Both the position numbers and the translations under genes were made by a program. Shown here one piece after another: positions 1-64,000 of a stretch of DNA of 64,000 nucleotides. Numbering within the stretch: position 1 is the stretch's first letter; the number at the start of each line of letters is the position of its first letter. Origin of the DNA: Epsilonproteobacteria bacterium tcs-49 (GTDB lineage: Bacteria; Campylobacterota; Campylobacteria; Campylobacterales; Sulfurovaceae); contig LLYS01000007.1 of NCBI GenBank assembly GCA_002049495.1, positions 1-64,000 on the forward strand, given 5' to 3'. Below the pieces are notes generated by a model that made no database searches, was not told where the DNA came from, and saw nothing but the letters and a program-made list of their open reading frames with translations.

Positions 1-34
1 CATAGCTGCATCAAAAAAGAGTAACGACGCTGAT

Positions 35-136
35 GGGCAAATACACAAAGCCCTACGGGAGGGCAAGGAAAAGGCAATCTTTATAAAAGTATAACTTTCG
101 AATTAGCTACGGCTAGTCCTTCAAGTTATATTTTTT
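35..136 (+). ncRNA. Structured leader or 3' RNA end with intrinsic terminator, family unknown
   Basis: Two mutually exclusive short pairings can be drawn: GGGC (35-38) with GCCC (50-53), or GCCCT (50-54) with AGGGC (60-64). They are followed by a long hairpin, TATAACTT (90-97) with AAGTTATA (123-130), holding an inner TAGC/GCTA stem, and then six T residues (131-136). Alternative pairing before a terminator-like hairpin is what a riboswitch or attenuator looks like, but it could equally be the end of an upstream transcript. I recognise no known riboswitch core. The nearest downstream gene is the diguanylate cyclase. Confidence 0.35.
90..136 (+). terminator. Probable intrinsic terminator
   Basis: An 8-bp AT-rich outer stem (90-97 with 123-130) encloses a second 4-bp stem (104-107 with 112-115) and runs directly into TTTTTT at 131-136. 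The orientation of the T-run indicates + strand transcription. Confidence 0.55.
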
Positions 137-270
137 AAATCTTACCTTTTCTTTGCCCTCTATGTCTAACCTATGGTTTGCAAGAAGTCTAATAATAAAC
201 TTTCATTTTTCCTATATCCCGCTTCTTTTTTCTCTTTGATACGCGAGATATCGTTTTTATGACCCTTCTA

Positions 271-279
271 TGCTACAAT
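271..279 (+). promoter_or_regulatory. Extended -10 promoter for the diguanylate cyclase
   Basis: The sequence TGCTACAAT fits TGnTATAAT with one mismatch and lies about 55 nt upstream of the chosen ATG. No clear -35 box is visible, as is usual for Campylobacterota sigma-70 promoters. Confidence 0.5.
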
Positions 280-334
280 AAAGCAGGCACGCGGCAGTTT
301 TGCAGGTTGAACCCGTTGCGGCAAAGGCGTGAAA

Positions 335-1819
335 ATGAGTATAAACCACAGGATCAAATGGAAATACCTCTGTACCATGCTGCTGATCTTTACACTGATC
401 ATCACATGGCGCATCTATTACGATACCAAACACCACAGCGCTATGCTTCAGGAGCGTGTGGATGACCTCTCCGAAGATATCACCCGCTACTTTGAGCAGG
501 TGATCCAACATGTTCAGGACAAATACTTTTTTATCGCCACGATCTATATGAACAGCCCCGCGGTCGTGAAAAATTTCAACCACGACCACCGCAAACAACT
601 CTACGAAGCTTTGCTCAACGATTACAACCGCCTGCGCAAACAGGAACCCGATCTGTACGTCATGCACCTTTTCGATACGTACAACACGACCATCTTGCGG
701 ATGCACAAACCCTACTCCTTCGGCGATACGCTCAGCAAGCTCCGCCCCATCGTCAAACGGGCGAACTTTACCCAAAATGCCCAATACGGTTTTGAGGTGG
801 GGAAAAACGGGATGGTGTACCGCATCACCACGCCCTTTATCCACAACGGCTTTCATATGGGGGTTTTGGAATTTGGCATAAAACCCGATTACTTCGTCTC
901 AAAGCTGCACTCCATGTTTGATATCAAATCCGAGATTCTGGTTAAAACCGACCGCTTAAGCGTCTTGACGGTTCCTACGGATATCACCACTATGGGGGAG
1001 TACTCCGTGATCTCCAGAGACAGACTGCTGGATAAGCTCTCCCCCAGGATCGATCTGCAAAAAAAGCGTCAAATCCTCGAGATGGGGGATAAGACCTATA
1101 TCGTTTTTTCCAACCTCAACCTCAACGATTTTATGGGCAAGGAGGTGGCAAAGATCATCGTCGCCAAAGATATCACCCCCTTTGTCCAGGCTAACACCAA
1201 TTCGCTCTATTTTGTCAATACCGTCACGGTTTCGATCTTTATCTTCGGTACCATCATTTTGTATCTTCTGTTTAACAGCTTCGTAGAGCGTATCGAAAGG
1301 AGCAATAAAAAGATCGACAAACTCCACGCCAAATCCAACCACTTCGAAGACCGGGCAAATAAGGATGATTTGACGGGGATTTTCAACAAGCGCTACAGCA
1401 ACCGCAAACTCAAAACTTTTTTAAAAAAAGGCGGGCGCGGCGCGCTGATATTTTTTGATCTGGACCACTTCAAACAGATCAACGACTCCCAGGGCCACCT
1501 CGTGGGAGACGCCATCTTGAAAAATCTCGCTTCCTCGGTTTCAAGCTTTCTGCGCAAAGAGGATCTCTTCGCCCGCTGGGGCGGGGAGGAGTTTGTTATC
1601 CTGCTCCAGGATCTGGACCTGGAGACCGCCGTACAAAAAGCCGAAGCGATGCGCTCCATGATCGAAAACAGCACCCTTTACCAGGGCGTGGACGTCACCG
1701 TCAGCTGCGGTGTGACCATGATCGAACAAGGCGACGATGTCCATACCCTGCTCGAACGGGCGGACAAGCTGCTTTATAAAGCCAAAAAACAGGGGCGAAA
1801 CTGCGTCGTCCCGGGCTAA
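335..1819 (+). CDS. Membrane-bound diguanylate cyclase (sensor domain plus GGDEF)
   Basis: This 494-residue protein should make cyclic di-GMP from two GTP. It has a membrane anchor at about residues 12-26, a periplasmic sensory region of about 250 residues that looks like a dCache-type domain, a second membrane segment near 290-312 and a C-terminal GGDEF domain. The domain begins with DDLTGIFNKR and carries the active-site motif GGEEF near residue 416; RKED sits five residues before it, the RxxD inhibitory site, so product feedback is expected. ATG at 335 is preferred over GTG at 329 because AAAGG (323-327) is 7 nt upstream of it. It is followed by a separate promoter. The ligand of the sensor region is unknown. 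Confidence 0.88.
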   Translation: MSINHRIKWKYLCTMLLIFTLIITWRIYYDTKHHSAMLQERVDDLSEDITRYFEQVIQHVQDKYFFIATIYMNSPAVVKNFNHDHRKQLYEALLNDYNRLRKQEPDLYVMHLFDTYNTTILRMHKPYSFGDTLSKLRPIVKRANFTQNAQYGFEVGKNGMVYRITTPFIHNGFHMGVLEFGIKPDYFVSKLHSMFDIKSEILVKTDRLSVLTVPTDITTMGEYSVISRDRLLDKLSPRIDLQKKRQILEMGDKTYIVFSNLNLNDFMGKEVAKIIVAKDITPFVQANTNSLYFVNTVTVSIFIFGTIILYLLFNSFVERIERSNKKIDKLHAKSNHFEDRANKDDLTGIFNKRYSNRKLKTFLKKGGRGALIFFDLDHFKQINDSQGHLVGDAILKNLASSVSSFLRKEDLFARWGGEEFVILLQDLDLETAVQKAEAMRSMIENSTLYQGVDVTVSCGVTMIEQGDDVHTLLERADKLLYKAKKQGRNCVVPG

Positions 1820-1831
1820 AACACCCCCTTA

Positions 1832-1840
1832 TGCTATAAT
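1832..1840 (+). promoter_or_regulatory. Extended -10 promoter for the small ORF and btuB operon
   Basis: A perfect TGCTATAAT lies 13 nt after the cyclase stop codon and 46 nt before the small ORF. It is the only clear promoter between the cyclase and btuB, so it probably drives the whole corrinoid run. Confidence 0.6.
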
Positions 1841-1886
1841 TTCACCTTCACTCTCCCAGAGGGGAAAATTTTATAAAGGAGGAACT

Positions 1887-2066
1887 ATGTTACACGCAAA
1901 ACGCTACTTTAGCTTTTTCGGCATCCTGGCAAGCGGCGTCAATATGCAGCTGCTGCGCACCTACGCGTCTTTACGCTCACTGGCTATGCTTCTGGATCCA
2001 CAGTTGAGAAAAAAGCAAAACACTATCCAAAACGCCGTGCAAAACCATACAAAAATACGACAATAA
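1887..2066 (+). CDS. Small protein of unknown function upstream of btuB
   Basis: A 59-residue reading frame begins at ATG 1887 with a very strong Shine-Dalgarno AAAGGAGG (1875-1882) and ends 12 nt before btuB. The N-terminal half is moderately hydrophobic with several Leu, Phe and Tyr residues; the C-terminal half is polar, rich in Gln, Asn and Lys. I do not recognise it. It occupies the leader where a cobalamin riboswitch often lies in other bacteria. It could be a regulatory leader peptide or a small corrinoid-uptake accessory protein. The strong ribosome-binding site is the main support that it is translated. Confidence 0.55.
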   Translation: MLHAKRYFSFFGILASGVNMQLLRTYASLRSLAMLLDPQLRKKQNTIQNAVQNHTKIRQ

Positions 2067-2078
2067 AAGGAATAACAG

Positions 2079-3908
2079 ATGAAAAACACCACATTAAGTA
2101 TCGCCGCTTTCGTAGCGATCGCTACAACACTTTCGGCAAACAGCCACGACCTTGGTTCGGTCACTATCACCAGTGCCGCCAACTCCCCCCAATCCATTGC
2201 AGATACCACAAGCGACCTTTCCGTTATCACCGCCGCGGAGCTTGAAAGCAAACATATTACCTCCGTTAACGAAGCCCTCTCTTTGATCGGCGGCATCTCC
2301 GTCACCTCACAGGGGTCTTTGGGAAGCAACTCCAGCGTCTTTCTCAGGGGCAACGACAACAAGCGCACCCTCGTGCTTATCGACGGTATGCGTTTGCAAG
2401 ACCCCTCCAGCACCAGCGGGGCCAATCTGTCGCACCTGATGATCGGAGATATCAAGCAGATCGAAGTGATCAAAGGTGCACAAAGCGGTACCTGGGGTGC
2501 CGACGCCGCCGCAGGGGTGATCAATATCATCACCAAAGAGGCAAAACGGGGCACCCACGCCAAAGCGGACGTGCAGTACGGAAGTTTCAACACAAAAAAA
2601 CGCTCCCTGCACCTTTCGCACAAGCAACAAAGCTTTGACATCAGCGTCGCTGCGGACAAGATCACCAGCGACGGCTTTAGCTCCCAGGCTCCCCGGGGGC
2701 GCGATATCGACGATTTCGAGGATGACGGATATGAAAATACGTCGCTGCACCTCAAAGCCGGGTACCGCTTCAATGCGCAAACCAGCGTAAACGTCAACCT
2801 GATGGCCGTCGAAGCGCTCAAAGAGTACGACAGTTTCAACGCCCCCGATGACGCAACGATGAAAAGTGATATCTCTAATAGATTGTACAAAACGACCCTC
2901 AACCACCGTCTTAACAAGCACAGGCTCAGTTTTCAGGCTTCGCGCAGCGATTTTTCCCGCGACGAGATCGGGACGGTTTCGACCTTTTTCGGTCCCGCGG
3001 TCAAAGTGTTTGAAGGTGCCCACACCGCCTATGAACTCAAAGACCGCTTTGATTACATGCCCCAAAGCTTTCTGCTTGCGGGAATCGGCAAGGGGAAAGA
3101 GGAGATAGATTACAGGCTCACCGACGGCACAAGTGCCACTATGGACGATGCCCAAAGCTTTGCGTACCTGACCAACTCCAACCGCTTCGGCGATACGGTT
3201 TTGACCCAGAGCATCAGATACGATAGTTACGACAACTTTGATAACCGCCTGACCGGGAAGGTGGGGATCAAACACTTTTTAACCCCGCAAATCTACCTGG
3301 CGTCAAATTACGGTACCGGCTATAACGTCCCGGGGCTTATGCACCGGCTCAATCCCTGGGGTACGGCCAATTTGCAACTGCAACCCGAAGACTCCAAAAG
3401 CTTTGATGCCACCGTGGGGGTCAAGGGGTTTACCCTCACCTACTTCAAACAAAGAATCAGGGATTTGATCCAGTGGGACGGGGGGCAGTATAAAAACCTC
3501 TCGGGGACAAACAAGCTGGAGGGCTTTGAGCTGCACTTTCAAAAGGAGTTGCTGCCCGCAACCATCCTTAGCGCAAGCTATACCGCTTTAAGTGCCAAAG
3601 ACAGAAACGGCGACGACCTGCCGCGGCGCCCCGAGGAGAGCCTCAAAGCGGGGATCGATTACTACGGTATCGCGGGGTTGCATCTGGGGGTATACGGGGA
3701 GTATATCGGCAAGCGCTACGATTCTACGGCAAAAACCGTACAGACGGGGAGATATACGGTGCTCAACGCAACCGCGGATTATCTTTTAGCAAAAAACGTC
3801 ACTATCTATGCTAAAGTAAACAATATGACAAACAGATACTACCAAAGCGTCGACGGGTATGCTACGGCTCCCAGATCATACTACGCGGGGATGAAGGTAA
3901 CATTTTGA
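2079..3908 (+). CDS. btuB: TonB-dependent outer-membrane receptor, probably for cobalamin
   Basis: This 609-residue protein has a signal peptide, a TonB-box-like stretch soon after it (around SVTIT), a plug domain containing the typical LIDGMRLQDPSS and VIKGAQSGTWGADAAAGVI segments, and a beta-barrel that ends in a terminal Phe (KVTF), the usual outer-membrane assembly signal. Family features resemble BtuB/FepA receptors. The substrate assignment rests on context: btuF, btuD and btuC follow with overlapping ends, then lower-ligand genes. Energy would come from TonB, for which a gene lies at 55.7-56.6 kb. Size matches BtuB (about 600 residues). Confidence 0.88.
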   Translation: MKNTTLSIAAFVAIATTLSANSHDLGSVTITSAANSPQSIADTTSDLSVITAAELESKHITSVNEALSLIGGISVTSQGSLGSNSSVFLRGNDNKRTLVLIDGMRLQDPSSTSGANLSHLMIGDIKQIEVIKGAQSGTWGADAAAGVINIITKEAKRGTHAKADVQYGSFNTKKRSLHLSHKQQSFDISVAADKITSDGFSSQAPRGRDIDDFEDDGYENTSLHLKAGYRFNAQTSVNVNLMAVEALKEYDSFNAPDDATMKSDISNRLYKTTLNHRLNKHRLSFQASRSDFSRDEIGTVSTFFGPAVKVFEGAHTAYELKDRFDYMPQSFLLAGIGKGKEEIDYRLTDGTSATMDDAQSFAYLTNSNRFGDTVLTQSIRYDSYDNFDNRLTGKVGIKHFLTPQIYLASNYGTGYNVPGLMHRLNPWGTANLQLQPEDSKSFDATVGVKGFTLTYFKQRIRDLIQWDGGQYKNLSGTNKLEGFELHFQKELLPATILSASYTALSAKDRNGDDLPRRPEESLKAGIDYYGIAGLHLGVYGEYIGKRYDSTAKTVQTGRYTVLNATADYLLAKNVTIYAKVNNMTNRYYQSVDGYATAPRSYYAGMKVTF

Positions 3909-4732
3909 GAAAGCTTTTTTGGACTCTTGTACTCGCCCAGCAGCTGCTGTTTGGCTATGAGCGCATCATCGCGCTCAGCCCCGCTATCAACGAGATCCTC
4001 TTCGCCCTCGGCGCCGGGAAACGGGTCGTAGCAAACACCGCCTACTGCACCTACCCCGACGCCGCGAAAGACAAACCGAAAGTGGGCGGCTATTTCACCC
4101 CCTCTTTGGAAAAGATCGTTGCCCGCAATCCCGACCTGGTGATTATGCAAAAAAACAACACCAAGCTCGCGGGTCAATTGCGCAAGCTCGGTATTAACAC
4201 GGAAGTCATCGCTATCGATTCCGTCGCCTCCATCCGGGCCGCTATCGGCCGCATCGGCGTACTCAGCGATCGGGAGAAAAGAGCGCAACAGCTCGACGCA
4301 AAGATCGAAAAAGCGCTCGGGGAGATTGGCGGGATCATCGAAAAGCAAAAGATTCTGATCGTCATCGGACACAATACCGATCTTTCCAGGGAGCTTTACG
4401 TCGCGGGGCAGAACCTCTATTTTGACGATATCATCAATGCCAGCGGCAACCGTAACGCGCTGCAAAGCTCCCGGGCGGGACAACCGGTGATCAACGTTGA
4501 GAAAGTGATAAGCCTCAATCCCGATATCATCATCGTATTAGCCCCCTTTATGGAGCAAGAGGGGCTTTCCGAAGCCGCCGTCAAAGCGCCATGGCTCGCC
4601 CTGCCCGTCGATGCGGCAAGAAGGGGCAATATCTTTCTTGAACAAGGAGAATACGCGGGTATCCCCAGCCACCGGGTACTCCGTTTTATCGAAGATTTCA
4701 AAGGGTTTTTAGATGCTGCTGCACGTCCATAA
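3905..4732 (+). CDS. btuF: Periplasmic corrinoid-binding protein
   Basis: The 275-residue product belongs to the cobalamin/siderophore periplasmic-binding family. It has an N-terminal hydrophobic signal peptide without a lipobox Cys, followed by the typical opening RIIALSPAINEILFALGAG and a two-lobed fold. It would hand corrinoid from BtuB to the BtuCD permease. The start is TTG at 3905, overlapping the btuB stop, so translation is likely coupled. The 3' end overlaps btuD by 20 nt. Iron-chelate binding cannot be excluded from sequence alone, but the cob genes downstream favour cobalamin. Confidence 0.85.
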   Translation: MRKLFWTLVLAQQLLFGYERIIALSPAINEILFALGAGKRVVANTAYCTYPDAAKDKPKVGGYFTPSLEKIVARNPDLVIMQKNNTKLAGQLRKLGINTEVIAIDSVASIRAAIGRIGVLSDREKRAQQLDAKIEKALGEIGGIIEKQKILIVIGHNTDLSRELYVAGQNLYFDDIINASGNRNALQSSRAGQPVINVEKVISLNPDIIIVLAPFMEQEGLSEAAVKAPWLALPVDAARRGNIFLEQGEYAGIPSHRVLRFIEDFKGFLDAAARP

Positions 4733-5417
4733 TCTGCATACCCGGTTTTTGCGCGGTATCACCTTTGAACTGGAAACACCGCAAAACTTGACGATTCTCG
4801 GCTTTAACGGCGCGGGGAAAACCACGCTGGCAAAAGCGCTCACGGGATTGTTGGAAAACGAAAGCTGCCGTATCGACCGTACTCCCGTTGCGCGCTTAAG
4901 CGCAAAAACGCGTGCCCGGGCACTCAACTACGTCCCTGCCGCCTTGGAGGTTTTTGATGAGTATATCAGCGTCGAAGAGTACCTTCGCCTCAGCGTCGTC
5001 GGCGCAAACAGCGGCGAGGTAGAGAGGGTGATGGCACAGGTGGGGATTGCGCACCTGGCTAAAAGCGGTACTGCGGTTCTTAGCAGCGGGGAAGCCGGTT
5101 TGCTGCTTTTTGCCTCGGCGATGCTTCACGGCGCGCGCTTTACGGTCTTTGACGAACCCACCGCCAACCTTGACAGCGACAAAAAGATCGCTATCTACTC
5201 CCTGTTGCGAAACAGTCCCCTGCTGCACTCCAAGCTTGTTATCACCCATGATCTGAACCTCGCTTTTGCCCTGGGCTATCCCATACTCTTTTTAGACGGG
5301 GGGAAGCAGCTGTTTTACGGGGAGTGTGAAACCTTCTTCACCCCCGATACCCTCAGAGGCTTTTTCGGCGATTCGATCAAGCGTGTGGGGGATTACTTTG
5401 CGGTGGCGTTCTCATGA
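4713..5417 (+). CDS. btuD: ABC transporter ATP-binding protein, corrinoid import
   Basis: This 234-residue ATPase shows Walker A (GFNGAGKT, about residue 29), a signature LSSGE, Walker B (VFDEPTANLD) and a switch His in ITHD. Its order between the binding protein and the FecCD-type permease identifies it as the nucleotide-binding subunit of a BtuCD-type importer. It starts inside the btuF end and overlaps btuC by an ATGA. The signature LSSGEAG differs slightly from the canonical LSGGQ but lies within normal variation. Confidence 0.87.
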   Translation: MLLHVHNLHTRFLRGITFELETPQNLTILGFNGAGKTTLAKALTGLLENESCRIDRTPVARLSAKTRARALNYVPAALEVFDEYISVEEYLRLSVVGANSGEVERVMAQVGIAHLAKSGTAVLSSGEAGLLLFASAMLHGARFTVFDEPTANLDSDKKIAIYSLLRNSPLLHSKLVITHDLNLAFALGYPILFLDGGKQLFYGECETFFTPDTLRGFFGDSIKRVGDYFAVAFS

Positions 5418-6373
5418 GATATGCGATCTTTTTTGCCGCCTGCGCCGTTTTGGTCTGCGCGCCCTTTATCGGTGAAGCGCCCCTGCACCCCGAAAAGATC
5501 TTCGTCGCCGATTCCCCCTCGCAGATGGTGTTTTGGCAGCTGCGGCTGCCGCGCGTACTGGCGGCTTTTTGCACGGGCGCGATTTTGGCCCTGGCGGGGT
5601 TGCTGTTTCAAGCGATCTTCCGCAATCCCCTGACGACGCCGTTTACCCTCGGCGTCGCCAGCGGTGCGACTCTGGGTGCCGCATTGGCGATCCTGCTGCT
5701 GCCTGCGGGGGTTTTTATGCTGACGTACCTGTTTAGCTTTTTAGGCTCGGTCTTGACCGTAGCGCTGCTGTTTACCCTTGCACGGCTGCTGCCGCAAAAG
5801 GGGACCAACGCCCTGCTGCTGATCGGGATCGCGCTTTCTTTTTTCTATTCGGCGTTTCTGATGGTGATCTACTACCTCAGCGACTACTCCCAAAGCTACT
5901 CCATTTTGCGCTTTACCATGGGGAGTCTCAACGTCGTGGGGTTTGAGAGTACCTACGCCCTGGGGGTCGCGGCGCTGTTTTTACTGCTGCTGGCACTTTA
6001 TTACAAAACGCCCTTTAAACTGCTGCTTACCTCCTACGACAACGCCTTTTTAAAAGGGATCGAGATCAAACGCCTCAACCTGATTTTACTCCTTGGCGTT
6101 TCGCTAAGCGTCGGCGTCGCGGTCAGTATCGTCGGTCCCATCGGATTTGTCGGGCTTGTTATCCCCCACGTCATCAAACTGCTTTACAAACAAAGCAGCG
6201 ACCGTTTGCTGCTTCCGGTTTTTTTCTACGGGGGGATTTTTCTGGTCCTGTGCGACTTGATCGCGCGCAATCTGGGCACGGTTTCCGACCTGCCCATCGG
6301 CGTCGTAACCTCCTTTATCGGCGGCCCGTTTTTTATCTATATCATCATCAAACGACACAAAGGAAAGCAATGA
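5414..6373 (+). CDS. btuC: FecCD-type permease, corrinoid import
   Basis: A 319-residue integral membrane protein with eight to ten predicted helices. It carries the family hallmarks LLFQAIFRNPLTTPFTLGVA near residue 70 and GPIGFVGLVIPH near the C terminus. It forms the transmembrane channel with BtuD and receives substrate from BtuF. The start ATG overlaps the btuD stop as ATGA, and the stop overlaps cobT in the same way, showing tight coupling through the run. Confidence 0.88.
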   Translation: MRYAIFFAACAVLVCAPFIGEAPLHPEKIFVADSPSQMVFWQLRLPRVLAAFCTGAILALAGLLFQAIFRNPLTTPFTLGVASGATLGAALAILLLPAGVFMLTYLFSFLGSVLTVALLFTLARLLPQKGTNALLLIGIALSFFYSAFLMVIYYLSDYSQSYSILRFTMGSLNVVGFESTYALGVAALFLLLLALYYKTPFKLLLTSYDNAFLKGIEIKRLNLILLLGVSLSVGVAVSIVGPIGFVGLVIPHVIKLLYKQSSDRLLLPVFFYGGIFLVLCDLIARNLGTVSDLPIGVVTSFIGGPFFIYIIIKRHKGKQ

Positions 6374-7431
6374 TACACACGATCTCGGGAGAGAGGGACT
6401 TTTTAGAGTTCCTGCGGGGAAAACCCGCCCACTTCATGTTGGGAATGAGTACTACGCGCACCTGTGAAACAGAGGGGATCACCCAGGCGGGGATTCCCGG
6501 CAAAATCCACCTGACCCCTACACTGGACGCGGAGCTTCTGTGCAGCGGAGAGGTACGCTCGCTGGGGTCGATGGCAGAAACGCCCAAGGGGGTCCCCTCC
6601 CCGGCACTTATCACCCGTGCGGTGCACCTGTGCCGCCCCTTTGAAAAGTTGGAGCTGCTGGATCTGGGATGCGCGGAAAAACCCCGTCTGCGCTACTTCC
6701 CCTGCCACGATTTCGCCCTCGCCCCCAGCGGTTCCATCCAAAACGGAGCGCAGATCGACGCGCTGGCCGTTTTTGAACGGGGCGTGGCGTTTGGGCAGGA
6801 GTTTGTCAGCGACGCGGAGTATGTTATCCTCGCCGAATCGGTCCCCGCCGGTACCTCCACCGCCGCAGCATCGGCGATGGCTTTGGGGTATAACGCTATG
6901 GAGATGTTTAGCAGCAGTTTCTGCGCCGTTCCCGACTCGATCCGAAAGGAAACGATCACCAAAGCGCTGTTGCGGGCAAAACGCCATGAAGACATCTTTG
7001 CCAAATTGGGTGAATGTACGGATAATATGCTGCTGTTTTACGCCGGCTTTATTCTCGGCAGCAGAAAAAACGGCTTGAAGCTTCTCCTTGCGGGCGGTAC
7101 GCAGATGGCGGCGGTTTTACTGATTGTCAACTCCGTCGTCAAAACCATGGGGGCGCGCTTTGACGCTTCGCACGTGGCGCTGTGTACGACCGGCTGGATA
7201 TACAGCGATACCAACTCCGATCTCAAAGGGCTGCTGTCGCTGCTGGATTTCAAGATCAACGCCTACGCCGCCGATTTTGATTTTCGCCACAGTGAGCACC
7301 CCGCCCTGCGTCTTTACGACAAAGGAGAAGCCAAGGAGGGCGTGGGAGCCGGAGCCGCGCTGGCCTATGCGATGCTCAACGGAGCATCCCCCCGGGAGTT
7401 GACGCAAAAGATCGAGGAGCTGCTGCGATGA
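6370..7431 (+). CDS. cobT: Nicotinate-nucleotide-dependent phosphoribosyltransferase, archaeal-type CobT
   Basis: The 353-residue product should activate the lower-ligand base (for example dimethylbenzimidazole) to its alpha-riboside phosphate. Its sequence resembles the TIGR00303/archaeal CobT group rather than the enteric CobT: note the N-terminal GITQAG, TPTLDAELL and GVPSPALITRA stretches and a Gly-rich region AGTSTAAASAMALGYNA. The ATG at 6370 overlaps the btuC stop and follows AAAGGAAAG; an in-frame upstream extension inside btuC is not needed. It sits directly before cobU, which supplies the partner GDP-cobinamide. Base specificity cannot be read from sequence. Confidence 0.82.
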   Translation: MIHTISGERDFLEFLRGKPAHFMLGMSTTRTCETEGITQAGIPGKIHLTPTLDAELLCSGEVRSLGSMAETPKGVPSPALITRAVHLCRPFEKLELLDLGCAEKPRLRYFPCHDFALAPSGSIQNGAQIDALAVFERGVAFGQEFVSDAEYVILAESVPAGTSTAAASAMALGYNAMEMFSSSFCAVPDSIRKETITKALLRAKRHEDIFAKLGECTDNMLLFYAGFILGSRKNGLKLLLAGGTQMAAVLLIVNSVVKTMGARFDASHVALCTTGWIYSDTNSDLKGLLSLLDFKINAYAADFDFRHSEHPALRLYDKGEAKEGVGAGAALAYAMLNGASPRELTQKIEELLR

Positions 7432-7913
7432 TGGTGCTTTATTTCGGCGGACAGAAATCGGGCAAAAGCCGCCTGGCCGAAGAAGCGGCGCTTGCGCTGT
7501 GCGAGGCTCCCGTTTATATCGCCACATACGATAACAGTTACGGGGACGAGGAGATGCAAAAACGCATACGCCGGCACCGGGAGAGGCGTCAAGCGTTTTC
7601 TACCCTGGAAGAACCCGTGGAGCTTGCCTCTGCGGTAGAGGCAGGCAACACTTACCTGATCGATTGCGTTTCCATGTGGCTTTTAAACACCCTTGAGCGC
7701 GATCTCGGCTTTTTAAAAGAGCAGTTGCACGCCCTGGCACGCAGCGGGGCAGATATCGTTTTCGTTCTCAACGAAACCACCTGCGGCGTCATCCCGGCCA
7801 ACAACCAAAGCCGAAAGTTTATCGACAGAACGGGGATCATCGGCCAGGAACTGGTGGAGCTGTGCGATGAAGTGTATGAGGTGAAATTCGGGTTGAAGGA
7901 GCGGCGCAAATGA
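7428..7913 (+). CDS. cobU: Adenosylcobinamide kinase / adenosylcobinamide-phosphate guanylyltransferase
   Basis: This 161-residue cytosolic enzyme phosphorylates adenosylcobinamide and then transfers GMP to it. It shows the P-loop GGQKSGKS at residues 7-14, the His-rich RRHRERR segment that carries the guanylylated His in the family, and the conserved C-terminal region NETTCGVIPANNQSRKFID. Length is near the usual 170-180. It overlaps cobT and cobD by 4 nt on each side. Confidence 0.92.
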   Translation: MMVLYFGGQKSGKSRLAEEAALALCEAPVYIATYDNSYGDEEMQKRIRRHRERRQAFSTLEEPVELASAVEAGNTYLIDCVSMWLLNTLERDLGFLKEQLHALARSGADIVFVLNETTCGVIPANNQSRKFIDRTGIIGQELVELCDEVYEVKFGLKERRK

Positions 7914-8941
7914 AGCCCTTTGCCCACGGCGGAGACGTGGCGGGCTTTGCCAAGCGCTGCGGCTGCGCTCCCGAAGAGGTGATCGATCTCTCTTCCAACA
8001 TCAATTTCGACAAACCCGACATCTCTCTATGCAGCGGTGAGCTTGATCTAAGCCGCTATCCCGACTACGGCACCCTCTATCAACGCGTGGCCGAACATTA
8101 CGGAATCAGCGCTTTGGAGCTGGAGCTGTTCAACGGCGCCAGTGCCGCGATCTTTGCTCTGCTGCGCCGGCTGCGCGAAAGCCCCGCTTGCACCATCTAC
8201 GCTCCCGCGTACCTGGAGTATAAAAAGGCGGCCGAGGCCTTTGGTATCCCCTGCACAATGCACAACCGCTTCGAAGGGCCAAAGGCGAGTGTAGAACCCG
8301 GTTCCACCGTTATCTTCGTCAACCCCTCCACCCCCGACGGGCGCTACTACGATATGGAACCGTATCTGAAGTATTGGCAGCGGCAAAACGCTACGGTCAT
8401 CATCGACGAATCCTTTTTGGACTTTGTTCCCGGCGGCTGTTCCGCGGCGATGTATATCGGATCCTATAGCAGAGTCTATATCATCCGCTCCATGACCAAA
8501 TTTTACGCCAACGCCGGCGTACGCGTGGGAGCGGTCCTTTCACAAAAGCAAAACATCCGGATGCTGCGCCAAAGCGAACCCCCGTGGAAACTTTCCGCTT
8601 TTGACAGCGCCTATATACAGCAAGCGCTGCAAGATGAGGGGTTTAAACGCCGTACGCTGCAAAGCAACAGGGAAGCAAAAAGATACCTTCATACCCTTTT
8701 ATCGGCTGCTCCCTGTATCGAAAAAATCTACCCCGGCGACGCCAACTTTATTTTGACAAAGCTGCGCGGCATCGATGCGCCTACGTTGCAGCGCAAGCTC
8801 CGACCCCACCGTATTATGGTACGAAACTGCGAAAATTTCGATTTTTTAAACGGTTTTTATGTACGCTTTGCGGTTAAGGAAAAAGCCAAACTCCAAAAAC
8901 TCGGGGCGGTCCTGGGTAAAATCACCATAAAGGAGGATTGA
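7910..8941 (+). CDS. cobD: Threonine-phosphate decarboxylase-like PLP enzyme (CobD/CobC)
   Basis: A 343-residue class I/II aminotransferase-fold enzyme related to histidinol-phosphate aminotransferase. The N terminus HGGDVAGFAKRCG and the LSSNINF segment match CobD/CobC proteins, and the PLP lysine lies in RSMTKFYANAGVRVG. In the family it makes aminopropanol phosphate, the linker that CbiB joins to cobyric acid; cbiB is at 25.6 kb. A true histidinol-phosphate aminotransferase is possible from fold alone, but the operon argues for the cobalamin role. Salmonella naming is used here; Pseudomonas naming would be CobC. Confidence 0.83.
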   Translation: MKPFAHGGDVAGFAKRCGCAPEEVIDLSSNINFDKPDISLCSGELDLSRYPDYGTLYQRVAEHYGISALELELFNGASAAIFALLRRLRESPACTIYAPAYLEYKKAAEAFGIPCTMHNRFEGPKASVEPGSTVIFVNPSTPDGRYYDMEPYLKYWQRQNATVIIDESFLDFVPGGCSAAMYIGSYSRVYIIRSMTKFYANAGVRVGAVLSQKQNIRMLRQSEPPWKLSAFDSAYIQQALQDEGFKRRTLQSNREAKRYLHTLLSAAPCIEKIYPGDANFILTKLRGIDAPTLQRKLRPHRIMVRNCENFDFLNGFYVRFAVKEKAKLQKLGAVLGKITIKED

Positions 8942-9393
8942 TGAAAGCTATCATCCAGCGGGTAAGCAGTTCAAGCGTTTCCATCGACAACGAGGTTGTG
9001 GGACAGATCGGGGCGGGACTGAATATCCTGCTCGGCATAGAAAAGGGCGACGGTGAAAAGGAGGTGGACAAACTTGTCAACAAGATTATCAATCTGCGCA
9101 TCTTTGCCGACGGGGCGGGAAAGATGAACCGCTCCTTGCTTGATAGCGGCGGCGAAGCGCTGATCATCTCCCAGTTCACCCTGGCTGCAAGCGTCAAAAA
9201 AGGACGCCGTCCCGGCTTTGACAAGAGCGCGACACCCCAAGAGGCCAAAAAACTTTATGAAACATTTGTACACGGGGTAAAAGAAGCCGGCGTCGGGGTT
9301 CAAACGGGAGAGTTCGGGGCGATGATGGAGGTCTCTATCCAAAACGACGGCCCCGTTACGTTTATTATCGACAGTGCGGAACTGGGCGGTTAG
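8941..9393 (+). CDS. dtd: D-aminoacyl-tRNA deacylase
   Basis: This 150-residue homodimeric enzyme removes D-amino acids (and Gly from tRNA-Ala) from mischarged tRNA. The two active-site signatures SQFTL and NDGPVT are present at about residues 77 and 137. The start ATG 8941 follows AAGGAGG and overlaps the cobD stop; a TTG at 8938 would be too close to that site. It is a housekeeping passenger at the end of the corrinoid run and converges with the chemotaxis operon. Confidence 0.93.
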   Translation: MKAIIQRVSSSSVSIDNEVVGQIGAGLNILLGIEKGDGEKEVDKLVNKIINLRIFADGAGKMNRSLLDSGGEALIISQFTLAASVKKGRRPGFDKSATPQEAKKLYETFVHGVKEAGVGVQTGEFGAMMEVSIQNDGPVTFIIDSAELGG

Positions 9394-9418
9394 CTTTGCG
9401 GCTGCGCGGTACTTTGCT

Positions 9419-12400
9419 TTAGAGAGAGGATAAAAACCGCCCCTCTTTGCCGTTTCGTACCTTCAGCGTTCCGTTCATATTGTTTTCGATGATCGTTTTG
9501 GTGATATAAAGCCCCAATCCCGTCCCCTCGGAGGAGAATTTGGTCGTAAAGTATGGTTCGAGTATCTTTTCTGCTATCTCGGGCTTGATCCCACCGGCAT
9601 TATCGGCGATGGAGACGATAACGTCCGTATCTTTCGTATCGACTTGAATCTCTATCGCCCCGTTTTCCACGCCCCGGTTGATGATCGCTTCCTTGGCGTT
9701 ATTGATAATATTGACAACGGCGTGAACAAACTCCTTGGGATAGCCGTACAGGGTCACCGAAAACTTCTCCCTCCCGCTCAGTTCACAGCTGATATCGTGA
9801 TCGTTCAGTGCGGGCTTTACGGTATCGCACGCCCGTTGTATCATCTCTTCCAAAGAGAAAAATTCCCGCTTTTTATTTGGTGAAAAAAAGCGGCGAAAAT
9901 CGTCGATGGTTTCGGAGAGGTAGTTCAAAGCTCCGTCCATCTTCTTCTCAAGGTCGTCAACCTTCTCGGGACTCAGGTTTCTACCGTAATACTCCCTGAC
10001 CAGCAGGTTTTTCGCCACCGAAAGTTGGTTGAGCGGTTGACGCCACTGGTGGGCGATATTGCCAAGCAGCTCCCCCATCGCCGCCATTTTGGTCTGCTGG
10101 ATCAGATCCTCCTCTCTGAAAATGGCGGGTTGCCGTCTGCTTTGGTGCTGGAGCAGGCGCTTGTTTTGCAAAGTTGCCAACTGTGTAGAAACCGCATCGA
10201 GAATCAGCCCGTAATCCAGATCCTTGCGCTCCCTGGCTTTTGTTTCCAACTCTTTAAACTTTTCATACAGGGTATCCAGCTCCAGCAGCCCCGAAGTTCC
10301 TTTAAGCCTGTGCGCCACCTCCACCAAAAGGGGGTAGTTTTTCTCCTCAAAAGCTTCCCACATCCTGGGCAGCTCCTCTTCGACGTTTTGTACGTAGCGC
10401 TGCAGATAGTGCCCCACCTTATCTTCGGAAATCCCCAGGTTGTGCGCCACCTCCTTGGTGTTGAAACGGTCGTTGTTATACTCCCACTGCTTGCGTACTG
10501 GGGTCAGATAGAGCTCCAGCAACTCCCGCAACTGCTCTATTTTAAAGGGTTTACTCAAATACCCCTGCATTCCCAGTTGCTTGAAGTAGTTGCTATCGGC
10601 CGCCAAAGTATTGGCAGTCAGTGCGATTACGGGCGTTGGCTGCAAGTTATGTTTTTGTTCAAAGACCTTGATCTTTTTAGCCGCTTCCTTCCCGTCCATC
10701 CCGGGCATGTTCAGATCCATAAGCACCAGATCATACGCTTTGGAACTGGTGATAAAATGCTCCACCGCTTCCTCCCCGTCGGAAACGATATCGGCGGTGA
10801 CCCCCAGCTGCTGCAGTACCTCCGCGATCAAATCCTGGCTGATTTCACTATCTTCGGCTACCAGTATCGATGCTTGAAACCGCACCTCCTCCCGCACGGA
10901 AACCTCCTCTTTGGCGTGGCTGCTCAGTTTGCCTATGGTCGTATCCCCGCGATAGGGAAGTTCCAGCGTAAACATAAACTCGCTCCCCTTTTCCGGGGCG
11001 CTTTTTATACGCAATTTCGAATCCATCAACCGCAGCAGCTCCGTTACGATTGAAAGTCCAAGCCCCGTACCACCGAACTTCTTGGCGGTTTCGTAACTGG
11101 CCTGGGCAAAGGGTTTGAGGATTTTTTGCTGGTTCTCTTCACTGATCCCGATACCGTCATCCCTGACGCTAAAGCAGATCCTTACGCGGTGGTCCTCTTT
11201 TTCCAGCATCGCGATCTGGACCTCTATTCTGGATTTGGTAAATTTCAAAGCGTTGCTGATCAGGTTGACCATGATCTGCTTGATGCGCAGACTGTCGCAA
11301 AACAGCAGATCCGGGATATTGGGATCGACGAAAAACAGAAAGCGGATATCCCGCTCCCTGGCTTGGAGCTCAAACATCTTTTTCACCAGCGCGAACTTGT
11401 TTCCCATACCGTGCCACTGGTTTTCCAACTCCATAGAACTGTTTTGTATCTTGCTCAGATCCAGAATCTGATTGATCAGCTCCAGCAGTTGGCTCCCGCT
11501 GCCGGCGATGGTCTCTACGTACTCCATGGCTTTTTCGGGGAGCCTGAGATTTTGCAGCAGTTGCGAATACCCGATAATCCCGTTTAACGGCGTACGCATC
11601 TCGTGGCTCATATTTGCCAGAAACATCTCCTTGGCTTTTTCCGACTCCCTGGCTTCGTTTGTCTTGGCTACCAGATCGGTGATATCGTGGGCGACGAGTA
11701 CATACTCCTGGATACGTCCGTCGATATCAAGCAGTGCCGTCACCGCGACGTTTGCGTACAGCAGTTTACTCGCCTTGCCGATAAATACGACCGTTTTACT
11801 CCATCTTTTTTTGTTTTCCAACTGTTCCCAAAAGTTGGAAAAAATTCCGGGGTTTAACTCTTGAGAAAGCAGTTCCTCGATGGAGAGCCCCTGCAACTCC
11901 TCCCTGTCAAAGCCCGAAACCTTGCAAAACAGATCGTTGACTTCGTAAATTTCGCCGCTTTTGTCAAAGTGGACCACCTGCGCGACCCGCTGCAGCGTTT
12001 TTTTATACTGCTGCAGCAGATTCTCCGCTTTTTGCTCCTGACGAAACTCCTGAATCGTCCTGACGCTCTGTTTCAAAGCGTGGTAAAACTCCTTCATATC
12101 CATCGGATCTTTAACGTAGTTGTTTTTCACATCGATTTGACTGATATAGCTAAAAAGTTTATTATACGCCAGGGGCGTCATGATGATTGAGGGGATATGG
12201 GGCCGCAACTTGCGGATATACTGCAGCATTTCAAACGTATTTTCACTGCCGAAATAGGTATCGGTCAAAATGATATCAAACCGCTCCTTGCTATCTTGTG
12301 CCACCGCTTTAAGCGCATCCTCCGCAGAGTGCACCCGCGTGACACTTTGGACAAGGGAGGAAACCTTATTGATCGTTCTATCCTCATACTGCCTGTTAAA

Positions 12401-12463
12401 CTCCACAAAAAGTATATCCACATCAAAATAATCCCGTTTCCCTCTCATCTTGCACCTCATCAA
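9419..12463 (-). CDS. Hybrid histidine kinase with two complete kinase cores (REC-PAS-HK-REC-HPt-HK)
   Basis: This 1014-residue cytosolic protein contains, in order: an N-terminal receiver-like domain (Asp 68), a PAS domain (about 160-275), a first HisKA (His 287 in NMSHEMRTPLNG) with ATPase (GGTGLGLS near 464), a receiver (Asp 583 in LMDLNMPGMDG), an HPt domain (His 718 in AHRLKGTSG) and a second kinase core of another subfamily (His 805 in NIAHQWRQPL; ATPase GTGLGLYI near 980). There are no membrane segments. It is the last gene of the chemotaxis operon and its start overlaps the preceding gene by 4 nt. Two kinase cores in one chain is unusual; both appear intact. The signal is unknown and may enter through the PAS or receiver domain. 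Confidence 0.85.
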   Translation of the reverse strand: MMRCKMRGKRDYFDVDILFVEFNRQYEDRTINKVSSLVQSVTRVHSAEDALKAVAQDSKERFDIILTDTYFGSENTFEMLQYIRKLRPHIPSIIMTPLAYNKLFSYISQIDVKNNYVKDPMDMKEFYHALKQSVRTIQEFRQEQKAENLLQQYKKTLQRVAQVVHFDKSGEIYEVNDLFCKVSGFDREELQGLSIEELLSQELNPGIFSNFWEQLENKKRWSKTVVFIGKASKLLYANVAVTALLDIDGRIQEYVLVAHDITDLVAKTNEARESEKAKEMFLANMSHEMRTPLNGIIGYSQLLQNLRLPEKAMEYVETIAGSGSQLLELINQILDLSKIQNSSMELENQWHGMGNKFALVKKMFELQARERDIRFLFFVDPNIPDLLFCDSLRIKQIMVNLISNALKFTKSRIEVQIAMLEKEDHRVRICFSVRDDGIGISEENQQKILKPFAQASYETAKKFGGTGLGLSIVTELLRLMDSKLRIKSAPEKGSEFMFTLELPYRGDTTIGKLSSHAKEEVSVREEVRFQASILVAEDSEISQDLIAEVLQQLGVTADIVSDGEEAVEHFITSSKAYDLVLMDLNMPGMDGKEAAKKIKVFEQKHNLQPTPVIALTANTLAADSNYFKQLGMQGYLSKPFKIEQLRELLELYLTPVRKQWEYNNDRFNTKEVAHNLGISEDKVGHYLQRYVQNVEEELPRMWEAFEEKNYPLLVEVAHRLKGTSGLLELDTLYEKFKELETKARERKDLDYGLILDAVSTQLATLQNKRLLQHQSRRQPAIFREEDLIQQTKMAAMGELLGNIAHQWRQPLNQLSVAKNLLVREYYGRNLSPEKVDDLEKKMDGALNYLSETIDDFRRFFSPNKKREFFSLEEMIQRACDTVKPALNDHDISCELSGREKFSVTLYGYPKEFVHAVVNIINNAKEAIINRGVENGAIEIQVDTKDTDVIVSIADNAGGIKPEIAEKILEPYFTTKFSSEGTGLGLYITKTIIENNMNGTLKVRNGKEGRFLSSL

Positions 12464-13560
12464 AAAAATTCGAGCGCGTCATCCTCGTCTTCGGGGAGTT
12501 GCTCCTGCTCGGCAAAAATCATTTCGATCTCCATACAGCTGTTGGCAAAGGATGCGTCGAAATAGTTGATATTGGGAGCCGACCTGTGCACGAAGACCGT
12601 CACCAGCCAATCGTTGATATCTTGCAGCAGCAAAATCATCCCATCGATCATCAACTCCTTTTTCTCCGCATCTTGCAACTTCTCCAGCTCCAACTCCTGT
12701 AAAAATACGATCAGCTGCGACGCCGCGTTGGAAGCGACGGCAAACTTCCCGAAGGAGTTGATGGCGTTGACAAACTCCTTTAACCCCTCGGCCACTTCGC
12801 GGAAACTTTCAAGCACCCGCTTAGGATCGCTGATATGGCTGAGTTTGCACAGCAGCACTTCATGTTCGATCAAGCGATCCTGCAGCATATCGATCTTATC
12901 CACTTTCAAATCCGCAAAGTGATCAAGCTGATCTAAGAAATCATCCGAAGATCCTCCCTGCAAAGTTTCACGGATCTTATACCTGCTTTGCACATCCGCT
13001 TTGGACGGGGCGACGGGCACGTGCTTTTCGATTTTGGGAGTGCGCTCTTGCGGTTTGGGCTGTTCGCGCTTGATATCGCTTTTGAGTTCCATCTTCTCCT
13101 TGGCCAGCAATAGCAGCTGCTGCAGCCGGGTTTTTAACAGTTTCTCCTGATAAATATTTTTAAATACCCGATACGCCACATCGAAAAACCGCTCCCGGTG
13201 GAAAGGTTTTTTCAAAATACCGTCAACCCCCAGATTGATAATCTCTTGCATCTCATTGAGATCATCCAAAGCGGTCATCACGATGATGCGCTGCTGTGAA
13301 GAGTGCTCCCTGAGCTTTTTGATCAGATCAAAACCGTCCATAAGGGGCATCATAATATCCGTCACCACCAGATCGTAGCGATCCTTGCTGCGGGTAAACT
13401 TTTCCAAAGCTTCCTTCCCGTTTGCCGCCGTTTCGACGGAGCGGACATAGGGTCGCAGATACTCGCTGTAAAGATCCGCGGTCAACTCGTCATCCTCTAC
13501 CAAAAGCAGGCATACGCCCTCACCGTAGTTTTTTATCTCGTTTTCAACCGTTTGATCCAT
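12460..13560 (-). CDS. Response regulator with unknown helical output domain
   Basis: A 366-residue protein with an N-terminal CheY-like receiver (acidic pocket VEDDE, phospho-Asp in VTDIMMPLMDG, Lys in LKKPFHRERF), a Lys/Glu/Pro linker, and a C-terminal helical region of about 170 residues. That region resembles the C terminus of the product of 14996-15844 in layout, and both proteins end in E-F-F. I recognise no named output domain; DNA-binding and GGDEF motifs are absent. It overlaps the kinase gene downstream by 4 nt, so the kinase may phosphorylate it. A CheZ-like phosphatase or adaptor role is possible but unproven. Confidence 0.75.
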   Translation of the reverse strand: MDQTVENEIKNYGEGVCLLLVEDDELTADLYSEYLRPYVRSVETAANGKEALEKFTRSKDRYDLVVTDIMMPLMDGFDLIKKLREHSSQQRIIVMTALDDLNEMQEIINLGVDGILKKPFHRERFFDVAYRVFKNIYQEKLLKTRLQQLLLLAKEKMELKSDIKREQPKPQERTPKIEKHVPVAPSKADVQSRYKIRETLQGGSSDDFLDQLDHFADLKVDKIDMLQDRLIEHEVLLCKLSHISDPKRVLESFREVAEGLKEFVNAINSFGKFAVASNAASQLIVFLQELELEKLQDAEKKELMIDGMILLLQDINDWLVTVFVHRSAPNINYFDASFANSCMEIEMIFAEQEQLPEDEDDALEFF

Positions 13561-13574
13561 TGTTTTTCCTCTTG

Positions 13575-13958
13575 TTAAAATAGCTTTTCCAGCAGCGTTT
13601 CAAGCTTCTGTATTTTGAAGGGTTTGATCAAAAACCCCTCTACTCCGATATTAAGCAGCCGCGTCAAATACTCCCTGTCGTCGTGGGAGGAAAGAACGAC
13701 GATCTTTTGTCCGGGATCGATACGTTTGATCTCTTCACACAGTTCGATACCGTCGCCGTTTGGCATTTCGATATCGGTCACGACCAGTTCAAAGTCACCG
13801 GCCCTGTAGCGCATGAGGGCACCGCTACCGTCCCGAGCCACGCTCACATCCATCCCGTAGCCCTCCAGCATCTCTTGAAAGATTTCATTAAACAGCAGAT
13901 CGTCGTCGACGATCAGTACCTGTTTTGCTTTGAGCTTTTCTTGCAGCTTTTGTTGCAT
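13575..13958 (-). CDS. Single-domain CheY-like response regulator
   Basis: The 127-residue product is a stand-alone receiver. It shows the acidic pair in VDDDLLF, the phospho-Asp in VTDIEMPNGDG and the conserved Lys in LIKPFKIQKLE. No output domain is present. It lies between cheB and the receiver/helical-domain gene. Because another CheY is encoded at the head of the operon, this one may be a phosphate sink or may serve the hybrid kinase instead of the flagellar motor. Confidence 0.85.
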   Translation of the reverse strand: MQQKLQEKLKAKQVLIVDDDLLFNEIFQEMLEGYGMDVSVARDGSGALMRYRAGDFELVVTDIEMPNGDGIELCEEIKRIDPGQKIVVLSSHDDREYLTRLLNIGVEGFLIKPFKIQKLETLLEKLF

Positions 13959-13967
13959 ATACGCCTC

Positions 13968-14996
13968 CTATAATGCGTTGATCGTTTCTATGATCCCCGG
14001 GATGGACAACTCCCGTGCTACCGCACCGAGCTTTTTGGCCGAACCGGGCATACCGTAAACCGCACAGCTGGACTCCTCCTGCGAATAGGTAAGGCAGCCC
14101 TTTTGTTGCAACCCCAGCATCCCCATGGCTCCGTCGTCCCCCATCCCGGTGAGGATAAAAGCGCTCACGTTGCCGCTGCACACCTTTGCGATGGATTTAA
14201 ACAAAACATTGACGCTGGGCTTATGGTAATTGACCTTAGGGAAATCCCTGTTATAAACATAATAGTGCCCCTCTTTGAACCCTACCTCCATATGAACTCC
14301 CCCCTTCGCCAAAATCACCTTGCCGTCACTGATGATTTCGCCGTCTTGCGCTTCGACCACCTTTGATACCGCCAGGTTGTTCAAGCGCGCGGCAAAAGAT
14401 GCGGTAAATCCCCCCGGCATGTGCTGCGTAATCACGACGCCTTTGTGATCCGGCTTTAAAGCGCTGACAATCTCTTCGATCACCTGTACGCCGCCGGTGG
14501 AGGAGCCGATCGCCACAAACGTTTTGGAGGGGTGTTCCACAAAGGATGCCGGAGGCGTATGCAGCGGTTTTTGGATCACCTTGGGTTTAAACACCACCTT
14601 CGAACGCGCCGCGGCTTTGATGGCGAATATAAACTCCTCCTTTTGCTCCCGGAAAAACTCCCTGACCCCGGTCAACGGTTTTTTCACCACCTCCACGGCC
14701 CCGTAGCGCAGCGCATCAATAGCGGCGGTGGAACCGGCGGAAACCATGGTGGAGCAGATGATAACCGGGGTGGGGTTTTGCTCCTTTATCAACTTCAAAA
14801 AGCTCAAGCCGTCCATTTTGGGCATCTCGATATCCAGGATAAATACGTCGGGAAAACCCACCTGACGGAACTGTTCCATCGCATCGACGGGGTTGGGGGC
14901 TTCCCCTATCACCTTGATCTCCTCATGCTGTTCAAGCAGTTTATGGATGGCGTTGCGGACCACCATCGAATCATCGATCACAAAAACATGAATCAT
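13968..14996 (-). CDS. cheB: Chemoreceptor glutamate methylesterase/deamidase
   Basis: This 342-residue protein has a receiver domain (phospho-Asp 55 in LDIEMPKMDG), a linker, and a CheB methylesterase domain with the catalytic triad visible as Ser 166 in GSSTGG, His 192 in QHMPGG and Asp 287 in TGMGDDGA. It removes methyl groups placed on receptors by CheR, which is encoded two genes upstream. Having an intact receiver is notable, since I recall that Helicobacter lacks CheB and Campylobacter CheB lacks the receiver. Start ATG 14996 overlaps the upstream stop. Confidence 0.95.
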   Translation of the reverse strand: MIHVFVIDDSMVVRNAIHKLLEQHEEIKVIGEAPNPVDAMEQFRQVGFPDVFILDIEMPKMDGLSFLKLIKEQNPTPVIICSTMVSAGSTAAIDALRYGAVEVVKKPLTGVREFFREQKEEFIFAIKAAARSKVVFKPKVIQKPLHTPPASFVEHPSKTFVAIGSSTGGVQVIEEIVSALKPDHKGVVITQHMPGGFTASFAARLNNLAVSKVVEAQDGEIISDGKVILAKGGVHMEVGFKEGHYYVYNRDFPKVNYHKPSVNVLFKSIAKVCSGNVSAFILTGMGDDGAMGMLGLQQKGCLTYSQEESSCAVYGMPGSAKKLGAVARELSIPGIIETINAL

Positions 14997-15844
14997 TAAA
15001 AAAACTCCATTTCACTGCCGTCGTCGGCATCGTCGCCGTTTTTGAACTTGCGCTTCATAGCGAGTACGGAGTTTTCCAAAGAATCCTCTATAAGGTGGAT
15101 ATCCTCAAACTCCCGAAGCAGAAAATGCTTTTTTAAAAAGATGGAAACGTCCTCTACGATCCTGGAGAGGTATTCAAACCCCTCGATCGACGCTATCTCC
15201 AACTCCCCCGTCTGCAGCGTTGCCGTAAAATCGGTGAGTTCCCGGATAACGGGTTGGATCCTTTTGGAGCGGATCATATACTCGCTAAAAAGTTTTTGCA
15301 CCCGCTGCAGATCCTCATGCAGCCGGGTAAACAGCTCCTGCGAAAGATCCCCGCTGTCAAAGGCTTGCGAAACCGTATCCATACTTTGACACAGATAGAT
15401 CACTTCCAACTCCTGTTCATCGGCCGTCGCCGCTTCGGTGATTTCATAATGCATGGTAGCGTAGCTGTCGCGAAGGGCGGGGAAAACCTTTCGCATAAAG
15501 CGCTCCGGGTCGATATCTTCGGTCACGACCTTGTCACTGATATCAATCACCTCTTTTTCACACCCGTCTTGACCGATACATCCGATAATAAGCAGCTTTG
15601 CGTATACCGACCGTATATGATCAAGGCGTTGGAAAAGCCCCTCGTGGGGCTGGGCAATGATGATATCGATCTTTTGCGACGTTACCGTCGGCAAAAGCGT
15701 ATCCAGCACTTCCGGACAGAGCGATTCATACAACACCGTATCGAAACTGCTTTCAAAAATCTCCACCACGGGCAAGCTTTTCTGGGCCAAAACCAGTACC
15801 GACTTTTTTCCCGCGAGGAAGGCAAAAGCTTCTGAATCTACCAT
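14996..15844 (-). CDS. Unknown chemotaxis-operon protein with receiver-like N terminus
   Basis: I do not recognise this 282-residue protein. The first 110 residues have the alternating strand/helix pattern of a receiver (VLVLAQK, IDIIIAQPHEG, LLIIGCIG, KVVTEDIDPERFM) but the phospho-Asp and acidic pocket are not evident, so it may be a pseudo-receiver. The remaining region is helical and acidic, ending DDGSEMEFF, much like the C terminus of the product of 12460-13560. It overlaps cheR and cheB by a few bases, which ties it to the methylation module. Candidate roles are an adaptor or CheZ-like phosphatase. Confidence 0.6.
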   Translation of the reverse strand: MVDSEAFAFLAGKKSVLVLAQKSLPVVEIFESSFDTVLYESLCPEVLDTLLPTVTSQKIDIIIAQPHEGLFQRLDHIRSVYAKLLIIGCIGQDGCEKEVIDISDKVVTEDIDPERFMRKVFPALRDSYATMHYEITEAATADEQELEVIYLCQSMDTVSQAFDSGDLSQELFTRLHEDLQRVQKLFSEYMIRSKRIQPVIRELTDFTATLQTGELEIASIEGFEYLSRIVEDVSIFLKKHFLLREFEDIHLIEDSLENSVLAMKRKFKNGDDADDGSEMEFF

Positions 15845-16641
15845 TGTTTCACCTTTTGATATATGGAACTGTGCAGATAACGGAGCCCCTTGATGCGCGT
15901 ATCATCGAAGTTTTCCGTCATACTGATAATCAGATAGCCCCCCTCTACGATATTGGGGAGGATATTTGCAACCACCTGCAGTTTGACCTCTTCGGTAAAA
16001 TACAGCAGCACGTTGCGCAAAAACACTACGTCAAAGTGCCCCATTCCATAGGACGGCTGCATCAAATTGTTTTGCACAAACGTTATATTTTGCTGCAGCT
16101 GCGGATCCACAAGCATTTTTCCCTCATAGCGCCCCTGACCTTTGAGGCAGTACCGTTTTTGGTATTCATAGGGGATCTTTTCCAGCCAACTGAGGGGATA
16201 TAACCCCCGTCGGGCCACCTCAAGGACCTCCGTATTGATATCGCTGCCCGTCACGCTCCAAGAGAAACGCCCCATAAAGCGATCCAGTACCATCGCCGCG
16301 GAGTACGCTTCCGCCCCCTGCGACGCGGCGGCCGACCAAACCCGCATCGCATCCTTTTGCTCCCCAAGCTTTTCCAAAAAACGAAAGTGGTCATCCTCTC
16401 TGAAAAAGTAGGTCTCGTTGGTGCTAAGCTGGTTTAAAAAGGTGATCCGCTCCGATTTCGACGTTTGCACGATCTTGAGGTAATCCGCGTAGGAATCGAC
16501 CATATAATGCTGTAACCGCTTTGCAAGGCGGGCTTTGACCATGTCCTGTTTTCCATCGCCCAGAGCGATCCCCGCCTCTTTTAAAAGCAGCCTCTGGATC
16601 ACGGCGTACTCGTTGGGTTTAAGCTCTGTATCGCGAAGCAC
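15838..16641 (-). CDS. cheR: Chemoreceptor glutamate methyltransferase
   Basis: The 267-residue product matches CheR: an N-terminal helical domain, then a SAM-binding Rossmann domain with VWSAAASQGAEAYS (family consensus WSAACSTGEEPYS) and the LRNVLLYF segment typical of CheR. It methylates receptor glutamates. The start is GTG 16641, three bases after the upstream stop, with GAGG placed for translation. The SAM loop AAASQGAEA departs from the usual CSTGEE, retaining the glycine and the second glutamate. Confidence 0.92.
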   Translation of the reverse strand: MLRDTELKPNEYAVIQRLLLKEAGIALGDGKQDMVKARLAKRLQHYMVDSYADYLKIVQTSKSERITFLNQLSTNETYFFREDDHFRFLEKLGEQKDAMRVWSAAASQGAEAYSAAMVLDRFMGRFSWSVTGSDINTEVLEVARRGLYPLSWLEKIPYEYQKRYCLKGQGRYEGKMLVDPQLQQNITFVQNNLMQPSYGMGHFDVVFLRNVLLYFTEEVKLQVVANILPNIVEGGYLIISMTENFDDTRIKGLRYLHSSIYQKVKQW

Positions 16642-16644
16642 GGG

Positions 16645-18153
16645 TTACCTCATATGCTTTTTGATCTCTTTGCCGAGGGTTTGGATATCGATCTTTCGCA
16701 CGACGGCATCGGCACCTTTGTCCAAGAGGTTTTTCTCCAGGACATCGTTGGCCATATTGGTATGTACGATCACTTTGACCGGATCGAAACGCTCGTCGGA
16801 ACGGAGCTCCTGCAGCACCCTGTTGCCGTCCATACGGGGCATCTCCACATCGGTAACGACCAGACCGATCTCTTCGATGTTGCGGCGCCGGATCGCATCC
16901 ATCAACTCCCTGCCGTTTGCGTAGATCTCATACCGTATCCCCAGCCGATCGGCGGTTTTTTCAAAAAGGGAGCGGATCAGGCGGCTGTCATCGGCAAACA
17001 GCGCTAGCTTGTCGCTTTGCATCGACTCGGCGATGGCGTCGATGTGGCTGTCGGCGAGTCGCTGCTCCTCTTTGAAGCTGTCTCGAACGATCTGATCGGA
17101 ATCAACTACCGTACAAAGCACCTTTTTCCCCTCCATATCCACCTTGGTGATAAAGTTGGCTTTACTGTCGCTGTTGCTGTTTTCCTGCATCTGTTCGGGA
17201 TCGATCCCGGCGATCATAACCGTCGAACGTACCACAAGACCGAATTTGTGCCCCGCATAGTGTAAAATCAGCACTTCGTTGTACCTGTGCGCATCCCCCT
17301 CTTTCGCTCCCAGCCAAACGTCAAAGTTAAGCAGCGTCAACATCTCCCCGCGGATATTCGCCGTTCCCGCAACAATACTTTGGTCATAATTTCGGGCGAT
17401 ATCCAGATCAGCCAGCGCTACGATCTCTTCGATCTTGGAGACGTTTTTGGCGTAATACTGCCTGTCGGGTCCCTCAAAGATAAGATACTGGTTCAAATCA
17501 TTGGAGGAGCTGGCGATCAGTTTGATGATATCGATCTCATCCTCATCGTCTTGCTCCTCCTGCCGCTGCACGACGCGGCGGGATTGTTGCTGCTTCACGC
17601 TTTTTTGCCGCCGCTCTTGCTTCTGGATATCGGGGCGGGTATACACCCGTGAAAGCTCCTTGATATCCAGCACGCTTTCCAGGTTTAAAATCACCACGTC
17701 CATCTGGTCATATTTGGCCATATGCTTGACAAATCTGGGATCGACCATCGCGCCAAACAGCGGTGTTTGTGAAAATCCCGTCTCCTCTAGGCCGTCAACT
17801 TCGTAAATCTCGTCGATAATCAACCCCATATAGTAGGTTTTACTTTCATATTCCCGCTTGACGATGGCCAGAGCCTGCCTTTTGGGAAGCTTTCCGCCCG
17901 TTATACCCATGCGTTTTCGCAGATCGATTACGCCTACCATCGTTCCCCTGATACTGCACACCCCAACGATCTCGGGGGCCAGCAACGGTACTTTGGTCAC
18001 TTTGGGAAGATCGATAATCTCGACCACGTCCACCGCGTCCACGCCGTAGAGCCGTTCGTCGCACAGGAAAAGAAAGTATTGGTTCCCCGAAGGGTTGATC
18101 AAATCGTAACTTTCCTCCTCTTCGGGTAGGGGCATTTGGGTCTGTGCCTGCAT
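16645..18153 (-). CDS. CheV-like coupling protein with two CheW domains and a receiver
   Basis: A 502-residue scaffold. CheW domain 1 spans about 20-170 (YFLFLCDERLYGVDAVDV ... VCSIRGTMVGVIDL), CheW domain 2 about 215-350 (YLIFEGPDRQYYAKNV ... TANIRGEMLTLLNF), and a receiver about 375-502 with phospho-Asp in VTDVEMPRMDG. Standard CheV has one CheW domain plus a receiver. The linker between CheW domains is rich in Gln, Arg, Glu and Asp. No separate cheW gene is present in the operon, so this protein probably couples receptors to CheA and adapts by phosphorylation. Confidence 0.88.
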   Translation of the reverse strand: MQAQTQMPLPEEEESYDLINPSGNQYFLFLCDERLYGVDAVDVVEIIDLPKVTKVPLLAPEIVGVCSIRGTMVGVIDLRKRMGITGGKLPKRQALAIVKREYESKTYYMGLIIDEIYEVDGLEETGFSQTPLFGAMVDPRFVKHMAKYDQMDVVILNLESVLDIKELSRVYTRPDIQKQERRQKSVKQQQSRRVVQRQEEQDDEDEIDIIKLIASSSNDLNQYLIFEGPDRQYYAKNVSKIEEIVALADLDIARNYDQSIVAGTANIRGEMLTLLNFDVWLGAKEGDAHRYNEVLILHYAGHKFGLVVRSTVMIAGIDPEQMQENSNSDSKANFITKVDMEGKKVLCTVVDSDQIVRDSFKEEQRLADSHIDAIAESMQSDKLALFADDSRLIRSLFEKTADRLGIRYEIYANGRELMDAIRRRNIEEIGLVVTDVEMPRMDGNRVLQELRSDERFDPVKVIVHTNMANDVLEKNLLDKGADAVVRKIDIQTLGKEIKKHMR

Positions 18154-18162
18154 GATCGCTCC

Positions 18163-19956
18163 TTACAGCCGTGAAAATTCCCGCAAATCCATCTCCCCCG
18201 AAGGGTTCGGTGCGGAGGCTTGCTGCTCCCGGCCATAGGCTCCCGGAGAGAGGATCTGATTGAGCTGGGCACTGTTTACTTTGAAAAACTCCATCAATTT
18301 GGCAAGGCCGCTGGATTGACCGTCGAGTTCCTCCGCCGCCGCGGAAAGATCCTGCGCACTTGCGGTATTTTTCTGGGTCACCCCGTCAAGCTCGTTCATC
18401 GCCTGGGCGATCTGATCCATCCCGCGACTCTGCTCCTCGGTGGATTTGGTGATCTTTTGGATCAGGCCGGCGGTCTCTTCGATCTTTGGAACCGTTTGTC
18501 CGATCAACTCTCCGGCTTCGGTGCTGACCTTGACGCTGTCGTCGGTGATGCTGCTGATCTCCTTGGCCGCTTTGGAGGAGCGTTTCGCAAGCTTTCTGAC
18601 CTCCGCGGCAACTACGGCGAACCCCTTTCCGTGTTCTCCGGCGCGCGCCGCTTCTATGGCCGCATTCAGCGCAAGGAGATTTGTTTGGTAAACGATATCT
18701 TCGATAATACTGATCTTTTCCGAAATCGTTTCCATCGCTTTGACGGTCTCCTTGACCGATTCTCCGCCTTTGCCCGCCATCTGTGCCGCTTCCTGCGCGA
18801 GCTTGGTGGTGGAGTTGGCGTTTTCGGCGTTATCGGTAATCGTACCGTTTAACTCCTCCACCGCCGCCGTCGTCTCTTCAAGGGAGCTGGCTTGCTGCTC
18901 CGCTCCGGAAGAGAGGCTTTGCGCATTGGAGTTGACCCCCGAAGAAGCTTTATTCATCTCATCGGCGTTGGCTTTGATCTTCTCCACGATCTGGGTGAGA
19001 TTGTCGATAAACTCGTTGATCGATTTTCTGATATGGTTAAAATCCCCGGGCAGGTCCACGTCCAGTTTGCTGGTCAAGACGCCGTTGCTCATATTGCCCA
19101 GTACGTCCCGCAGCTCCGTCACCACATCTTTTAAAATCTCGATAACGGTATTGATGCTTTGTTTACTGACGTTAAACGACCCTTTATACTCTTTGGTAAT
19201 AAGGGCGTCAAAATCCCCCTCCTTGAGCTTTAGTAAGGAGCCGTTGATATCATTGAGCGTCCCTTCAACCGTATCGGCGAAACCGTTGATCGCTTCTTTG
19301 AGGTCCAAAAACCCCCCTTCGTACGCCGCGGTGATGCGCCGGGTAAAATCCCCCTGCCCCATCTGTTTGATGTTGCCGTTGACGTCCTGTATCAGCGTAT
19401 CGACCTTTTGCAGGGTTTTATTCGTCGCGTTGTGGATATTTTGAAAATCCCCCCGATACTTCTCTATATCCAGGCGCAGCTCCAACTCTCCGCGCTCGAT
19501 GGCGGCACTGGCGAGGTCCCCGTCTTTGACCACCTCCTGCAGCGTTTCACCCAGTTCGTTGGTGATCGTCTTAAAATGGTTGAGCGTCCCGACGTAATCG
19601 TTGGTAATGCGCGCGCTCATATCCCCCGAGCTGTAGCGATCGACCGTCTGGCCCAGCTCCCTGAAGGCCCCGACGATCAAATCTGTACTGGCGTTATAGC
19701 ACCCCGCGATATCGGCGTACCCTTCCCCCAAGTCGTCGGTACTGATCCGCTGGTCAAGATCGCCTTTGGATACGCTTTCATCCATCGCCTTGGCCCGGTT
19801 GCCCAGATGCTGCATCTGCTGCTGGATGGCATTGATATATTTACACATCTTGCCGTATTGGCCGTTCTCTTCGAAGAAGGTGGTATCAAACCGTCCCTTG
19901 GCCATCTCCTTCAACGCACTTTCCATCTCCATGAGTACTTTTTCACTGTTTTCCAT
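18163..19956 (-). CDS. Cytoplasmic methyl-accepting chemotaxis protein with tandem HAMP-like repeats
   Basis: This 597-residue receptor lacks any membrane segment. Its first 330 residues consist of about six or seven HAMP-like helical repeats marked by the recurring pattern G-x-hydrophobic-x-x-x-I/L (GRFDTTF, GDLDQRI, GDMSARI, GELELRL, GDFTRRI, GDFDALI, GVLTSKL). The C-terminal signalling hairpin carries the tip [20 protein letters not shown]. It ends in a short tail, MDLREFSRL. The PAS/CZB gene directly upstream may supply the sensory input, in the manner of the CetA/CetB split receptors of Campylobacter. Confidence 0.88.
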
Positions 19957-19959
19957 ACC

Positions 19960-20802
19960 TTACTCCTTGCAACTGTCTACTAATTTTCCAAGCTCCGTAA
20001 AAAGGGACCTTGAATGCTCGTTTAGGCGGGTTTTAAGCGCACCTTTTGCTTTGCTGTCGTTTGCCGAACCCTCTGCGTAGCTACCAAGCAGCGTGCAGAC
20101 GGCATCGTGGTGTGATCGTACATCTTCAAAGATAGCCTCCTTTGTAAAGTTTTCCTCCCTGGTCGCCTCCAGCCACTTGCCAAACTCGCTTTGACACGGA
20201 TCCGAGGTTCCGCTCTCTCGTAGCTGCCGCTGGATAAACAGCGTATACAAGATGCGGTGGCGGTCACGATCCAAAGAGAGCAGTACGGGATTCGCGACGC
20301 TTTTGCCCTCTGAGAGGCGATCCACAAAGTGGTCGTAGCTTAATTTTCTTTTGTCCAAAAACCCGTTGAGATACGCTACCGACCGCTCCATACCCTTTTG
20401 CTTTTCTACGCTCAGCAGCGTTTTGTAAAAATCTTCGATAAACTCCTTGGCAAAGGGGTGGATCACCTTTCTATAGGAGGTATACTGCGTAACCTTTCCC
20501 CCCTGCACGATCGGCGTCACATAGGCTTTCACCCAGTAAAAAAAGCCCTCTTTGGAGCGGTTTTTCACAAAGGCGTAGATACTTTTGCCCGCCTGCAGCC
20601 GCTGCCACAGCAGATAAAATATCGCGGCGGGCATCTCCTCGTGACGAATGATGTTGTGGGGTTTGCCCAACAGTTCGCTGCGCTCATAACCCGCCGCTTG
20701 ACAAAAAGCGTCGTTGGCATAGAGAATATGCCCTTGCAGATCTGTCGTGCTGACGATCATATCGCGGTTGTCCAATTCGATCTCGTTCCCGTTTCTACGC
20801 AT
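19960..20802 (-). CDS. PAS domain protein with C-terminal CZB-like zinc-binding domain
   Basis: The 280-residue protein begins with a PAS domain of Aer type (about 12-115, with ANDAFCQAAGY and HNIIRHEEMP), which in this family can bind FAD or haem. A linker of about 60 residues is followed by a CZB-like domain. Expected zinc ligands are a His in DRHRILY, a Cys in CQSEFGKW, a His in SHHDAV, and a Cys where most CZB domains have the last His. Three residues instead of one separate the central Cys from FGxW. There is no methyl-accepting domain, so it must act through a partner, probably the adjacent receptor (3-nt gap). It overlaps cheA by 8 nt. Confidence 0.75.
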   Translation of the reverse strand: MRRNGNEIELDNRDMIVSTTDLQGHILYANDAFCQAAGYERSELLGKPHNIIRHEEMPAAIFYLLWQRLQAGKSIYAFVKNRSKEGFFYWVKAYVTPIVQGGKVTQYTSYRKVIHPFAKEFIEDFYKTLLSVEKQKGMERSVAYLNGFLDKRKLSYDHFVDRLSEGKSVANPVLLSLDRDRHRILYTLFIQRQLRESGTSDPCQSEFGKWLEATREENFTKEAIFEDVRSHHDAVCTLLGSYAEGSANDSKAKGALKTRLNEHSRSLFTELGKLVDSCKE

Positions 20803-22873
20803 AGCTCAGCCTTTGTTCCATTTTGTATTCGATCAGTTTCGGAATATCGAAAATGAGCGCAACTTCCCCGTTGCCCAGAATCGAACCGCCGCTGATACCG
20901 GGGACCTGTTCAAAAACGGCTCCGAGGGATTTGATCACCGTCTGCTGCTCGCCGAAAAGTTCATCCACGAGCAGCCCTACGGCCTGGGTACCGTAACGCA
21001 CCACGACGATATTTTCCCTAACCTCCTCCCCGTTTGAAGCGATCTCTTGGTCCCTGTCGTGAAAAAAGCGCTTGATATTTAAAAGCGGCAGGATTTCGCC
21101 GCGGACGCTGATGGTGTTTTCCGAATCCACGCCGCTTTGAATCTCCTCGTTATACTCCAAACACTCCACGATCATCTCAAGGGGAATGATATACTTCGCC
21201 TGTCCCGCCTGTACCAAAAAACCGTCGATGATCGCCAACGTCAAGGGAAGCCGTACGGTGATCTTGCTGCCTTTTCCCCTGGCCGAATCCACGTCTATGG
21301 TGCCGCGAAGATCGTCGATGTTGCGTTTGACCACATCCATACCCACGCCCCGGCCGGAAAGGTCCGACACCTCCTTGGCCGTAGAGAGTCCCGCGGCAAA
21401 GATCAATTTATAAATCTCCCTGTCGCCGAGGGTATGGTCCCGTTCCAAAATACCGTTGTCGATCGCTTTTTTCTCCACCGCGTCACGATCGATCCCCGCT
21501 CCGTCATCTTCGAGTTCGATGATGATGCTGCCCGCGTCGGGATACGCCCGCAGCCAAACCTTGCCCTTTCGGGGTTTTCCCAATTCTTCCCGTTTTTGGG
21601 GAGACTCGACCCCGTGATCGATGGCGTTTCGGATCATATGGGTCAAAGGGTCGCTGAGCTTCTCGATGACGCTTTTGTCCAACTCCGTATCTTCGCCTTC
21701 GATGATAAAATCGATCTCTTTTCCCATTTTGGAAGCGGTATCGTTGACAATTCGCCGGTATTTGATAAAGGAGTCTTTAACCTGCACCATACGGATATTC
21801 ATCACCCCGTCACGCACCTCCTCAAGGAGGGAACTCATCTCCGAACTCATCTCTTCCAGGCTTTCATTTTCCCTGGAAGATGCGTATTCCGCGATCTGGG
21901 CGTTTTTGATCACCATTTCGCTCATCTTATTCAACAAGCCGTCGATTTTGAGCGAATCCACCCGCAAAGAGAAGCTTTTTTTCCTCTCCTTCCCTCCCTT
22001 TCGGGAAGTTTTTGCGGCGGCTTTGGAGCCCTCGTCGCGCTCTTTTGAAGCCTCTTTGGCGGGAGACAACTCCTCCGCCCCGTAGTGGCCGTTTTCCACC
22101 AGCAGCGTCTCAAGGTCCTCGTGGCGTCCCAGCAACTCCCGCAACCGCTCCTTATCGTCATGGGCGAAAACGGCAAGTTCTACGTCATCCTCTACAAATT
22201 CAAAAATCTCTTCGATCTCCTGCTTTGACTGCAGGGAGTCATACTCAATTTCAAAACCGATATAAAGCTGTCTGGGGTCCATCTCCGAGAGGGGAGGAAG
22301 GGAGTCGGTTACGGGGGTGATACGGGTGATTGTCCCCTGTTTGTTAAAAAAACGTAAAATAGAAAGCACATCCATCCCCGAATGAAAAAACTCCCTGTCA
22401 AAACGGACGGAAACGTGCCATAGATGACCTTCGGAGCGCTCCGGGTCTGCTTCCGGGGTCGCAGTTTCACCCGCACCCGGAGGCGCTTGTCCTCCCATAT
22501 ACTCCTGCATACTCTGCCTGAGCTTCTCCCCGGCTTCTTGCAAGGCGGAAGGGATCGGTTCGTTTTGTACCAGATGCTCTACCATCGCCTCGGTATGATC
22601 TTTCACCTGCATATACAGCGTCCCCAACCCGGAATCGAAAGCGATCTTGCCGTTGCGGACCTCGTCCAAAAGGTTTTCCGCGGTGTGGGTAAAGCGAACC
22701 ACCTGGTCAAAATCAAACATCCCGGCGGTCCCTTTGATCGTATGCATGGCCCGAAAGATCTCTCCGATGGTCTCCTGGTCCGCCGTTCCGTCCGCGGCAT
22801 CAAGCAGAGCCGACTCCATGCGCTGGAGCTGATCGGAGGTATCTTCGTAAAACAGTTGCAACTCTTCATCCAT
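20795..22873 (-). CDS. cheA: Chemotaxis histidine kinase
   Basis: A 692-residue CheA: HPt domain P1 (phospho-His 44 in MHTIKGTAG), a P2-like region, the P3 dimerisation helices, the P4 ATPase (MIRNAIDHGVESP, DDGAGID, GRGVGMDVV) and a C-terminal P5 CheW-like domain. It phosphorylates CheY and CheB. I start it at ATG 22873 because GGAGG lies 6 nt upstream; two further in-frame starts upstream would extend it by one or nine residues. It overlaps the STAS gene by 8 nt. Unlike many Campylobacterota CheA proteins, no receiver is fused to the C terminus. Confidence 0.95.
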   Translation of the reverse strand: MDEELQLFYEDTSDQLQRMESALLDAADGTADQETIGEIFRAMHTIKGTAGMFDFDQVVRFTHTAENLLDEVRNGKIAFDSGLGTLYMQVKDHTEAMVEHLVQNEPIPSALQEAGEKLRQSMQEYMGGQAPPGAGETATPEADPERSEGHLWHVSVRFDREFFHSGMDVLSILRFFNKQGTITRITPVTDSLPPLSEMDPRQLYIGFEIEYDSLQSKQEIEEIFEFVEDDVELAVFAHDDKERLRELLGRHEDLETLLVENGHYGAEELSPAKEASKERDEGSKAAAKTSRKGGKERKKSFSLRVDSLKIDGLLNKMSEMVIKNAQIAEYASSRENESLEEMSSEMSSLLEEVRDGVMNIRMVQVKDSFIKYRRIVNDTASKMGKEIDFIIEGEDTELDKSVIEKLSDPLTHMIRNAIDHGVESPQKREELGKPRKGKVWLRAYPDAGSIIIELEDDGAGIDRDAVEKKAIDNGILERDHTLGDREIYKLIFAAGLSTAKEVSDLSGRGVGMDVVKRNIDDLRGTIDVDSARGKGSKITVRLPLTLAIIDGFLVQAGQAKYIIPLEMIVECLEYNEEIQSGVDSENTISVRGEILPLLNIKRFFHDRDQEIASNGEEVRENIVVVRYGTQAVGLLVDELFGEQQTVIKSLGAVFEQVPGISGGSILGNGEVALIFDIPKLIEYKMEQRLSYA

Positions 22874-23138
22874 CATCCACCTCCATCTGCGTATCAAGTC
22901 CCGTCAGCAGCAGGTTTTGCTCCACGGCTTCGGGAAGGTTGCGTAAAGAAAACCGTTTCCCCTGCCGGTGTGCCTGCTTCGCCGCTGCCGTCAAAAGCTG
23001 TAAACCGCATAGATCACACTCTTGCACTTCGGAAAGATCAAGCTGCAGCTGCGGGGCAGCTTCCACTTCCCACAGCAGCTCCTTTTGCAAAGCATCCGCA
23101 TTTTCCACAGTCATATTTTTTATATTTAGCTTAACCAT
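22866..23138 (-). CDS. STAS-domain protein with Cys at the phospho-Ser position
   Basis: A 90-residue STAS domain of anti-sigma-factor-antagonist type. The motif that normally reads D-S-S-G or D-S-x-G, where a Ser is phosphorylated, here reads CDLCGLQLL, with Cys in the serine position. It therefore cannot be regulated by serine phosphorylation in the usual way. It sits between cheY and cheA with a 5-nt gap and an 8-nt overlap, so it is likely made stoichiometrically with CheA. A scaffolding or localisation role in the array is a guess. Confidence 0.78.
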   Translation of the reverse strand: MVKLNIKNMTVENADALQKELLWEVEAAPQLQLDLSEVQECDLCGLQLLTAAAKQAHRQGKRFSLRNLPEAVEQNLLLTGLDTQMEVDDG

Positions 23139-23143
23139 AACAA

Positions 23144-23509
23144 TTACCCCAGAAGTTTCTCTAATGCCATGAGAAATTTGTCTTTATTAAAGGGTTTCAG
23201 CAGCCATGCCTTAACTCCCAGCGCCTTTCCCCTGGCCTTGAGTTCGGGATTGTTTTCCGTCGTAAGCATCACTATGGGCAGAAACTCGTAACGCGGATCC
23301 GCTTTGACCCGTTCTACCATGCTTAATCCGTCCATTACCGGCATATTGATATCGCAAAACACCAGATCGACACGCTCACTTTCGAGCTGCTGCAGGCCCT
23401 CCTGTCCGTTTGTGGCGCTTACTACGTCGTAGCCGGCGCCACTGGCGGCTTTTTGAGCAACGGACCTGATCAGGGAGGAGTCATCTACAATCATCACCCT
23501 TTTAGCCAT
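23144..23509 (-). CDS. cheY: Chemotaxis response regulator
   Basis: The 121-residue product is a single receiver with the acidic pair in VDDSS, phospho-Asp in FCDINMPVMDG, conserved Thr in MLTTENN and Lys in LLKPFNKDK. This is the first gene of the chemotaxis operon, preceded by AAAGGAG. It is the best candidate for the CheA-dependent regulator that acts on the flagellar motor. Its N-terminal MAKRVMIVDDSSLIRS resembles the CheY family placed with CheA in many bacteria. Confidence 0.9.
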   Translation of the reverse strand: MAKRVMIVDDSSLIRSVAQKAASGAGYDVVSATNGQEGLQQLESERVDLVFCDINMPVMDGLSMVERVKADPRYEFLPIVMLTTENNPELKARGKALGVKAWLLKPFNKDKFLMALEKLLG

Positions 23510-23615
23510 CTTTTCTCCTTTATCGCATCGGCACTTTCTCCCCCGCTGGCGTGCGGAGAAAAATAAGATATTTCTTCAGCTTAAAATTGAATATTTTTTT
23601 TACTTATGCATAAAG

Positions 23616-23621
23616 ATTGTA
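23616..23621 (-). promoter_or_regulatory. Candidate -10 for the chemotaxis operon
   Basis: Read on the - strand this is TACAAT, about 105 nt upstream of the cheY start, in an AT-rich stretch. It is the best match in the divergent intergenic region; no -35 box is evident. Confidence 0.35.
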
Positions 23622-23635
23622 TATCATTGAAGTTT

Positions 23636-23660
23636 AATATTCTCTTAAAATGAGAATATT
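23636..23660. repeat. Inverted repeat, candidate operator
   Basis: AATATTCTC (23636-23644) and GAGAATATT (23652-23660) form a perfect 9-bp inverted repeat with a 7-nt spacer. It lies between the divergent promoters, over the region where a -35 contact of the cheY promoter would be. No T-run follows, so it is a better operator than terminator. The adjacent HTH-like gene is a possible binder. Confidence 0.45.
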
Positions 23661-23685
23661 ATACGCTATTTCGGAGTATTTCATA

Positions 23686-23694
23686 TGCTATAAT
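23686..23694 (+). promoter_or_regulatory. Extended -10 promoter for the HTH-like gene
   Basis: A perfect TGCTATAAT lies 33 nt upstream of the TTG start, identical to the element before btuB and lysE. Confidence 0.55.
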
Positions 23695-23727
23695 GAATAA
23701 AGGCATATTGAAAGAAGGGGGAAATAC

Positions 23728-24210
23728 TTGAGAGTTTATGAAAAGATCAACCTTTTGCTCAGGGAGCGTAAGCTACTGAAAAAAGATTTTGTCAAAATGC
23801 TGCTGGATCTGGAACCCCTGCTGCAAAGCACCGGCAACACGCCTTCGGAAAAAACGGTTTACAAATACCTCAACGGTACGGTCAACATCCCCATAGAGCT
23901 TGTCCCCTACATAGCCGAAGCCCTGGATATTCCCGAACAGAACCTTTTTGACGACAGTATGAAAATGAAGTTGAAATTCTGTGAAGAGATCGTCAAAAAC
24001 GCCGATGCCGAAGAGATCAACTATATCAATAAACTGATCACGACAAAGCTCTTGGAAAACTCCCACAACCTGGAAAAAAAGCTGGATCTTCACGATACCC
24101 AGATACAAAAGCTGCTGCACCTGCTGCCCTTTGCTCCCAAATCGATGGTCGATCACTTCATCGTACAGCTAAAAAAGATCAAAGAAACCGTTTTGAGTAT
24201 GCAGCAGTAG
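23728..24210 (+). CDS. HTH (XRE-like) domain protein of unknown role
   Basis: This 160-residue protein begins at TTG 23728 after GAAGGGGG. The first 75 residues resemble an XRE-type helix-turn-helix with a long recognition segment (SEKTVYKYLNGTVNIPIELVPYIAEALDIP), a pattern common in phage-repressor-like regulators. The rest is helical, with heptad-like charged residues that suggest oligomerisation. It stands alone between the chemotaxis operon and cobQ and could regulate either, or itself through the inverted repeat at 23636-23660. No ligand-binding domain is recognisable. Confidence 0.65.
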   Translation: MRVYEKINLLLRERKLLKKDFVKMLLDLEPLLQSTGNTPSEKTVYKYLNGTVNIPIELVPYIAEALDIPEQNLFDDSMKMKLKFCEEIVKNADAEEINYINKLITTKLLENSHNLEKKLDLHDTQIQKLLHLLPFAPKSMVDHFIVQLKKIKETVLSMQQ

Positions 24211-24219
24211 CCTTTACAG

Positions 24220-24225
24220 TATAAT
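24220..24225 (+). promoter_or_regulatory. -10 box for cobQ-cbiB
   Basis: TATAAT lies 9 nt after the preceding stop codon and 32 nt before the cobQ start. No riboswitch-sized leader separates it from cobQ. Confidence 0.5.
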
Positions 24226-24257
24226 AGCACCCAAGTTTTGCCAAAGGCTTTGATACG

Positions 24258-25643
24258 ATGCATCATCTGAGTATATTCGGCACCGCCAGCGATGCCGGAA
24301 AATCCACCGTTTCTTTTTTAATCGCGAAATTTCTGCAAGAGCGCGGCTACCGCACCGCTCCCTTTAAAGCCCAGAACGTATCGAACAACGCGCAGGTCAC
24401 CTCCGAACACAGGGAGTTGGCTATGGCGCAGTATTTTCAGGCACAGGTACTAAAGATCCCGCCCAGTGCGCATATGAACCCCGTTTTACTCAAATCCGGC
24501 TCCCGCGACGGAGCCAGCAGCGTCATTGTCCGGGGAGAAGCCGCGACAACGCAAAGCGTGCGGGATTATTACCGGGATCTGGAGAAACTCAAACCGGTGG
24601 TGGAGGAGTCCTTTTTGTATTTGGCAAAGCGTTACGACTGTTTGGTGTGCGAAGGGGCGGGCAGCCCGGTGGAGCTGAACCTTATGGAGAAGGATCTGGC
24701 CAACCTCTACACCGCAGAGCGTTTTGGCAACAGGATCGTTCTCGTCGCCGACATCGAAAAAGGGGGCGTGTTTGCTTCCATCTACGGCACTTTGGAGCTA
24801 CTGCCAAAACCCCTGCGCAAAAATCTGCTGGGGGTCGTGATCAATAAGTTCCGCGGTGACCGCTCCCTTTTTGACGAGGGGGTCGATATCATAACGCAGC
24901 GCTTTAAACTGCCCGTTTTAGGTGTTTTGCCCTACCGTCCCTTTGCTCTGGGTTTTGAGGACAGCCAAAGTTTGTACAACTATGCCCAAGCCCCCGGCGC
25001 GCCGATCAAGATCGGTGTAATCGCCTATCCGCATATGAGCAATTACAACGATTTTGAGCCTCTGATTATGGACCCCTCCATACAGGTGGACTTTATCCAA
25101 AGCAACCTTGAACGCTACGACGCACTGATCCTTCCGGGCAGTAAACGGGTGATCGAGGATCTGCGCTGGGTCAAAGGCTCAGGCTTGCACAAAATCTTGC
25201 GGGCATGGGAGAAGCCGCTGCTTGGTATCTGCGGCGGATACCAGATGCTTTTTTCCGCACTTAGCGATCCCTACGGCGTAGAAAACAGCGCCGGAAGTCG
25301 TGAACGGGGGCTCGGACTGCTCCGGGGCGAAGTACGTTTTGCCCGCAAAAAACGGCTCTACAGGGGGGAGTTTTCGCAATTCGGCATGAAGATCGGGGGC
25401 TTTGAGATGCGCCACGGAGAGGTGGACTTGGGCTGTGAACATACGCAAAAGGGAGCGCTTTGGGGTACCTTCATCCACACCCTTTTTGAAAACGACAACT
25501 TCCGTACCCGCTACCTGCAAACCATCGATCCCGCCTATGGGGGATTTGATTTCCAAAAACGCAAAGAAGAAAAGATCGCTACCTTTTGCGACGCCATGCG
25601 TCCTTATTTCGACCTGGATACGATTGAAAAGGGCTTGCGGTGA
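24258..25643 (+). CDS. cobQ: Cobyric acid synthase
   Basis: A 461-residue glutamine-dependent amidotransferase that amidates positions b, d, e and g of adenosylcobyrinic a,c-diamide. The N-terminal ATPase-like domain has a P-loop variant (GTASDAGKST) and KAQNVSNNA; the C-terminal glutaminase domain has the nucleophile Cys in LGICGGYQML and a His in WGTFIHTLFEND. It is co-transcribed with cbiB through a 4-nt overlap. Corrin-ring synthesis genes are not in the window, so whether this cell makes or only finishes corrinoids cannot be decided here. Also called CbiP. Confidence 0.93.
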   Translation: MHHLSIFGTASDAGKSTVSFLIAKFLQERGYRTAPFKAQNVSNNAQVTSEHRELAMAQYFQAQVLKIPPSAHMNPVLLKSGSRDGASSVIVRGEAATTQSVRDYYRDLEKLKPVVEESFLYLAKRYDCLVCEGAGSPVELNLMEKDLANLYTAERFGNRIVLVADIEKGGVFASIYGTLELLPKPLRKNLLGVVINKFRGDRSLFDEGVDIITQRFKLPVLGVLPYRPFALGFEDSQSLYNYAQAPGAPIKIGVIAYPHMSNYNDFEPLIMDPSIQVDFIQSNLERYDALILPGSKRVIEDLRWVKGSGLHKILRAWEKPLLGICGGYQMLFSALSDPYGVENSAGSRERGLGLLRGEVRFARKKRLYRGEFSQFGMKIGGFEMRHGEVDLGCEHTQKGALWGTFIHTLFENDNFRTRYLQTIDPAYGGFDFQKRKEEKIATFCDAMRPYFDLDTIEKGLR

Positions 25644-26506
25644 GCGTTGCGCTTTTTGCCTACCTGATCGACCGGCTCTTCGGGGAGTTTGCTTTTCTCA
25701 AACATCCCGTAGCGCTGATGGGGGATTATATCGCCTTTTTCGAACGCAGATGGTACCGGGATACGATCCTTCGCGGAGCCCTGCTTTGCGGCTCGCTGCT
25801 GCTTATTTGTTACGCTATTGCGGCGGTGATTACGCATCTTGTCACCCACCCGCTGCTTTTGGGGGCGATCGCTTCGACGGGACTGGCTTCAAAAATGCTC
25901 TATGACAGCGTCAGAGGCGTAATCGACCGGCCCCACACGATCAGATACCTTGTCAGCAGGGATACCGGGGCGCTCACCCCCTCCCAGATCAACCAAGCGG
26001 CCGTAGAAACCTATGCGGAGAACCTTTCAGACGGAGTGATCGCTCCGCTTTTTTATCTTCTGCTTTTCGGGCTGGAGGGGTTGTTTTTGTATAAAGCCGT
26101 CAATACGATGGATTCGATGATCGGTTACCGTACGCCCCGATATGATCGCTTTGGCAAATGCGCGGCAAGGCTGGATGATTTGAGCAACTACCTGCCCGCA
26201 CGCATCACCGCCTTGCTTATTATCCTGCTTTTTGCCAGCAGACGCGCCCTGGGCGGCTGGCGGCAGGGGGCGAAGCATCAAAGCTTGAATGCGGGATACC
26301 CCATCAACGCCATGGCCCGGGCACTGGGAGTCCGGCTGGGCGGCCCCGTCCCCTACTTCGGCAAACTCAAAGCCAAACCCGTTTTTGCCGCTGACGGGGA
26401 GGAAGCGAGCTCCGCCCATATCCGCGCGGCCCTGCGCCTGCAGCCGCGGTTGGACCTGTTGCTGCTGTCGCTGCTTCTTTATAGCAGCTTTGTGGGTTCC
26501 GCGTAG
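25640..26506 (+). CDS. cbiB: Adenosylcobinamide-phosphate synthase
   Basis: The 288-residue integral membrane enzyme attaches aminopropanol (or its phosphate) to adenosylcobyric acid. Family landmarks are HPVALMGDYIAFFE at the N terminus, ETYAENLSDGVIAPLFY, MDSMIGYR and NAMARALGVRLGGP. It starts at GTG 25640, overlapping the cobQ stop. The linker donor would be made by the cobD product at 7.9 kb. Its end overlaps the convergent GGDEF/EAL gene by 28 nt. Confidence 0.92.
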   Translation: MSVALFAYLIDRLFGEFAFLKHPVALMGDYIAFFERRWYRDTILRGALLCGSLLLICYAIAAVITHLVTHPLLLGAIASTGLASKMLYDSVRGVIDRPHTIRYLVSRDTGALTPSQINQAAVETYAENLSDGVIAPLFYLLLFGLEGLFLYKAVNTMDSMIGYRTPRYDRFGKCAARLDDLSNYLPARITALLIILLFASRRALGGWRQGAKHQSLNAGYPINAMARALGVRLGGPVPYFGKLKAKPVFAADGEEASSAHIRAALRLQPRLDLLLLSLLLYSSFVGSA

Positions 26507-27663
26507 AAAAAGCCCTGTGCATAATCGATCCCGAGTTCTTCGATTATCCGGGCGACCTGGGCGTTGTGCACAAACTCCGCGACCGTTTCAATCCCCGCTT
26601 CCTTGGCAAAAGCCACGATCGTTTTAACAATCATTTTTGAATTGTTATCCTCATGGATATGCTTGATCAGCGAACCGTCGATCTTGAGGTAATCCACTTT
26701 CAAATTGATCAAATGGTCAAAATTGGAGTATCCGCTGCCAAAATCGTCGATGGCGATCTTACAGCCGAACGCTTTGACCGTATCGATAAAGTTTTGCAAA
26801 ATATTGTAGTTTTCTATCTGCTCGCTTTCAACGATTTCGAAGGTCAGTTTGGGGGCAAGATCACTGTTTTGGCGTACCAGGTTGTAGATAAAGTGGGCAT
26901 TTTGCGCTTCGAGAATATCCTCGATGGAGATATTGACCGCCACCTCGATATCCAGTTTGCGCATGGTATCGATCGATTTGACCAGCATGATATGCGACAG
27001 GGCGTTGTAAAGCTTGACCTTTTTGGCGATATCGAGGAAGAAGAAGGGGCTCAGGCACCGGTCCTCCTCCTCTAAGCGCACCAACGCTTCATAGCGCACC
27101 GTAGCGTGGGTCTGCGTATCCGTAATCCCCTGAAAATAGGGTGTGATGCCATCGTTTTCGATCGCTTCCTTGACCCGCTGCACCATTTTGACGTTCTCTT
27201 TGACTTCCCGGGGATTGTTCATCTCTTCGGTAAAGAACTTCACCTTTTTCCCGAAGGTGCTGTGCAGCGCCTTGACACACAGCTGCGCGTTAAGCAGATG
27301 CGGCGAAACGGTAGAAACCCCTACGTTGACCACGACCGGAATATCGATATCTTTATAGTGGATAGGCGTATTTTCCACGATATAGATCACATCCTTGGCT
27401 ACGCGATCGAGAAACTCCTCATCCCTGCCGTGCATCACCAGGGCAAACTCATCCGCCCCGATACGGTAAAGCTCCATCTGTTGATGGCTCTGGGCGTAAA
27501 CGTTTAAAATCTCCGCGACCTTTTTGAGGGTGTGATCGCCCGCGTCCATACCGAAAATGTTGTTTACGGTGCTAAAATCGATCAGATCGATCAGCATAAA
27601 CTGCATATCTTTGATGTTTTTCGTACTCTGATAATACGCCGTACGGTTGGGCAAGCCGGTCAA
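26479..27663 (-). pseudogene. GGDEF-EAL part of an interrupted c-di-GMP enzyme
   Basis: This 394-codon frame starts in the middle of the conserved GGDEF opening (TDLLTGLPNR) and continues in the same frame as the upstream sensor part, separated only by a TAA at 27685-27687. The GGDEF active site is degenerate (GADEF), so no cyclase activity is expected. The EAL domain looks competent for c-di-GMP hydrolysis: YEALVRL, NISIED, IDDFGSGYSNF, KIDGSLIK and AEFV are kept. TTG 27663 lacks a convincing ribosome-binding site, so the fragment may be translated poorly or only by stop-codon readthrough. It could be a recent nonsense mutation or a sequencing error. Confidence 0.7.
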
Positions 27664-27684
27664 AAGATCGGTCTTCGTGGAGTG

Positions 27685-27687
27685 TTA
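27685..27687 (-). other. In-frame TAA between sensor and GGDEF-EAL
   Basis: Reading through this codon joins RLQKEY to HSTKTDLLTGLPNR with no frame change, which restores the standard linker-to-GGDEF junction. A single substitution from CAA, GAA, AAA, TTA or a Tyr codon would give this TAA. Confidence 0.85.
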
Positions 27688-28536
27688 GTACTCCTTTTGC
27701 AAACGCATAATCGTATGTTTTTCACGCTCGGTTTCAAAAATGAAGTATAAAATCACCGCCAGGCCGAGGATGGAGAACAGGACGATCAAAAACACTTGTA
27801 TATTCAGGTTTTTACGCACGTGGGCACTGTTTTTCACATACGCCGCGATGGTTTCGTCCACCAGCTTCTGCTCCCTGTCGCTGACGCTTTGGGCGATGGT
27901 TTTAATATACTCGGGCAGCTGCTTTAACAGCGTATCGGTATGAACCTGCAGCAACTTATGGAAAAGCTTTTTCTCCTTTTGTTCAAAACTGTACCCTTTC
28001 AAAACCTTTGCCAGCTCCCGGGCCCGCTGCTGGTCATATTCCAGCGTATTTTTCACCTGATAAAAGTAATTAAGCAGTTTCATCACGTCCTGACTGTAGC
28101 GTTTATCGAAAGGATCAAGCTGATAAATCTGCGAAGAGAGGTAGCTCAGGGAGTTTTTGACCCTGGCGTTTAACTCGAAAAGCTTTTCGGTCAAGGCACG
28201 CTTTTGCCTTACCGCATCTTCGAGCTGCTGCAATTTGACGCGGGTTTGGTCATAATAGCGCTTCTCATAGATCGCGGAGCTTTCCAGTACTTTAAACATC
28301 TTTTGCAGCGACAAGAACTTCTCGTTGATGCGGTCATTGTTGTAGTATTGGAACAAGATACTCTCTTCCGTGGCGTATTTCAAAGCTTGAAGCGTATCTT
28401 TCAAATCGCGCAGCGTGGTCGTGGTGGAGGTATAGTTGCTAAAATAGGTATCGATGGTTTGTTTATAGGTGTAGTTCCAGATAACCAGCGCAATAAATAC
28501 CACGGCTACGATAGCGATCTTGAGGCTTTTACTCAT
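27685..28536 (-). CDS. Membrane sensor part of interrupted GGDEF-EAL protein
   Basis: A 283-residue product with an N-terminal membrane helix (about 6-22), a long helical periplasmic region rich in Lys, Gln and Glu, and a second membrane helix near 248-268, followed by a short cytoplasmic linker that ends at the TAA. This is the usual sensory half of a membrane c-di-GMP enzyme. Alone it has no catalytic domain. It overlaps the upstream di-haem peroxidase-like gene by 8 nt, so the two are co-translated; a redox input is suggested by that neighbour only. Confidence 0.7.
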   Translation of the reverse strand: MSKSLKIAIVAVVFIALVIWNYTYKQTIDTYFSNYTSTTTTLRDLKDTLQALKYATEESILFQYYNNDRINEKFLSLQKMFKVLESSAIYEKRYYDQTRVKLQQLEDAVRQKRALTEKLFELNARVKNSLSYLSSQIYQLDPFDKRYSQDVMKLLNYFYQVKNTLEYDQQRARELAKVLKGYSFEQKEKKLFHKLLQVHTDTLLKQLPEYIKTIAQSVSDREQKLVDETIAAYVKNSAHVRKNLNIQVFLIVLFSILGLAVILYFIFETEREKHTIMRLQKEY

Positions 28537-29425
28537 CGGGCGTCCACGTCGCGGGCAATCTGCCCTCCAGGGTTTTTAAAAAGGCGATAATATGCGCTAT
28601 CTCCTCTTCGCTTAGAATCGTTCCCAGGTTATGATACCCCATCTTGCGCACCGCTTCGGAGAGGTTTTCCTCACTGCCGTCGTGAAAGTATGGAGCGGTT
28701 TGGGTGACGTTGCGCAGCGAGGGGACCTTCAGTACTTTACCCGTGGTATTGTCGTCAAATTTGCGGGGGATGACGACACCAAACTCCTGCAGGGAGTTTC
28801 CGCCGAGGTTTTTCCCGTTGTGGCAACTGACGCAACCGTAACTTTTAAAAATCTCCAGCCCCTTTTTCTGTTCGGGCGTCAACGCCTTTTCCCCTTTGAG
28901 GTACGCATCGAAAAGCGCGGGCGTCACCAGCGTTTTTTCAAAGGCGACGATCGCGTCTTTGAGCAGTGCGTAAGAGGGTGGTTTGCCGTATACTTTTGCA
29001 AAAAGTTCCACATACTCCCGGGAATTTTTCAAGCGCTTTTCGATCAACTCCGCGCTTGATGCCATCTCCACGTCCGAATGGATCGGGCCGTCGAGCTGTT
29101 CGTGCAGATCTTTTGCCCGGGCGTCCCAAAACTGATAGAAATTAAATTTCGCGTTAAAGACGCTGGGGGAGTTGAAGGTGCCTTTTGCCCCGTCCACACC
29201 GTCGGAAACGGGTTTTCTTTCCGCCCCGTAAACGTTGTGGCAGGAGAAACAGGAGAGGGTTTTGTCCTTGGAGAGCAAAGGATCGTAAAAAAGTTTTTGC
29301 CTCAGGCGGACCTTGGCTTTGTCGTAGGTCTGAACCTCTTCAATGGGTGCAAATACCTCTGTAGCATATACAAAGGCGCAAAAAAGCAAAAGCATAACTC
29401 CGATACGCACAAACATCCTTAGCAA
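28529..29425 (-). CDS. Periplasmic di-haem cytochrome c peroxidase family protein
   Basis: The 298-residue product has a signal peptide and two haem-binding sites, CFSCH and CVSCH, in the spacing of bacterial di-haem peroxidases and MauG-like proteins. The C-terminal half has PSLRNVTQTAPYFHDGSEENL, which is typical of the family. It would reduce hydrogen peroxide in the periplasm with electrons from a c-type cytochrome, or act as an oxidase-like sensor partner. The start is uncertain: TTG 29425, ATG 29416 or GTG 29410 are all in frame, and AAGG is best placed for the GTG. It lies between cobS and the interrupted c-di-GMP gene in one operon. Confidence 0.88.
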   Translation of the reverse strand: MLRMFVRIGVMLLLFCAFVYATEVFAPIEEVQTYDKAKVRLRQKLFYDPLLSKDKTLSCFSCHNVYGAERKPVSDGVDGAKGTFNSPSVFNAKFNFYQFWDARAKDLHEQLDGPIHSDVEMASSAELIEKRLKNSREYVELFAKVYGKPPSYALLKDAIVAFEKTLVTPALFDAYLKGEKALTPEQKKGLEIFKSYGCVSCHNGKNLGGNSLQEFGVVIPRKFDDNTTGKVLKVPSLRNVTQTAPYFHDGSEENLSEAVRKMGYHNLGTILSEEEIAHIIAFLKTLEGRLPATWTPDE

Positions 29426-29431
29426 TATGAT

Positions 29432-30172
29432 TTAATCATTATATATTAAAATTGTTTGCATTAAAATTAACTCGGTGACAACAATGCAAAACCCGTACAT
29501 ATCTCCGCTAAGCCCTCCGAATCTGCTTTGCAGCCATCGAGCCGCCAGATACGTACCCGCCAGCGCCGCCGCAAGTAGCAGCATAAACACTCCGAAGGGG
29601 ACAACCATCAGCAGCGGCAGCAAAAACGCGCCCCCCAAAAGCCAGACGAAAGGTCGCAGGTGCCCCTGTAGCGCGGCTCCCATCCCCCTGGAGACGGAGG
29701 GAAAGCCTCCGATGGCAAGCAGCACCGCGAAGCGGCTCATTCCGGCCACTGCGGGAAAATAGTACGGGGGTATCTGCACAAACGCCCCATACCCCAGCAC
29801 CAGCACAATAACCGTATAGATCATCCCCATCGCCCCGATGCGGGGATCTTTCATCACCTCCGCGTCGTTTGCGTAGATCCCATCGACCGTATCGGCGAAC
29901 CCATCGTAATGCAGTGCTCCGGTAGCGGCTATATAGAAGCTAAACGCCGCCGTCGCCGCATAGAGGTCTAAAAAGGGCAGCCAGTAACACAGCGCCGCGG
30001 CCGCCGTTCCCAGAATCACCCCCACAAGCGGGTAGCTAAGCAGTGCATAAGGGGTGTAGCGCCGCTTGTAAACGCCGTGTTTAAACAGCGCTATCGCCGT
30101 TAACATCTGCCAGGCGATCACAAACCCGCGACAAAACATCCTGAGGCCGTGGCCCACTTTTTTTCTCTTCAT
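29432..30172 (-). CDS. cobS: Cobalamin (5'-phosphate) synthase
   Basis: A 246-residue integral membrane enzyme that joins adenosylcobinamide-GDP with the activated lower ligand. The Asp-rich motif HYDGFADTVDG is the family signature, and six or seven membrane segments are predicted. ATG 30172 has no Shine-Dalgarno, but a - strand TGGTACAAT ends exactly 6 nt before it, which suggests a leaderless mRNA. A later ATG at codon 12 is possible. It is divergent from lysE with a 14-nt gap and precedes the peroxidase gene by 6 nt, so it heads that operon. Confidence 0.9.
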   Translation of the reverse strand: MKRKKVGHGLRMFCRGFVIAWQMLTAIALFKHGVYKRRYTPYALLSYPLVGVILGTAAAALCYWLPFLDLYAATAAFSFYIAATGALHYDGFADTVDGIYANDAEVMKDPRIGAMGMIYTVIVLVLGYGAFVQIPPYYFPAVAGMSRFAVLLAIGGFPSVSRGMGAALQGHLRPFVWLLGGAFLLPLLMVVPFGVFMLLLAAALAGTYLAARWLQSRFGGLSGDMYGFCIVVTELILMQTILIYND

Positions 30173-30187
30173 GCTATAATTGTACCA
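30172..30187. promoter_or_regulatory. Overlapping divergent leaderless promoters of cobS and lysE
   Basis: On the + strand TGCTATAAT (30172-30180) ends 6 nt before the lysE ATG at 30187. On the - strand TGGTACAAT (30187 down to 30179) ends 6 nt before the cobS ATG at 30172. The two -10 boxes share bases 30179-30180, so polymerase can occupy only one at a time. Neither gene has a ribosome-binding site. Confidence 0.6.
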
Positions 30188-30792
30188 TGATTACGTTTTT
30201 TCTCATCGCCCTGACCCTGGCACTGGTCCCCGGCCCCGACAATATCTATGTTTTAACCCAATCGATCCAGCGCGATAAAACGGCGGGATTGACGATCACT
30301 GCGGGATTGTGCAGCGGTTTGCTGCTCCACACCGTCGCCGCCGCTTTGGGGGTTTCTATCTTTTTTCACGCCAACCCCACGGCTTTTTCCGTACTACGGC
30401 TGCTTGGTTCGCTTTATCTGCTCTATCTCGCCGTTACGATCCTCAAGGAGGCTCCGGTCAAAGCCGGCGGAGGCAAAATGGAGAAAAAGGCCCTTGGCAA
30501 GTTGTATCTGAAGGGGATCGTGATGAATTTGACCAATCCGAAGATTTTGCTGTTTTTTCTTGCTTTTTTACCGCAGTTTGTCCATAGCGATCAAAACCCC
30601 TTTACGCAAACGCTGCTTTTGGGCACGCTTTTTATCCTCGCGACGGGGCTGATCTTTGGCTCGATCGCCCTCGCGGCAGGGGCGATCAAGCCGCTGTTTC
30701 GCTCGGTACGCTTTGTACGCGTGATGAATTTTTTAACCGCCGCCATCTTTGTGATTTTGGCCGTCAAACTCCTCAGCGCGGACTTGGCGTGA
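30187..30792 (+). CDS. LysE/RhtB family amino acid exporter
   Basis: This 201-residue membrane protein has the family N-terminal signature LALVPGPDNIYVLTQS and about five to six helices, including GLLLHTVAAALG and the NPKILLFFLAFLPQF segment seen in RhtB-type exporters. It probably exports an amino acid or related small molecule; the substrate is not evident. The ATG at 30187 is supported by the family N terminus and by the leaderless promoter placement. It converges with the downstream receptor gene, 1 nt apart. Confidence 0.88.
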   Translation: MITFFLIALTLALVPGPDNIYVLTQSIQRDKTAGLTITAGLCSGLLLHTVAAALGVSIFFHANPTAFSVLRLLGSLYLLYLAVTILKEAPVKAGGGKMEKKALGKLYLKGIVMNLTNPKILLFFLAFLPQFVHSDQNPFTQTLLLGTLFILATGLIFGSIALAAGAIKPLFRSVRFVRVMNFLTAAIFVILAVKLLSADLA

Positions 30793-30793
30793 T

Positions 30794-32080
30794 TTAGCGG
30801 GGTTCTTTGACCAAAGCGTCGAGCAGTTCAAAGAGTTGGTCACTGCCCTCTTCCATCTTTTCAAAATTATGCAATAACGCATCTTTATGCTGCAAAGGGT
30901 CGCCTTTGGAAACGTATTTCATATTTTCCATCGTATACTCGTGCACTTTGTTGTGGGCTTCTTCGATCTTTTTGTAGGTTCCCAAGCGGCCGAACCGCTC
31001 CTTTCCTTCACCGTAGAACCACTGCCCCAATTCACAGTTTTTCGGATCGGAAAAGTCCATCAACTCATCTTCGTTGAGCACCGAAGAGTACGCGGTGGTT
31101 TTAAAGACGATATGATCGATCTTCATCAGGGTCAGGGTGTTGATATCCTCCACCTGTTTGGAGAGTTTGGCGTTTTCGACCGCGCCTTCGTTAAAGCTGT
31201 TCAGCGAAGCTTCAAACTCCTCCACGTCCTCCTCCGCGCTCATAGCGATCTTTTTGATCTCTTCGGAGTTGGCCTGGATCCCCGTCGTCTCCTGCTGCAG
31301 GGTTTGCATGGTGATCGAAATCTCCGCGGTCGCCTTTTGGGTCTTTTCCGCCAATTTACGCACTTCGTCCGCCACAACGGCGAAGCCCCGGCCGTGTTCC
31401 CCCGCACGCGCCGCTTCTATGGCTGCGTTGAGGGCAAGCAGATTGGTTTGATCGGCGATATCTTTGATCATATTCACCACCGACGTGATCTCCCCCGTAC
31501 GCTCCCCCAAGGAGTTGATGGCGTCGTTGGTATTGGCGATCAACTCGGCAAGATCTTTGATGGAGTGGTTAAGGTTTTTCGTCGTCTCCAGACTTTTCGT
31601 GGAGCGGTCGGCGGTTTCCTCGGAGGATTCGGTAATTTCGGTGATATTTTCCAGTGTGCCTTCGATCGCTTCCTGAACGCGGTGCAAACTTCCCTGGATC
31701 CCGCCGCCAAGCTTGTTAAACTTCTCCGACAGTTCCCCTTTTTGCTTGGTTTTTTCACCGCTGATGACGCCCTGAACCCCCTTGGCCACATATTCGGCAC
31801 TTTCATGGAAGGTTCCCTTTAAGCCCTGGGACTGGATATTTCGATGGGTCACCCCCTCACTGGCTTTTGTGATAGAGGTTTGGGTTTCACGCATGAAAGC
31901 TTCCATCTGGTCGATAATATCGTTCACGGCCCACGCTACTTGACTGAGCGGATCGCTGCTGTTGATTCTGGTGACCCTTTTTTCAAGCTTTCCCTCCCGG
32001 GCATCCAATACAACCTGCAGCAATTTTTCATACAACTCTTTATCGCAATTGACTTTGCTCGCATCACTAAAAATAGCCAT
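30794..32080 (-). CDS. TlpD-like cytoplasmic chemoreceptor with C-terminal CZB zinc domain
   Basis: A 428-residue soluble receptor without membrane segments. The signalling hairpin holds [20 protein letters not shown], and the C terminus is a CZB domain with the ligands His in KIDHIVF, Cys in CELGQW and the pair in EAHNKVHEY. This is the arrangement of Helicobacter TlpD, which I recall responds to oxidants and acid. N-terminal 120 residues are helical without a PAS or HAMP signature. It probably signals through the CheA encoded at 20.8-22.9 kb. It has its own promoter. Confidence 0.9.
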
Positions 32081-32093
32081 TATCTCCCTTTAT

Positions 32094-32119
32094 GTACGGT
32101 ATCCGAACGCTTGCCGTAC
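32094..32119 (-). other. 5' UTR hairpin of the TlpD-like gene
   Basis: GTACGG and CCGTAC form a perfect 6-bp stem with a 14-nt loop, in the short leader between the promoter and the Shine-Dalgarno GGGAG. It could affect mRNA stability or translation. Confidence 0.35.
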
Positions 32120-32132
32120 GGACAATTTAAAA

Positions 32133-32141
32133 AGTATATCA
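32133..32141 (-). promoter_or_regulatory. Extended -10 promoter of the TlpD-like gene
   Basis: On the - strand TGATATACT matches TGnTATAAT with one mismatch and would start transcription about 46 nt before the ATG. Confidence 0.5.
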
Positions 32142-32237
32142 TGTATGCAGTTAGTTTTTTCTTTCGGTACCTTCTATCGCGAAAGATTGAAGCATATTAT
32201 AAGAGTACATAATACTTAAACTTTTTTAAGCACCACA

Positions 32238-32269
32238 GGGTAGTATCCGCCTTTAAACGGAGATTACCC
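32238..32269. repeat. Imperfect inverted repeat in the tlpD-aroB gap
   Basis: GGGTA (32238-32242) and TCCG (32246-32249) pair with CGGA (32258-32261) and TACCC (32265-32269), leaving a symmetrical 3x3 internal loop. The 281-nt gap between the two start codons otherwise shows the tlpD promoter, a GCTAT/ATAGC palindrome at 32313-32325 and AT-rich sequence. I recognise no riboswitch core. Confidence 0.3.
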
Positions 32270-32361
32270 CTTCGCGACTTTACCGTTCTCAGGTCTGTTT
32301 TAACGCTTTTTAGCTATTATATAGCATTATAAAACAACTCCAAAAACGTAAAGAAAACAGG

Positions 32362-33402
32362 ATGACAGTCAATATCGATTTAAAAGATGCGAACTACCCC
32401 ATTATTATCGACGATCTGCCCCGTATGAGCTTTGAGAAAAAGGTTGCGATCGTCACCAATCCCAAAGTCGCGGGTCTGTGCCTTTCCAAGGTATTAGAGC
32501 GCCTGGAGGCAAAAGAGGTGTATATCATCACCGTCAACGACGGCGAACACTATAAAAACCTGCAAACGGTGGAATCGATTTTGGACAAAATGTTTGACCA
32601 CCGCATGGATAGAAACTCCATGCTCATAGCTCTTGGCGGCGGCGTGGTCGGCGACATCACCGGCTTCAGCGCTTCGATCTTCCAGCGCGGCATCGAATTC
32701 GTCCAGATCCCCACCACCCTGCTTTCACAGGTGGATGCCAGCGTGGGCGGTAAAACGGGGGTCAATAACCGCTTCGGCAAAAATCTCGTGGGAGCGTTTC
32801 ACCAGCCAAGCGCGGTCTATATCGATACGCAGTTTCTGCACACCCTGCCCAAGCGTGAATTCAGCGCAGGGGTTGCCGAGATCGTCAAAATGGCGGTGAT
32901 GTTTGACGCCGACTTTTTCGATTGGCTTGAAAGTGTCGATCTACATGATGAAAACAGTTTGAAAAAGGCGATTCTGCGCTCCGTGGAGCTCAAAGCCCAA
33001 GTGGTGGGCGAGGATGAGAAAGAAAAGGGGATCCGCGCGGTGCTTAATTACGGCCACACCTACGGCCACGTCATCGAAAACCAGACCGGTTACGGCACCT
33101 ACCTGCACGGCGAAGCGGTGGGTATCGGTATGGTCATGGCAAACCACCTGGCGATGAGTATGGAGCTTTTAAATCCGGAGGAAAACTGCCGCATCAAAGC
33201 CCTGCTTGAACGCTACGGTATCCCCGTCACTTACGCAATCGAGGATTTGGAAGGGTTTTACGACCACTTCTTTCTGGATAAAAAAAGCCAGGAGAATGTT
33301 ATCAAGTTTATTTTGCCCAGAGGTATCGGCAAACACGAAATCGTCTCCGGCGTGGAGAAAAAGATCGTTATCAACGCTATGGAAAGCTTCTTAAAGGGAT
33401 AA
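32362..33402 (+). CDS. aroB: 3-dehydroquinate synthase
   Basis: A 346-residue NAD-dependent, metal-dependent enzyme of the shikimate pathway converting DAHP to 3-dehydroquinate. Visible family features are the NAD-binding GGGVVGDITGFSASIFQRG, the IPTTLLSQVDASVGGKTGVN active-site stretch and the metal-binding LNYGHTYGH and LHGEAVGIGM. ATG 32362 is preceded by a purine-rich stretch. Three genes follow within short distances (mscS, mtaB, ftsH-like), a run I recall from other Campylobacterota. Confidence 0.96.
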   Translation: MTVNIDLKDANYPIIIDDLPRMSFEKKVAIVTNPKVAGLCLSKVLERLEAKEVYIITVNDGEHYKNLQTVESILDKMFDHRMDRNSMLIALGGGVVGDITGFSASIFQRGIEFVQIPTTLLSQVDASVGGKTGVNNRFGKNLVGAFHQPSAVYIDTQFLHTLPKREFSAGVAEIVKMAVMFDADFFDWLESVDLHDENSLKKAILRSVELKAQVVGEDEKEKGIRAVLNYGHTYGHVIENQTGYGTYLHGEAVGIGMVMANHLAMSMELLNPEENCRIKALLERYGIPVTYAIEDLEGFYDHFFLDKKSQENVIKFILPRGIGKHEIVSGVEKKIVINAMESFLKG

Positions 33403-33405
33403 TAT

Positions 33406-34980
33406 TTGGCACGAATCGTAGTTTTATTGACCTTTGTGGGCTCTTTGCTGCTGGCGGAGAACAATATCAGCAGCGAGCGTTTTGAAGAGCTCAAATCGCA
33501 AAACAGCTCCATCAGCGAAGAGTTGGACGATGACAACATCTATAGAAAAATCTACAGCAACTACCAAACCTTCAATTCCCTCAAAGCTAAACTGGAGCGA
33601 GTAACCAAGGAGTTGGGCAAAACCAAAAAATCCTCCGGGAAATATGACGATTTGATCGAGCAGCAGGAGTTGCTGCAAAGCCAGATCGCGCTTTTAAAAG
33701 AGTATGAAAAGAACCCCTTTAAAAAGGTGATGCAGCCCAAAAAGGTCCAAAACGACCTGACCGTGGACAACCCCTTCGCCATCGTGGCGGCATTTTCCTA
33801 CCTCAAGCAGATGACCAGCGACAAGGAGGATTACCTCTCCAAGTTTGAAAACCTGCAGGAGTTGGTGGCAAAGCTGAAACAAAAGCGCGATATCCTGGAG
33901 CAGCTGGTCAATAAGGATCCCCGGTATGAAGCCAGGATCACCAAGCTCAACGACGAGATCAACACCTATGAGCAGTTGCTCAAAACTTACAACATCACCA
34001 AAGATGTGTATCTCAAAGAGATTACCGAGCGTAAGATCGAGATCGAACAGGAGATCGAGAAGGAGCTGGAGCGGCTTTTCATCCTGCTGGCGATCCTGTT
34101 TGTTCTGTTTGTGTTCGTTTTTCTCTCCAAATTCGGGGTTAAAAAGTATATCAGCGACAACGAGCGCTACTATCTGGCCAATAAAACGATCAATCTGACC
34201 TTTGTTACCATCGCCATCTTGATCATCGCTTTTCGCTATATCGAAAACGTTTCCTATATCGTCACCTTTTTAGGGTTTGCCTCCGCGGGTATCGCCATCG
34301 CGATGAAAGACTGGTTCATGAGCGTCATCGGCTGGATCGTTATCGTTTTCGGCGGATCGGTACACGTGGGGGATCGGATCAAGGTACGGAAGGACGGACT
34401 GGTCTACGTGGGCGACGTGATCGACATCTCCCTTTTTCGGATGACGGTACATGAGGATATCACCCTGACGACCTATATGGAAAACCGCCGTTCCGGACGG
34501 ATCGTCTTTGTCCCCAACCACTACATCTTCACCTCCCTGATCGCCAACTATTCACACTCGGGGATGAAAACGGTATGGGACGGGATCGATTTTACCATCA
34601 CCTTTGACTCCAACATCGCCAAATCCAGTATGATCGCCAAGGATATCGCCAAAAAATACGCCAAGGGCTACACCAACATCACCCGTACCCAGCTCAACCG
34701 CCTGCGTTCAAAATACAGCCTCAAAAACACCAACGTCGAACCGCGGGTTTTTTCCTTTATCGAAGCCAACGGGGTACGTATCAGCGTATGGTATATGACC
34801 AACGCCTTTGCCACGCTCACGCTGCGCAGCAACATCAGCGCCGAGATCGTCGAAGCGGTACAAAGGGAAGATGATATCACCCTTGCATACCCCACCCAGT
34901 CTATCTACCTGGACAAAGATGTGCGTAAACCCGACGACGCCATCGAGATCGGGGAAAACAACCGGGGCGTTATCGTATGA
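33406..34980 (+). CDS. MscS-family mechanosensitive channel with periplasmic coiled coil
   Basis: The 524-residue protein starts at TTG 33406, three bases after aroB. It has a signal peptide, a helical periplasmic region of about 190 residues rich in Lys and Glu, two or three membrane segments near 220-310 and the MscS beta domain containing FGGSVHVGDRIKV. The pore helix FASAGIAIAMKDWFMSVIGW fits the family. It would open under hypo-osmotic stress. The long coiled-coil extension resembles the larger MscS/MscK-like forms rather than minimal MscS. Confidence 0.85.
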   Translation: MARIVVLLTFVGSLLLAENNISSERFEELKSQNSSISEELDDDNIYRKIYSNYQTFNSLKAKLERVTKELGKTKKSSGKYDDLIEQQELLQSQIALLKEYEKNPFKKVMQPKKVQNDLTVDNPFAIVAAFSYLKQMTSDKEDYLSKFENLQELVAKLKQKRDILEQLVNKDPRYEARITKLNDEINTYEQLLKTYNITKDVYLKEITERKIEIEQEIEKELERLFILLAILFVLFVFVFLSKFGVKKYISDNERYYLANKTINLTFVTIAILIIAFRYIENVSYIVTFLGFASAGIAIAMKDWFMSVIGWIVIVFGGSVHVGDRIKVRKDGLVYVGDVIDISLFRMTVHEDITLTTYMENRRSGRIVFVPNHYIFTSLIANYSHSGMKTVWDGIDFTITFDSNIAKSSMIAKDIAKKYAKGYTNITRTQLNRLRSKYSLKNTNVEPRVFSFIEANGVRISVWYMTNAFATLTLRSNISAEIVEAVQREDDITLAYPTQSIYLDKDVRKPDDAIEIGENNRGVIV

Positions 34981-36236
34981 GCACACAGCGCAAACCCGGG
35001 GTCTTTTTCAAAACCTTCGGCTGCCGTACCAACCAGTTCGATACGCAGGTGATGATGGCCAATCTGCGTGATTTTGCCGTCGTCCACGATGAGAGCGAAG
35101 CGGACTTCGTGGTGATCAACTCCTGCACCGTCACCAACGCCGCCGACAGCAGCGCGCGCAACTATATCAACCAGGTCAAGAAAAAAAGCGACGCCAAGAT
35201 CGTTTTCGCCGGCTGCGGCGCCATCAGCAAGGGCAAGGAACTGTTTGAACAAAACAGGGTTTTCTCCGTTTTCGGCCACAGCCAGAAACAAAACCTCAAC
35301 GCCATTTTAAAGCAATCTAGCCCCACCTTCGACCTGGGCGATCTCAAACAGATCGATGATACGGTCGTGGAGGATTTTATCGGCAAGAGCCGCGCGTTTA
35401 TCAAGATCCAGGAGGGGTGCGATTTTGAGTGCAGTTACTGCATCATCCCCAGCGTCCGAGGCGCAGCCAGAAGCCACAAGCCCCAAACGATCCTGCGACA
35501 GATCGAAAAACTGGCCCGAAACGGCTACGGGGAGTTTATCCTCACCGGTACCAACGTGGGCAGCTTCGGCAAAGATATCGACTATCCCCTCTCCTTGCTT
35601 TTACAAAACATTTCACGTATCAAGGGGGTCAAACGGGTACGTCTGGGCAGCTTGGAACCAAGCCAGATCGATGACGCGTTTATGGAGCTTTTAGATGAGC
35701 CGTGGATGGCGAAGCATCTGCATATCGCTTTGCAGCACACCAGCGACGAAATGCTGCGTATCATGCGGCGGCGCAACCGTTTCGAAAAGGATTTGGCTCT
35801 GTTTGAACGCATCGCCGATCGCGGCTACGCCCTGGGGACCGACTTTATCGCCGGCCACCCCGGCGAAAGCGAAAAGCTGTGGCAAGAAGCGATGCAAAAC
35901 GCGCAGATGTTGCCGCTGACGCATATCCACTGCTTTACCTACTCCAAACGCGACAACACCGCCTCCGCGGCGATGAAAGAGGAGGTGCGCGGCGATGTGG
36001 CAAAGGCCAGGCGCGCGGAGCTGGTAGAGTTGATCAAAGCAAAAAACTACGATTTCCGCAAGCGGTGTACAACCCCGCTGCAGGTGCTGGTCGAGAGTGA
36101 GAAGGAGGGGATTTTCACCGGTTACGACCAATACTTCAACCCCCTGAAAATCAGATCAAACAAAGATCTCAAACACTGCTGGATCGAGGTAGACGATGTT
36201 CAACGAGAAAAAAACGCAAACTTCAAAACGCTCTAA
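34977..36236 (+). CDS. mtaB: tRNA (t6A37) methylthiotransferase
   Basis: A 419-residue radical-SAM enzyme that makes ms2t6A at position 37 of tRNAs reading ANN codons. The N-terminal UPF0004 domain has three cluster cysteines (FGCRTNQFD, NSCTVTNAAD, AGCGAISKG) and the radical-SAM domain has CDFECSYC. The RTNQFDT motif favours MtaB over MiaB. It overlaps mscS by ATGA and the ftsH-like gene by 41 nt. Confidence 0.9.
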   Translation: MSTQRKPGVFFKTFGCRTNQFDTQVMMANLRDFAVVHDESEADFVVINSCTVTNAADSSARNYINQVKKKSDAKIVFAGCGAISKGKELFEQNRVFSVFGHSQKQNLNAILKQSSPTFDLGDLKQIDDTVVEDFIGKSRAFIKIQEGCDFECSYCIIPSVRGAARSHKPQTILRQIEKLARNGYGEFILTGTNVGSFGKDIDYPLSLLLQNISRIKGVKRVRLGSLEPSQIDDAFMELLDEPWMAKHLHIALQHTSDEMLRIMRRRNRFEKDLALFERIADRGYALGTDFIAGHPGESEKLWQEAMQNAQMLPLTHIHCFTYSKRDNTASAAMKEEVRGDVAKARRAELVELIKAKNYDFRKRCTTPLQVLVESEKEGIFTGYDQYFNPLKIRSNKDLKHCWIEVDDVQREKNANFKTL

Positions 36237-37866
36237 AATCTTTATCGGCATACTGGCGGCGCTGCTGCTGGCTTTGCTGGCCTTTGCCTACGTACGTAAC
36301 AAAGCCGAAGTGATCACCGCCGCAAAAGCGCAGCACCTCATCGCCAACAAGTTCATCGAAAAAGCGGTGATTGAGGATCATTACCTCTACCTCTACGTCG
36401 AGGGAAATAAATACAAGATCGCCAAAGAAGCCCTTGATCTGCAGGATCTGTACAGCCAGACCCCCGTAACTATTCAGGAGGATCGGGGCTACCTGCTGGA
36501 TCTGTTTTTGGTCTTTGTCATCATCGGCGCGCTGGTGCTGCTGGGCAGATCGCTGAAAAAGGACCGCGACAAACAGGTCAGCAACCTGGAAAAGAAACTC
36601 CAGCCCGCCAACCCCTTTGAGCAATCGGCCAAGATCATCCCCCAAAGAAGCGACGTGCGCTTTAGCGACGTGGCGGGGATCGATGAAGTCAAAGAGGAGC
36701 TTGAGGAGATCATCGAGTTTTTGAAACACCCCAAAAAGTTTCAAAGCTTCGGTATCCGTATGCCCCGGGGCGTTTTGCTCGTGGGGCCTCCGGGTGTGGG
36801 CAAAACGATGATCGCCAAAGCGGTGGCGGGGGAAGCGGACGTCCCCTTTTTCTACCAAAGCGGCGCGAGTTTTGTGCATATCTACGTGGGGATGGGCGCT
36901 AAACGGGTCAAGGAGCTCTTTGCCAAAGCCAAGCTGATGTCGCCGGCGATCATCTTCATCGACGAGATCGACGCGGTGGGCAAAGCCAGGGGCGGCCAGC
37001 GCAACGACGAGCGCGAATCCACGCTCAATCAGCTGCTGACCGAGATGGACGGTTTTGAAGACAACAGCGAAGTGATCGTCATCGCCGCGACCAATAGGAT
37101 CGAAATGCTCGATGACGCCCTGCTGCGCCCCGGACGTTTTGACCGTCGGGTACACGTCAGTATGCCCAACAGCAAAGAGCGGCAGAAAATCCTGGGGGTT
37201 TATCTGGCCAACAAGCCAAACAGCGTGGATCTTGAAGCGGTATCGAAGATGACCATCGGCTTTAGCGGCGCGGCACTTTCTTCGCTGGTCAACGAAGCGG
37301 CGATCCACGCGCTCAAACAGGGTAAAAAAGCCATCGGCGACGAAGATATCACCGCGGTCAAGGACAAAGTGATCTCGGGCAAGCGCAAAGTACTCACCCT
37401 CAGCGACGAGGAGAAACGGATTCAGGCGACTTATCAGGGGGCGAAAGCGCTGATCGCGTCCTGGTTTGAAGTGCATTATGACAAGATCGGGCTCATCAGC
37501 GAACACATCACCGGCGTGGAAAAAGAGATCATCAGCAAAAACGAGATGATGAACCAGATCAAGGTCCACCTTGCGGGAATGGTCGCGACCAAGGAACACT
37601 ACGGAGAAACCTTCTCCAACGCCGGCAGGGACCTCAAGCATGTCAAAATGATCGTCGCCGATATGTTGGAGCTTTACGGCATGAGCCCCGATTACGGACT
37701 GAACCCCCACAAAGCGGAGATGGAGATCATCCACGAGTGCGAAATGGAGCTTAAATCCCTGCTGGTCAAACTCTCCCCGGCACTGCAAAAGGTCATCGAG
37801 CGGTTGCTCCAAAGCGAATTCATCACCGCCAAAGACGTCAAGGAGATCGAGCGTGCGGTTCTTTAG
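36196..37866 (+). CDS. FtsH-like membrane AAA protein lacking the protease zinc site
   Basis: This 556-residue protein has the FtsH layout: membrane helix (about 14-32), a short periplasmic domain, a second helix (about 99-117), an AAA module with Walker A GPPGVGKT (197-204), Walker B FIDEID (254-259), an aromatic pore loop HIYVGMG and SRH ending RPGRFDRR, then the peptidase-like helices. Where FtsH has HEXXH, this protein reads YQGAK (413-417), so all three key residues are lost. It is probably an unfoldase or chaperone. It starts inside mtaB with GAGG 6 nt before ATG. A true ftsH must be elsewhere in the genome. Confidence 0.9.
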   Translation: MFNEKKTQTSKRSKIFIGILAALLLALLAFAYVRNKAEVITAAKAQHLIANKFIEKAVIEDHYLYLYVEGNKYKIAKEALDLQDLYSQTPVTIQEDRGYLLDLFLVFVIIGALVLLGRSLKKDRDKQVSNLEKKLQPANPFEQSAKIIPQRSDVRFSDVAGIDEVKEELEEIIEFLKHPKKFQSFGIRMPRGVLLVGPPGVGKTMIAKAVAGEADVPFFYQSGASFVHIYVGMGAKRVKELFAKAKLMSPAIIFIDEIDAVGKARGGQRNDERESTLNQLLTEMDGFEDNSEVIVIAATNRIEMLDDALLRPGRFDRRVHVSMPNSKERQKILGVYLANKPNSVDLEAVSKMTIGFSGAALSSLVNEAAIHALKQGKKAIGDEDITAVKDKVISGKRKVLTLSDEEKRIQATYQGAKALIASWFEVHYDKIGLISEHITGVEKEIISKNEMMNQIKVHLAGMVATKEHYGETFSNAGRDLKHVKMIVADMLELYGMSPDYGLNPHKAEMEIIHECEMELKSLLVKLSPALQKVIERLLQSEFITAKDVKEIERAVL

Positions 37867-38356
37867 CGGCTTCTGCCTGCAGGGCGAGCGCGAACTCTTC
37901 GCAGAGTTTTTGCAGCCAAACGATTTCACCGTCGCGGGGTTTAGCTACGGGGCGATCAAAGCGCTGGAGTATACGCTGCAAGCCCCACAGCGCATCGACA
38001 GGCTCGTTTTGCTCTCCCCGGCGTATTTTGCGAACAAGGATGCAAAGTTTAAAAAGATGCAGCTGCTTTTTTTCAAAAAAGACCCCGAGAGTTACATCAG
38101 GCAGTTTTTGCAAAACGTCGCTTCTCCCTCGGCGCTGGATATGAGCCCCTACCTGCAGCCCCAGGATAGCCGCCAGCTGCATGAACTGCTGCACTACGAC
38201 TGGCAAAAGCTCGGCGACCTTGATCCAAACCTCACCCTCGAGATCCACCTAGGCGGCAAGGACCGCATCATCGACGCGCACCGGGCCCACGACTTTTTCA
38301 AACGGTATGGGGAGAGTTACCTGCATAAAAACCTGGGACATATTTTACACCCTTAG
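37853..38356 (+). CDS. bioV: Pimeloyl-ACP methyl ester esterase, BioV type
   Basis: A 167-residue alpha/beta hydrolase, much shorter than BioH, which ends pimelate chain synthesis for biotin. It opens with MRFFSGFCLQGE, like the Helicobacter BioV group, has the nucleophile Ser in GFSYGAIKA and the catalytic His near the end in LGHILHP. GTG 37853 follows AAGGAG inside the end of the ftsH-like gene, implying coupling. The acid residue could be the Asp in GGKDRIID. No other biotin gene is in the window. Confidence 0.82.
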   Translation: MRFFSGFCLQGERELFAEFLQPNDFTVAGFSYGAIKALEYTLQAPQRIDRLVLLSPAYFANKDAKFKKMQLLFFKKDPESYIRQFLQNVASPSALDMSPYLQPQDSRQLHELLHYDWQKLGDLDPNLTLEIHLGGKDRIIDAHRAHDFFKRYGESYLHKNLGHILHP

Positions 38357-38375
38357 ATTATTTTCCAAATTACGC

Positions 38376-38381
38376 TATACT
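38376..38381 (+). promoter_or_regulatory. -10 box giving a leaderless DEAD-box mRNA
   Basis: TATACT ends exactly 6 nt before the ATG at 38388, and no ribosome-binding site separates them, so transcription would begin at the start codon. Confidence 0.55.
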
Positions 38382-38387
38382 TCCGCC

Positions 38388-39761
38388 ATGACAAATGAAA
38401 CTTTTACCACCCTACCCCTAAGCGACGCAATGGTCGCGAACCTAGAGACCCTCGGCTATACGCAGATGACGCCCATCCAGCAAGCTTCGCTTCCGTTGAC
38501 CCTGCAAGGCTGTGACCTGATCGCAAAAGCCAAAACGGGCAGCGGCAAGACCGCGGCTTTCGGGATCGCGCTTTTGCACAAACTCAACGTCAAGCGCTTC
38601 CGCATCCAAACCATGGTGCTGTGCCCCACCCGCGAACTGGCCGATCAGGTCGCCCAGGAGCTGCGGCGGCTGGCGCGCTTTACGCACAATATCAAAATCA
38701 CCACCCTGTGCGGCGGGACGCCCTACAAACCCCAGGTGCATTCGCTCTCCCACCAGGCCCACATCGTCGTGGGTACGCCCGGGCGCGTTTTGCAGCATTT
38801 GAAAGAGGGCTCCTTTTCCCCCAAAGAGATCGACACCCTCGTTTTAGACGAAGCGGATCGGATGCTGGAGATGGGCTTTAGCGAAGATATCCGAACCATC
38901 ATCGACTTTCTGCCCAAGCAGCGTCAAACGATGCTCTTTTCCGCCACCTACCCCGAAAACATCGAAAAACTCAGCCGCGACATCATGCGTGAGCCCGAAT
39001 TTATCCGGATCGATACGCAGCATGAAAAGCGCGTCATCGAACAGCACTTTTACCGCGCCAAAGGCTTTGACGAGAAAGCCGATACCGTCATCAAAACCCT
39101 GCAGCGCTACGAGCCATCCTCCTGCGTCGTGTTTTGCAACACCAAGCTTGACTGCGACGATCTGGGCGACGATCTGGAGGATCACGGCATCGATACGCTG
39201 GTGCTGCACAGCGATTTTGAACAAAAGGAGCGTGACGAATGCCTGACGCTTTTTGCCGGAAAAAGCTACCCCGTTCTGGTCGCCACCGACGTGGCGGCGC
39301 GGGGACTGGATATCGACGATATCGAACTGGTGATCAATTTCGACCTGCCCGGGGATTTTGAAGTCTATACCCACCGCATCGGAAGAACGGCCAGAGCGGG
39401 CAAAAGCGGCCGCGCCGTCTCCCTTGTCCAGGGCAGACGCGACGAAGCGATGCTGCAGGAAAATATCGATGATCCCGAGATTACGGATGTAAACCATGTG
39501 GCGATCCGCGAGGATTTTACCCTGCGCGCGGAGTATACGACCATCTTCATCAACGGCGGCAAAAAGGGCAAGCTGCGCGCGGGTGATATCCTGGGCGCGC
39601 TGACCAAGACCGTGGGACTGCACAAGGACGACGTGGGCAAGATCACCGTCTACCCCCACTGCTCCTACGTCGCGGTCAAAAACGGCGTCGCCACGCAGGC
39701 GCTGCAGGGCTTGAGCCGCAACCGCATCAAGAAAAAGTTTTACAGGGTTTTCAAAAAGTAA
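38388..39761 (+). CDS. DEAD-box RNA helicase, DbpA-like
   Basis: The 457-residue ATP-dependent RNA helicase shows a Q motif (MTPIQQ), AKTGSGKT, PTREL, VLDEADRM, SAT, and HRIGRTARAG. The C-terminal 75 residues (TIFINGGKKGKLRAGDILGA) match the DbpA RNA-binding domain, which directs DbpA to 23S rRNA helix 92. It is likely involved in 50S subunit assembly. ATG 38388 has no Shine-Dalgarno and lies 6 nt after a -10 box; an upstream extension into bioV is not supported. Confidence 0.9.
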   Translation: MTNETFTTLPLSDAMVANLETLGYTQMTPIQQASLPLTLQGCDLIAKAKTGSGKTAAFGIALLHKLNVKRFRIQTMVLCPTRELADQVAQELRRLARFTHNIKITTLCGGTPYKPQVHSLSHQAHIVVGTPGRVLQHLKEGSFSPKEIDTLVLDEADRMLEMGFSEDIRTIIDFLPKQRQTMLFSATYPENIEKLSRDIMREPEFIRIDTQHEKRVIEQHFYRAKGFDEKADTVIKTLQRYEPSSCVVFCNTKLDCDDLGDDLEDHGIDTLVLHSDFEQKERDECLTLFAGKSYPVLVATDVAARGLDIDDIELVINFDLPGDFEVYTHRIGRTARAGKSGRAVSLVQGRRDEAMLQENIDDPEITDVNHVAIREDFTLRAEYTTIFINGGKKGKLRAGDILGALTKTVGLHKDDVGKITVYPHCSYVAVKNGVATQALQGLSRNRIKKKFYRVFKK

Positions 39762-39793
39762 TCTACCTTGACATAAACTCTCCTACTTAGTTA

Positions 39794-39802
39794 TGATATA
39801 TT
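39794..39802 (+). promoter_or_regulatory. Extended -10 promoter for nfeD
   Basis: TGATATATT matches TGnTATAAT with one mismatch and lies 21 nt upstream of the nfeD ATG. The SD AAAGGAG at 39812-39818 lies between. Confidence 0.5.
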
Positions 39803-39823
39803 ACCGATAACAAAGGAGTGAAG

Positions 39824-41104
39824 ATGCGGCGAATACTCTTTTTTCTACTGTTTCCCCTTCTACTTAGCGCATCTTCGATCACCCATATCAAACTTGACGG
39901 GGCCGTTTCCCCCGCAAGCGCGCTTCATCTGCAAAACGCTTTGAAAAGTGCCAAGGCGCAAAACGCTTCCATGCTGCTGATAGAACTCGACACCCCCGGC
40001 GGGCTTGCCAGCGCCATGCGCGACATGGTACAAATGATCACCAACTCCCCCGTTCCTATCACCGTTTTCGTCGCTCCGCGCGGCGCGCAGGCGGCAAGCG
40101 CGGGCACCTATCTGCTCTACGCCGCCCACATCGCCGCGATGGCGCCGGGGACCAACACCGGCGCCGCCACCCCCGTACAGATGGGCTCCCCCATGCAAGG
40201 AGACAAAGCCAAGATGCCCACGACCATGGAAAAGAAGGTCAAAGGCGACGCTTCGGCGTTTTTGCAAAGCTTGGCGCAGATGCGCGACCGCAACGCCACC
40301 TGGGCGCGAAAAAGCGTCGAGGAAAGCGTCAGTATTACCGCGCAAAAAGCCCTTGAACTGGGCGTTATCGACCTCATCGCCACGGACAGGGTCCAGCTGC
40401 TGCAAAAGCTGCACGGCAAAACCGTCGCGATAAACGGCGGCAGCGTGACCATCGAGACAAAAGGTGCGACGATACACACCTTTCAAAGCGATTGGAAAAC
40501 CCGGCTGCTGTCTATCATCACCGACCCCAACGTCACCTACATTCTGATGCTTGTGGCGATCTACGGGATCTTTTTTGAGTTGATGAATCCCGGAGCGGTC
40601 ATCCCCGGCGTCGTGGGCGTCATCAGTGGGGTTTTAGCCCTTTACGCACTAAACGTACTGCCCTTTAACTACGCGGGTCTGCTGCTTATCGCCCTGGGGA
40701 TTATCTTCATGATAGCCGAAGTGTTCGTCGCGGGCTTTGGCATCCTGGGCATCGGCGGGACGATCGCCTTTGCGGCGGGCTCGATCCTGCTCTTTGACGC
40801 GCAGACGCTGGGGCAGGATATCTCCCTGCCCCTTATCATCGCGCTCAGCCTCGTTTCGGCGGGGTTTTTCATCTGGGTGATGCGCCTGGTGCTTGCCTCC
40901 AGAGAGCGCAAAGCAGTCACGGGCAAGCAGGAGATGATCGGCAGCCGCGGCACGGTCGTAAAAGCCACCAAAGAGGGCTATCTGATCCACGCCCACGGTG
41001 AAACGTGGCACGCCCGCTCCGCGCATAAGCTGCAAAAGGATCAGGAAGTAACGATCACCGATATCGAGGGCTTGACCCTGAGCGTAATCCCAACTAAGGA
41101 GTAA
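39824..41104 (+). CDS. NfeD-family membrane serine protease (ClpP-class)
   Basis: A 426-residue protein with a signal peptide, a ClpP-like serine protease domain (LIELDTPGGLASAMRDMVQM, a Ser in SAGTYLLYAAH and a Lys-containing later helix), a membrane region of four or five helices and a C-terminal OB-fold domain (SRGTVVKATKEGYLIHAHGE). Such proteins pair with stomatin-type proteins; the stomatin gene follows by 3 nt. It likely cleaves a stomatin or helps control membrane microdomains. ATG 39824 is chosen because AAAGGAG lies 5 nt upstream. Confidence 0.87.
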   Translation: MRRILFFLLFPLLLSASSITHIKLDGAVSPASALHLQNALKSAKAQNASMLLIELDTPGGLASAMRDMVQMITNSPVPITVFVAPRGAQAASAGTYLLYAAHIAAMAPGTNTGAATPVQMGSPMQGDKAKMPTTMEKKVKGDASAFLQSLAQMRDRNATWARKSVEESVSITAQKALELGVIDLIATDRVQLLQKLHGKTVAINGGSVTIETKGATIHTFQSDWKTRLLSIITDPNVTYILMLVAIYGIFFELMNPGAVIPGVVGVISGVLALYALNVLPFNYAGLLLIALGIIFMIAEVFVAGFGILGIGGTIAFAAGSILLFDAQTLGQDISLPLIIALSLVSAGFFIWVMRLVLASRERKAVTGKQEMIGSRGTVVKATKEGYLIHAHGETWHARSAHKLQKDQEVTITDIEGLTLSVIPTKE

Positions 41105-41107
41105 ATC

Positions 41108-41863
41108 ATGATCTCAATGACCACACTGTATATTATTCTCATCGTTTTGGCAATTCTGGGCGCTTCGATCCGGGTGCTCAAAGAGTATGAAAGGGGCGTC
41201 ATTTTTACGCTCGGGCGCTTTACGGGCGTCAAGGGTCCGGGGCTGATCATCGTCATCCCCGTTATCCAGCAGATGGAGAAAGTGGAGCTGCGCACCATCG
41301 TGCTTGACGTGCCCTCCCAGGACGTGATCAGCCACGACAACGTTTCGGTACACGTCAACGCCGTGGTCTACTTCCGCGTCATCGATCCGGAAAAGGCGAT
41401 CATCCAGGTGGAGAATTTCCACGCCGCCACTTCCCAGCTGGCGCAAACGACCCTGCGCTCGGTCCTTGGCGGGCATGAGCTCGATGAGATGCTTGCCGAG
41501 CGTGAAAAGCTCAACTACGACATTCAGGAGATTTTGGATAAGCAGACCGACGCGTGGGGGATCAAGATTTCAAACGTGGAGATCAAGCATATCGACCTGG
41601 ATGACAGTATGATCCGAGCCATTGCCAAACAGGCCGAAGCGGAAAGGGAGCGACGGGCGAAAGTGATCAACGCCAAAGGGGAGCTTGAAGCGAGCAAAAA
41701 CCTACTGGAAGCGGCGGATATCATCAGTAAAAATCCGCAGGGGATCCAGCTGCGCTACCTGCAAACGCTCAGCGATATCTCCAACGACAAGACCAATACG
41801 CTGGTCTTTCCTTTTACTTCCGAAATGGGGAAATTTTTCGCCCAGCCTCAGGGGGAGAAATAG
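41108..41863 (+). CDS. Stomatin/prohibitin (SPFH) family protein
   Basis: A 251-residue SPFH protein with one N-terminal membrane helix, the band-7 domain ([37 protein letters not shown]) and a coiled-coil rich in Glu and Lys, then the slipin ending [10 protein letters not shown]. It is paired with nfeD as in many bacteria, where the two form a membrane quality-control or microdomain unit. Start ATG 41108 follows AAGGAG. The 3' end overlaps the convergent symporter gene by 16 nt. Confidence 0.92.
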
Positions 41864-43224
41864 CGGCGCGTTTCCTTGACCACCAGGGGTGAGAGCAGTA
41901 AGATAGCGATCAGGTTGGGAATCGCCATCAACGCGTTGGCGATATCACACAGCGCCCACACCAGTTCCAGGTGCATGATCGCCCCAAAAGGCAGCAACAA
42001 GGCGTAAAAGTGGCGAAAGCGTTTGATGGCATGTTCACCAAACAGATACCCCACGCTTCTGTCACCGTAGTAACTCCACCCGATCACGCTGGAGAAAGAG
42101 AAAAACAGCAGCGTCAGCGTTACCGCCGCCTTTCCCAGATCGGGGACGGCGAGGTTGAAGGCGTAGGTGGTCAGCTCCGAACCGGTCTTGCCGCTTTCCC
42201 ACGCCCCGGTGGTGAGGATCACTAACGCGGTCATGGTGCACACGATCAGCGTATCGATAAAGGGACCGCTCATGGCGACAAGCCCCTCGCGTACCGGCTC
42301 GTCGGTCTGCGCGCTTGCGTGGGCGATGGGGGCTGTTCCAAGCCCCGCTTCGTTGCTAAATACGCCTCTTGCGACCCCGAACTGGATCGCCGCCATCACC
42401 CCGGCCCCGGCAAAGCCTCCGGTAGCCGCGACGGGATTGAACGCGCCGTGAAAAATCAGCGCAAAAGCGCGGGGCACGGCGTCAAGGTGCATCGCAATAA
42501 CCGCGAGAGCGCTGAGCACGTAAAAGATAAACATAAAAGGAACCACTTTCGAAGCGATCTGCCCGATCCGCCTGATCCCGCCGACGATCACCGCCCAAAC
42601 CAGACCGGCGTACACAACCCCCACCGCAAGTTTGACCAAAATGATATTTTCCGGCGTCGCTTCATAGGCAAAAAGATCGCGAAAGGTAAACTCCATGGAA
42701 TCGGCCACGCTGTTGCTCTCGACCATATTACCCGTACCAAAAGCCGCCAAAATGGTACAGAAGGCGAAAAACTGCGCCATCGGTTTCCACCTTGGTCCCA
42801 GCCCCCTTTCTATATAGTACATGGGACCGCCGGAGTACCCGCTGCGGGGGCTATACTCCCGATAAATCAATGCCAGCGTCGCACTGGCGTATTTGGTAGC
42901 CATCCCCACTACGGCGGTCACCCACATCCAAAACACCGCCCCGGGACCGCCCAAAGCGATCGCCGTCGCTACCCCGGCGATGTTGCCGTTGCCGATCGTT
43001 GCCGAGAGTGCCACCGATAGCGCTTTAAAATGGCTCAACTCCCCCCGGGCCGATTCGCGTTTGTCCGCACCGCTGAAGATACGGATGGAAAGCCAGAGTT
43101 TGAAAATCTGGATAAATTTAAGGCGTAGCGTCAAATACAGCCCCGTACCCACGAGTAAAGCGATCGTCAAAGGACCCCATACTACGGCATTGAGCTGTTC
43201 GACGATAGCGTAAAACTTTTCCAC
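41848..43224 (-). CDS. AGCS-family sodium/amino acid (alanine/glycine) symporter
   Basis: The 458-residue membrane protein with about eleven helices matches the alanine-or-glycine:cation symporter family, with [24 protein letters not shown] (AGCS signature region) and [21 protein letters not shown]. It imports small neutral amino acids with sodium. GTG 43224 is preceded by GAGGGG. It stands as a single gene between convergent stomatin and the kinase-like gene upstream. Confidence 0.92.
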
Positions 43225-43279
43225 GGTCCCCTCTTTCGCTGCGGTTGCTACTCCTGCCTATACGCAGATTAGCAACAGA

Positions 43280-44029
43280 TCATAACTGTTTGAAAAGACG
43301 GTACATACCCTTTGTATCCTTATCCGCCAATCTATATACTACCGGGTTTTGAAGCAGCGCCCAGAGAAAACTAAACCGCTCTTTCAACCCCTGCAACCGT
43401 TGATGAAAATCCCTATGTCCGCTCAACGCACCGTAGCGCTCTATCAAAGCGGGATAATCCACGGCGTACCCCGTACGGGCCACCGAGTTTAAAAACAGCA
43501 ACAGATCCCGAAACTGCAGATCCGGCAGCGCTATCCCTTGAAAATCCTCCTCAAAATCCACGAGATAAAGCTCTCGCTCTTTGAGCGTAAAGTTTTTGAT
43601 CTGCGCTCCGCCGTGAAAATGCTGCAGCCCGTGCAGTTTGGCCAGATGTTCCACAGCCCGCTTAAACAGCGCATCGACCCCGCTGCTATCGGTTATCCTG
43701 TATTTTACAAGACTGCGAAGGTCCTCTCCGCAATCTACGGTCACCATAAACTCCTCTGTGTACGTAACCACCTCCGGCAGATAGGGGAAATCGGCTTTCA
43801 ATCGCCGCATTCTTTGGGCTTCATATACAATACTTTGAGCCGGAGACATCTTTTTGACGGGAGCGAGTACGGGGGTTTGCAGCACCTTGTAAACGAGCCG
43901 ATGCAAAACATTCGATCCGTTCTTCGTAGCTTTTTTTACCCAGTACCACTGCTCGTCATAATGAAAAGGAAAAACATCCGGGGAGCTTTCCAGGACGTTG
44001 TAAACGGCGTTTTCTAACTGCTTGTTCAT
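43280..44029 (-). CDS. Protein-kinase-fold protein of unknown substrate
   Basis: This 249-residue protein looks like an atypical kinase/phosphotransferase: an N-terminal lobe with a Lys-Lys pair (VKKATKNG) and Glu in YEAQRMRRL, then a catalytic loop HGGAQIKNFTL with His, Gln and Asn and a metal-site variant LVDFEED in place of DFG. Bud32/Kdo-kinase-like enzymes have such layouts. The catalytic Asp of HxD is not obvious because the position reads HFHGGA, so activity is uncertain. I see no operon partner. It might modify an LPS or a small molecule, but this is speculation. Confidence 0.55.
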   Translation of the reverse strand: MNKQLENAVYNVLESSPDVFPFHYDEQWYWVKKATKNGSNVLHRLVYKVLQTPVLAPVKKMSPAQSIVYEAQRMRRLKADFPYLPEVVTYTEEFMVTVDCGEDLRSLVKYRITDSSGVDALFKRAVEHLAKLHGLQHFHGGAQIKNFTLKERELYLVDFEEDFQGIALPDLQFRDLLLFLNSVARTGYAVDYPALIERYGALSGHRDFHQRLQGLKERFSFLWALLQNPVVYRLADKDTKGMYRLFKQL

Positions 44030-44137
44030 GGCTGTCGGTAGATTCCTCTAGGAGTAGCTTTATAAGATAGTACTATTTACCTACTTAAATTTTTCTTTTA
44101 TCTTTGTAGTTGCGACTAGCGGTTCCGCGGTGCAATA

Positions 44138-44146
44138 TGGTAAAAT
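44138..44146 (+). promoter_or_regulatory. Extended -10 promoter for mogA
   Basis: TGGTAAAAT matches TGnTATAAT with one mismatch and sits 32 nt before the mogA ATG. The remaining 150-nt gap from the divergent kinase gene holds AT-rich sequence and a short TCCTCTAGGA palindrome. Confidence 0.5.
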
Positions 44147-44178
44147 ACAACTTACCCAAATAGAGATAAAGGATAGTT

Positions 44179-44712
44179 ATGGATACCATAAAAGTGGGCG
44201 TCATTACCACTTCCGATCGTGCCAGCGCGGGGATTTACGAAGATATCTCCGGCAAAGCGATCATGGAGACAATCAACGAATATCTACAAAACGATACGGT
44301 CTATGAGTACCGCTGCATCAGTGATGACCAACCCATCATCGAAGATACGATCAAAGAGCTTGCGTACAAGCAGGAGTGTACGCTTATCGTCACCACCGGC
44401 GGCACCGGGCCGGCCAAGCGTGACGTCACCACCGAAGCTACCGAAGCGGTGTGCGACAAGCTGCTGCCGGGCTTTGGCGAGCAGATGCGCGCGGTGAGTC
44501 TGCAATACGTCCCCACGGCGATCCTTTCGCGCCAGAGCGCGGGTATCTGCCACAAATCGCTGGTGATCAACCTGCCGGGCAAGCCTAAATCGATCAAAGA
44601 GTGCCTGGACGCGGTTTTTCCCGCGGTACCGTACTGCTGCGATCTGATCGAGGGGGCGTATATGCAAACCGATGAAGACGTGATCAAAGTGTTTCGCCCC
44701 AAGGGTAAGTGA
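44179..44712 (+). CDS. mogA: Molybdopterin adenylyltransferase (MogA/MoaB family)
   Basis: A 177-residue enzyme that adenylylates molybdopterin before molybdenum insertion. Family landmarks are GVITTSDRASAGIYEDISGK, the nucleotide/pterin-binding TTGGTGPAKRDVT and NLPGKPKSIKECL. It is close to the size of E. coli MogA. The ATG follows AAAGGA. No other molybdenum cofactor gene lies nearby. Confidence 0.9.
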   Translation: MDTIKVGVITTSDRASAGIYEDISGKAIMETINEYLQNDTVYEYRCISDDQPIIEDTIKELAYKQECTLIVTTGGTGPAKRDVTTEATEAVCDKLLPGFGEQMRAVSLQYVPTAILSRQSAGICHKSLVINLPGKPKSIKECLDAVFPAVPYCCDLIEGAYMQTDEDVIKVFRPKGK

Positions 44713-44912
44713 TGGACGTTTGCGAAACCAAGATCAAAGAGTGCATAGCGCATCTGGAACAGGAGGTGCTGGCCATCCTCAGCGACCCCAAAACCGACAA
44801 AGCGCAAAAAAACATCCGCATGAAGCCCCTGACCAGCAAAAAGCAGATCCTGGAAAACGCGGTGGAATCCATGCGTATGGTCGATACGGTAAACAGCCAA
44901 GAAAAGGAGTAA
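44712..44912 (+). CDS. Small hypothetical protein
   Basis: A 66-residue helical, charged protein starting at ATG 44712, which overlaps the mogA stop as TGATG; AAGGG lies 6 nt upstream. Lys, Glu and Met are abundant and two Cys occur near the N terminus. I do not recognise the family. Its position between mogA and the TPR gene suggests translational coupling and a common operon. Confidence 0.6.
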   Translation: MDVCETKIKECIAHLEQEVLAILSDPKTDKAQKNIRMKPLTSKKQILENAVESMRMVDTVNSQEKE

Positions 44913-44913
44913 T

Positions 44914-45564
44914 ATGGATATCGTACAAATCATCATGCTCGTTACCGCAGCGGGCGTTGTATTTATGATCTACAAGCAGATCGACAGCGGCAATTTTCAA
45001 CAGATCCACAAGGATAAAATGGACAATGCGCAAGCCCCCGACGCGGCGGCGCAAGAGGAGGTCGTAGACGTCGAACCGGTACAGGACGATCCCGCGGCGC
45101 AGAAGCAGCAGCGCATCGAGGAGCTGCTGGAAAAAACCGACACCCTTGTAGCCGAAGGGAACTTCAAAGAAGCCAAAAAGAGTATCGAAGCGGCTTTGAT
45201 CCTGGATGAAAACACCGACAACTATATGCGCCAGGGCTACATCCTCAAAAACCTCGGCGAGTATGAGGAAGCGATAGCATCTTTTGAACAGGTTTTATCC
45301 AAGGACGACCAAAACGATATGGCGTATCTTTTCCTTGGGGAGATATATACTATACAAAAGGACTATGAGAAAGCGGCTCAAAATTTTGAAAGTGGTCTGA
45401 AAATAGACAATAATTTCGAAAAAACCCATATCGAATACGCTAAAATGCTTTTGGATAGTGGTAATATGGAAAAAGCGATGCAGCATATCGACAAAGCATT
45501 GCAGATCGATCCCGATAATGCGGACGCACAACGCATCAAGGGGCAGATCGGGCAAGAAGTCTAA
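44914..45564 (+). CDS. TPR-repeat membrane protein
   Basis: A 216-residue protein with one N-terminal membrane helix (about 3-20), an acidic Ala/Gln/Glu-rich linker and about four TPR repeats from residue 70 on (GNFKEAKKSIEAALILDE, GEYEEAIASFEQVLSKD, DYEKAAQNFESGLKID, GNMEKAMQHIDKALQIDP). TPRs bind partner proteins, so this is probably a membrane-tethered scaffold. It starts 1 nt after the small gene upstream with AAAGGAG. Its partner is not evident. Confidence 0.8.
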   Translation: MDIVQIIMLVTAAGVVFMIYKQIDSGNFQQIHKDKMDNAQAPDAAAQEEVVDVEPVQDDPAAQKQQRIEELLEKTDTLVAEGNFKEAKKSIEAALILDENTDNYMRQGYILKNLGEYEEAIASFEQVLSKDDQNDMAYLFLGEIYTIQKDYEKAAQNFESGLKIDNNFEKTHIEYAKMLLDSGNMEKAMQHIDKALQIDPDNADAQRIKGQIGQEV

Positions 45565-45581
45565 GTGAAGTTTTTGTACAC

Positions 45582-45587
45582 TACAAT
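45582..45587 (+). promoter_or_regulatory. -10 box for glnB-amtB
   Basis: TACAAT lies 25 nt before the glnB ATG. No sigma-54 -24/-12 pair (GG...GC) is visible in the 48-nt gap. Confidence 0.4.
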
Positions 45588-45603
45588 ACGCCAATTTATA
45601 TAA

Positions 45604-45950
<347 letters not shown>

Positions 45951-45951
<1 letters not shown>

Positions 45952-47120
45952 TGGATCCTCAGATCCTCTATATCGTCGATACCTTTTTTATCCTATTTGC
46001 CGCTACGCTCATTATCTTGATGGCCCCGGGCTTTGCGATGCTCGAAGCGGGTCTGGTCCGAACCAAGAACGTTTCTACCGTTTTGACGGGGAACATCATG
46101 CTCTACGCCGTGACCTCCATGGTCTTTTTGATCTGGGGATACAACCTGATGTTTGGCGGCGACGGCTTTTTTCTCAACGGTTTCGAAGATGAGGGCTTTA
46201 GCAAATACGCCCTTTTTTTCTTCCAGATGGCCTTTGTGAGTAAAACCGTCTCCATCATCAGCGGCGGGGTGAGCGAACGCTCCAAGATTCTGCCCTTTTT
46301 ACTTCTGGGCATCGTCGTCAGCGGCTTTATCTACCCCATGGTCGGCAGCTGGACCTGGGGCGGAGGCTTTTTGAGCGGTATCCACGATCTGGCGGGATCG
46401 ACGATCATCCACTCCGTGGGCGGTTGGGTCGTCCTGGCCGCGATCATGGTGATCGGCCCCAGAAAGGGCAAATACGCCAAAGACGGCAAGATCAAACCGA
46501 TCCCCGCATCCAATATCCCCCTGGTTACGCTGGGGGCGATGCTGCTTTGGATCGGGTGGTTCGGCTTCAACGGCGGCAGCGTACTCTCCATCAACTCCGT
46601 GGAAAACGCGGACCTGGTGGCAAAGGTGATCATGAACACCAACACCGCGGGACTGGCGGGGGCGATCATCGCGGCGGTGTTGATGCACCTGCAGTATAAG
46701 CGGCTGGATCTGACCATGATCCTCAACGGCGCTCTGGGCGGCTTGGTGGCTATCACCGCGGGTGCCGACGCCGTGGGGATCTGGGAACCCATCGTCATCG
46801 GCGGTATCGGCGGCGCGCTGGTGGTCTACGCCGTACCCTTTTTCGATAAGCTCAAGATCGACGACCCCGTGGGGGCGATCTCTGTGCACCTGGTCAACGG
46901 TATCTGGGGTACGCTTGCGGTCGCTCTTTTTAGCGACGTAAGCTTCATGACCCAGCTCAAAGCCGTGGCGATCATCGCGCTGTTTAGCTTCGGCGTGGGC
47001 TTTATCGCCACGATCATCATCAACAAAACCATCGGCTTTCGAAGCGAAGAGGAGGATGAGCACTACGGTCTTGACGGCGTGGAGTGCGGGCTGGAGAGTT
47101 ACCCCGAATTCGTCAAATAA
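45951..47120 (+). CDS. amtB: Ammonium transporter
   Basis: A 389-residue membrane protein with eleven helices. Both pore histidines can be seen, in IIHSVGGWVVL and ISVHLVNGIWG. It passes ammonium/ammonia into the cell and is gated by the PII protein made from the overlapping upstream gene (TAATG junction). There is no long signal peptide. The C-terminal tail EDEHYGLDGVECGLESYPEF is the region PII usually contacts. Confidence 0.95.
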
Positions 47121-47159
47121 CCCCTTTTGCAAGCGGCCGCGCCCTCCGGCGCGCGCTTG

Positions 47160-47168
47160 TGCTATAAT
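47160..47168 (+). promoter_or_regulatory. Extended -10 giving a leaderless gluQ mRNA
   Basis: A perfect TGCTATAAT ends 6 nt before the ATG at 47175 and no Shine-Dalgarno precedes that codon. Confidence 0.6.
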
Positions 47169-47174
47169 ACCCCT

Positions 47175-48053
47175 ATGCAAAATCATCGACCCATCTTACG
47201 CATAGCCCCTACTCCCAGCGGCTACCTACACCTTGGCAACATCATCAACTTTATCCTTACCCGGACCTACGCGCGTGCCCACGGCGGAGTGCTGCTGCTG
47301 CGCATCGACGATATGGACGAAGCCAGAAGCAAAAAAGAGTTTATCGAAGATATCTTTGCGCAGCTTGACTGGCTGGGCTTTGACTTTGACGCGGGGCCCT
47401 CAAGTGTGCAGGAGCAGCTGCAAAAACACAGCTTCAAATACAAAAAGCAAAGCTACAGACAACAGCTGCAAACGCTGCTTGATCAAAACGCGGCCTACGC
47501 CTGCGGTTGCAGCAGAAAGCAGCTGCGGCCCTACGGCAACCTCTACCCCGGCTTTTGCCGCGATGAGGGCCACCAGCTGCGCGCGGGAAAGAGTGCGGCG
47601 CGCATCAGGCTCCCTGAGGAAAAGATCGTGCTGGGAGATCGCGAACTCCACCCGGCAAAGGAGTACGGCGATTTTATCCTCTGGCGCAAGGACGATCTGC
47701 CCGCCTACCACTTCGCCTCTTTGCTGTTTGACGCCGAAGCGGGGGTCGATACGCTGATCCGCGGCGAAGACCTGCTCTTCTCCTCCGCGGCGCAGCTGCA
47801 GCTGGCAAAGGTGATGGGCAAGCAGCGCTTTGTGCAAAGCCGTATCTACCACCACCCCCTGCTCCTTGATCCAAGGGGACAGAAGTTTTCCAAATCCGAC
47901 CGCTCCGTCTCCATCGCGCAGATGCGTCAAAGCGGCTACACGAAAAAAGATATTTTGACTTTAGCGGCGCGGTTTTTGGGGATAGAGAAGCAAATCGAAA
48001 CGCTGGAGGGGTTTTTGGGGTATGCGCAAAAGTTGCAAAGATTTTACACCTAA
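47175..48053 (+). CDS. gluQ: GluQ-type (glutamyl-queuosine tRNA-Asp) synthetase-like protein
   Basis: A 292-residue protein equal to the catalytic half of glutamyl-tRNA synthetase, without an anticodon domain. It has the HIGH-like YLHLGN, KMSKS-like KFSKSDR, and a zinc site formed by the CGC motif and YPGFC. Enzymes of this size and zinc pattern add Glu to queuosine in tRNA-Asp. tgt, needed for queuosine, is at 57.5 kb. A short discriminating form of GltX is an alternative. ATG 47175 is supported by the leaderless promoter; an extension upstream into 47127 would contain the promoter. Confidence 0.82.
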   Translation: MQNHRPILRIAPTPSGYLHLGNIINFILTRTYARAHGGVLLLRIDDMDEARSKKEFIEDIFAQLDWLGFDFDAGPSSVQEQLQKHSFKYKKQSYRQQLQTLLDQNAAYACGCSRKQLRPYGNLYPGFCRDEGHQLRAGKSAARIRLPEEKIVLGDRELHPAKEYGDFILWRKDDLPAYHFASLLFDAEAGVDTLIRGEDLLFSSAAQLQLAKVMGKQRFVQSRIYHHPLLLDPRGQKFSKSDRSVSIAQMRQSGYTKKDILTLAARFLGIEKQIETLEGFLGYAQKLQRFYT

Positions 48054-48054
48054 A

Positions 48055-48071
48055 CGTCAGAGATACTGACG
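48055..48071. other. Perfect hairpin between convergent genes
   Basis: CGTCAG and CTGACG form a 6-bp stem with an AGATA loop just after the gluQ stop. No T-run follows, so termination is only possible. The rest of the 68-nt gap holds one weak CCATAG/CTATGG pair. Confidence 0.35.
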
Positions 48072-48121
48072 CTTAAGATCGCTAAACCGCCATAGCTTGC
48101 TCCCGCTTTCTGCCTATGGGT

Positions 48122-48628
48122 TTAATCGTTATACCGGTACGCCAGCAAGATGATGACGATGGGAGCTAAAATGACGGCGAAAAGGTAGCTTTGCGTATGA
48201 AAAAGACCGTTGTTGTTCAGCGCCACAAAACCCACAAACAGCAGCAGATAGCTGATGACGCGATACAGCGACATCGCGCCTTTGGAGTCTTTCATCACCT
48301 GCATCATGCTGCGTTTGTTTTCTTTTTGTTTGCGCTTTTGCTCTTTGACCACCTCTTTAAAATCCTGCTCCTGCGCCTCTTCGATCTCCTCGTCGAGTTC
48401 GTAGGGGTCTTCGATCCTGTCAATGACGTCACGCTCATAGGGCACATCCCCCGCTTCCACGCGCCGCTGCACCATGCGCCGGTAGCCCAGAAAGGAGCCA
48501 AAGATCACCAGCGAGGAGGTGATAAAGCCCACCTGTGTATTGAGCAGCCAAATCATCTGCCCCTGCAGCAGGCAACAGAGGATGATCCCCAGATCGATCA
48601 CGACCAGGGCTTTAAGTATCTTAATCAT
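48122..48628 (-). CDS. Hypothetical membrane protein following atpZ
   Basis: A 168-residue protein with two N-terminal membrane helices, a charged loop of about 70 residues rich in Glu, Lys and Arg (DEEIEEAQEQDFKEVV), and two C-terminal helices. I do not recognise it. The ATG at 48628 overlaps the atpZ-like gene by 8 nt, so translation is probably coupled; longer starts inside that gene are less likely. It may work with the AtpZ-like protein. Confidence 0.65.
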   Translation of the reverse strand: MIKILKALVVIDLGIILCCLLQGQMIWLLNTQVGFITSSLVIFGSFLGYRRMVQRRVEAGDVPYERDVIDRIEDPYELDEEIEEAQEQDFKEVVKEQKRKQKENKRSMMQVMKDSKGAMSLYRVISYLLLFVGFVALNNNGLFHTQSYLFAVILAPIVIILLAYRYND

Positions 48629-48920
48629 CGTCATCGTCGTCGTAGAGGTCTTGGTGTTTGTAGCGCGGATCATCTTTGATCTCATCATAGGATTTCACCT
48701 GCGCCTGGTACGCTTTGTAGACGTTCAAAACCGCCGCGGCGATCCCCCAGAATACACCGACCCATAGCAGCCAATCGATCTCAAACAGCGCCTTCATCCC
48801 AAGCCCCAGGCCGATCCCCAGCAAGATCGCCACGACGATGGAGATGCCCAGGCTCAGATCATCGGCACCCTTGACGATCTTGCCGTATTTGGGTGCTTTT
48901 TCCTTTTTCTCTTCGCCCAT
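48621..48920 (-). CDS. AtpZ/AtpI-like membrane protein
   Basis: The 99-residue product has two membrane helices with the Gly-rich GISIVVAILLGIGLGLGMK, which is typical of AtpZ/AtpI accessory proteins of F-type ATP synthase that can transport Mg2+/Ca2+ or assist rotor assembly. Its C-terminal end is six consecutive Asp residues. The stop lies inside the next gene and the start overlaps the hemL stop by 1 nt. No atp genes are in the window, so the role is inferred from family only. Confidence 0.72.
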   Translation of the reverse strand: MGEEKKEKAPKYGKIVKGADDLSLGISIVVAILLGIGLGLGMKALFEIDWLLWVGVFWGIAAAVLNVYKAYQAQVKSYDEIKDDPRYKHQDLYDDDDDD

Positions 48921-50206
48921 TAGATCAAACTTCCCATCACTTCTTCAGCCTCTTTGAGCGCCACGTCGATCATGCCCTCGGTAATCTGGGTGTTCATGAA
49001 GCCCGCTTCAAACTGACTGCACGCGAAGTAGATGCCTCGATCAAGCATCCCCTGGTGGAACTTCGCAAACCGCTTGAGATCGGATTTTTGCGCGTCGCTG
49101 AAGCTTTTGACTTCCTTTTCGTTGAAGAAAAAGCCGAACATGGAGCCGCGGACCCCCGTTTGCAGCGCGATGCCGTGATTCTCAGCGATCGCTTTGAGTC
49201 CGTCGGTGAGACGCTTGGCTTTGGCTTCCAGCTCGCCATAGAGGTTTTTCTCCGCTTTGAGCCGCTTGATCGTCGCCAGACCAGCCGCCATCGCTACGGG
49301 GTTGCCGCTGAGCGTACCCGCCTGGTATACGGGACCTTCGGGCGAGAGGTGCGCCATGAGTTCACTGCTCGCGCCAAAGGCGCCCACGGGCATCCCCCCG
49401 CCGATCACCTTGCCAAACGTTACCATATCGGGCTTGACGCTTGTGTGTCCCTGCGCGCCGTGCAGACTTGCGCGAAAGCCGCTCATCACTTCATCAAAGA
49501 TCAATAGCGCGCCGTGTTCTTCACACACCGCTTTGAGCTCTTGCAAAAACTTTTCCTGCGCGGGTACGAGCCCCATATTCCCCGCGATGGGTTCTAAGAT
49601 CACGCACGCCACGCCATCGCTGTCGGCAAAACACTTTTTGACGCTTTCGATATCGTTAAACTCCGCCAAAAGCGTATGCTTGGTCAAATCCGCGGGCACC
49701 CCCGGGGAGCTTGGCGAACCAAACGTCGCCGCCCCGCTTCCGGCTTGGACCAGCAGCGAATCGCTGTGGCCGTGGTAGCAGCCGGTGAATTTGACGATAT
49801 CGTCTCTGCCCGTTACGCCTCTGGCCAAACGGATAGCGCTCATCACCGCTTCGGTACCGCTGTTGACAAAGCGCACTTTGTCGATGGGGTCAAACAGCTC
49901 CACGATCTCGCTTGCGAGCTGCGTTTCCAGCTCGGTGGGCGCGCCGAAGCTCAACCCGTCGCGTACGACGTTGACGACGGCGTTTACCGTATCTTCGTCA
50001 CTATGACCAAAAATAAGCGGCCCCCAGCTTTGGACAAAGTCCAGGTAGCGGTTGCCGTCGATATCATACATATAAGCCCCCTCGCCCCTTTGGATAAACG
50101 GAGGCGTTCCCCCCACGCTGCCAAAGGCTCTCACCGGCGAATCCACCCCGCCGGGGATACACTGCTGCGCTTGCTCAAATGCGTGAATACTTTTTGATCT
50201 GTTCAT
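48920..50206 (-). CDS. hemL: Glutamate-1-semialdehyde 2,1-aminomutase
   Basis: A 428-residue PLP enzyme that makes 5-aminolevulinate in the C5 haem/corrin pathway. Features are [14 protein letters not shown] at the N terminus, [18 protein letters not shown], and the PLP lysine in [16 protein letters not shown]. The ATG at 50206 follows AAAGGA at 6 nt; a start nine codons upstream is less likely. Its product feeds tetrapyrrole synthesis, which links loosely to the cobalamin genes. Its own promoter lies just upstream. Confidence 0.95.
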
Positions 50207-50251
50207 TAAAATCCTTTGTTGCAATAAGTTCAAATGTTAGGTAATTAGTTC

Positions 50252-50260
50252 ATTTTATCA
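50252..50260 (-). promoter_or_regulatory. Extended -10 promoter for hemL
   Basis: On the - strand TGATAAAAT matches TGnTATAAT with one mismatch, 45 nt upstream of the hemL start. It faces away from the rpoD promoter 20 nt away. Confidence 0.5.
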
Positions 50261-50280
50261 TCTTTTTATTTAATTTTCAC

Positions 50281-50286
50281 TATAAT
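50281..50286 (+). promoter_or_regulatory. -10 box of rpoD
   Basis: A perfect TATAAT is 62 nt upstream of the rpoD TTG start, in an AT-rich stretch without a -35 box. Confidence 0.5.
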
Positions 50287-50348
50287 ATCCGATTTAAACA
50301 ACACCTACATATTTCATAGATATTTGCAAATACTACTAAGGAGCTTCC

Positions 50349-52160
50349 TTGACGGCTAAAGAGATAATGGACAATTTGGAACAATTGTTTTCTGAAACGA
50401 AAAGCGGTGAAGCGATTACCTTCGAACGCTTGATGAAAGAGTTTGAAAAACAACCCACTGCCGCCCAGGCGAAAAAGATTTTCAAACTTGCGCAAAAGCA
50501 CAAGGTCAAACTGATCAGCGCCTCCAAACAAGCTGAACTTCTCAATCAAAAAGATATCAAAAAACGCCGGTCCGAACTCAAAAAACTCTCCGACGCGGCA
50601 CTCGTGGACGAGTTTGATTTCATGAAGGAAAAGGAGCTGTTTGAGTGGTCTCGAAGCGACAGCCCCGTACGGATGTACCTGCGGGAAATGGGCCAAATCC
50701 CCCTCTTGACCAAAGATGAGGAGATCAAACTCTCACGCCAGATCGAACAGGGGGAGGATATCATCCTCGATGCGATCTGCTCCGTCCCCTATCTGATCGA
50801 CTATATCCTCAACTACCAAGAACCCCTGCTCAACAGAGAGCGGCGGGTCAAGGAGCTGTTTAAAAACTTCGAAGAGGATGAAAAAGCCAGCAAAGAGGAG
50901 CGCAACAAGCTCAAAGACGAGCGGAGCAAAAAGGTCAAAAAAAGCTTCAAAGAGTTGGAAAAGGCGAAAAAAGAGTGGGAAAAGATCACGGCCGCTACCG
51001 ATCTCGACGCCGACGCGGACACCGAGGAGACGCTCCATGCGCACTTGAAAGTGGCGTTTAAAAAGACGATGATGAAAAAACGCCTGATCGACCTGGGCCC
51101 CACCAGCAAACTGATCAACGAAATCGTAAAATCGATGGAAACCGCGCTGAAAAGCGACGATGAGTTTGACAAAGAACTCAAACGGCTGGAGTATAAGCTG
51201 CCGCTGTTTAACGACACGCTCAGGGAAAACCACCAAAAACTGCTGGATGAGATTTTGCACCTGGAGAAAAAGGATATCCTCAACCGCGTCCCCGAAGCGA
51301 CGATGGTAAGCACCTACGTCGAGATCAAGCGGCTGTTTGAAACCAAAGAGGCGAGTAAGAACAGCTTTAACCTCGGCATCGAAGAGCTCGAGCAGATTCT
51401 TTATCAGATCAAGCGGGGGAAAAAGATCAGCGAAAAAGCCAAAACCCGCATGGCAAAAAGCAACCTGCGGCTTGTGGTCTCCATCGCCAAGCGCTACACC
51501 AACAGAGGGCTGCCCTTTTTGGATCTGATCCAGGAGGGCAACATCGGGCTGATGAAAGCGGTGGATAAGTTTGAGTACCAAAAGGGGTACAAATTCTCCA
51601 CCTACGCTACGTGGTGGATCCGCCAGGCGATCAGCCGGGCTATCGCCGACCAGGCCAGAACGATCCGTATCCCGATCCACATGATCGAGACGATCAACCG
51701 CATCAACAAGATCGTGCGCAAGCACTTGCAGGAAAACGGCAAGGAACCCAGCATCGAACAGATCGCCGAGGAAGTGGGTCTGAGTGAGGACAAGGTCAAA
51801 AACGTGATCAAGATCACCAAAGAACCCATCAGCCTAGAAGCGCCCGTAGGCGACGAGGATGACGGCAGATTCGGCGATTTCATCGAAGACAAGGAATCGA
51901 TCAGCCCCTCCGAAACGGTGATGAAAGATGATTTGAATATGCAGATCGATGACGTCTTGGTAGAACTCAATGAAAGGGAGCAAGCCGTGGTGCGGATGCG
52001 CTTTGGCCTGCTCAACGATGAAAGCGACAGAACCCTTGAAGAGATCGGCAAGGAGCTCAACGTCACCCGCGAGCGGGTCCGCCAGATCGAATCAAGCGCT
52101 ATCAAAAAACTCAAACACCCCAAGGTGGGGCGCAAGCTTAAAAACTACATCGAGGATTGA
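50349..52160 (+). CDS. rpoD: Primary sigma factor (sigma-70)
   Basis: A 603-residue sigma factor. It begins with a 1.1-like region, then region 1.2 ([16 protein letters not shown]), a non-conserved region of about 230 residues rich in Lys and Glu, region 2 ([33 protein letters not shown]), region 3 ([19 protein letters not shown]) and region 4 ([20 protein letters not shown]). The TTG start at 50349 has AAGGAG five bases upstream. As the only sigma gene here it would recognise the extended -10 promoters seen across the window. Confidence 0.96.
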
Positions 52161-52172
52161 TCCCCGACTGTC

Positions 52173-52322
52173 CTAAAGCTTTTTGGGGCCGCAAAGCGCC
52201 TTTTTCTCATTGGCGCTTCGCAAACACTTCATACAGATAAATTTCGGCTTTTCGACGATCTTCTTGATCGCTTTGAACTCTTTTTTTATTTCGCTGCCTT
52301 TGTATTTGCAAAGGGTTTTCAT
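52173..52322 (-). CDS. Small Cys-containing basic protein
   Basis: A 49-residue frame from ATG 52322 to TAG 52173 has a strong Shine-Dalgarno, GGAGG about 6 nt upstream, just beyond the HDOD stop. The product is Lys-rich and carries a CxxC pair (ICMKC) plus single Cys near both ends, consistent with a small metal-binding protein. It lies within the 172-nt gap between rpoD and the HDOD gene, and its 3' end is 12 nt from the rpoD stop on the other strand. Function unknown; it is probably the last gene of the murA-HDOD operon. Confidence 0.7.
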   Translation of the reverse strand: MKTLCKYKGSEIKKEFKAIKKIVEKPKFICMKCLRSANEKKALCGPKKL

Positions 52323-52332
52323 AGCAAACCTC

Positions 52333-53136
52333 CTATTCGGCGGCTTGCTGCAACTCCTCGATACACTCCTGCAACCCGCCGAGTTTGTATTTTTGCGCCA
52401 ATTTCAGAGCATTGGCGATACTTTTTTCAGTGTATTGTTCTTTTATATTAACACAAGTTTTGACAACCATCAAGATCACCGCCAGTTTTTTCACCTGCGG
52501 CGAAACCTCTTTGTCCACTCCCGCAAAAAAGTTCAATACGCTGATGGTGGTATCGTTGAAGTTCCACTGATCGAACATGATCGCGCTCACCTCTTCGGTC
52601 GTAGCGTTGACCAGCTCTTTTTCGGCGTTGCGCACCTGCAGAAAGCTTGAAGCCTCTTTGAGCGCCGAGGAATCCTTATCGGCAAGTACCTGTGAAATGG
52701 CAAGCTTGCCCAGATCGCTGAGTAAAGAAACCACGGAGATATCGTCCAGAAGGCTTTTATCCAGCATTTTCACCCACGTCGTAGCCAGGGAGGATTGCAT
52801 CATCCCCACGTCCGTGAGCTGCTTTTTCGTGATACCGTAGGCCGCGGGTTCGATATCCAGCGCTTTTTTCGCGCCGTAACTCATAGTCAACCCCTGGATC
52901 GTGGACATACCAAACAAACTTACCGCCTGGGGCAGGCTTTTGATCTCTTTTGACAATCCATAGATCGGAGAGTTCGCCGCTTTGAGGATATTTGCCGAGA
53001 GCATAGGGTCTTTGCCGATGATCTCCACCAGATCCCCGATGGTGGTTTCATCGTTTTTGCAGGCCTCTTGCACCTGCGCTACCGTTTCGGGCAGCGGCGG
53101 CATATTGCCTACAGCTTTATAAATCTCTTTCATCAT
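52333..53136 (-). CDS. HDOD-domain signalling protein
   Basis: A 267-residue HDOD (HD-related output domain) protein, opening with PPLPETVAQVQEACKN and IIGKDPMLSANILKAANSP, which mark the family. HDOD proteins lack the HD metal site and are thought to act as regulatory scaffolds in signalling. No receiver or GGDEF domain is attached. It follows murA by 6 nt. Its target is not evident. Confidence 0.85.
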   Translation of the reverse strand: MMKEIYKAVGNMPPLPETVAQVQEACKNDETTIGDLVEIIGKDPMLSANILKAANSPIYGLSKEIKSLPQAVSLFGMSTIQGLTMSYGAKKALDIEPAAYGITKKQLTDVGMMQSSLATTWVKMLDKSLLDDISVVSLLSDLGKLAISQVLADKDSSALKEASSFLQVRNAEKELVNATTEEVSAIMFDQWNFNDTTISVLNFFAGVDKEVSPQVKKLAVILMVVKTCVNIKEQYTEKSIANALKLAQKYKLGGLQECIEELQQAAE

Positions 53137-53142
53137 CTTCTC

Positions 53143-54405
53143 CTATTCACTGAGTCGTTCGATATCAGCACCGAGGGCTTGCAATTTCTTTTCCAAACTT
53201 TCATACCCTCTGTCTAAATGGTAAATTCTGTGTATATCCGTTTTGGCGCCGCTGACCAGTGCCGCTAAAACCAAAGCGCTGCTTGCGCGCAGGTCCGTCG
53301 CCATCACGTCCGCGCCGCACAACTCGGTCTTGCCCTTGATCGTCGCCAGGTGGCCGTTTAGCGCGATATCCGCTCCCAGCCGCAACAGTTCGCTGACGTG
53401 CATAAAACGGTTTTCAAACAGTTTCTCCTCGATGGTGCTCGTCCCCTCCGCCTGCGTCGCAAGCGCCATGAATTGTGCTTGCATATCGGTGGGAAAGCCC
53501 GGGTATTCGGAAGTGGTTATCTCCACCGGTTCGATCCGTTTGGCCGGATGGATCGTAATGGTATCATCATTATATGTAAAATAAAAGCCCATTTTTTCCA
53601 ATTTGTCGATCACCGCTTCAAGGTGCTCTTTCGCGGCTTTGGTGATGGAGAGTTCGGAGTTGGTGATCGCCCCCGCACACAGGTAGGTTCCCGCTTCGAT
53701 ACGGTCAGGAATGACGGTGATATCCGCAAACTCCAGCGCTTGACGGTCTCTGCCTTCGATAGTGAGCTCATCGCTGCCGATCCCCTCAATCCGGACTCCC
53801 GCAGCTTCCAAAAAGCGGCATAGCTGCACCACTTCGGGCTCCTTCGCCACGTTGACCAGATGCGTCGTGCCTTTGGCAAGCGCGGCAGCCATGATGATGT
53901 TTTCACTGCCCGTTACCGTCACCTTGTCAAAAACGATCCGCGCTCCCTGCAAACCGTTTTCGGCCGTAGCGACGACGTAGCCCTGGCGGATGTCGATATG
54001 CGCGCCCATCTTCTCCAGCGCACTAAGGTGCAGGTCGATGGGTCGCTGCCCGATGGCGCACCCTCCGGGAAGACTCACTTCGCAATGTCCAAAACGCGCC
54101 AGCAGCGGCCCAAGCACCAAGATCGAAGCACGCATGGTGCGCACGATATCGTAGTTTGCCACGGTACTGTCGATAGCATCGTTTTTAATCCGCAGAGTGT
54201 TGTCGCTAAATTCGTAATCCGAACCCAACTTTGTAAAAAGCTTCAGCAGTGTTTGTATATCAGCCACATCGGGCATATTGTGCAGCGATAATCTGTTTTT
54301 GCCTAGCAGTGTCGCGGCCATGAGGGGAAGCGCGGCGTTTTTCGCGCCGCTGATCGCCACCGATCCCCCCAGTTTTTTACCGCCTTTAATCCGTAAATAA
54401 TCCAT
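53143..54405 (-). CDS. murA: UDP-N-acetylglucosamine 1-carboxyvinyltransferase
   Basis: A 420-residue enzyme for the first committed step of peptidoglycan synthesis, transferring enolpyruvate from PEP to UDP-GlcNAc. The N-terminal [17 protein letters not shown] and the catalytic Cys in [15 protein letters not shown] are present, so it should be fosfomycin-sensitive. It is the first gene of a small operon with the HDOD gene. Its promoter is the extended -10 at 54433-54441. Confidence 0.96.
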
Positions 54406-54432
54406 AAATAACCGACTTCTTTTTTCTCTTCA

Positions 54433-54441
54433 TTATATCAC
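54433..54441 (-). promoter_or_regulatory. Extended -10 promoter for murA
   Basis: On the - strand TGATATAAT is a perfect match to TGnTATAAT, 27 nt from the murA start. Confidence 0.6.
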
Positions 54442-54467
54442 GTTTTCACAAAAATTTCACAGCGATT

Positions 54468-55664
54468 CTACTCGCCGAATCCGTATTTTTCCGTCACGAA
54501 ATCGATATCTTTATCCCCTCTGCCGCTTAGGTTGACCAGGATCGACTCGTGGGGCCGCTGCTTGGCTAGTTCCATAGCGTACGCCACGGCGTGGGCGCTT
54601 TCCAGTGCGGGGATGATCCCCTCCTTTCGCGAAAGGGTGAAAAACGCTTCCATACTCTGGGCATCGTCCGCCGTTCCCGCGGTCAATCGCCCGATATCTT
54701 TGAGGTGGGCGTGTTCGGGTCCTACGGAGGGGTAGTCCAAGCCGCTTGCCACCGAATACACCGGCGCGGGTTCGCCCTGCTCGGTTTTGAGCATGATGGA
54801 GTTAAACCCGTGCAGCACCCCTTCGCTGCCATAGGTCAAGCTCGCGGCGTGCTCTCCCAGTTTGGTGCCTTTGCCCATGGGTTCTACCGCGTGCAATGCG
54901 ACATTCTCATCGTCGATAAAAGCGCTGAAGATACCCAGGGCGTTGCTGCCGCCGCCTACGCATGCGACCACGTTGTCGGGCTGGTTGCCCGTCATCTCAA
55001 AAAACTGCTCTTTGGATTCGATACCCACGATACTTTGGAAATCGCGCACCATCTGCGGAAAGGGATCGGGACCCACCACCGAACCGATGGCGTAGATGGA
55101 GCTCTCGGGATCGCTGAGATAACTCTCAAACGCCGAATCCACCGCCTCTTTGAGCGTCTTTGCCCCGAAACTTACGGGAACGACATTGGCGCCGAGGATC
55201 TTCATGCGGATCACGTTTGGCTTCTCCTTGGCGATATCCACCTCACCCATGTGGATTTCGCACTCCAGCCCAAAATAGGCCGCCGCCGTAGCCAGCGCTA
55301 CACCGTGCTGTCCCGCGCCCGTTTCGGCGATCACCTTTTGCTTGCCCATATGCTTTGCCAGCAGCACTTCAGCCATGCAGTGGTTGAGCTTATGCGCTCC
55401 GGTGTGGTTGAGATCTTCACGCTTGAGATAGATGTTGCCTCCGGTCATGGCGCTGAGATTTTTCGCGTAATACACCGGCGTGGGACGCCCCTGGTAATGC
55501 TTGCGTATGCGCCGCAATTCGTTGATATACTCGTGGTTGTTGCGGATGTTGAGATACGCCTGCTTAATCTTTTTAAACTCGTTTTCCAACTCCGGCGGCA
55601 GATACGCTCCGCCGAATTTGCCGAAATAGCCGTTTTCATCGGGATGATTATCCAGATAACCCAT
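54468..55664 (-). CDS. trpB: Tryptophan synthase beta chain
   Basis: A 398-residue PLP enzyme joining indole and serine. The PLP lysine is in [11 protein letters not shown], and the active-site [12 protein letters not shown] and [12 protein letters not shown] loops are intact. trpA and other trp genes are not adjacent, so this is a detached trpB; it follows tonB with a 53-nt gap and no strong promoter in between. Length is normal for TrpB1-type enzymes. Confidence 0.95.
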
Positions 55665-55717
55665 CGTTTTCCTTTGTTACGGTTTGCGAAATATTCATTT
55701 ACAATTTGTTTCCGTTA

Positions 55718-56551
55718 TTATTGCGAAAAAGCGTTGTAAATCACTTTAATCCGTACCGTCGTAGCGCTATCGGGCCTGGGGTAATCCATGTGCGCAACTT
55801 CGATCAATTCGATGGAGTGATCATCCAGTGCGCTGTAGCCTGATCGTTTGACCAGTTTCAAGCCGCTGATGTCACCGCTTGGATAGAGGGTAAACTCCAC
55901 GATATTGGTCCCGTTTTGGCGGGTGATTTGAGCAACCCTCGGATAACCCAGAATATTGAGGTGACGCTGGGTCACGCTGCCGATGGTTTTGAGGTTGGTG
56001 CCCAGAAACTCTTTTTGCTCTTTGGAAAGTTCATCATACTCCTGACCGTAAAGGTTTTTCAAATAGCGCTGCGCCTGATCGAGCTGCTTTTGCTCCTTTT
56101 GTTTTTGCTGCTGCTTTGAGAGGGCTTGCCCGATCTGTGAAAGCGAGGGCATCTTCATCGCTTTTGTAGCGTTTTGCTCCTTTTGCACCAGCAGTTTACC
56201 CCCCTGCTCCTTTTTCAGCTGTGGGGTTTTTTCGCGCTTTTTGGGCTTTGGCGGCTTTTTGGGTTCGGGCTTTTCGGGTTCCGTTTCCCGCGGCGGTTCC
56301 GGCTGGGGTTTGGGTTTGCTCTCAGGCTGTTTTTTTGGGGTGTAGGGTTTTTCTATCTGCTCCTTTGGCCGGGGCTTTTGCGGTTTTTTCTCTTTGGCGA
56401 ACGGTTTGGGAGGCTCGGGCGGTTTTGGCTGTTTTTGGGGGAGTTCGAGCATGGACAGATCCATCTCGATCGCCTCTTTTTCCTTGGGCGGTTTGGGATG
56501 AAACTCGATGACCAGGGCAAGGGCGAGCAGCAAAAGAAGGTAAACCGCCAA
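55718..56551 (-). CDS. tonB: TonB energy-transducing protein
   Basis: A protein of at least 277 residues with a single N-terminal membrane helix, a long Pro/Lys/Glu-rich periplasmic spacer (about 30-115), a helical Gln-rich segment and a C-terminal TonB domain (VEFTLYPSGDISGLKLVKRSG). It would power BtuB with a proton-driven ExbBD pair located elsewhere. The start is unclear: TTG 56551 lies within the membrane helix and lacks a ribosome-binding site. Ten codons upstream an ATC codon (56581) has AAAGGAG at normal spacing and would restore a typical N terminus with an Arg before the helix. Confidence 0.85.
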   Translation of the reverse strand: MAVYLLLLLALALVIEFHPKPPKEKEAIEMDLSMLELPQKQPKPPEPPKPFAKEKKPQKPRPKEQIEKPYTPKKQPESKPKPQPEPPRETEPEKPEPKKPPKPKKREKTPQLKKEQGGKLLVQKEQNATKAMKMPSLSQIGQALSKQQQKQKEQKQLDQAQRYLKNLYGQEYDELSKEQKEFLGTNLKTIGSVTQRHLNILGYPRVAQITRQNGTNIVEFTLYPSGDISGLKLVKRSGYSALDDHSIELIEVAHMDYPRPDSATTVRIKVIYNAFSQ

Positions 56552-56591
56552 AGCTGCTAAAAACGCGACAAAGACTCTGATGCGATCTCCT

Positions 56592-57500
56592 TTACAGATA
56601 CAGCTGTTCGACGATTAGCCGTGCCAAAAATACAAAACCCAAAAAAAGCACGGAGGTGAGAAAGACCAAAGCGGTCACATCCTCGGGTTTGCAGTCATAC
56701 AGCGACGAAAGGTTGACGTTTGCCACCGCCAAAGGCATCATCAGCTGGATAAACAAGATCGCTTTGACATACCCCGCTACGGGAAAAAACCATAGCACCG
56801 CCACCGTCATCAGCGGCAGCAGAACAAACTTTTGCGCCACCGTCGCGACTGCGAGGCGGACGTTGAGGCTGCGGATTCTGACGCGGTAAAGATACATCCC
56901 GAACAAAAACAGTTGGAACACGATCGCCGTATACGCCCCGTACGTCACCGATTGCATCAGCGGCTTTGGCAGCGTGATCTGCAGATAGTTGCACGCTATG
57001 GCGATAACGGCGACGGGAATGATGGGGATCTTAATGATATTAAGCAGCGAAGCTTTGATGCTAAAGGCGCCCCGGCTGTAGATATAAACCCCCAGAATAT
57101 AAACGACAAATACGTTTGCCAGGTTGATCAGCGTAGTATAGATCACGCTCGCTTCGCCAAAAAGCGCGATCCCCAAAGGGATGCCCAGATTGCCCGTGTT
57201 GCCCACCAGCCCGGCGATGGAAGCGATGGAGCGCTCCTTGGGGTCGCTAAATACGCGGCGGGCGAAGAAGACGCTCGCGCCTAGAACCAGCGCGACGATA
57301 AGCAGGTACAAAAGCGCACTGTGCCAGTGTGTCGGCTGCAGATTGGCCGAAGTCAAGCCCCAGAAGGTCAGAAAGGGTTGGAAAAAATACACCGACATGA
57401 TGGTGATACTTTTTTCATCCAACTCCCGAAACAGGCGCTTTGCCACATACCCCAGCAGGATAAAAAGGTAGATCGATCCAATCGCCAGGGCTATCTGCAC
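56592..57500 (-). CDS. AEC (auxin efflux carrier) family transporter
   Basis: A 302-residue integral membrane protein with about ten helices. The GLVGNTGNLGIPLGIALFG stretch is the conserved crossing-region signature of AEC transporters, which export or take up carboxylates such as malonate or malate. The substrate is not evident. GTG 57500 overlaps the tgt stop by 1 nt, and its own stop lies only 10 nt before the probable tonB start. Confidence 0.87.
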   Translation of the reverse strand: MQIALAIGSIYLFILLGYVAKRLFRELDEKSITIMSVYFFQPFLTFWGLTSANLQPTHWHSALLYLLIVALVLGASVFFARRVFSDPKERSIASIAGLVGNTGNLGIPLGIALFGEASVIYTTLINLANVFVVYILGVYIYSRGAFSIKASLLNIIKIPIIPVAVIAIACNYLQITLPKPLMQSVTYGAYTAIVFQLFLFGMYLYRVRIRSLNVRLAVATVAQKFVLLPLMTVAVLWFFPVAGYVKAILFIQLMMPLAVANVNLSSLYDCKPEDVTALVFLTSVLFLGFVFLARLIVEQLYL

Positions 57501-58624
57501 TACGACCCCCGCTTGTGGTAAAACTCTTTTTTAAATTCGTCGAAGCGGTTTTGCAAAATCGCTTCGCGGGCTTGTTTCATCAGTGTCAGATAGTAGTGCA
57601 GGTTGTGGATCGAAGCCAGCCGGAAGTACGTGATCTCTCTGGCGCGCACCAGATGGTTGAGGTAGGCTTTGCTGTAGTTTTGGCACACCATGCATCCGCA
57701 CGCCTCATCGACGGGACTACTGTCGTTTTTAAAGCGCGCGGCTTTGATGTTGATCTTGCCGTAGCTGGTAAAAAGCGTGCCGTTGCGCGCGTTTCTGGTG
57801 GGCATGACGCAATCAAACATATCCACGCCCCGCTGGATATTTTCCACCAGATCCTCGGGCGTGCCCACCCCCATGAGATAGCGCGGCTTATCCTTTGGCA
57901 TCAAAGGCGTGGTAAACTCCACCGTATCGTACATATCGGTGTTGGCTTCCCCCACCGACAGCCCGCCGATGGCGTAGCCGTCAAACTCTTCCAGGTTTGT
58001 CAACTGCGTCGCCGAGAGTTTGCGAAACTCCTTGTCGATACCGCCTTGGATGATGGCGAAGATGTTTTGTTCCGTACCGGTACCGCGGCTTTGCTGCGCC
58101 TTGTGGTACGCAATCGACGCTTCGGCCCAGCGCGTGGTGCGCTCGATCGATTCTTTGATGCGCGCTTTTGTGGCGGGGAGTGCGGGCAGATCGTCCAAAA
58201 TCATCATGATGTCGCTGCCCAGATTGTACTGGATATCCAGCACCTTTTCGGGGGTGAACATATGCTTGCTGCCGTCGATGTGGCTGGCAAATTCGATCCC
58301 GTTTTCGTGCAGTTTGGTGTTGGCGTTGAGGCTAAAGGCTTGAAAACCGCCGCTGTCGGTTAAAAAGCTTTTTTCAAACCCCGTAAAGCCGTGGAGCTTG
58401 CCCTGATTTGCAACCAGCTCATCGCCGGGGCGCAGGTAGAGGTGGTAGGTATTTGCCAAAATGATTTCGGGTTGTAAAAAGGTGTTCAGATCGGTCGTAT
58501 CTACCGCCTTGACCGCCGCTGCGGTGCCTACGGGCATAAAAACGGGGGTTTGGATGGTGGAGTGGGCGGTTTTGATGGTAGCGGCCCGGGCGCTGCCGTC
58601 GGTATTGTCTATGGAAAATTGCAA
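57500..58624 (-). CDS. tgt: Queuine/preQ1 tRNA-guanine transglycosylase
   Basis: A 374-residue enzyme that swaps guanine-34 for preQ1 in tRNAs with GUN anticodons. Seen are [14 protein letters not shown], the nucleophilic/base-recognition Asp regions in [12 protein letters not shown] and [14 protein letters not shown], and the zinc site CGCMVC with a later His. I start it at TTG 58624 because AAGGA is about 6 nt upstream and a TATAAT is 36 nt upstream; an N-terminal extension would contain that promoter. GluQ at 47.2 kb would modify queuosine further. Confidence 0.94.
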
Positions 58625-58660
58625 AAAATATCCTTGTTCTGCGCGTAAAGTAGTTGTGCA

Positions 58661-58666
58661 ATTATA
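58661..58666 (-). promoter_or_regulatory. -10 box of tgt operon
   Basis: On the - strand TATAAT lies 36 nt before the TTG start and would drive tgt, the AEC gene and tonB. Confidence 0.45.
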
Positions 58667-58758
58667 CAATATTTTGCCCCGTAGCGTTTTATACGGCACC
58701 GTTGCTCTGTTTTTTCCATACCTGCGGCGGGTTCACGGATGGGTAAAAACTTCCGTTA

Positions 58759-58767
58759 TGGTACAAT
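58759..58767 (+). promoter_or_regulatory. Extended -10 promoter of the aminotransferase
   Basis: TGGTACAAT matches TGnTATAAT with one mismatch, 23 nt before the ATG. Confidence 0.5.
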
Positions 58768-58790
58768 ACCCCCTAAAAAAGGGAGTTTTC

Positions 58791-59936
58791 ATGCGAATCA
58801 GCAAGCGTGCAAGCGATATATCCCAATCGGAGATCCGCGCCATGTCGGTACTGTGCCGGGAAAAAAACGGATTGAATATGGCCCAGGGCCTGTGCGACCT
58901 GCAGGTCCCCGCCCCGGTTCTTAAAGGCGCCAAAGAGGGGTTGGAAAGCGGCCAAAACAGCTACACCTCCGCCTACGGTACCCACCGTCTGCGTGAAGCG
59001 ATCGCCAAAAAACAAAACACCTTTTACGATCAGAATGTTTCGGCGGACAACGTGCTTGTCAGCCTCGGCGCCACGGGGGCGTTTTATACCACTGCCATGA
59101 CGCTGCTAAATGAGGGGGATGAAGTGGTGGTGTTTGAACCCTACTACGGGTACCACGTCGCCACACTCAAAGCGATCGGCTGCAAAATCCGCTACATTAC
59201 CACCACGCCACCCAACTACGAGATCGATTTTGACCTGCTGGAAAAAAGCATCGGCGAAGATACCAAAGCGATCCTGATCTGCAACCCCTCCAACCCAAGC
59301 GGCAAAGTCTATAGCAAACAGGAGCTCGAAACGCTGGGGGCACTGGTCAAACAAAAGGAGATGGTGCTTTTTAGCGATGAAATGTATGAGCACTTTGTGT
59401 ATGATGAGGCGAGCTTTACCTCGGCACTGAGTATACAAAGCCTGCAAAAGCGCTGCGTAGTGATCTCGGGCTTTTCAAAAATCTACTCCATCACCGGGTG
59501 GCGTCTGGGGTATGCCATCAGCGAAAAAGCCGTCATCAACCACGCTTCGGCACTGAACGACCTGGTCTACGTCTGCCCGCCGGCTCCGCTGCAAAACGGC
59601 GTACTGCGGGGGCTTTTGGAGTTGCCCAAAGCATACTATACGGATGTGGCGAAGCAGCATCAAAAAAAGCGTGATCTTTTTGTCAAAGCGCTCAATGACG
59701 CGGGATTGAAAGCCCAGTACGTCAAGGGGGCGTACTACGTACTTGCCGATATAAGCCCCCTAGCAGGCGAAGACGATAAACAAAAGGTACTGACGCTGCT
59801 GGAGCGTACCGGCATCGCCGCGGTCCCGGGGCGGGCGTTTTACCAAGACAGCGAGGGGCTGCATCTGGCCCGCTTTTGCTTTTCAAAAAAGCCGGAGGAG
59901 CTTGAGGAGGCGATCGGACGCTTAAAACAGCTCTAA
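58791..59936 (+). CDS. Class I/II PLP-dependent aminotransferase
   Basis: The 381-residue enzyme has a class I aminotransferase fold with PLP lysine in SGFSKIYSITGWRLGY, NPSNPSGKVY and an Arg in the C-terminal LARFCFS. It is nearest in appearance to aspartate/aromatic aminotransferases, but the amino donor cannot be told from sequence. ATG 58791 follows GGGAG, and an upstream extension overlapping the tgt leader is not supported. It converges with the RHH gene, overlapping by 4 nt. Confidence 0.85.
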   Translation: MRISKRASDISQSEIRAMSVLCREKNGLNMAQGLCDLQVPAPVLKGAKEGLESGQNSYTSAYGTHRLREAIAKKQNTFYDQNVSADNVLVSLGATGAFYTTAMTLLNEGDEVVVFEPYYGYHVATLKAIGCKIRYITTTPPNYEIDFDLLEKSIGEDTKAILICNPSNPSGKVYSKQELETLGALVKQKEMVLFSDEMYEHFVYDEASFTSALSIQSLQKRCVVISGFSKIYSITGWRLGYAISEKAVINHASALNDLVYVCPPAPLQNGVLRGLLELPKAYYTDVAKQHQKKRDLFVKALNDAGLKAQYVKGAYYVLADISPLAGEDDKQKVLTLLERTGIAAVPGRAFYQDSEGLHLARFCFSKKPEELEEAIGRLKQL

Positions 59937-60142
59937 TCCAGCTCCACCCCCTCCCAGAACTCGTCGTAATCAAGGTTGGTCATGGCGTTTTCCTTCTCCA
60001 TACTTTTTTCCAGCATCCTTTTTTGCTGGGTTTCAAAGTACAGCTCCAGCGCTTCTTCAAGCATGGTCGAAGCATCCTTGTCCAGCATCTGGCCGAAAGT
60101 TTCTAAGTTCTCGATCGTTTCTTTTTTGAGGGTAAAGTGCAT
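59933..60142 (-). CDS. Small ribbon-helix-helix-like protein
   Basis: A 69-residue protein with a beta strand (HFTLKKETIENL) followed by helices (GQMLDKDASTMLEEALELYF), a layout like CopG/Arc-type RHH DNA-binding proteins. The C terminus is acidic. ATG 60142 is chosen because GGAG lies 6-7 nt upstream; a longer form would add fourteen residues. It lies 46 nt downstream of the Mut7-C gene, so the two are possibly co-transcribed; a regulator or antitoxin role is a possibility only. Confidence 0.6.
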   Translation of the reverse strand: MHFTLKKETIENLETFGQMLDKDASTMLEEALELYFETQQKRMLEKSMEKENAMTNLDYDEFWEGVELD

Positions 60143-60188
60143 AGGTTTCTCCGTAATATCACATATATTCTTGCAAAGCGCCATTGTA

Positions 60189-60905
60189 TCACAGCCGCTT
60201 CAGCAGCGCAAACATCCGCTTAAAGTGCGTCCCCTTCCAATACACCTTGTCGCACTTGTCGCAGTATTTGAACTCTTCATACCCCGCGGCGACTTTGGGC
60301 GGCAGACGGTCAAGTACCGCGGCTTTTTCCGCCTCCCGTAGCGGCGTATCGCACACCATGCAGCGGGTAAAGGGACGCATATGCTCTTTGAGATTAAAAA
60401 ACGCCACCAACTCTTTGAGCTGCTCCTCGGCCCGCACCGCGCGTACGTATCGCCCCCGGGCGATGATCTTTCGCATCAGCAGCCGTTTGTCCCGGGTCAG
60501 GACGATGCGCTCCTGCTCCGCGGCGACGCGGGCGAGTTTCCCATCGGCGATATCGTTTTCAAAGTAGACGCTAAAGCCAAGCATCCGCAGGTATTTGACG
60601 CATTTTGCCACGTTGCAGTCTACGGCAAAATGCAGCGGCTCCACACCGGTATCGAAAACGGTGTAGGGGTACAGCCGCAGCACATCCCCCTGCTTCACCG
60701 CGTCATCTGCGAAAACCTCCCGTCCGTTTCGCTCCACCCCCTTGATCTCGGTATGGGGGATCCCCGCCGACTCGGCCACGTCTTTGATCGTCGCCGTGGT
60801 CGCCACGCGCAGCCGTAAACGCGGGTCACGCTTTTTTCGGGGCAGAAAATCCCGAAGCGATCCACCGGGCTCGAGGGTAAGGTCTAACTTTTCGTTTATG
60901 GTCAT
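60189..60905 (-). CDS. Mut7-C RNase-like protein with N-terminal ubiquitin-like domain
   Basis: A 238-residue protein with a MoaD-like beta-grasp domain (about 1-80, ending DVLRLYPY), followed by a Mut7-C PIN-like nuclease domain (FAVDCNVAKCVKYLRMLGF, VLTRDKRLL) with conserved acidic residues, and a C-terminal zinc ribbon made of CMVC and CDKC pairs. It probably cuts or processes RNA. Known in many bacteria as an uncharacterised Mut7-C protein. ATG 60905 faces the divergent TrkA-like gene. Confidence 0.82.
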   Translation of the reverse strand: MTINEKLDLTLEPGGSLRDFLPRKKRDPRLRLRVATTATIKDVAESAGIPHTEIKGVERNGREVFADDAVKQGDVLRLYPYTVFDTGVEPLHFAVDCNVAKCVKYLRMLGFSVYFENDIADGKLARVAAEQERIVLTRDKRLLMRKIIARGRYVRAVRAEEQLKELVAFFNLKEHMRPFTRCMVCDTPLREAEKAAVLDRLPPKVAAGYEEFKYCDKCDKVYWKGTHFKRMFALLKRL

Positions 60906-60917
60906 GATACTCTTTTA

Positions 60918-60926
60918 TGGTAAAAT
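60918..60926 (+). promoter_or_regulatory. Extended -10 promoter of the TrkA-like gene
   Basis: TGGTAAAAT is 34 nt before the ATG at 60961 and matches TGnTATAAT with one mismatch. Confidence 0.5.
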
Positions 60927-60960
60927 ATCTTCTTTACTATTATAACAGTTTGGGAGCTAA

Positions 60961-62349
60961 ATGAGAGAGATACTTGTACTGGCCGACGGCGTCGTAGCCA
61001 AAACCTTTATCCAGTGGCTGGAAAAAAACCGCGTTTTGGAAAACAAATTTACGGTCGTGTATTACAACGACAACGTCCGAAGCGACAATAAAAACATCGA
61101 CTTCGTCAAGCTCGACCCCACCAGTTTTGTCAAACTCTCCACGGTTTTTAAACCGAGCTTTTCGGATGTGTTTATCATCATGGCCAACAAAACCGATACC
61201 ATAAGCTCCTATGAGAACCTGCGCCGTCTAAGCAAAAAGGTGCATATCGTTTTGTTTGACCGCTGGGGCTTTGAGCTGGACGATAACAATATGATCAAGC
61301 TCGATGCCAACGAACTGCTGGCAAACCACCTGTTCGATCAGATCCCGAACGTCCCCGTTTTCGCAAAAAACGTCGGGCTGGGACAGGGGGAAGTGATGGA
61401 GGTTCTGGTGCCGCTTGGCAGCAGCTACTCCTACCGCTATATCGGCTCCATCCAGCAGCGAAAGTTCCGCATCGTCGGCCTGTACCGCAACTCAAAGCTG
61501 CAACTGGTACAAAACAATATGATCGTCAAACCCAACGATACGCTGCTTATCGTGGGAAAACCCAAGGTGCTGGAAAACGTTTTTTATGCCATCAAACAAA
61601 AAGGCGGTCAATTTCCCGCCCCCTACGGCAAGGATATCTACGTCCTTCTCGACACGACCCGGGAGTTGCGGGTGCTGAAAAACACCCTCAACCAGGCACT
61701 GTTTTTGAAAAACAGTTTTGAAACCAAACTGATCATCCGCGTCCTCAACCCCGCGAAACTGCACTTTCTCAACGAGATCAAGGATCTGAGTTCCAAATCG
61801 GTGGATATCTTGTTTGATTATCACGACCGCGATATGCATGAGTTGATCAACAGTGATCTCAACAGTTATAACATCGGGTTGATGACCCTTGATGAGCAGA
61901 TGTTTGCGAAAAATATCAACTTTTTTTACGAATGCAACAAACCGATCTTCCGATCGGGGGATTTTGAGCTCAGCTCCATCGAAAGCGCGGCGGCGATCAT
62001 GAGCGAGGAGGAGGATATGGAAACCATCTCCACGACGATCTTTGACATCGCCGACAAGCTCTCGCTTAAAATCAACCTCTACGATTACGATCCCGACGGG
62101 GAGTTTAAAAGCGAAAACTTTACCGTCGAACACTTCGAAGCGCTGGCAAACGTGCACAGTAGGAAACTCAGCGTTACCCAGGAGATAAAAAACCCGATTC
62201 TGGCTTTGCGGGAGGAAAAAGCGCACCTGCAGGTACTCCCCTTTTCCAAAGACACCGTTGAAAGCGGAATTTTAAAACTGTTTTCCACAAACGTGAAAGA
62301 CTTCTTTCTGCGGGTGAAAAAACACCCGCAGATTTTCATCCCCGTTTAA
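60961..62349 (+). CDS. TrkA-like protein (COG3400 type) with RCK_C domain
   Basis: A 462-residue protein resembling COG3400, which has TrkA-type Rossmann and RCK_C portions; the latter is near residues 145-205 (VMEVLVPLGSSYSYRYIG, KPNDTLLIVGKP). TrkA proteins gate K+ channels or uptake in response to nucleotides, but the N-terminal nucleotide motif GxGxxG is not clear here: the opening reads ILVLADGVVAKTF. The C-terminal half (about 230-462) has no recognised domain and may be an unusual ligand-binding region. A linked membrane subunit is absent. Confidence 0.72.
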   Translation: MREILVLADGVVAKTFIQWLEKNRVLENKFTVVYYNDNVRSDNKNIDFVKLDPTSFVKLSTVFKPSFSDVFIIMANKTDTISSYENLRRLSKKVHIVLFDRWGFELDDNNMIKLDANELLANHLFDQIPNVPVFAKNVGLGQGEVMEVLVPLGSSYSYRYIGSIQQRKFRIVGLYRNSKLQLVQNNMIVKPNDTLLIVGKPKVLENVFYAIKQKGGQFPAPYGKDIYVLLDTTRELRVLKNTLNQALFLKNSFETKLIIRVLNPAKLHFLNEIKDLSSKSVDILFDYHDRDMHELINSDLNSYNIGLMTLDEQMFAKNINFFYECNKPIFRSGDFELSSIESAAAIMSEEEDMETISTTIFDIADKLSLKINLYDYDPDGEFKSENFTVEHFEALANVHSRKLSVTQEIKNPILALREEKAHLQVLPFSKDTVESGILKLFSTNVKDFFLRVKKHPQIFIPV

Positions 62350-62780
62350 AAAAGAAAGCTTTTTGTAGGAAGTTCGCACTCACCGTCATATTCGCACCGG
62401 TCGCTGTGGAAAGCTTCGATAGCGCTGATGAGCGTTTTTTTGGATACGGGTTTGAGCAGCCGCATCTTGTTGTAGTTTTCTTTACAGTGGCCGCAGCCGT
62501 TCTCGTCGCTGCAGTAAACACTGTTTGAGAGTACGATTACCTTCAACTCCGGTGCCAGAGCGATCAAATTATTAAGCGCTTTGATCCCCTCGTTCATATG
62601 GTGATCGATCACCAGCGTATCTATCCGGTCTTTGATCTTTTGAAACCCCTCGACGATCGATTCGCAACTGTCGCTGATAATCGTCTCCACTTTGAACCGC
62701 TTGCTCAGCAGCCGGCGAACAAGCTCCATGTCCTCGTTGAAGCCGCGCCCCGAATTAATAAACAATACCCTTTTTTCCAT
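62346..62780 (-). CDS. Receiver-like protein with a Cys cluster
   Basis: This 144-residue protein has a receiver-type alternation: VLFINSG strand 1, DTLVIDHHMNEG around the expected phospho-Asp position, KVIVLSNS and LLKPVSKKTLI with the conserved Lys. Strand 1 lacks the acidic pair. An insert, YCSDENGCGHCKENY, carries three Cys, and two more follow in RCEYDGEC. The layout could bind metal or respond to redox, which is unlike normal CheY proteins. ATG 62780 is preferred for its similarity to receiver N termini; ATG 62798, six codons upstream, would be nearly leaderless after a TATACT box. Confidence 0.6.
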   Translation of the reverse strand: MEKRVLFINSGRGFNEDMELVRRLLSKRFKVETIISDSCESIVEGFQKIKDRIDTLVIDHHMNEGIKALNNLIALAPELKVIVLSNSVYCSDENGCGHCKENYNKMRLLKPVSKKTLISAIEAFHSDRCEYDGECELPTKSFLF

Positions 62781-62849
62781 ACCATTCCAACCCCACATTA
62801 AGAATAGTATAGCGTACTGTGAAACAGCTTAATATAAGTTTAATTTATT

Positions 62850-63947
62850 TTAAACATTAAATCTAAAGTGCATGACGTCACCGTCTTGCACAACGTAATC
62901 TTTCCCCTCAAGGCGCATTTTACCGTTTTCTTTTGCCCCCTGCTCCCCGGCACATTCGATGTAATCATCGTAGCTGATCACCTCCGCACGGATAAATCCC
63001 TTTTCAAAATCGTTGTGGATCACCGCTGCCGCCTGGGGTGCTTTGGTGCCTTCGGTGATGGTCCACGCGCGTACCTCTTTGACCCCGGCGGTAAAGTAGC
63101 TGATCAAGCCCAGCTTGGCAAAGCCCATGCGGATAATCTGCTCCAGGCCCGACTCTTCGATACCCAGTTCGCTTAAAAACTCCGCTTTCTCCTCCTCGTC
63201 AAAACTCACCATCTCCTCTTCGATCTTGGCGCACAGTTTGATCACGTCGCTGTTTGTCTGTGCGGCGTACTCGCGAACCGTTTTGACATACTCGTTGTCG
63301 CTGTCCAAACTGTCCTCATCCACGTTTGCGCCGTACATCACCTCTTTGTTGGTCAAAAAGCGCAGATCGCGGTCAAGCTGTTTGAAGTGTTCGCTATCGC
63401 TTTCAAAGGTTTTGACCGGTTTGGAATCCTCCATATGGGCCAAAAGTTCCTGGGCGACTTCCAGCATCGCTTTGGCGTTTTTGTCCGCTTTGGCCTGCTT
63501 TTGCAGTCGTGTTATCTTGTTCTCAAGCGTCTGGATATCGGCCAGCAGCAGCTCCGTTTCGATGATTTCGATATCGCGGATAGGATCGACGCCCCCCTCG
63601 ACGTGGGTAACGTTTTCATCTTCAAAGCAGCGCACCATATGCAAAATCACTTCGGTCTCTTTGATGTTTGAAAGGAATTTGTTGCCAAGCCCTTCGCCCG
63701 CACTTGCGCCCTTTACCAACCCCGCGATATCCACGAAATCCACCGTCGCGTGCTGCATCTTTTGCGGATTGACGATCTTGGCGAGTTCATCCAGACGCGG
63801 ATCGGGAACGGGTACCACCGCCTTGTTGGGTTCGATGGTACAAAAGGGAAAGTTTTGCGCTTCGGCGTTTTGCGCTTTTGTCAGCGCGTTGAAAGTGGTT
63901 GATTTTCCTACGTTGGGCAAGCCTACGATTCCGATACTAAGTCCCAT
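62850..63947 (-). CDS. ychF: Redox-regulated ATPase/GTPase YchF (OBG-like)
   Basis: A 365-residue OBG-family protein with G1 GLPNVGKST, switch elements [22 protein letters not shown], a coiled-coil region and C-terminal TGS domain ([27 protein letters not shown]). YchF hydrolyses ATP and associates with ribosomes and the stress response; the substrate-specificity motif that favours ATP (NxxE in place of NKxD) is typical of the family. ATG is preceded by AAGGA, near the end of the upstream gene. Confidence 0.96.
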
Positions 63948-63952
63948 ATATT

Positions 63953-64000
63953 TTAATCCTTCTTTTTACAAATTTGTCTGAGGTATTCTACGCCGAGACG
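63953..64000 (-). CDS. pepA: Partial 3' end of probable leucyl aminopeptidase
   Basis: Only 15 residues lie inside the window, ending [15 protein letters not shown]. Such a GVEYL tail resembles the C terminus of PepA, and I recall that pepA precedes ychF in Campylobacter. The gene continues beyond the window edge, so the identification rests on context and is tentative. Confidence 0.45.

Follow-up and report, generated by a model that had tools for sequence, protein, structure and literature searches.

How two divergent genes can both be expressed from a gap of 14 nt is the question raised by cobS and lysE, which lie back to back in the window (the whole 64,000-nt stretch of DNA that was analysed). 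The locus is probably a bidirectional sigma70 promoter with leaderless mRNAs, of a compact, constitutive type and not a regulatory switch. As far as the sequence goes, it is best read as two known phenomena, the sharing of a -10 region by divergent promoters and leaderless mRNA, in an unusually tight variant that is doubly leaderless with predicted starts 15 bp apart.

Layout of the locus

The lysE gene (30187-30792, plus strand) encodes a LysE/RhtB-family exporter of 201 aa (Pfam LysE, PF01810, 121 bits) and is the one LysE-family gene in the genome; no NCBIfam equivalog match above cut-off was obtained for its product. The cobS gene (29432-30172, minus strand) encodes adenosylcobinamide-GDP ribazoletransferase, 246 aa when counted from ATG 30172 (CobS, PF02654, 121 bits). 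The gap at 30173-30186, read directly as GCTATAATTGTACC, is flanked by CAT 30170-30172 and ATG 30187-30189, so that the cobS start codon (ATG at 30172, minus strand) and the lysE start codon (ATG at 30187, plus strand) are 14 nt apart. No credible gap is shorter among 122 divergent pairs (median 143.5 nt); a single gap called at 0 nt is probably a miscall.

On the plus strand, TATAAT (30175-30180) is accompanied by TG at 30172-30173, and on the minus strand TACAAT (30184-30179) by TG at 30187-30186. Each TG stands one base 5' of its hexamer, and its T is the complement of the A in the opposite gene's ATG. The hexamers overlap by two bases (30179-30180), and both lie 6 nt from their own ATG. 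The resulting extended -10 elements, TGCTATAAT for lysE (30172-30180, plus strand) and TGGTACAAT for cobS (30179-30187, minus strand), form a 16-bp near-palindrome, TGCTATAATTGTACCA (30172-30187), the two ends of which are the predicted +1 positions. An earlier note on this DNA had given the 14-nt separation, the two-base overlap and the 6-nt distance from box to ATG, all of which agree base for base, and had called both boxes extended, as the TG with each hexamer bears out.

Downstream of cobS on the minus strand, the run continues with a di-haem cytochrome c peroxidase (CCP_MauG, 28529-29416), which begins 15 nt past the cobS stop, and ends with a DAHL protein (27685-28536) and a GGDEF-EAL region (26479-27663), together spanning 26479-28536. 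The last two are split by an in-frame TAA at 27687-27685 (minus strand). The frame is otherwise open across this TAA and the GGDEF-EAL region looks like the remainder of the DAHL-domain membrane protein; a sequencing error, a disruption or a real split are candidate causes. The closest solved structure to the neighbouring AroB is 3clh, from Helicobacter pylori; together with the promoter motif described below, it suggests Campylobacterota.

Promoter motif and scores

Stretches amounting to 1.26 Mb of the genome were sampled and about 1,220 genes were called. A promoter motif was learned de novo from 474 upstream regions of this genome; gaps under 60 nt were left out of the training, and the cobS/lysE pair with them. 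The learned sigma70 motif is TGnTATAAT-like, with T-rich positions at -28/-27 and -18/-17, G at -14 and TATAAT, and has no -35 element. It is identical to the extended -10 promoters of Campylobacter and Helicobacter, for which a sigma70 motif of TGxTATAAT with a periodic T/A-rich upstream region and without a -35 element was described in C. jejuni and H. pylori (PMC3656092); the two-way overlap is the sole difference at cobS/lysE.

The lysE box scored 14.8 bits (1 match per 58 kb-strand), close to the 95th percentile among best promoter scores, and the T-rich tract 5' of it (30158-30169, plus strand) fits the T-rich -28/-27 and -18/-17 positions that replace a -35 box. The cobS box is weaker, with 9.15 bits (1 per 5 kb-strand, between the median and the 75th percentile of best promoter scores), and no T tract lies upstream of it. 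The promoter would be expected to favour lysE. No other motif match above 5 bits was found in 29900-30450 (about 250 nt either way) besides the two boxes. When the 14-nt gap was shuffled 100,000 times, both scores were reached in none of the shuffles, and the cobS score alone was reached with P = 1.7e-4.

Start codons and predicted leaderless mRNAs

ATG 30187 is the sole in-frame start that gives a full-length lysE. Duplexes with the anti-Shine-Dalgarno (anti-SD) sequence were computed upstream of the start codons, with a genome median of -5.6 kcal/mol. The value was -0.3 kcal/mol for lysE (3% of genes weaker) and -2.9 kcal/mol for ATG 30172 of cobS (18% of genes weaker), in keeping with the earlier claim that neither gene has a Shine-Dalgarno (SD).

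For Epsilonproteobacteria, PMC3847290 gives the leaderless rule as gnTAnaAT, 5-9 nt and ATG, and describes leaderless status as poorly conserved between species of the group. The pattern gnTAnaAT-N5-9-ATG occurs twice at this locus, as GCTATAAT-N6-ATG for lysE and as GGTACAAT-N6-ATG for cobS. Leaderless mRNAs of the group share sigma70 gnTAnaAT, an ATG start, the lack of an SD and a low percentage of genes in the parts of PMC3847290 and PMC11955535 considered, which describe them singly, gene by gene; cobS/lysE would have two leaderless starts on one promoter core. The proposal of overlapping divergent leaderless promoters in the earlier note is strongly supported by the sequence on the lysE side and less so on the cobS side.

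In the sampled genome, the motif at 8 bits or more was found 5-7 nt 5' of the start in 11 genes, compared with 3 genes in the 0-4 nt range and 6 in the 8-16 nt range. About 1% of genes therefore look leaderless, in agreement with the roughly 20 leaderless genes predicted in C. jejuni (PMC11955535). This profile of start distances took over from a mononucleotide shuffle of upstream regions that was not decisive (12 extended -10s at leaderless distance observed, mean 4.2, maximum 13). A further leaderless candidate in the window, ...cgctatacttccgcc|ATG with a motif of 13.8 bits at 6 nt, precedes a 457-aa ORF at 38388-39761 (plus strand) that by eye resembles a DEAD-box RNA helicase. In this genome, a TAnnnT box 5-8 nt ahead of an ATG marks more candidates: C11:31004, C1:48107 (minus strand), C5:17649, C2:36381 (minus strand), C4:13881, C13:122805 and C3:20212.

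Spacing of predicted divergent starts within the genome

The predicted start sites at cobS/lysE, 30187 (plus) and 30172 (minus), coincide with the A of each ATG and are 15 bp apart. Among opposite-strand spacings of predicted starts across the sample, 15 bp (14 sites, 10 of them between divergent genes) was the commonest overlapping spacing below 30 bp, next to 18 bp (12 sites), 23 bp (6), 28 bp (7) and a cluster at 36-38 bp. A partner at 15 bp accompanied 9.5% of the motif matches in divergent gaps, where motif symmetry alone would give 0.7%, and none of the 240 matches in tandem gaps. In a motif-independent test, 4 palindromes were observed against 0.28 expected (P = 2e-4). The spacings of 28 bp and 36-38 bp were also preferred; motif symmetry predicts the 37-bp one and, to a lesser degree, the 28-bp one.

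Bidirectional promoters with a pseudo-symmetric -10 region were described by Warman, Grainger and colleagues (PMC10268837, PMC12825309) as divergent starts 7-25 bp apart that share a -10 region. The predicted starts here fall within that range, and a -10 overlap created by symmetry is present at 30179-30180 within the 16-bp palindrome. The described promoters often drive two mRNAs of divergent genes, as is predicted for cobS/lysE. They differ in that they prefer spacings of 18, 10 and 23 bp, which are typical and not defining, whereas cobS/lysE has 15 bp, a complete extended -10 on each strand and predicted starts on the start codons. In the 18-bp geometry that E. coli prefers, it is -7T and -11A that fall together (PMC10268837, PMC12825309). 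Spacing 15 permits a full TGnTATAAT on both strands, and each T-15 faces the opposite +1 A.

The arrangement may be read as follows. The 14-nt gap and one base of each start codon would form a single bidirectional sigma70 promoter made of two extended -10 elements in twofold symmetry (TGnTAtAATTnTAnCA), with AT in common and starts 15 bp apart, to which RNA polymerase would bind in either orientation. With +1 predicted at the A of ATG in each orientation, both mRNAs would be leaderless, with translation beginning at a 5'-terminal AUG and involving no Shine-Dalgarno. As the T-15 of each TG pairs with the opposite +1 A, each start codon would also build its neighbour's promoter.

Occurrence across the order

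Two-way palindromes of the form TGnTAnAATTnTAnCA recur as a class, and in this genome their spacing of 15 is over-represented between divergent genes. In an exact-palindrome search through the whole of 399 genomes of the order, TGNTANAATTNTANCA was found at 1032 sites versus 172 for the reversed letters, most strongly in family f15 (220 versus 9 reversed, 21 genomes) and family f12 (41 versus 0, 2 genomes). The reversed control does not contain the promoter half-site, and part of the order-wide excess therefore reflects promoter density; that effect was addressed for this genome only, by the partner-at-15-bp and motif-independent tests. When 400 kb of each of three other genomes was searched by the motif method, little or no 15-bp peak emerged, so use of the class is uneven between lineages. 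Unusually rich in 15-bp palindromes of the form TGnTAnAATTnTAnCA are one genome with 33 sites (G047) and family f15, with about 10 in each genome; runs of T and A often border these sites, between divergent genes with short, SD-led leaders. In a sample of 16 sites from two genomes of two other families, about 12 lay between divergent genes with short leaders; an AAGG-type SD was present at many, at least 2 sites were inside coding sequence and one was tandem.

The exact doubly leaderless form, CATGNTANAATTNTANCATG, was found in 3 genomes, one of them at cobS/lysE itself, and its reversed control in none. At locus L221 of a genome from another family (G417), a response regulator (MNILLLEDDEL...) and a HAD phosphatase (MKLIIFDMDGTL...) both start exactly on CATGNTANAATTNTANCATG; both start codons are obvious from the protein families, which makes the locus an independent doubly leaderless case as judged from sequence. 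The third match (G440, L222) was discarded as it is not between divergent genes. The 15-bp variant seems to be a design that recurs within the order.

Alternative explanations

Of the two start codons, that of cobS is the less certain. In-frame alternatives are GTG 30157 and ATG 30139, and the promoter could be the same with lysE alone leaderless and cobS carrying a leader of 15 nt (GTG 30157) or 33 nt (ATG 30139). The nearest cobS homologues (39-42% identical, from another family) begin two residues 5' of M12 (ATG 30139), about 9 residues past ATG 30172, and cobS may therefore start at 30139 or 30157 with a leader of 15-33 nt. Codons 1-9 of cobS are not conserved among these homologues, and coding potential did not distinguish the three starts (30172, 30157, 30139). 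Against a leader, neither ATG 30139 nor GTG 30157 has a usable SD (duplex energies of -3.8 and -2.9, which are weaker than in about 75-80% of genes; an AGG abuts ATG 30139 directly), and the distance from the -10 to ATG 30172 is exactly that of a leaderless gene. A 5'-terminal AUG is the preferred leaderless start. The position of the -10 and the lack of a usable SD at the downstream starts make ATG 30172 the best choice, and a cobS mRNA with a leader is unlikely.

The earlier note had also held that the genes must compete for RNA polymerase, that their expression would be mutually exclusive and that a cobalamin operon is thereby coupled to an exporter. Simultaneous occupancy is indeed sterically barred, as overlapping -10s cannot hold two opposed polymerases at once (PMC12825309), and activation of one direction can repress the other, so that an antagonistic switch is possible in principle. 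It is unsupported here: in five E. coli bidirectional promoters, competition was absent at basal activity, which was too low, and arose only on strong activation of one direction (PMC12825309). No riboswitch was found in 22000-34000. The genes that run with cobS are not cobalamin genes, cobQ-like and cbiB-like genes nearby being on the opposite strand, and among the relatives examined none had cobS within 1.5 kb of lysE; searches of genome contigs with LysE and CobS found no same-genus relatives. Sister palindrome sites flank unrelated, housekeeping pairs (greA/surE, L25/malic enzyme, nifU-like/tRNA synthetase, murJ/FapA, NUDIX/radical SAM), which argues against functional coupling and equally against a shared operator. 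A selected switch is accordingly improbable, and we infer that regulatory coupling of cobS and lysE is lacking. More improbable still would be an operator function, with the palindrome bound by a dimeric regulator such as a Fur-like protein and its likeness to a -10 secondary. The palindromic form, its recurrence and the one sister site beside znuA and a Fur-family gene would suit such an operator, but the letters that are conserved match the extended -10 of this genome exactly, and the distances to the start codons suit promoters. Chance AT-rich matches, with one or both genes transcribed from elsewhere, are scarcely plausible. Short motifs of the Campylobacterota type are prone to chance matches and the cobS/lysE pairing is confined to this genome, but the empty flanks of the two boxes and the gap shuffles speak against chance, as does a lysE with neither another possible start nor an SD. 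A bidirectional sigma70 promoter with leaderless mRNAs remains the preferred reading.

Implications

We lean, by a little, towards the view that the 15-bp twofold-symmetric extended -10 makes up a bidirectional promoter class in its own right, one under selection in Campylobacterota-type bacteria, and that the T-15 of each element has a second role in pairing with the +1 A of the other. The extreme of this class would be the doubly leaderless pair, where the same bases serve as start codons and as promoter and neither is free to change alone. Such loci would offer natural cases where a change of start codon must alter the neighbour's promoter. If the starts are as predicted, the gap between cobS and lysE would be close to the smallest intergenic region able to express two genes, and a clade reliant on the extended -10 would have moved its two-way promoters from the 18-bp to the 15-bp geometry.
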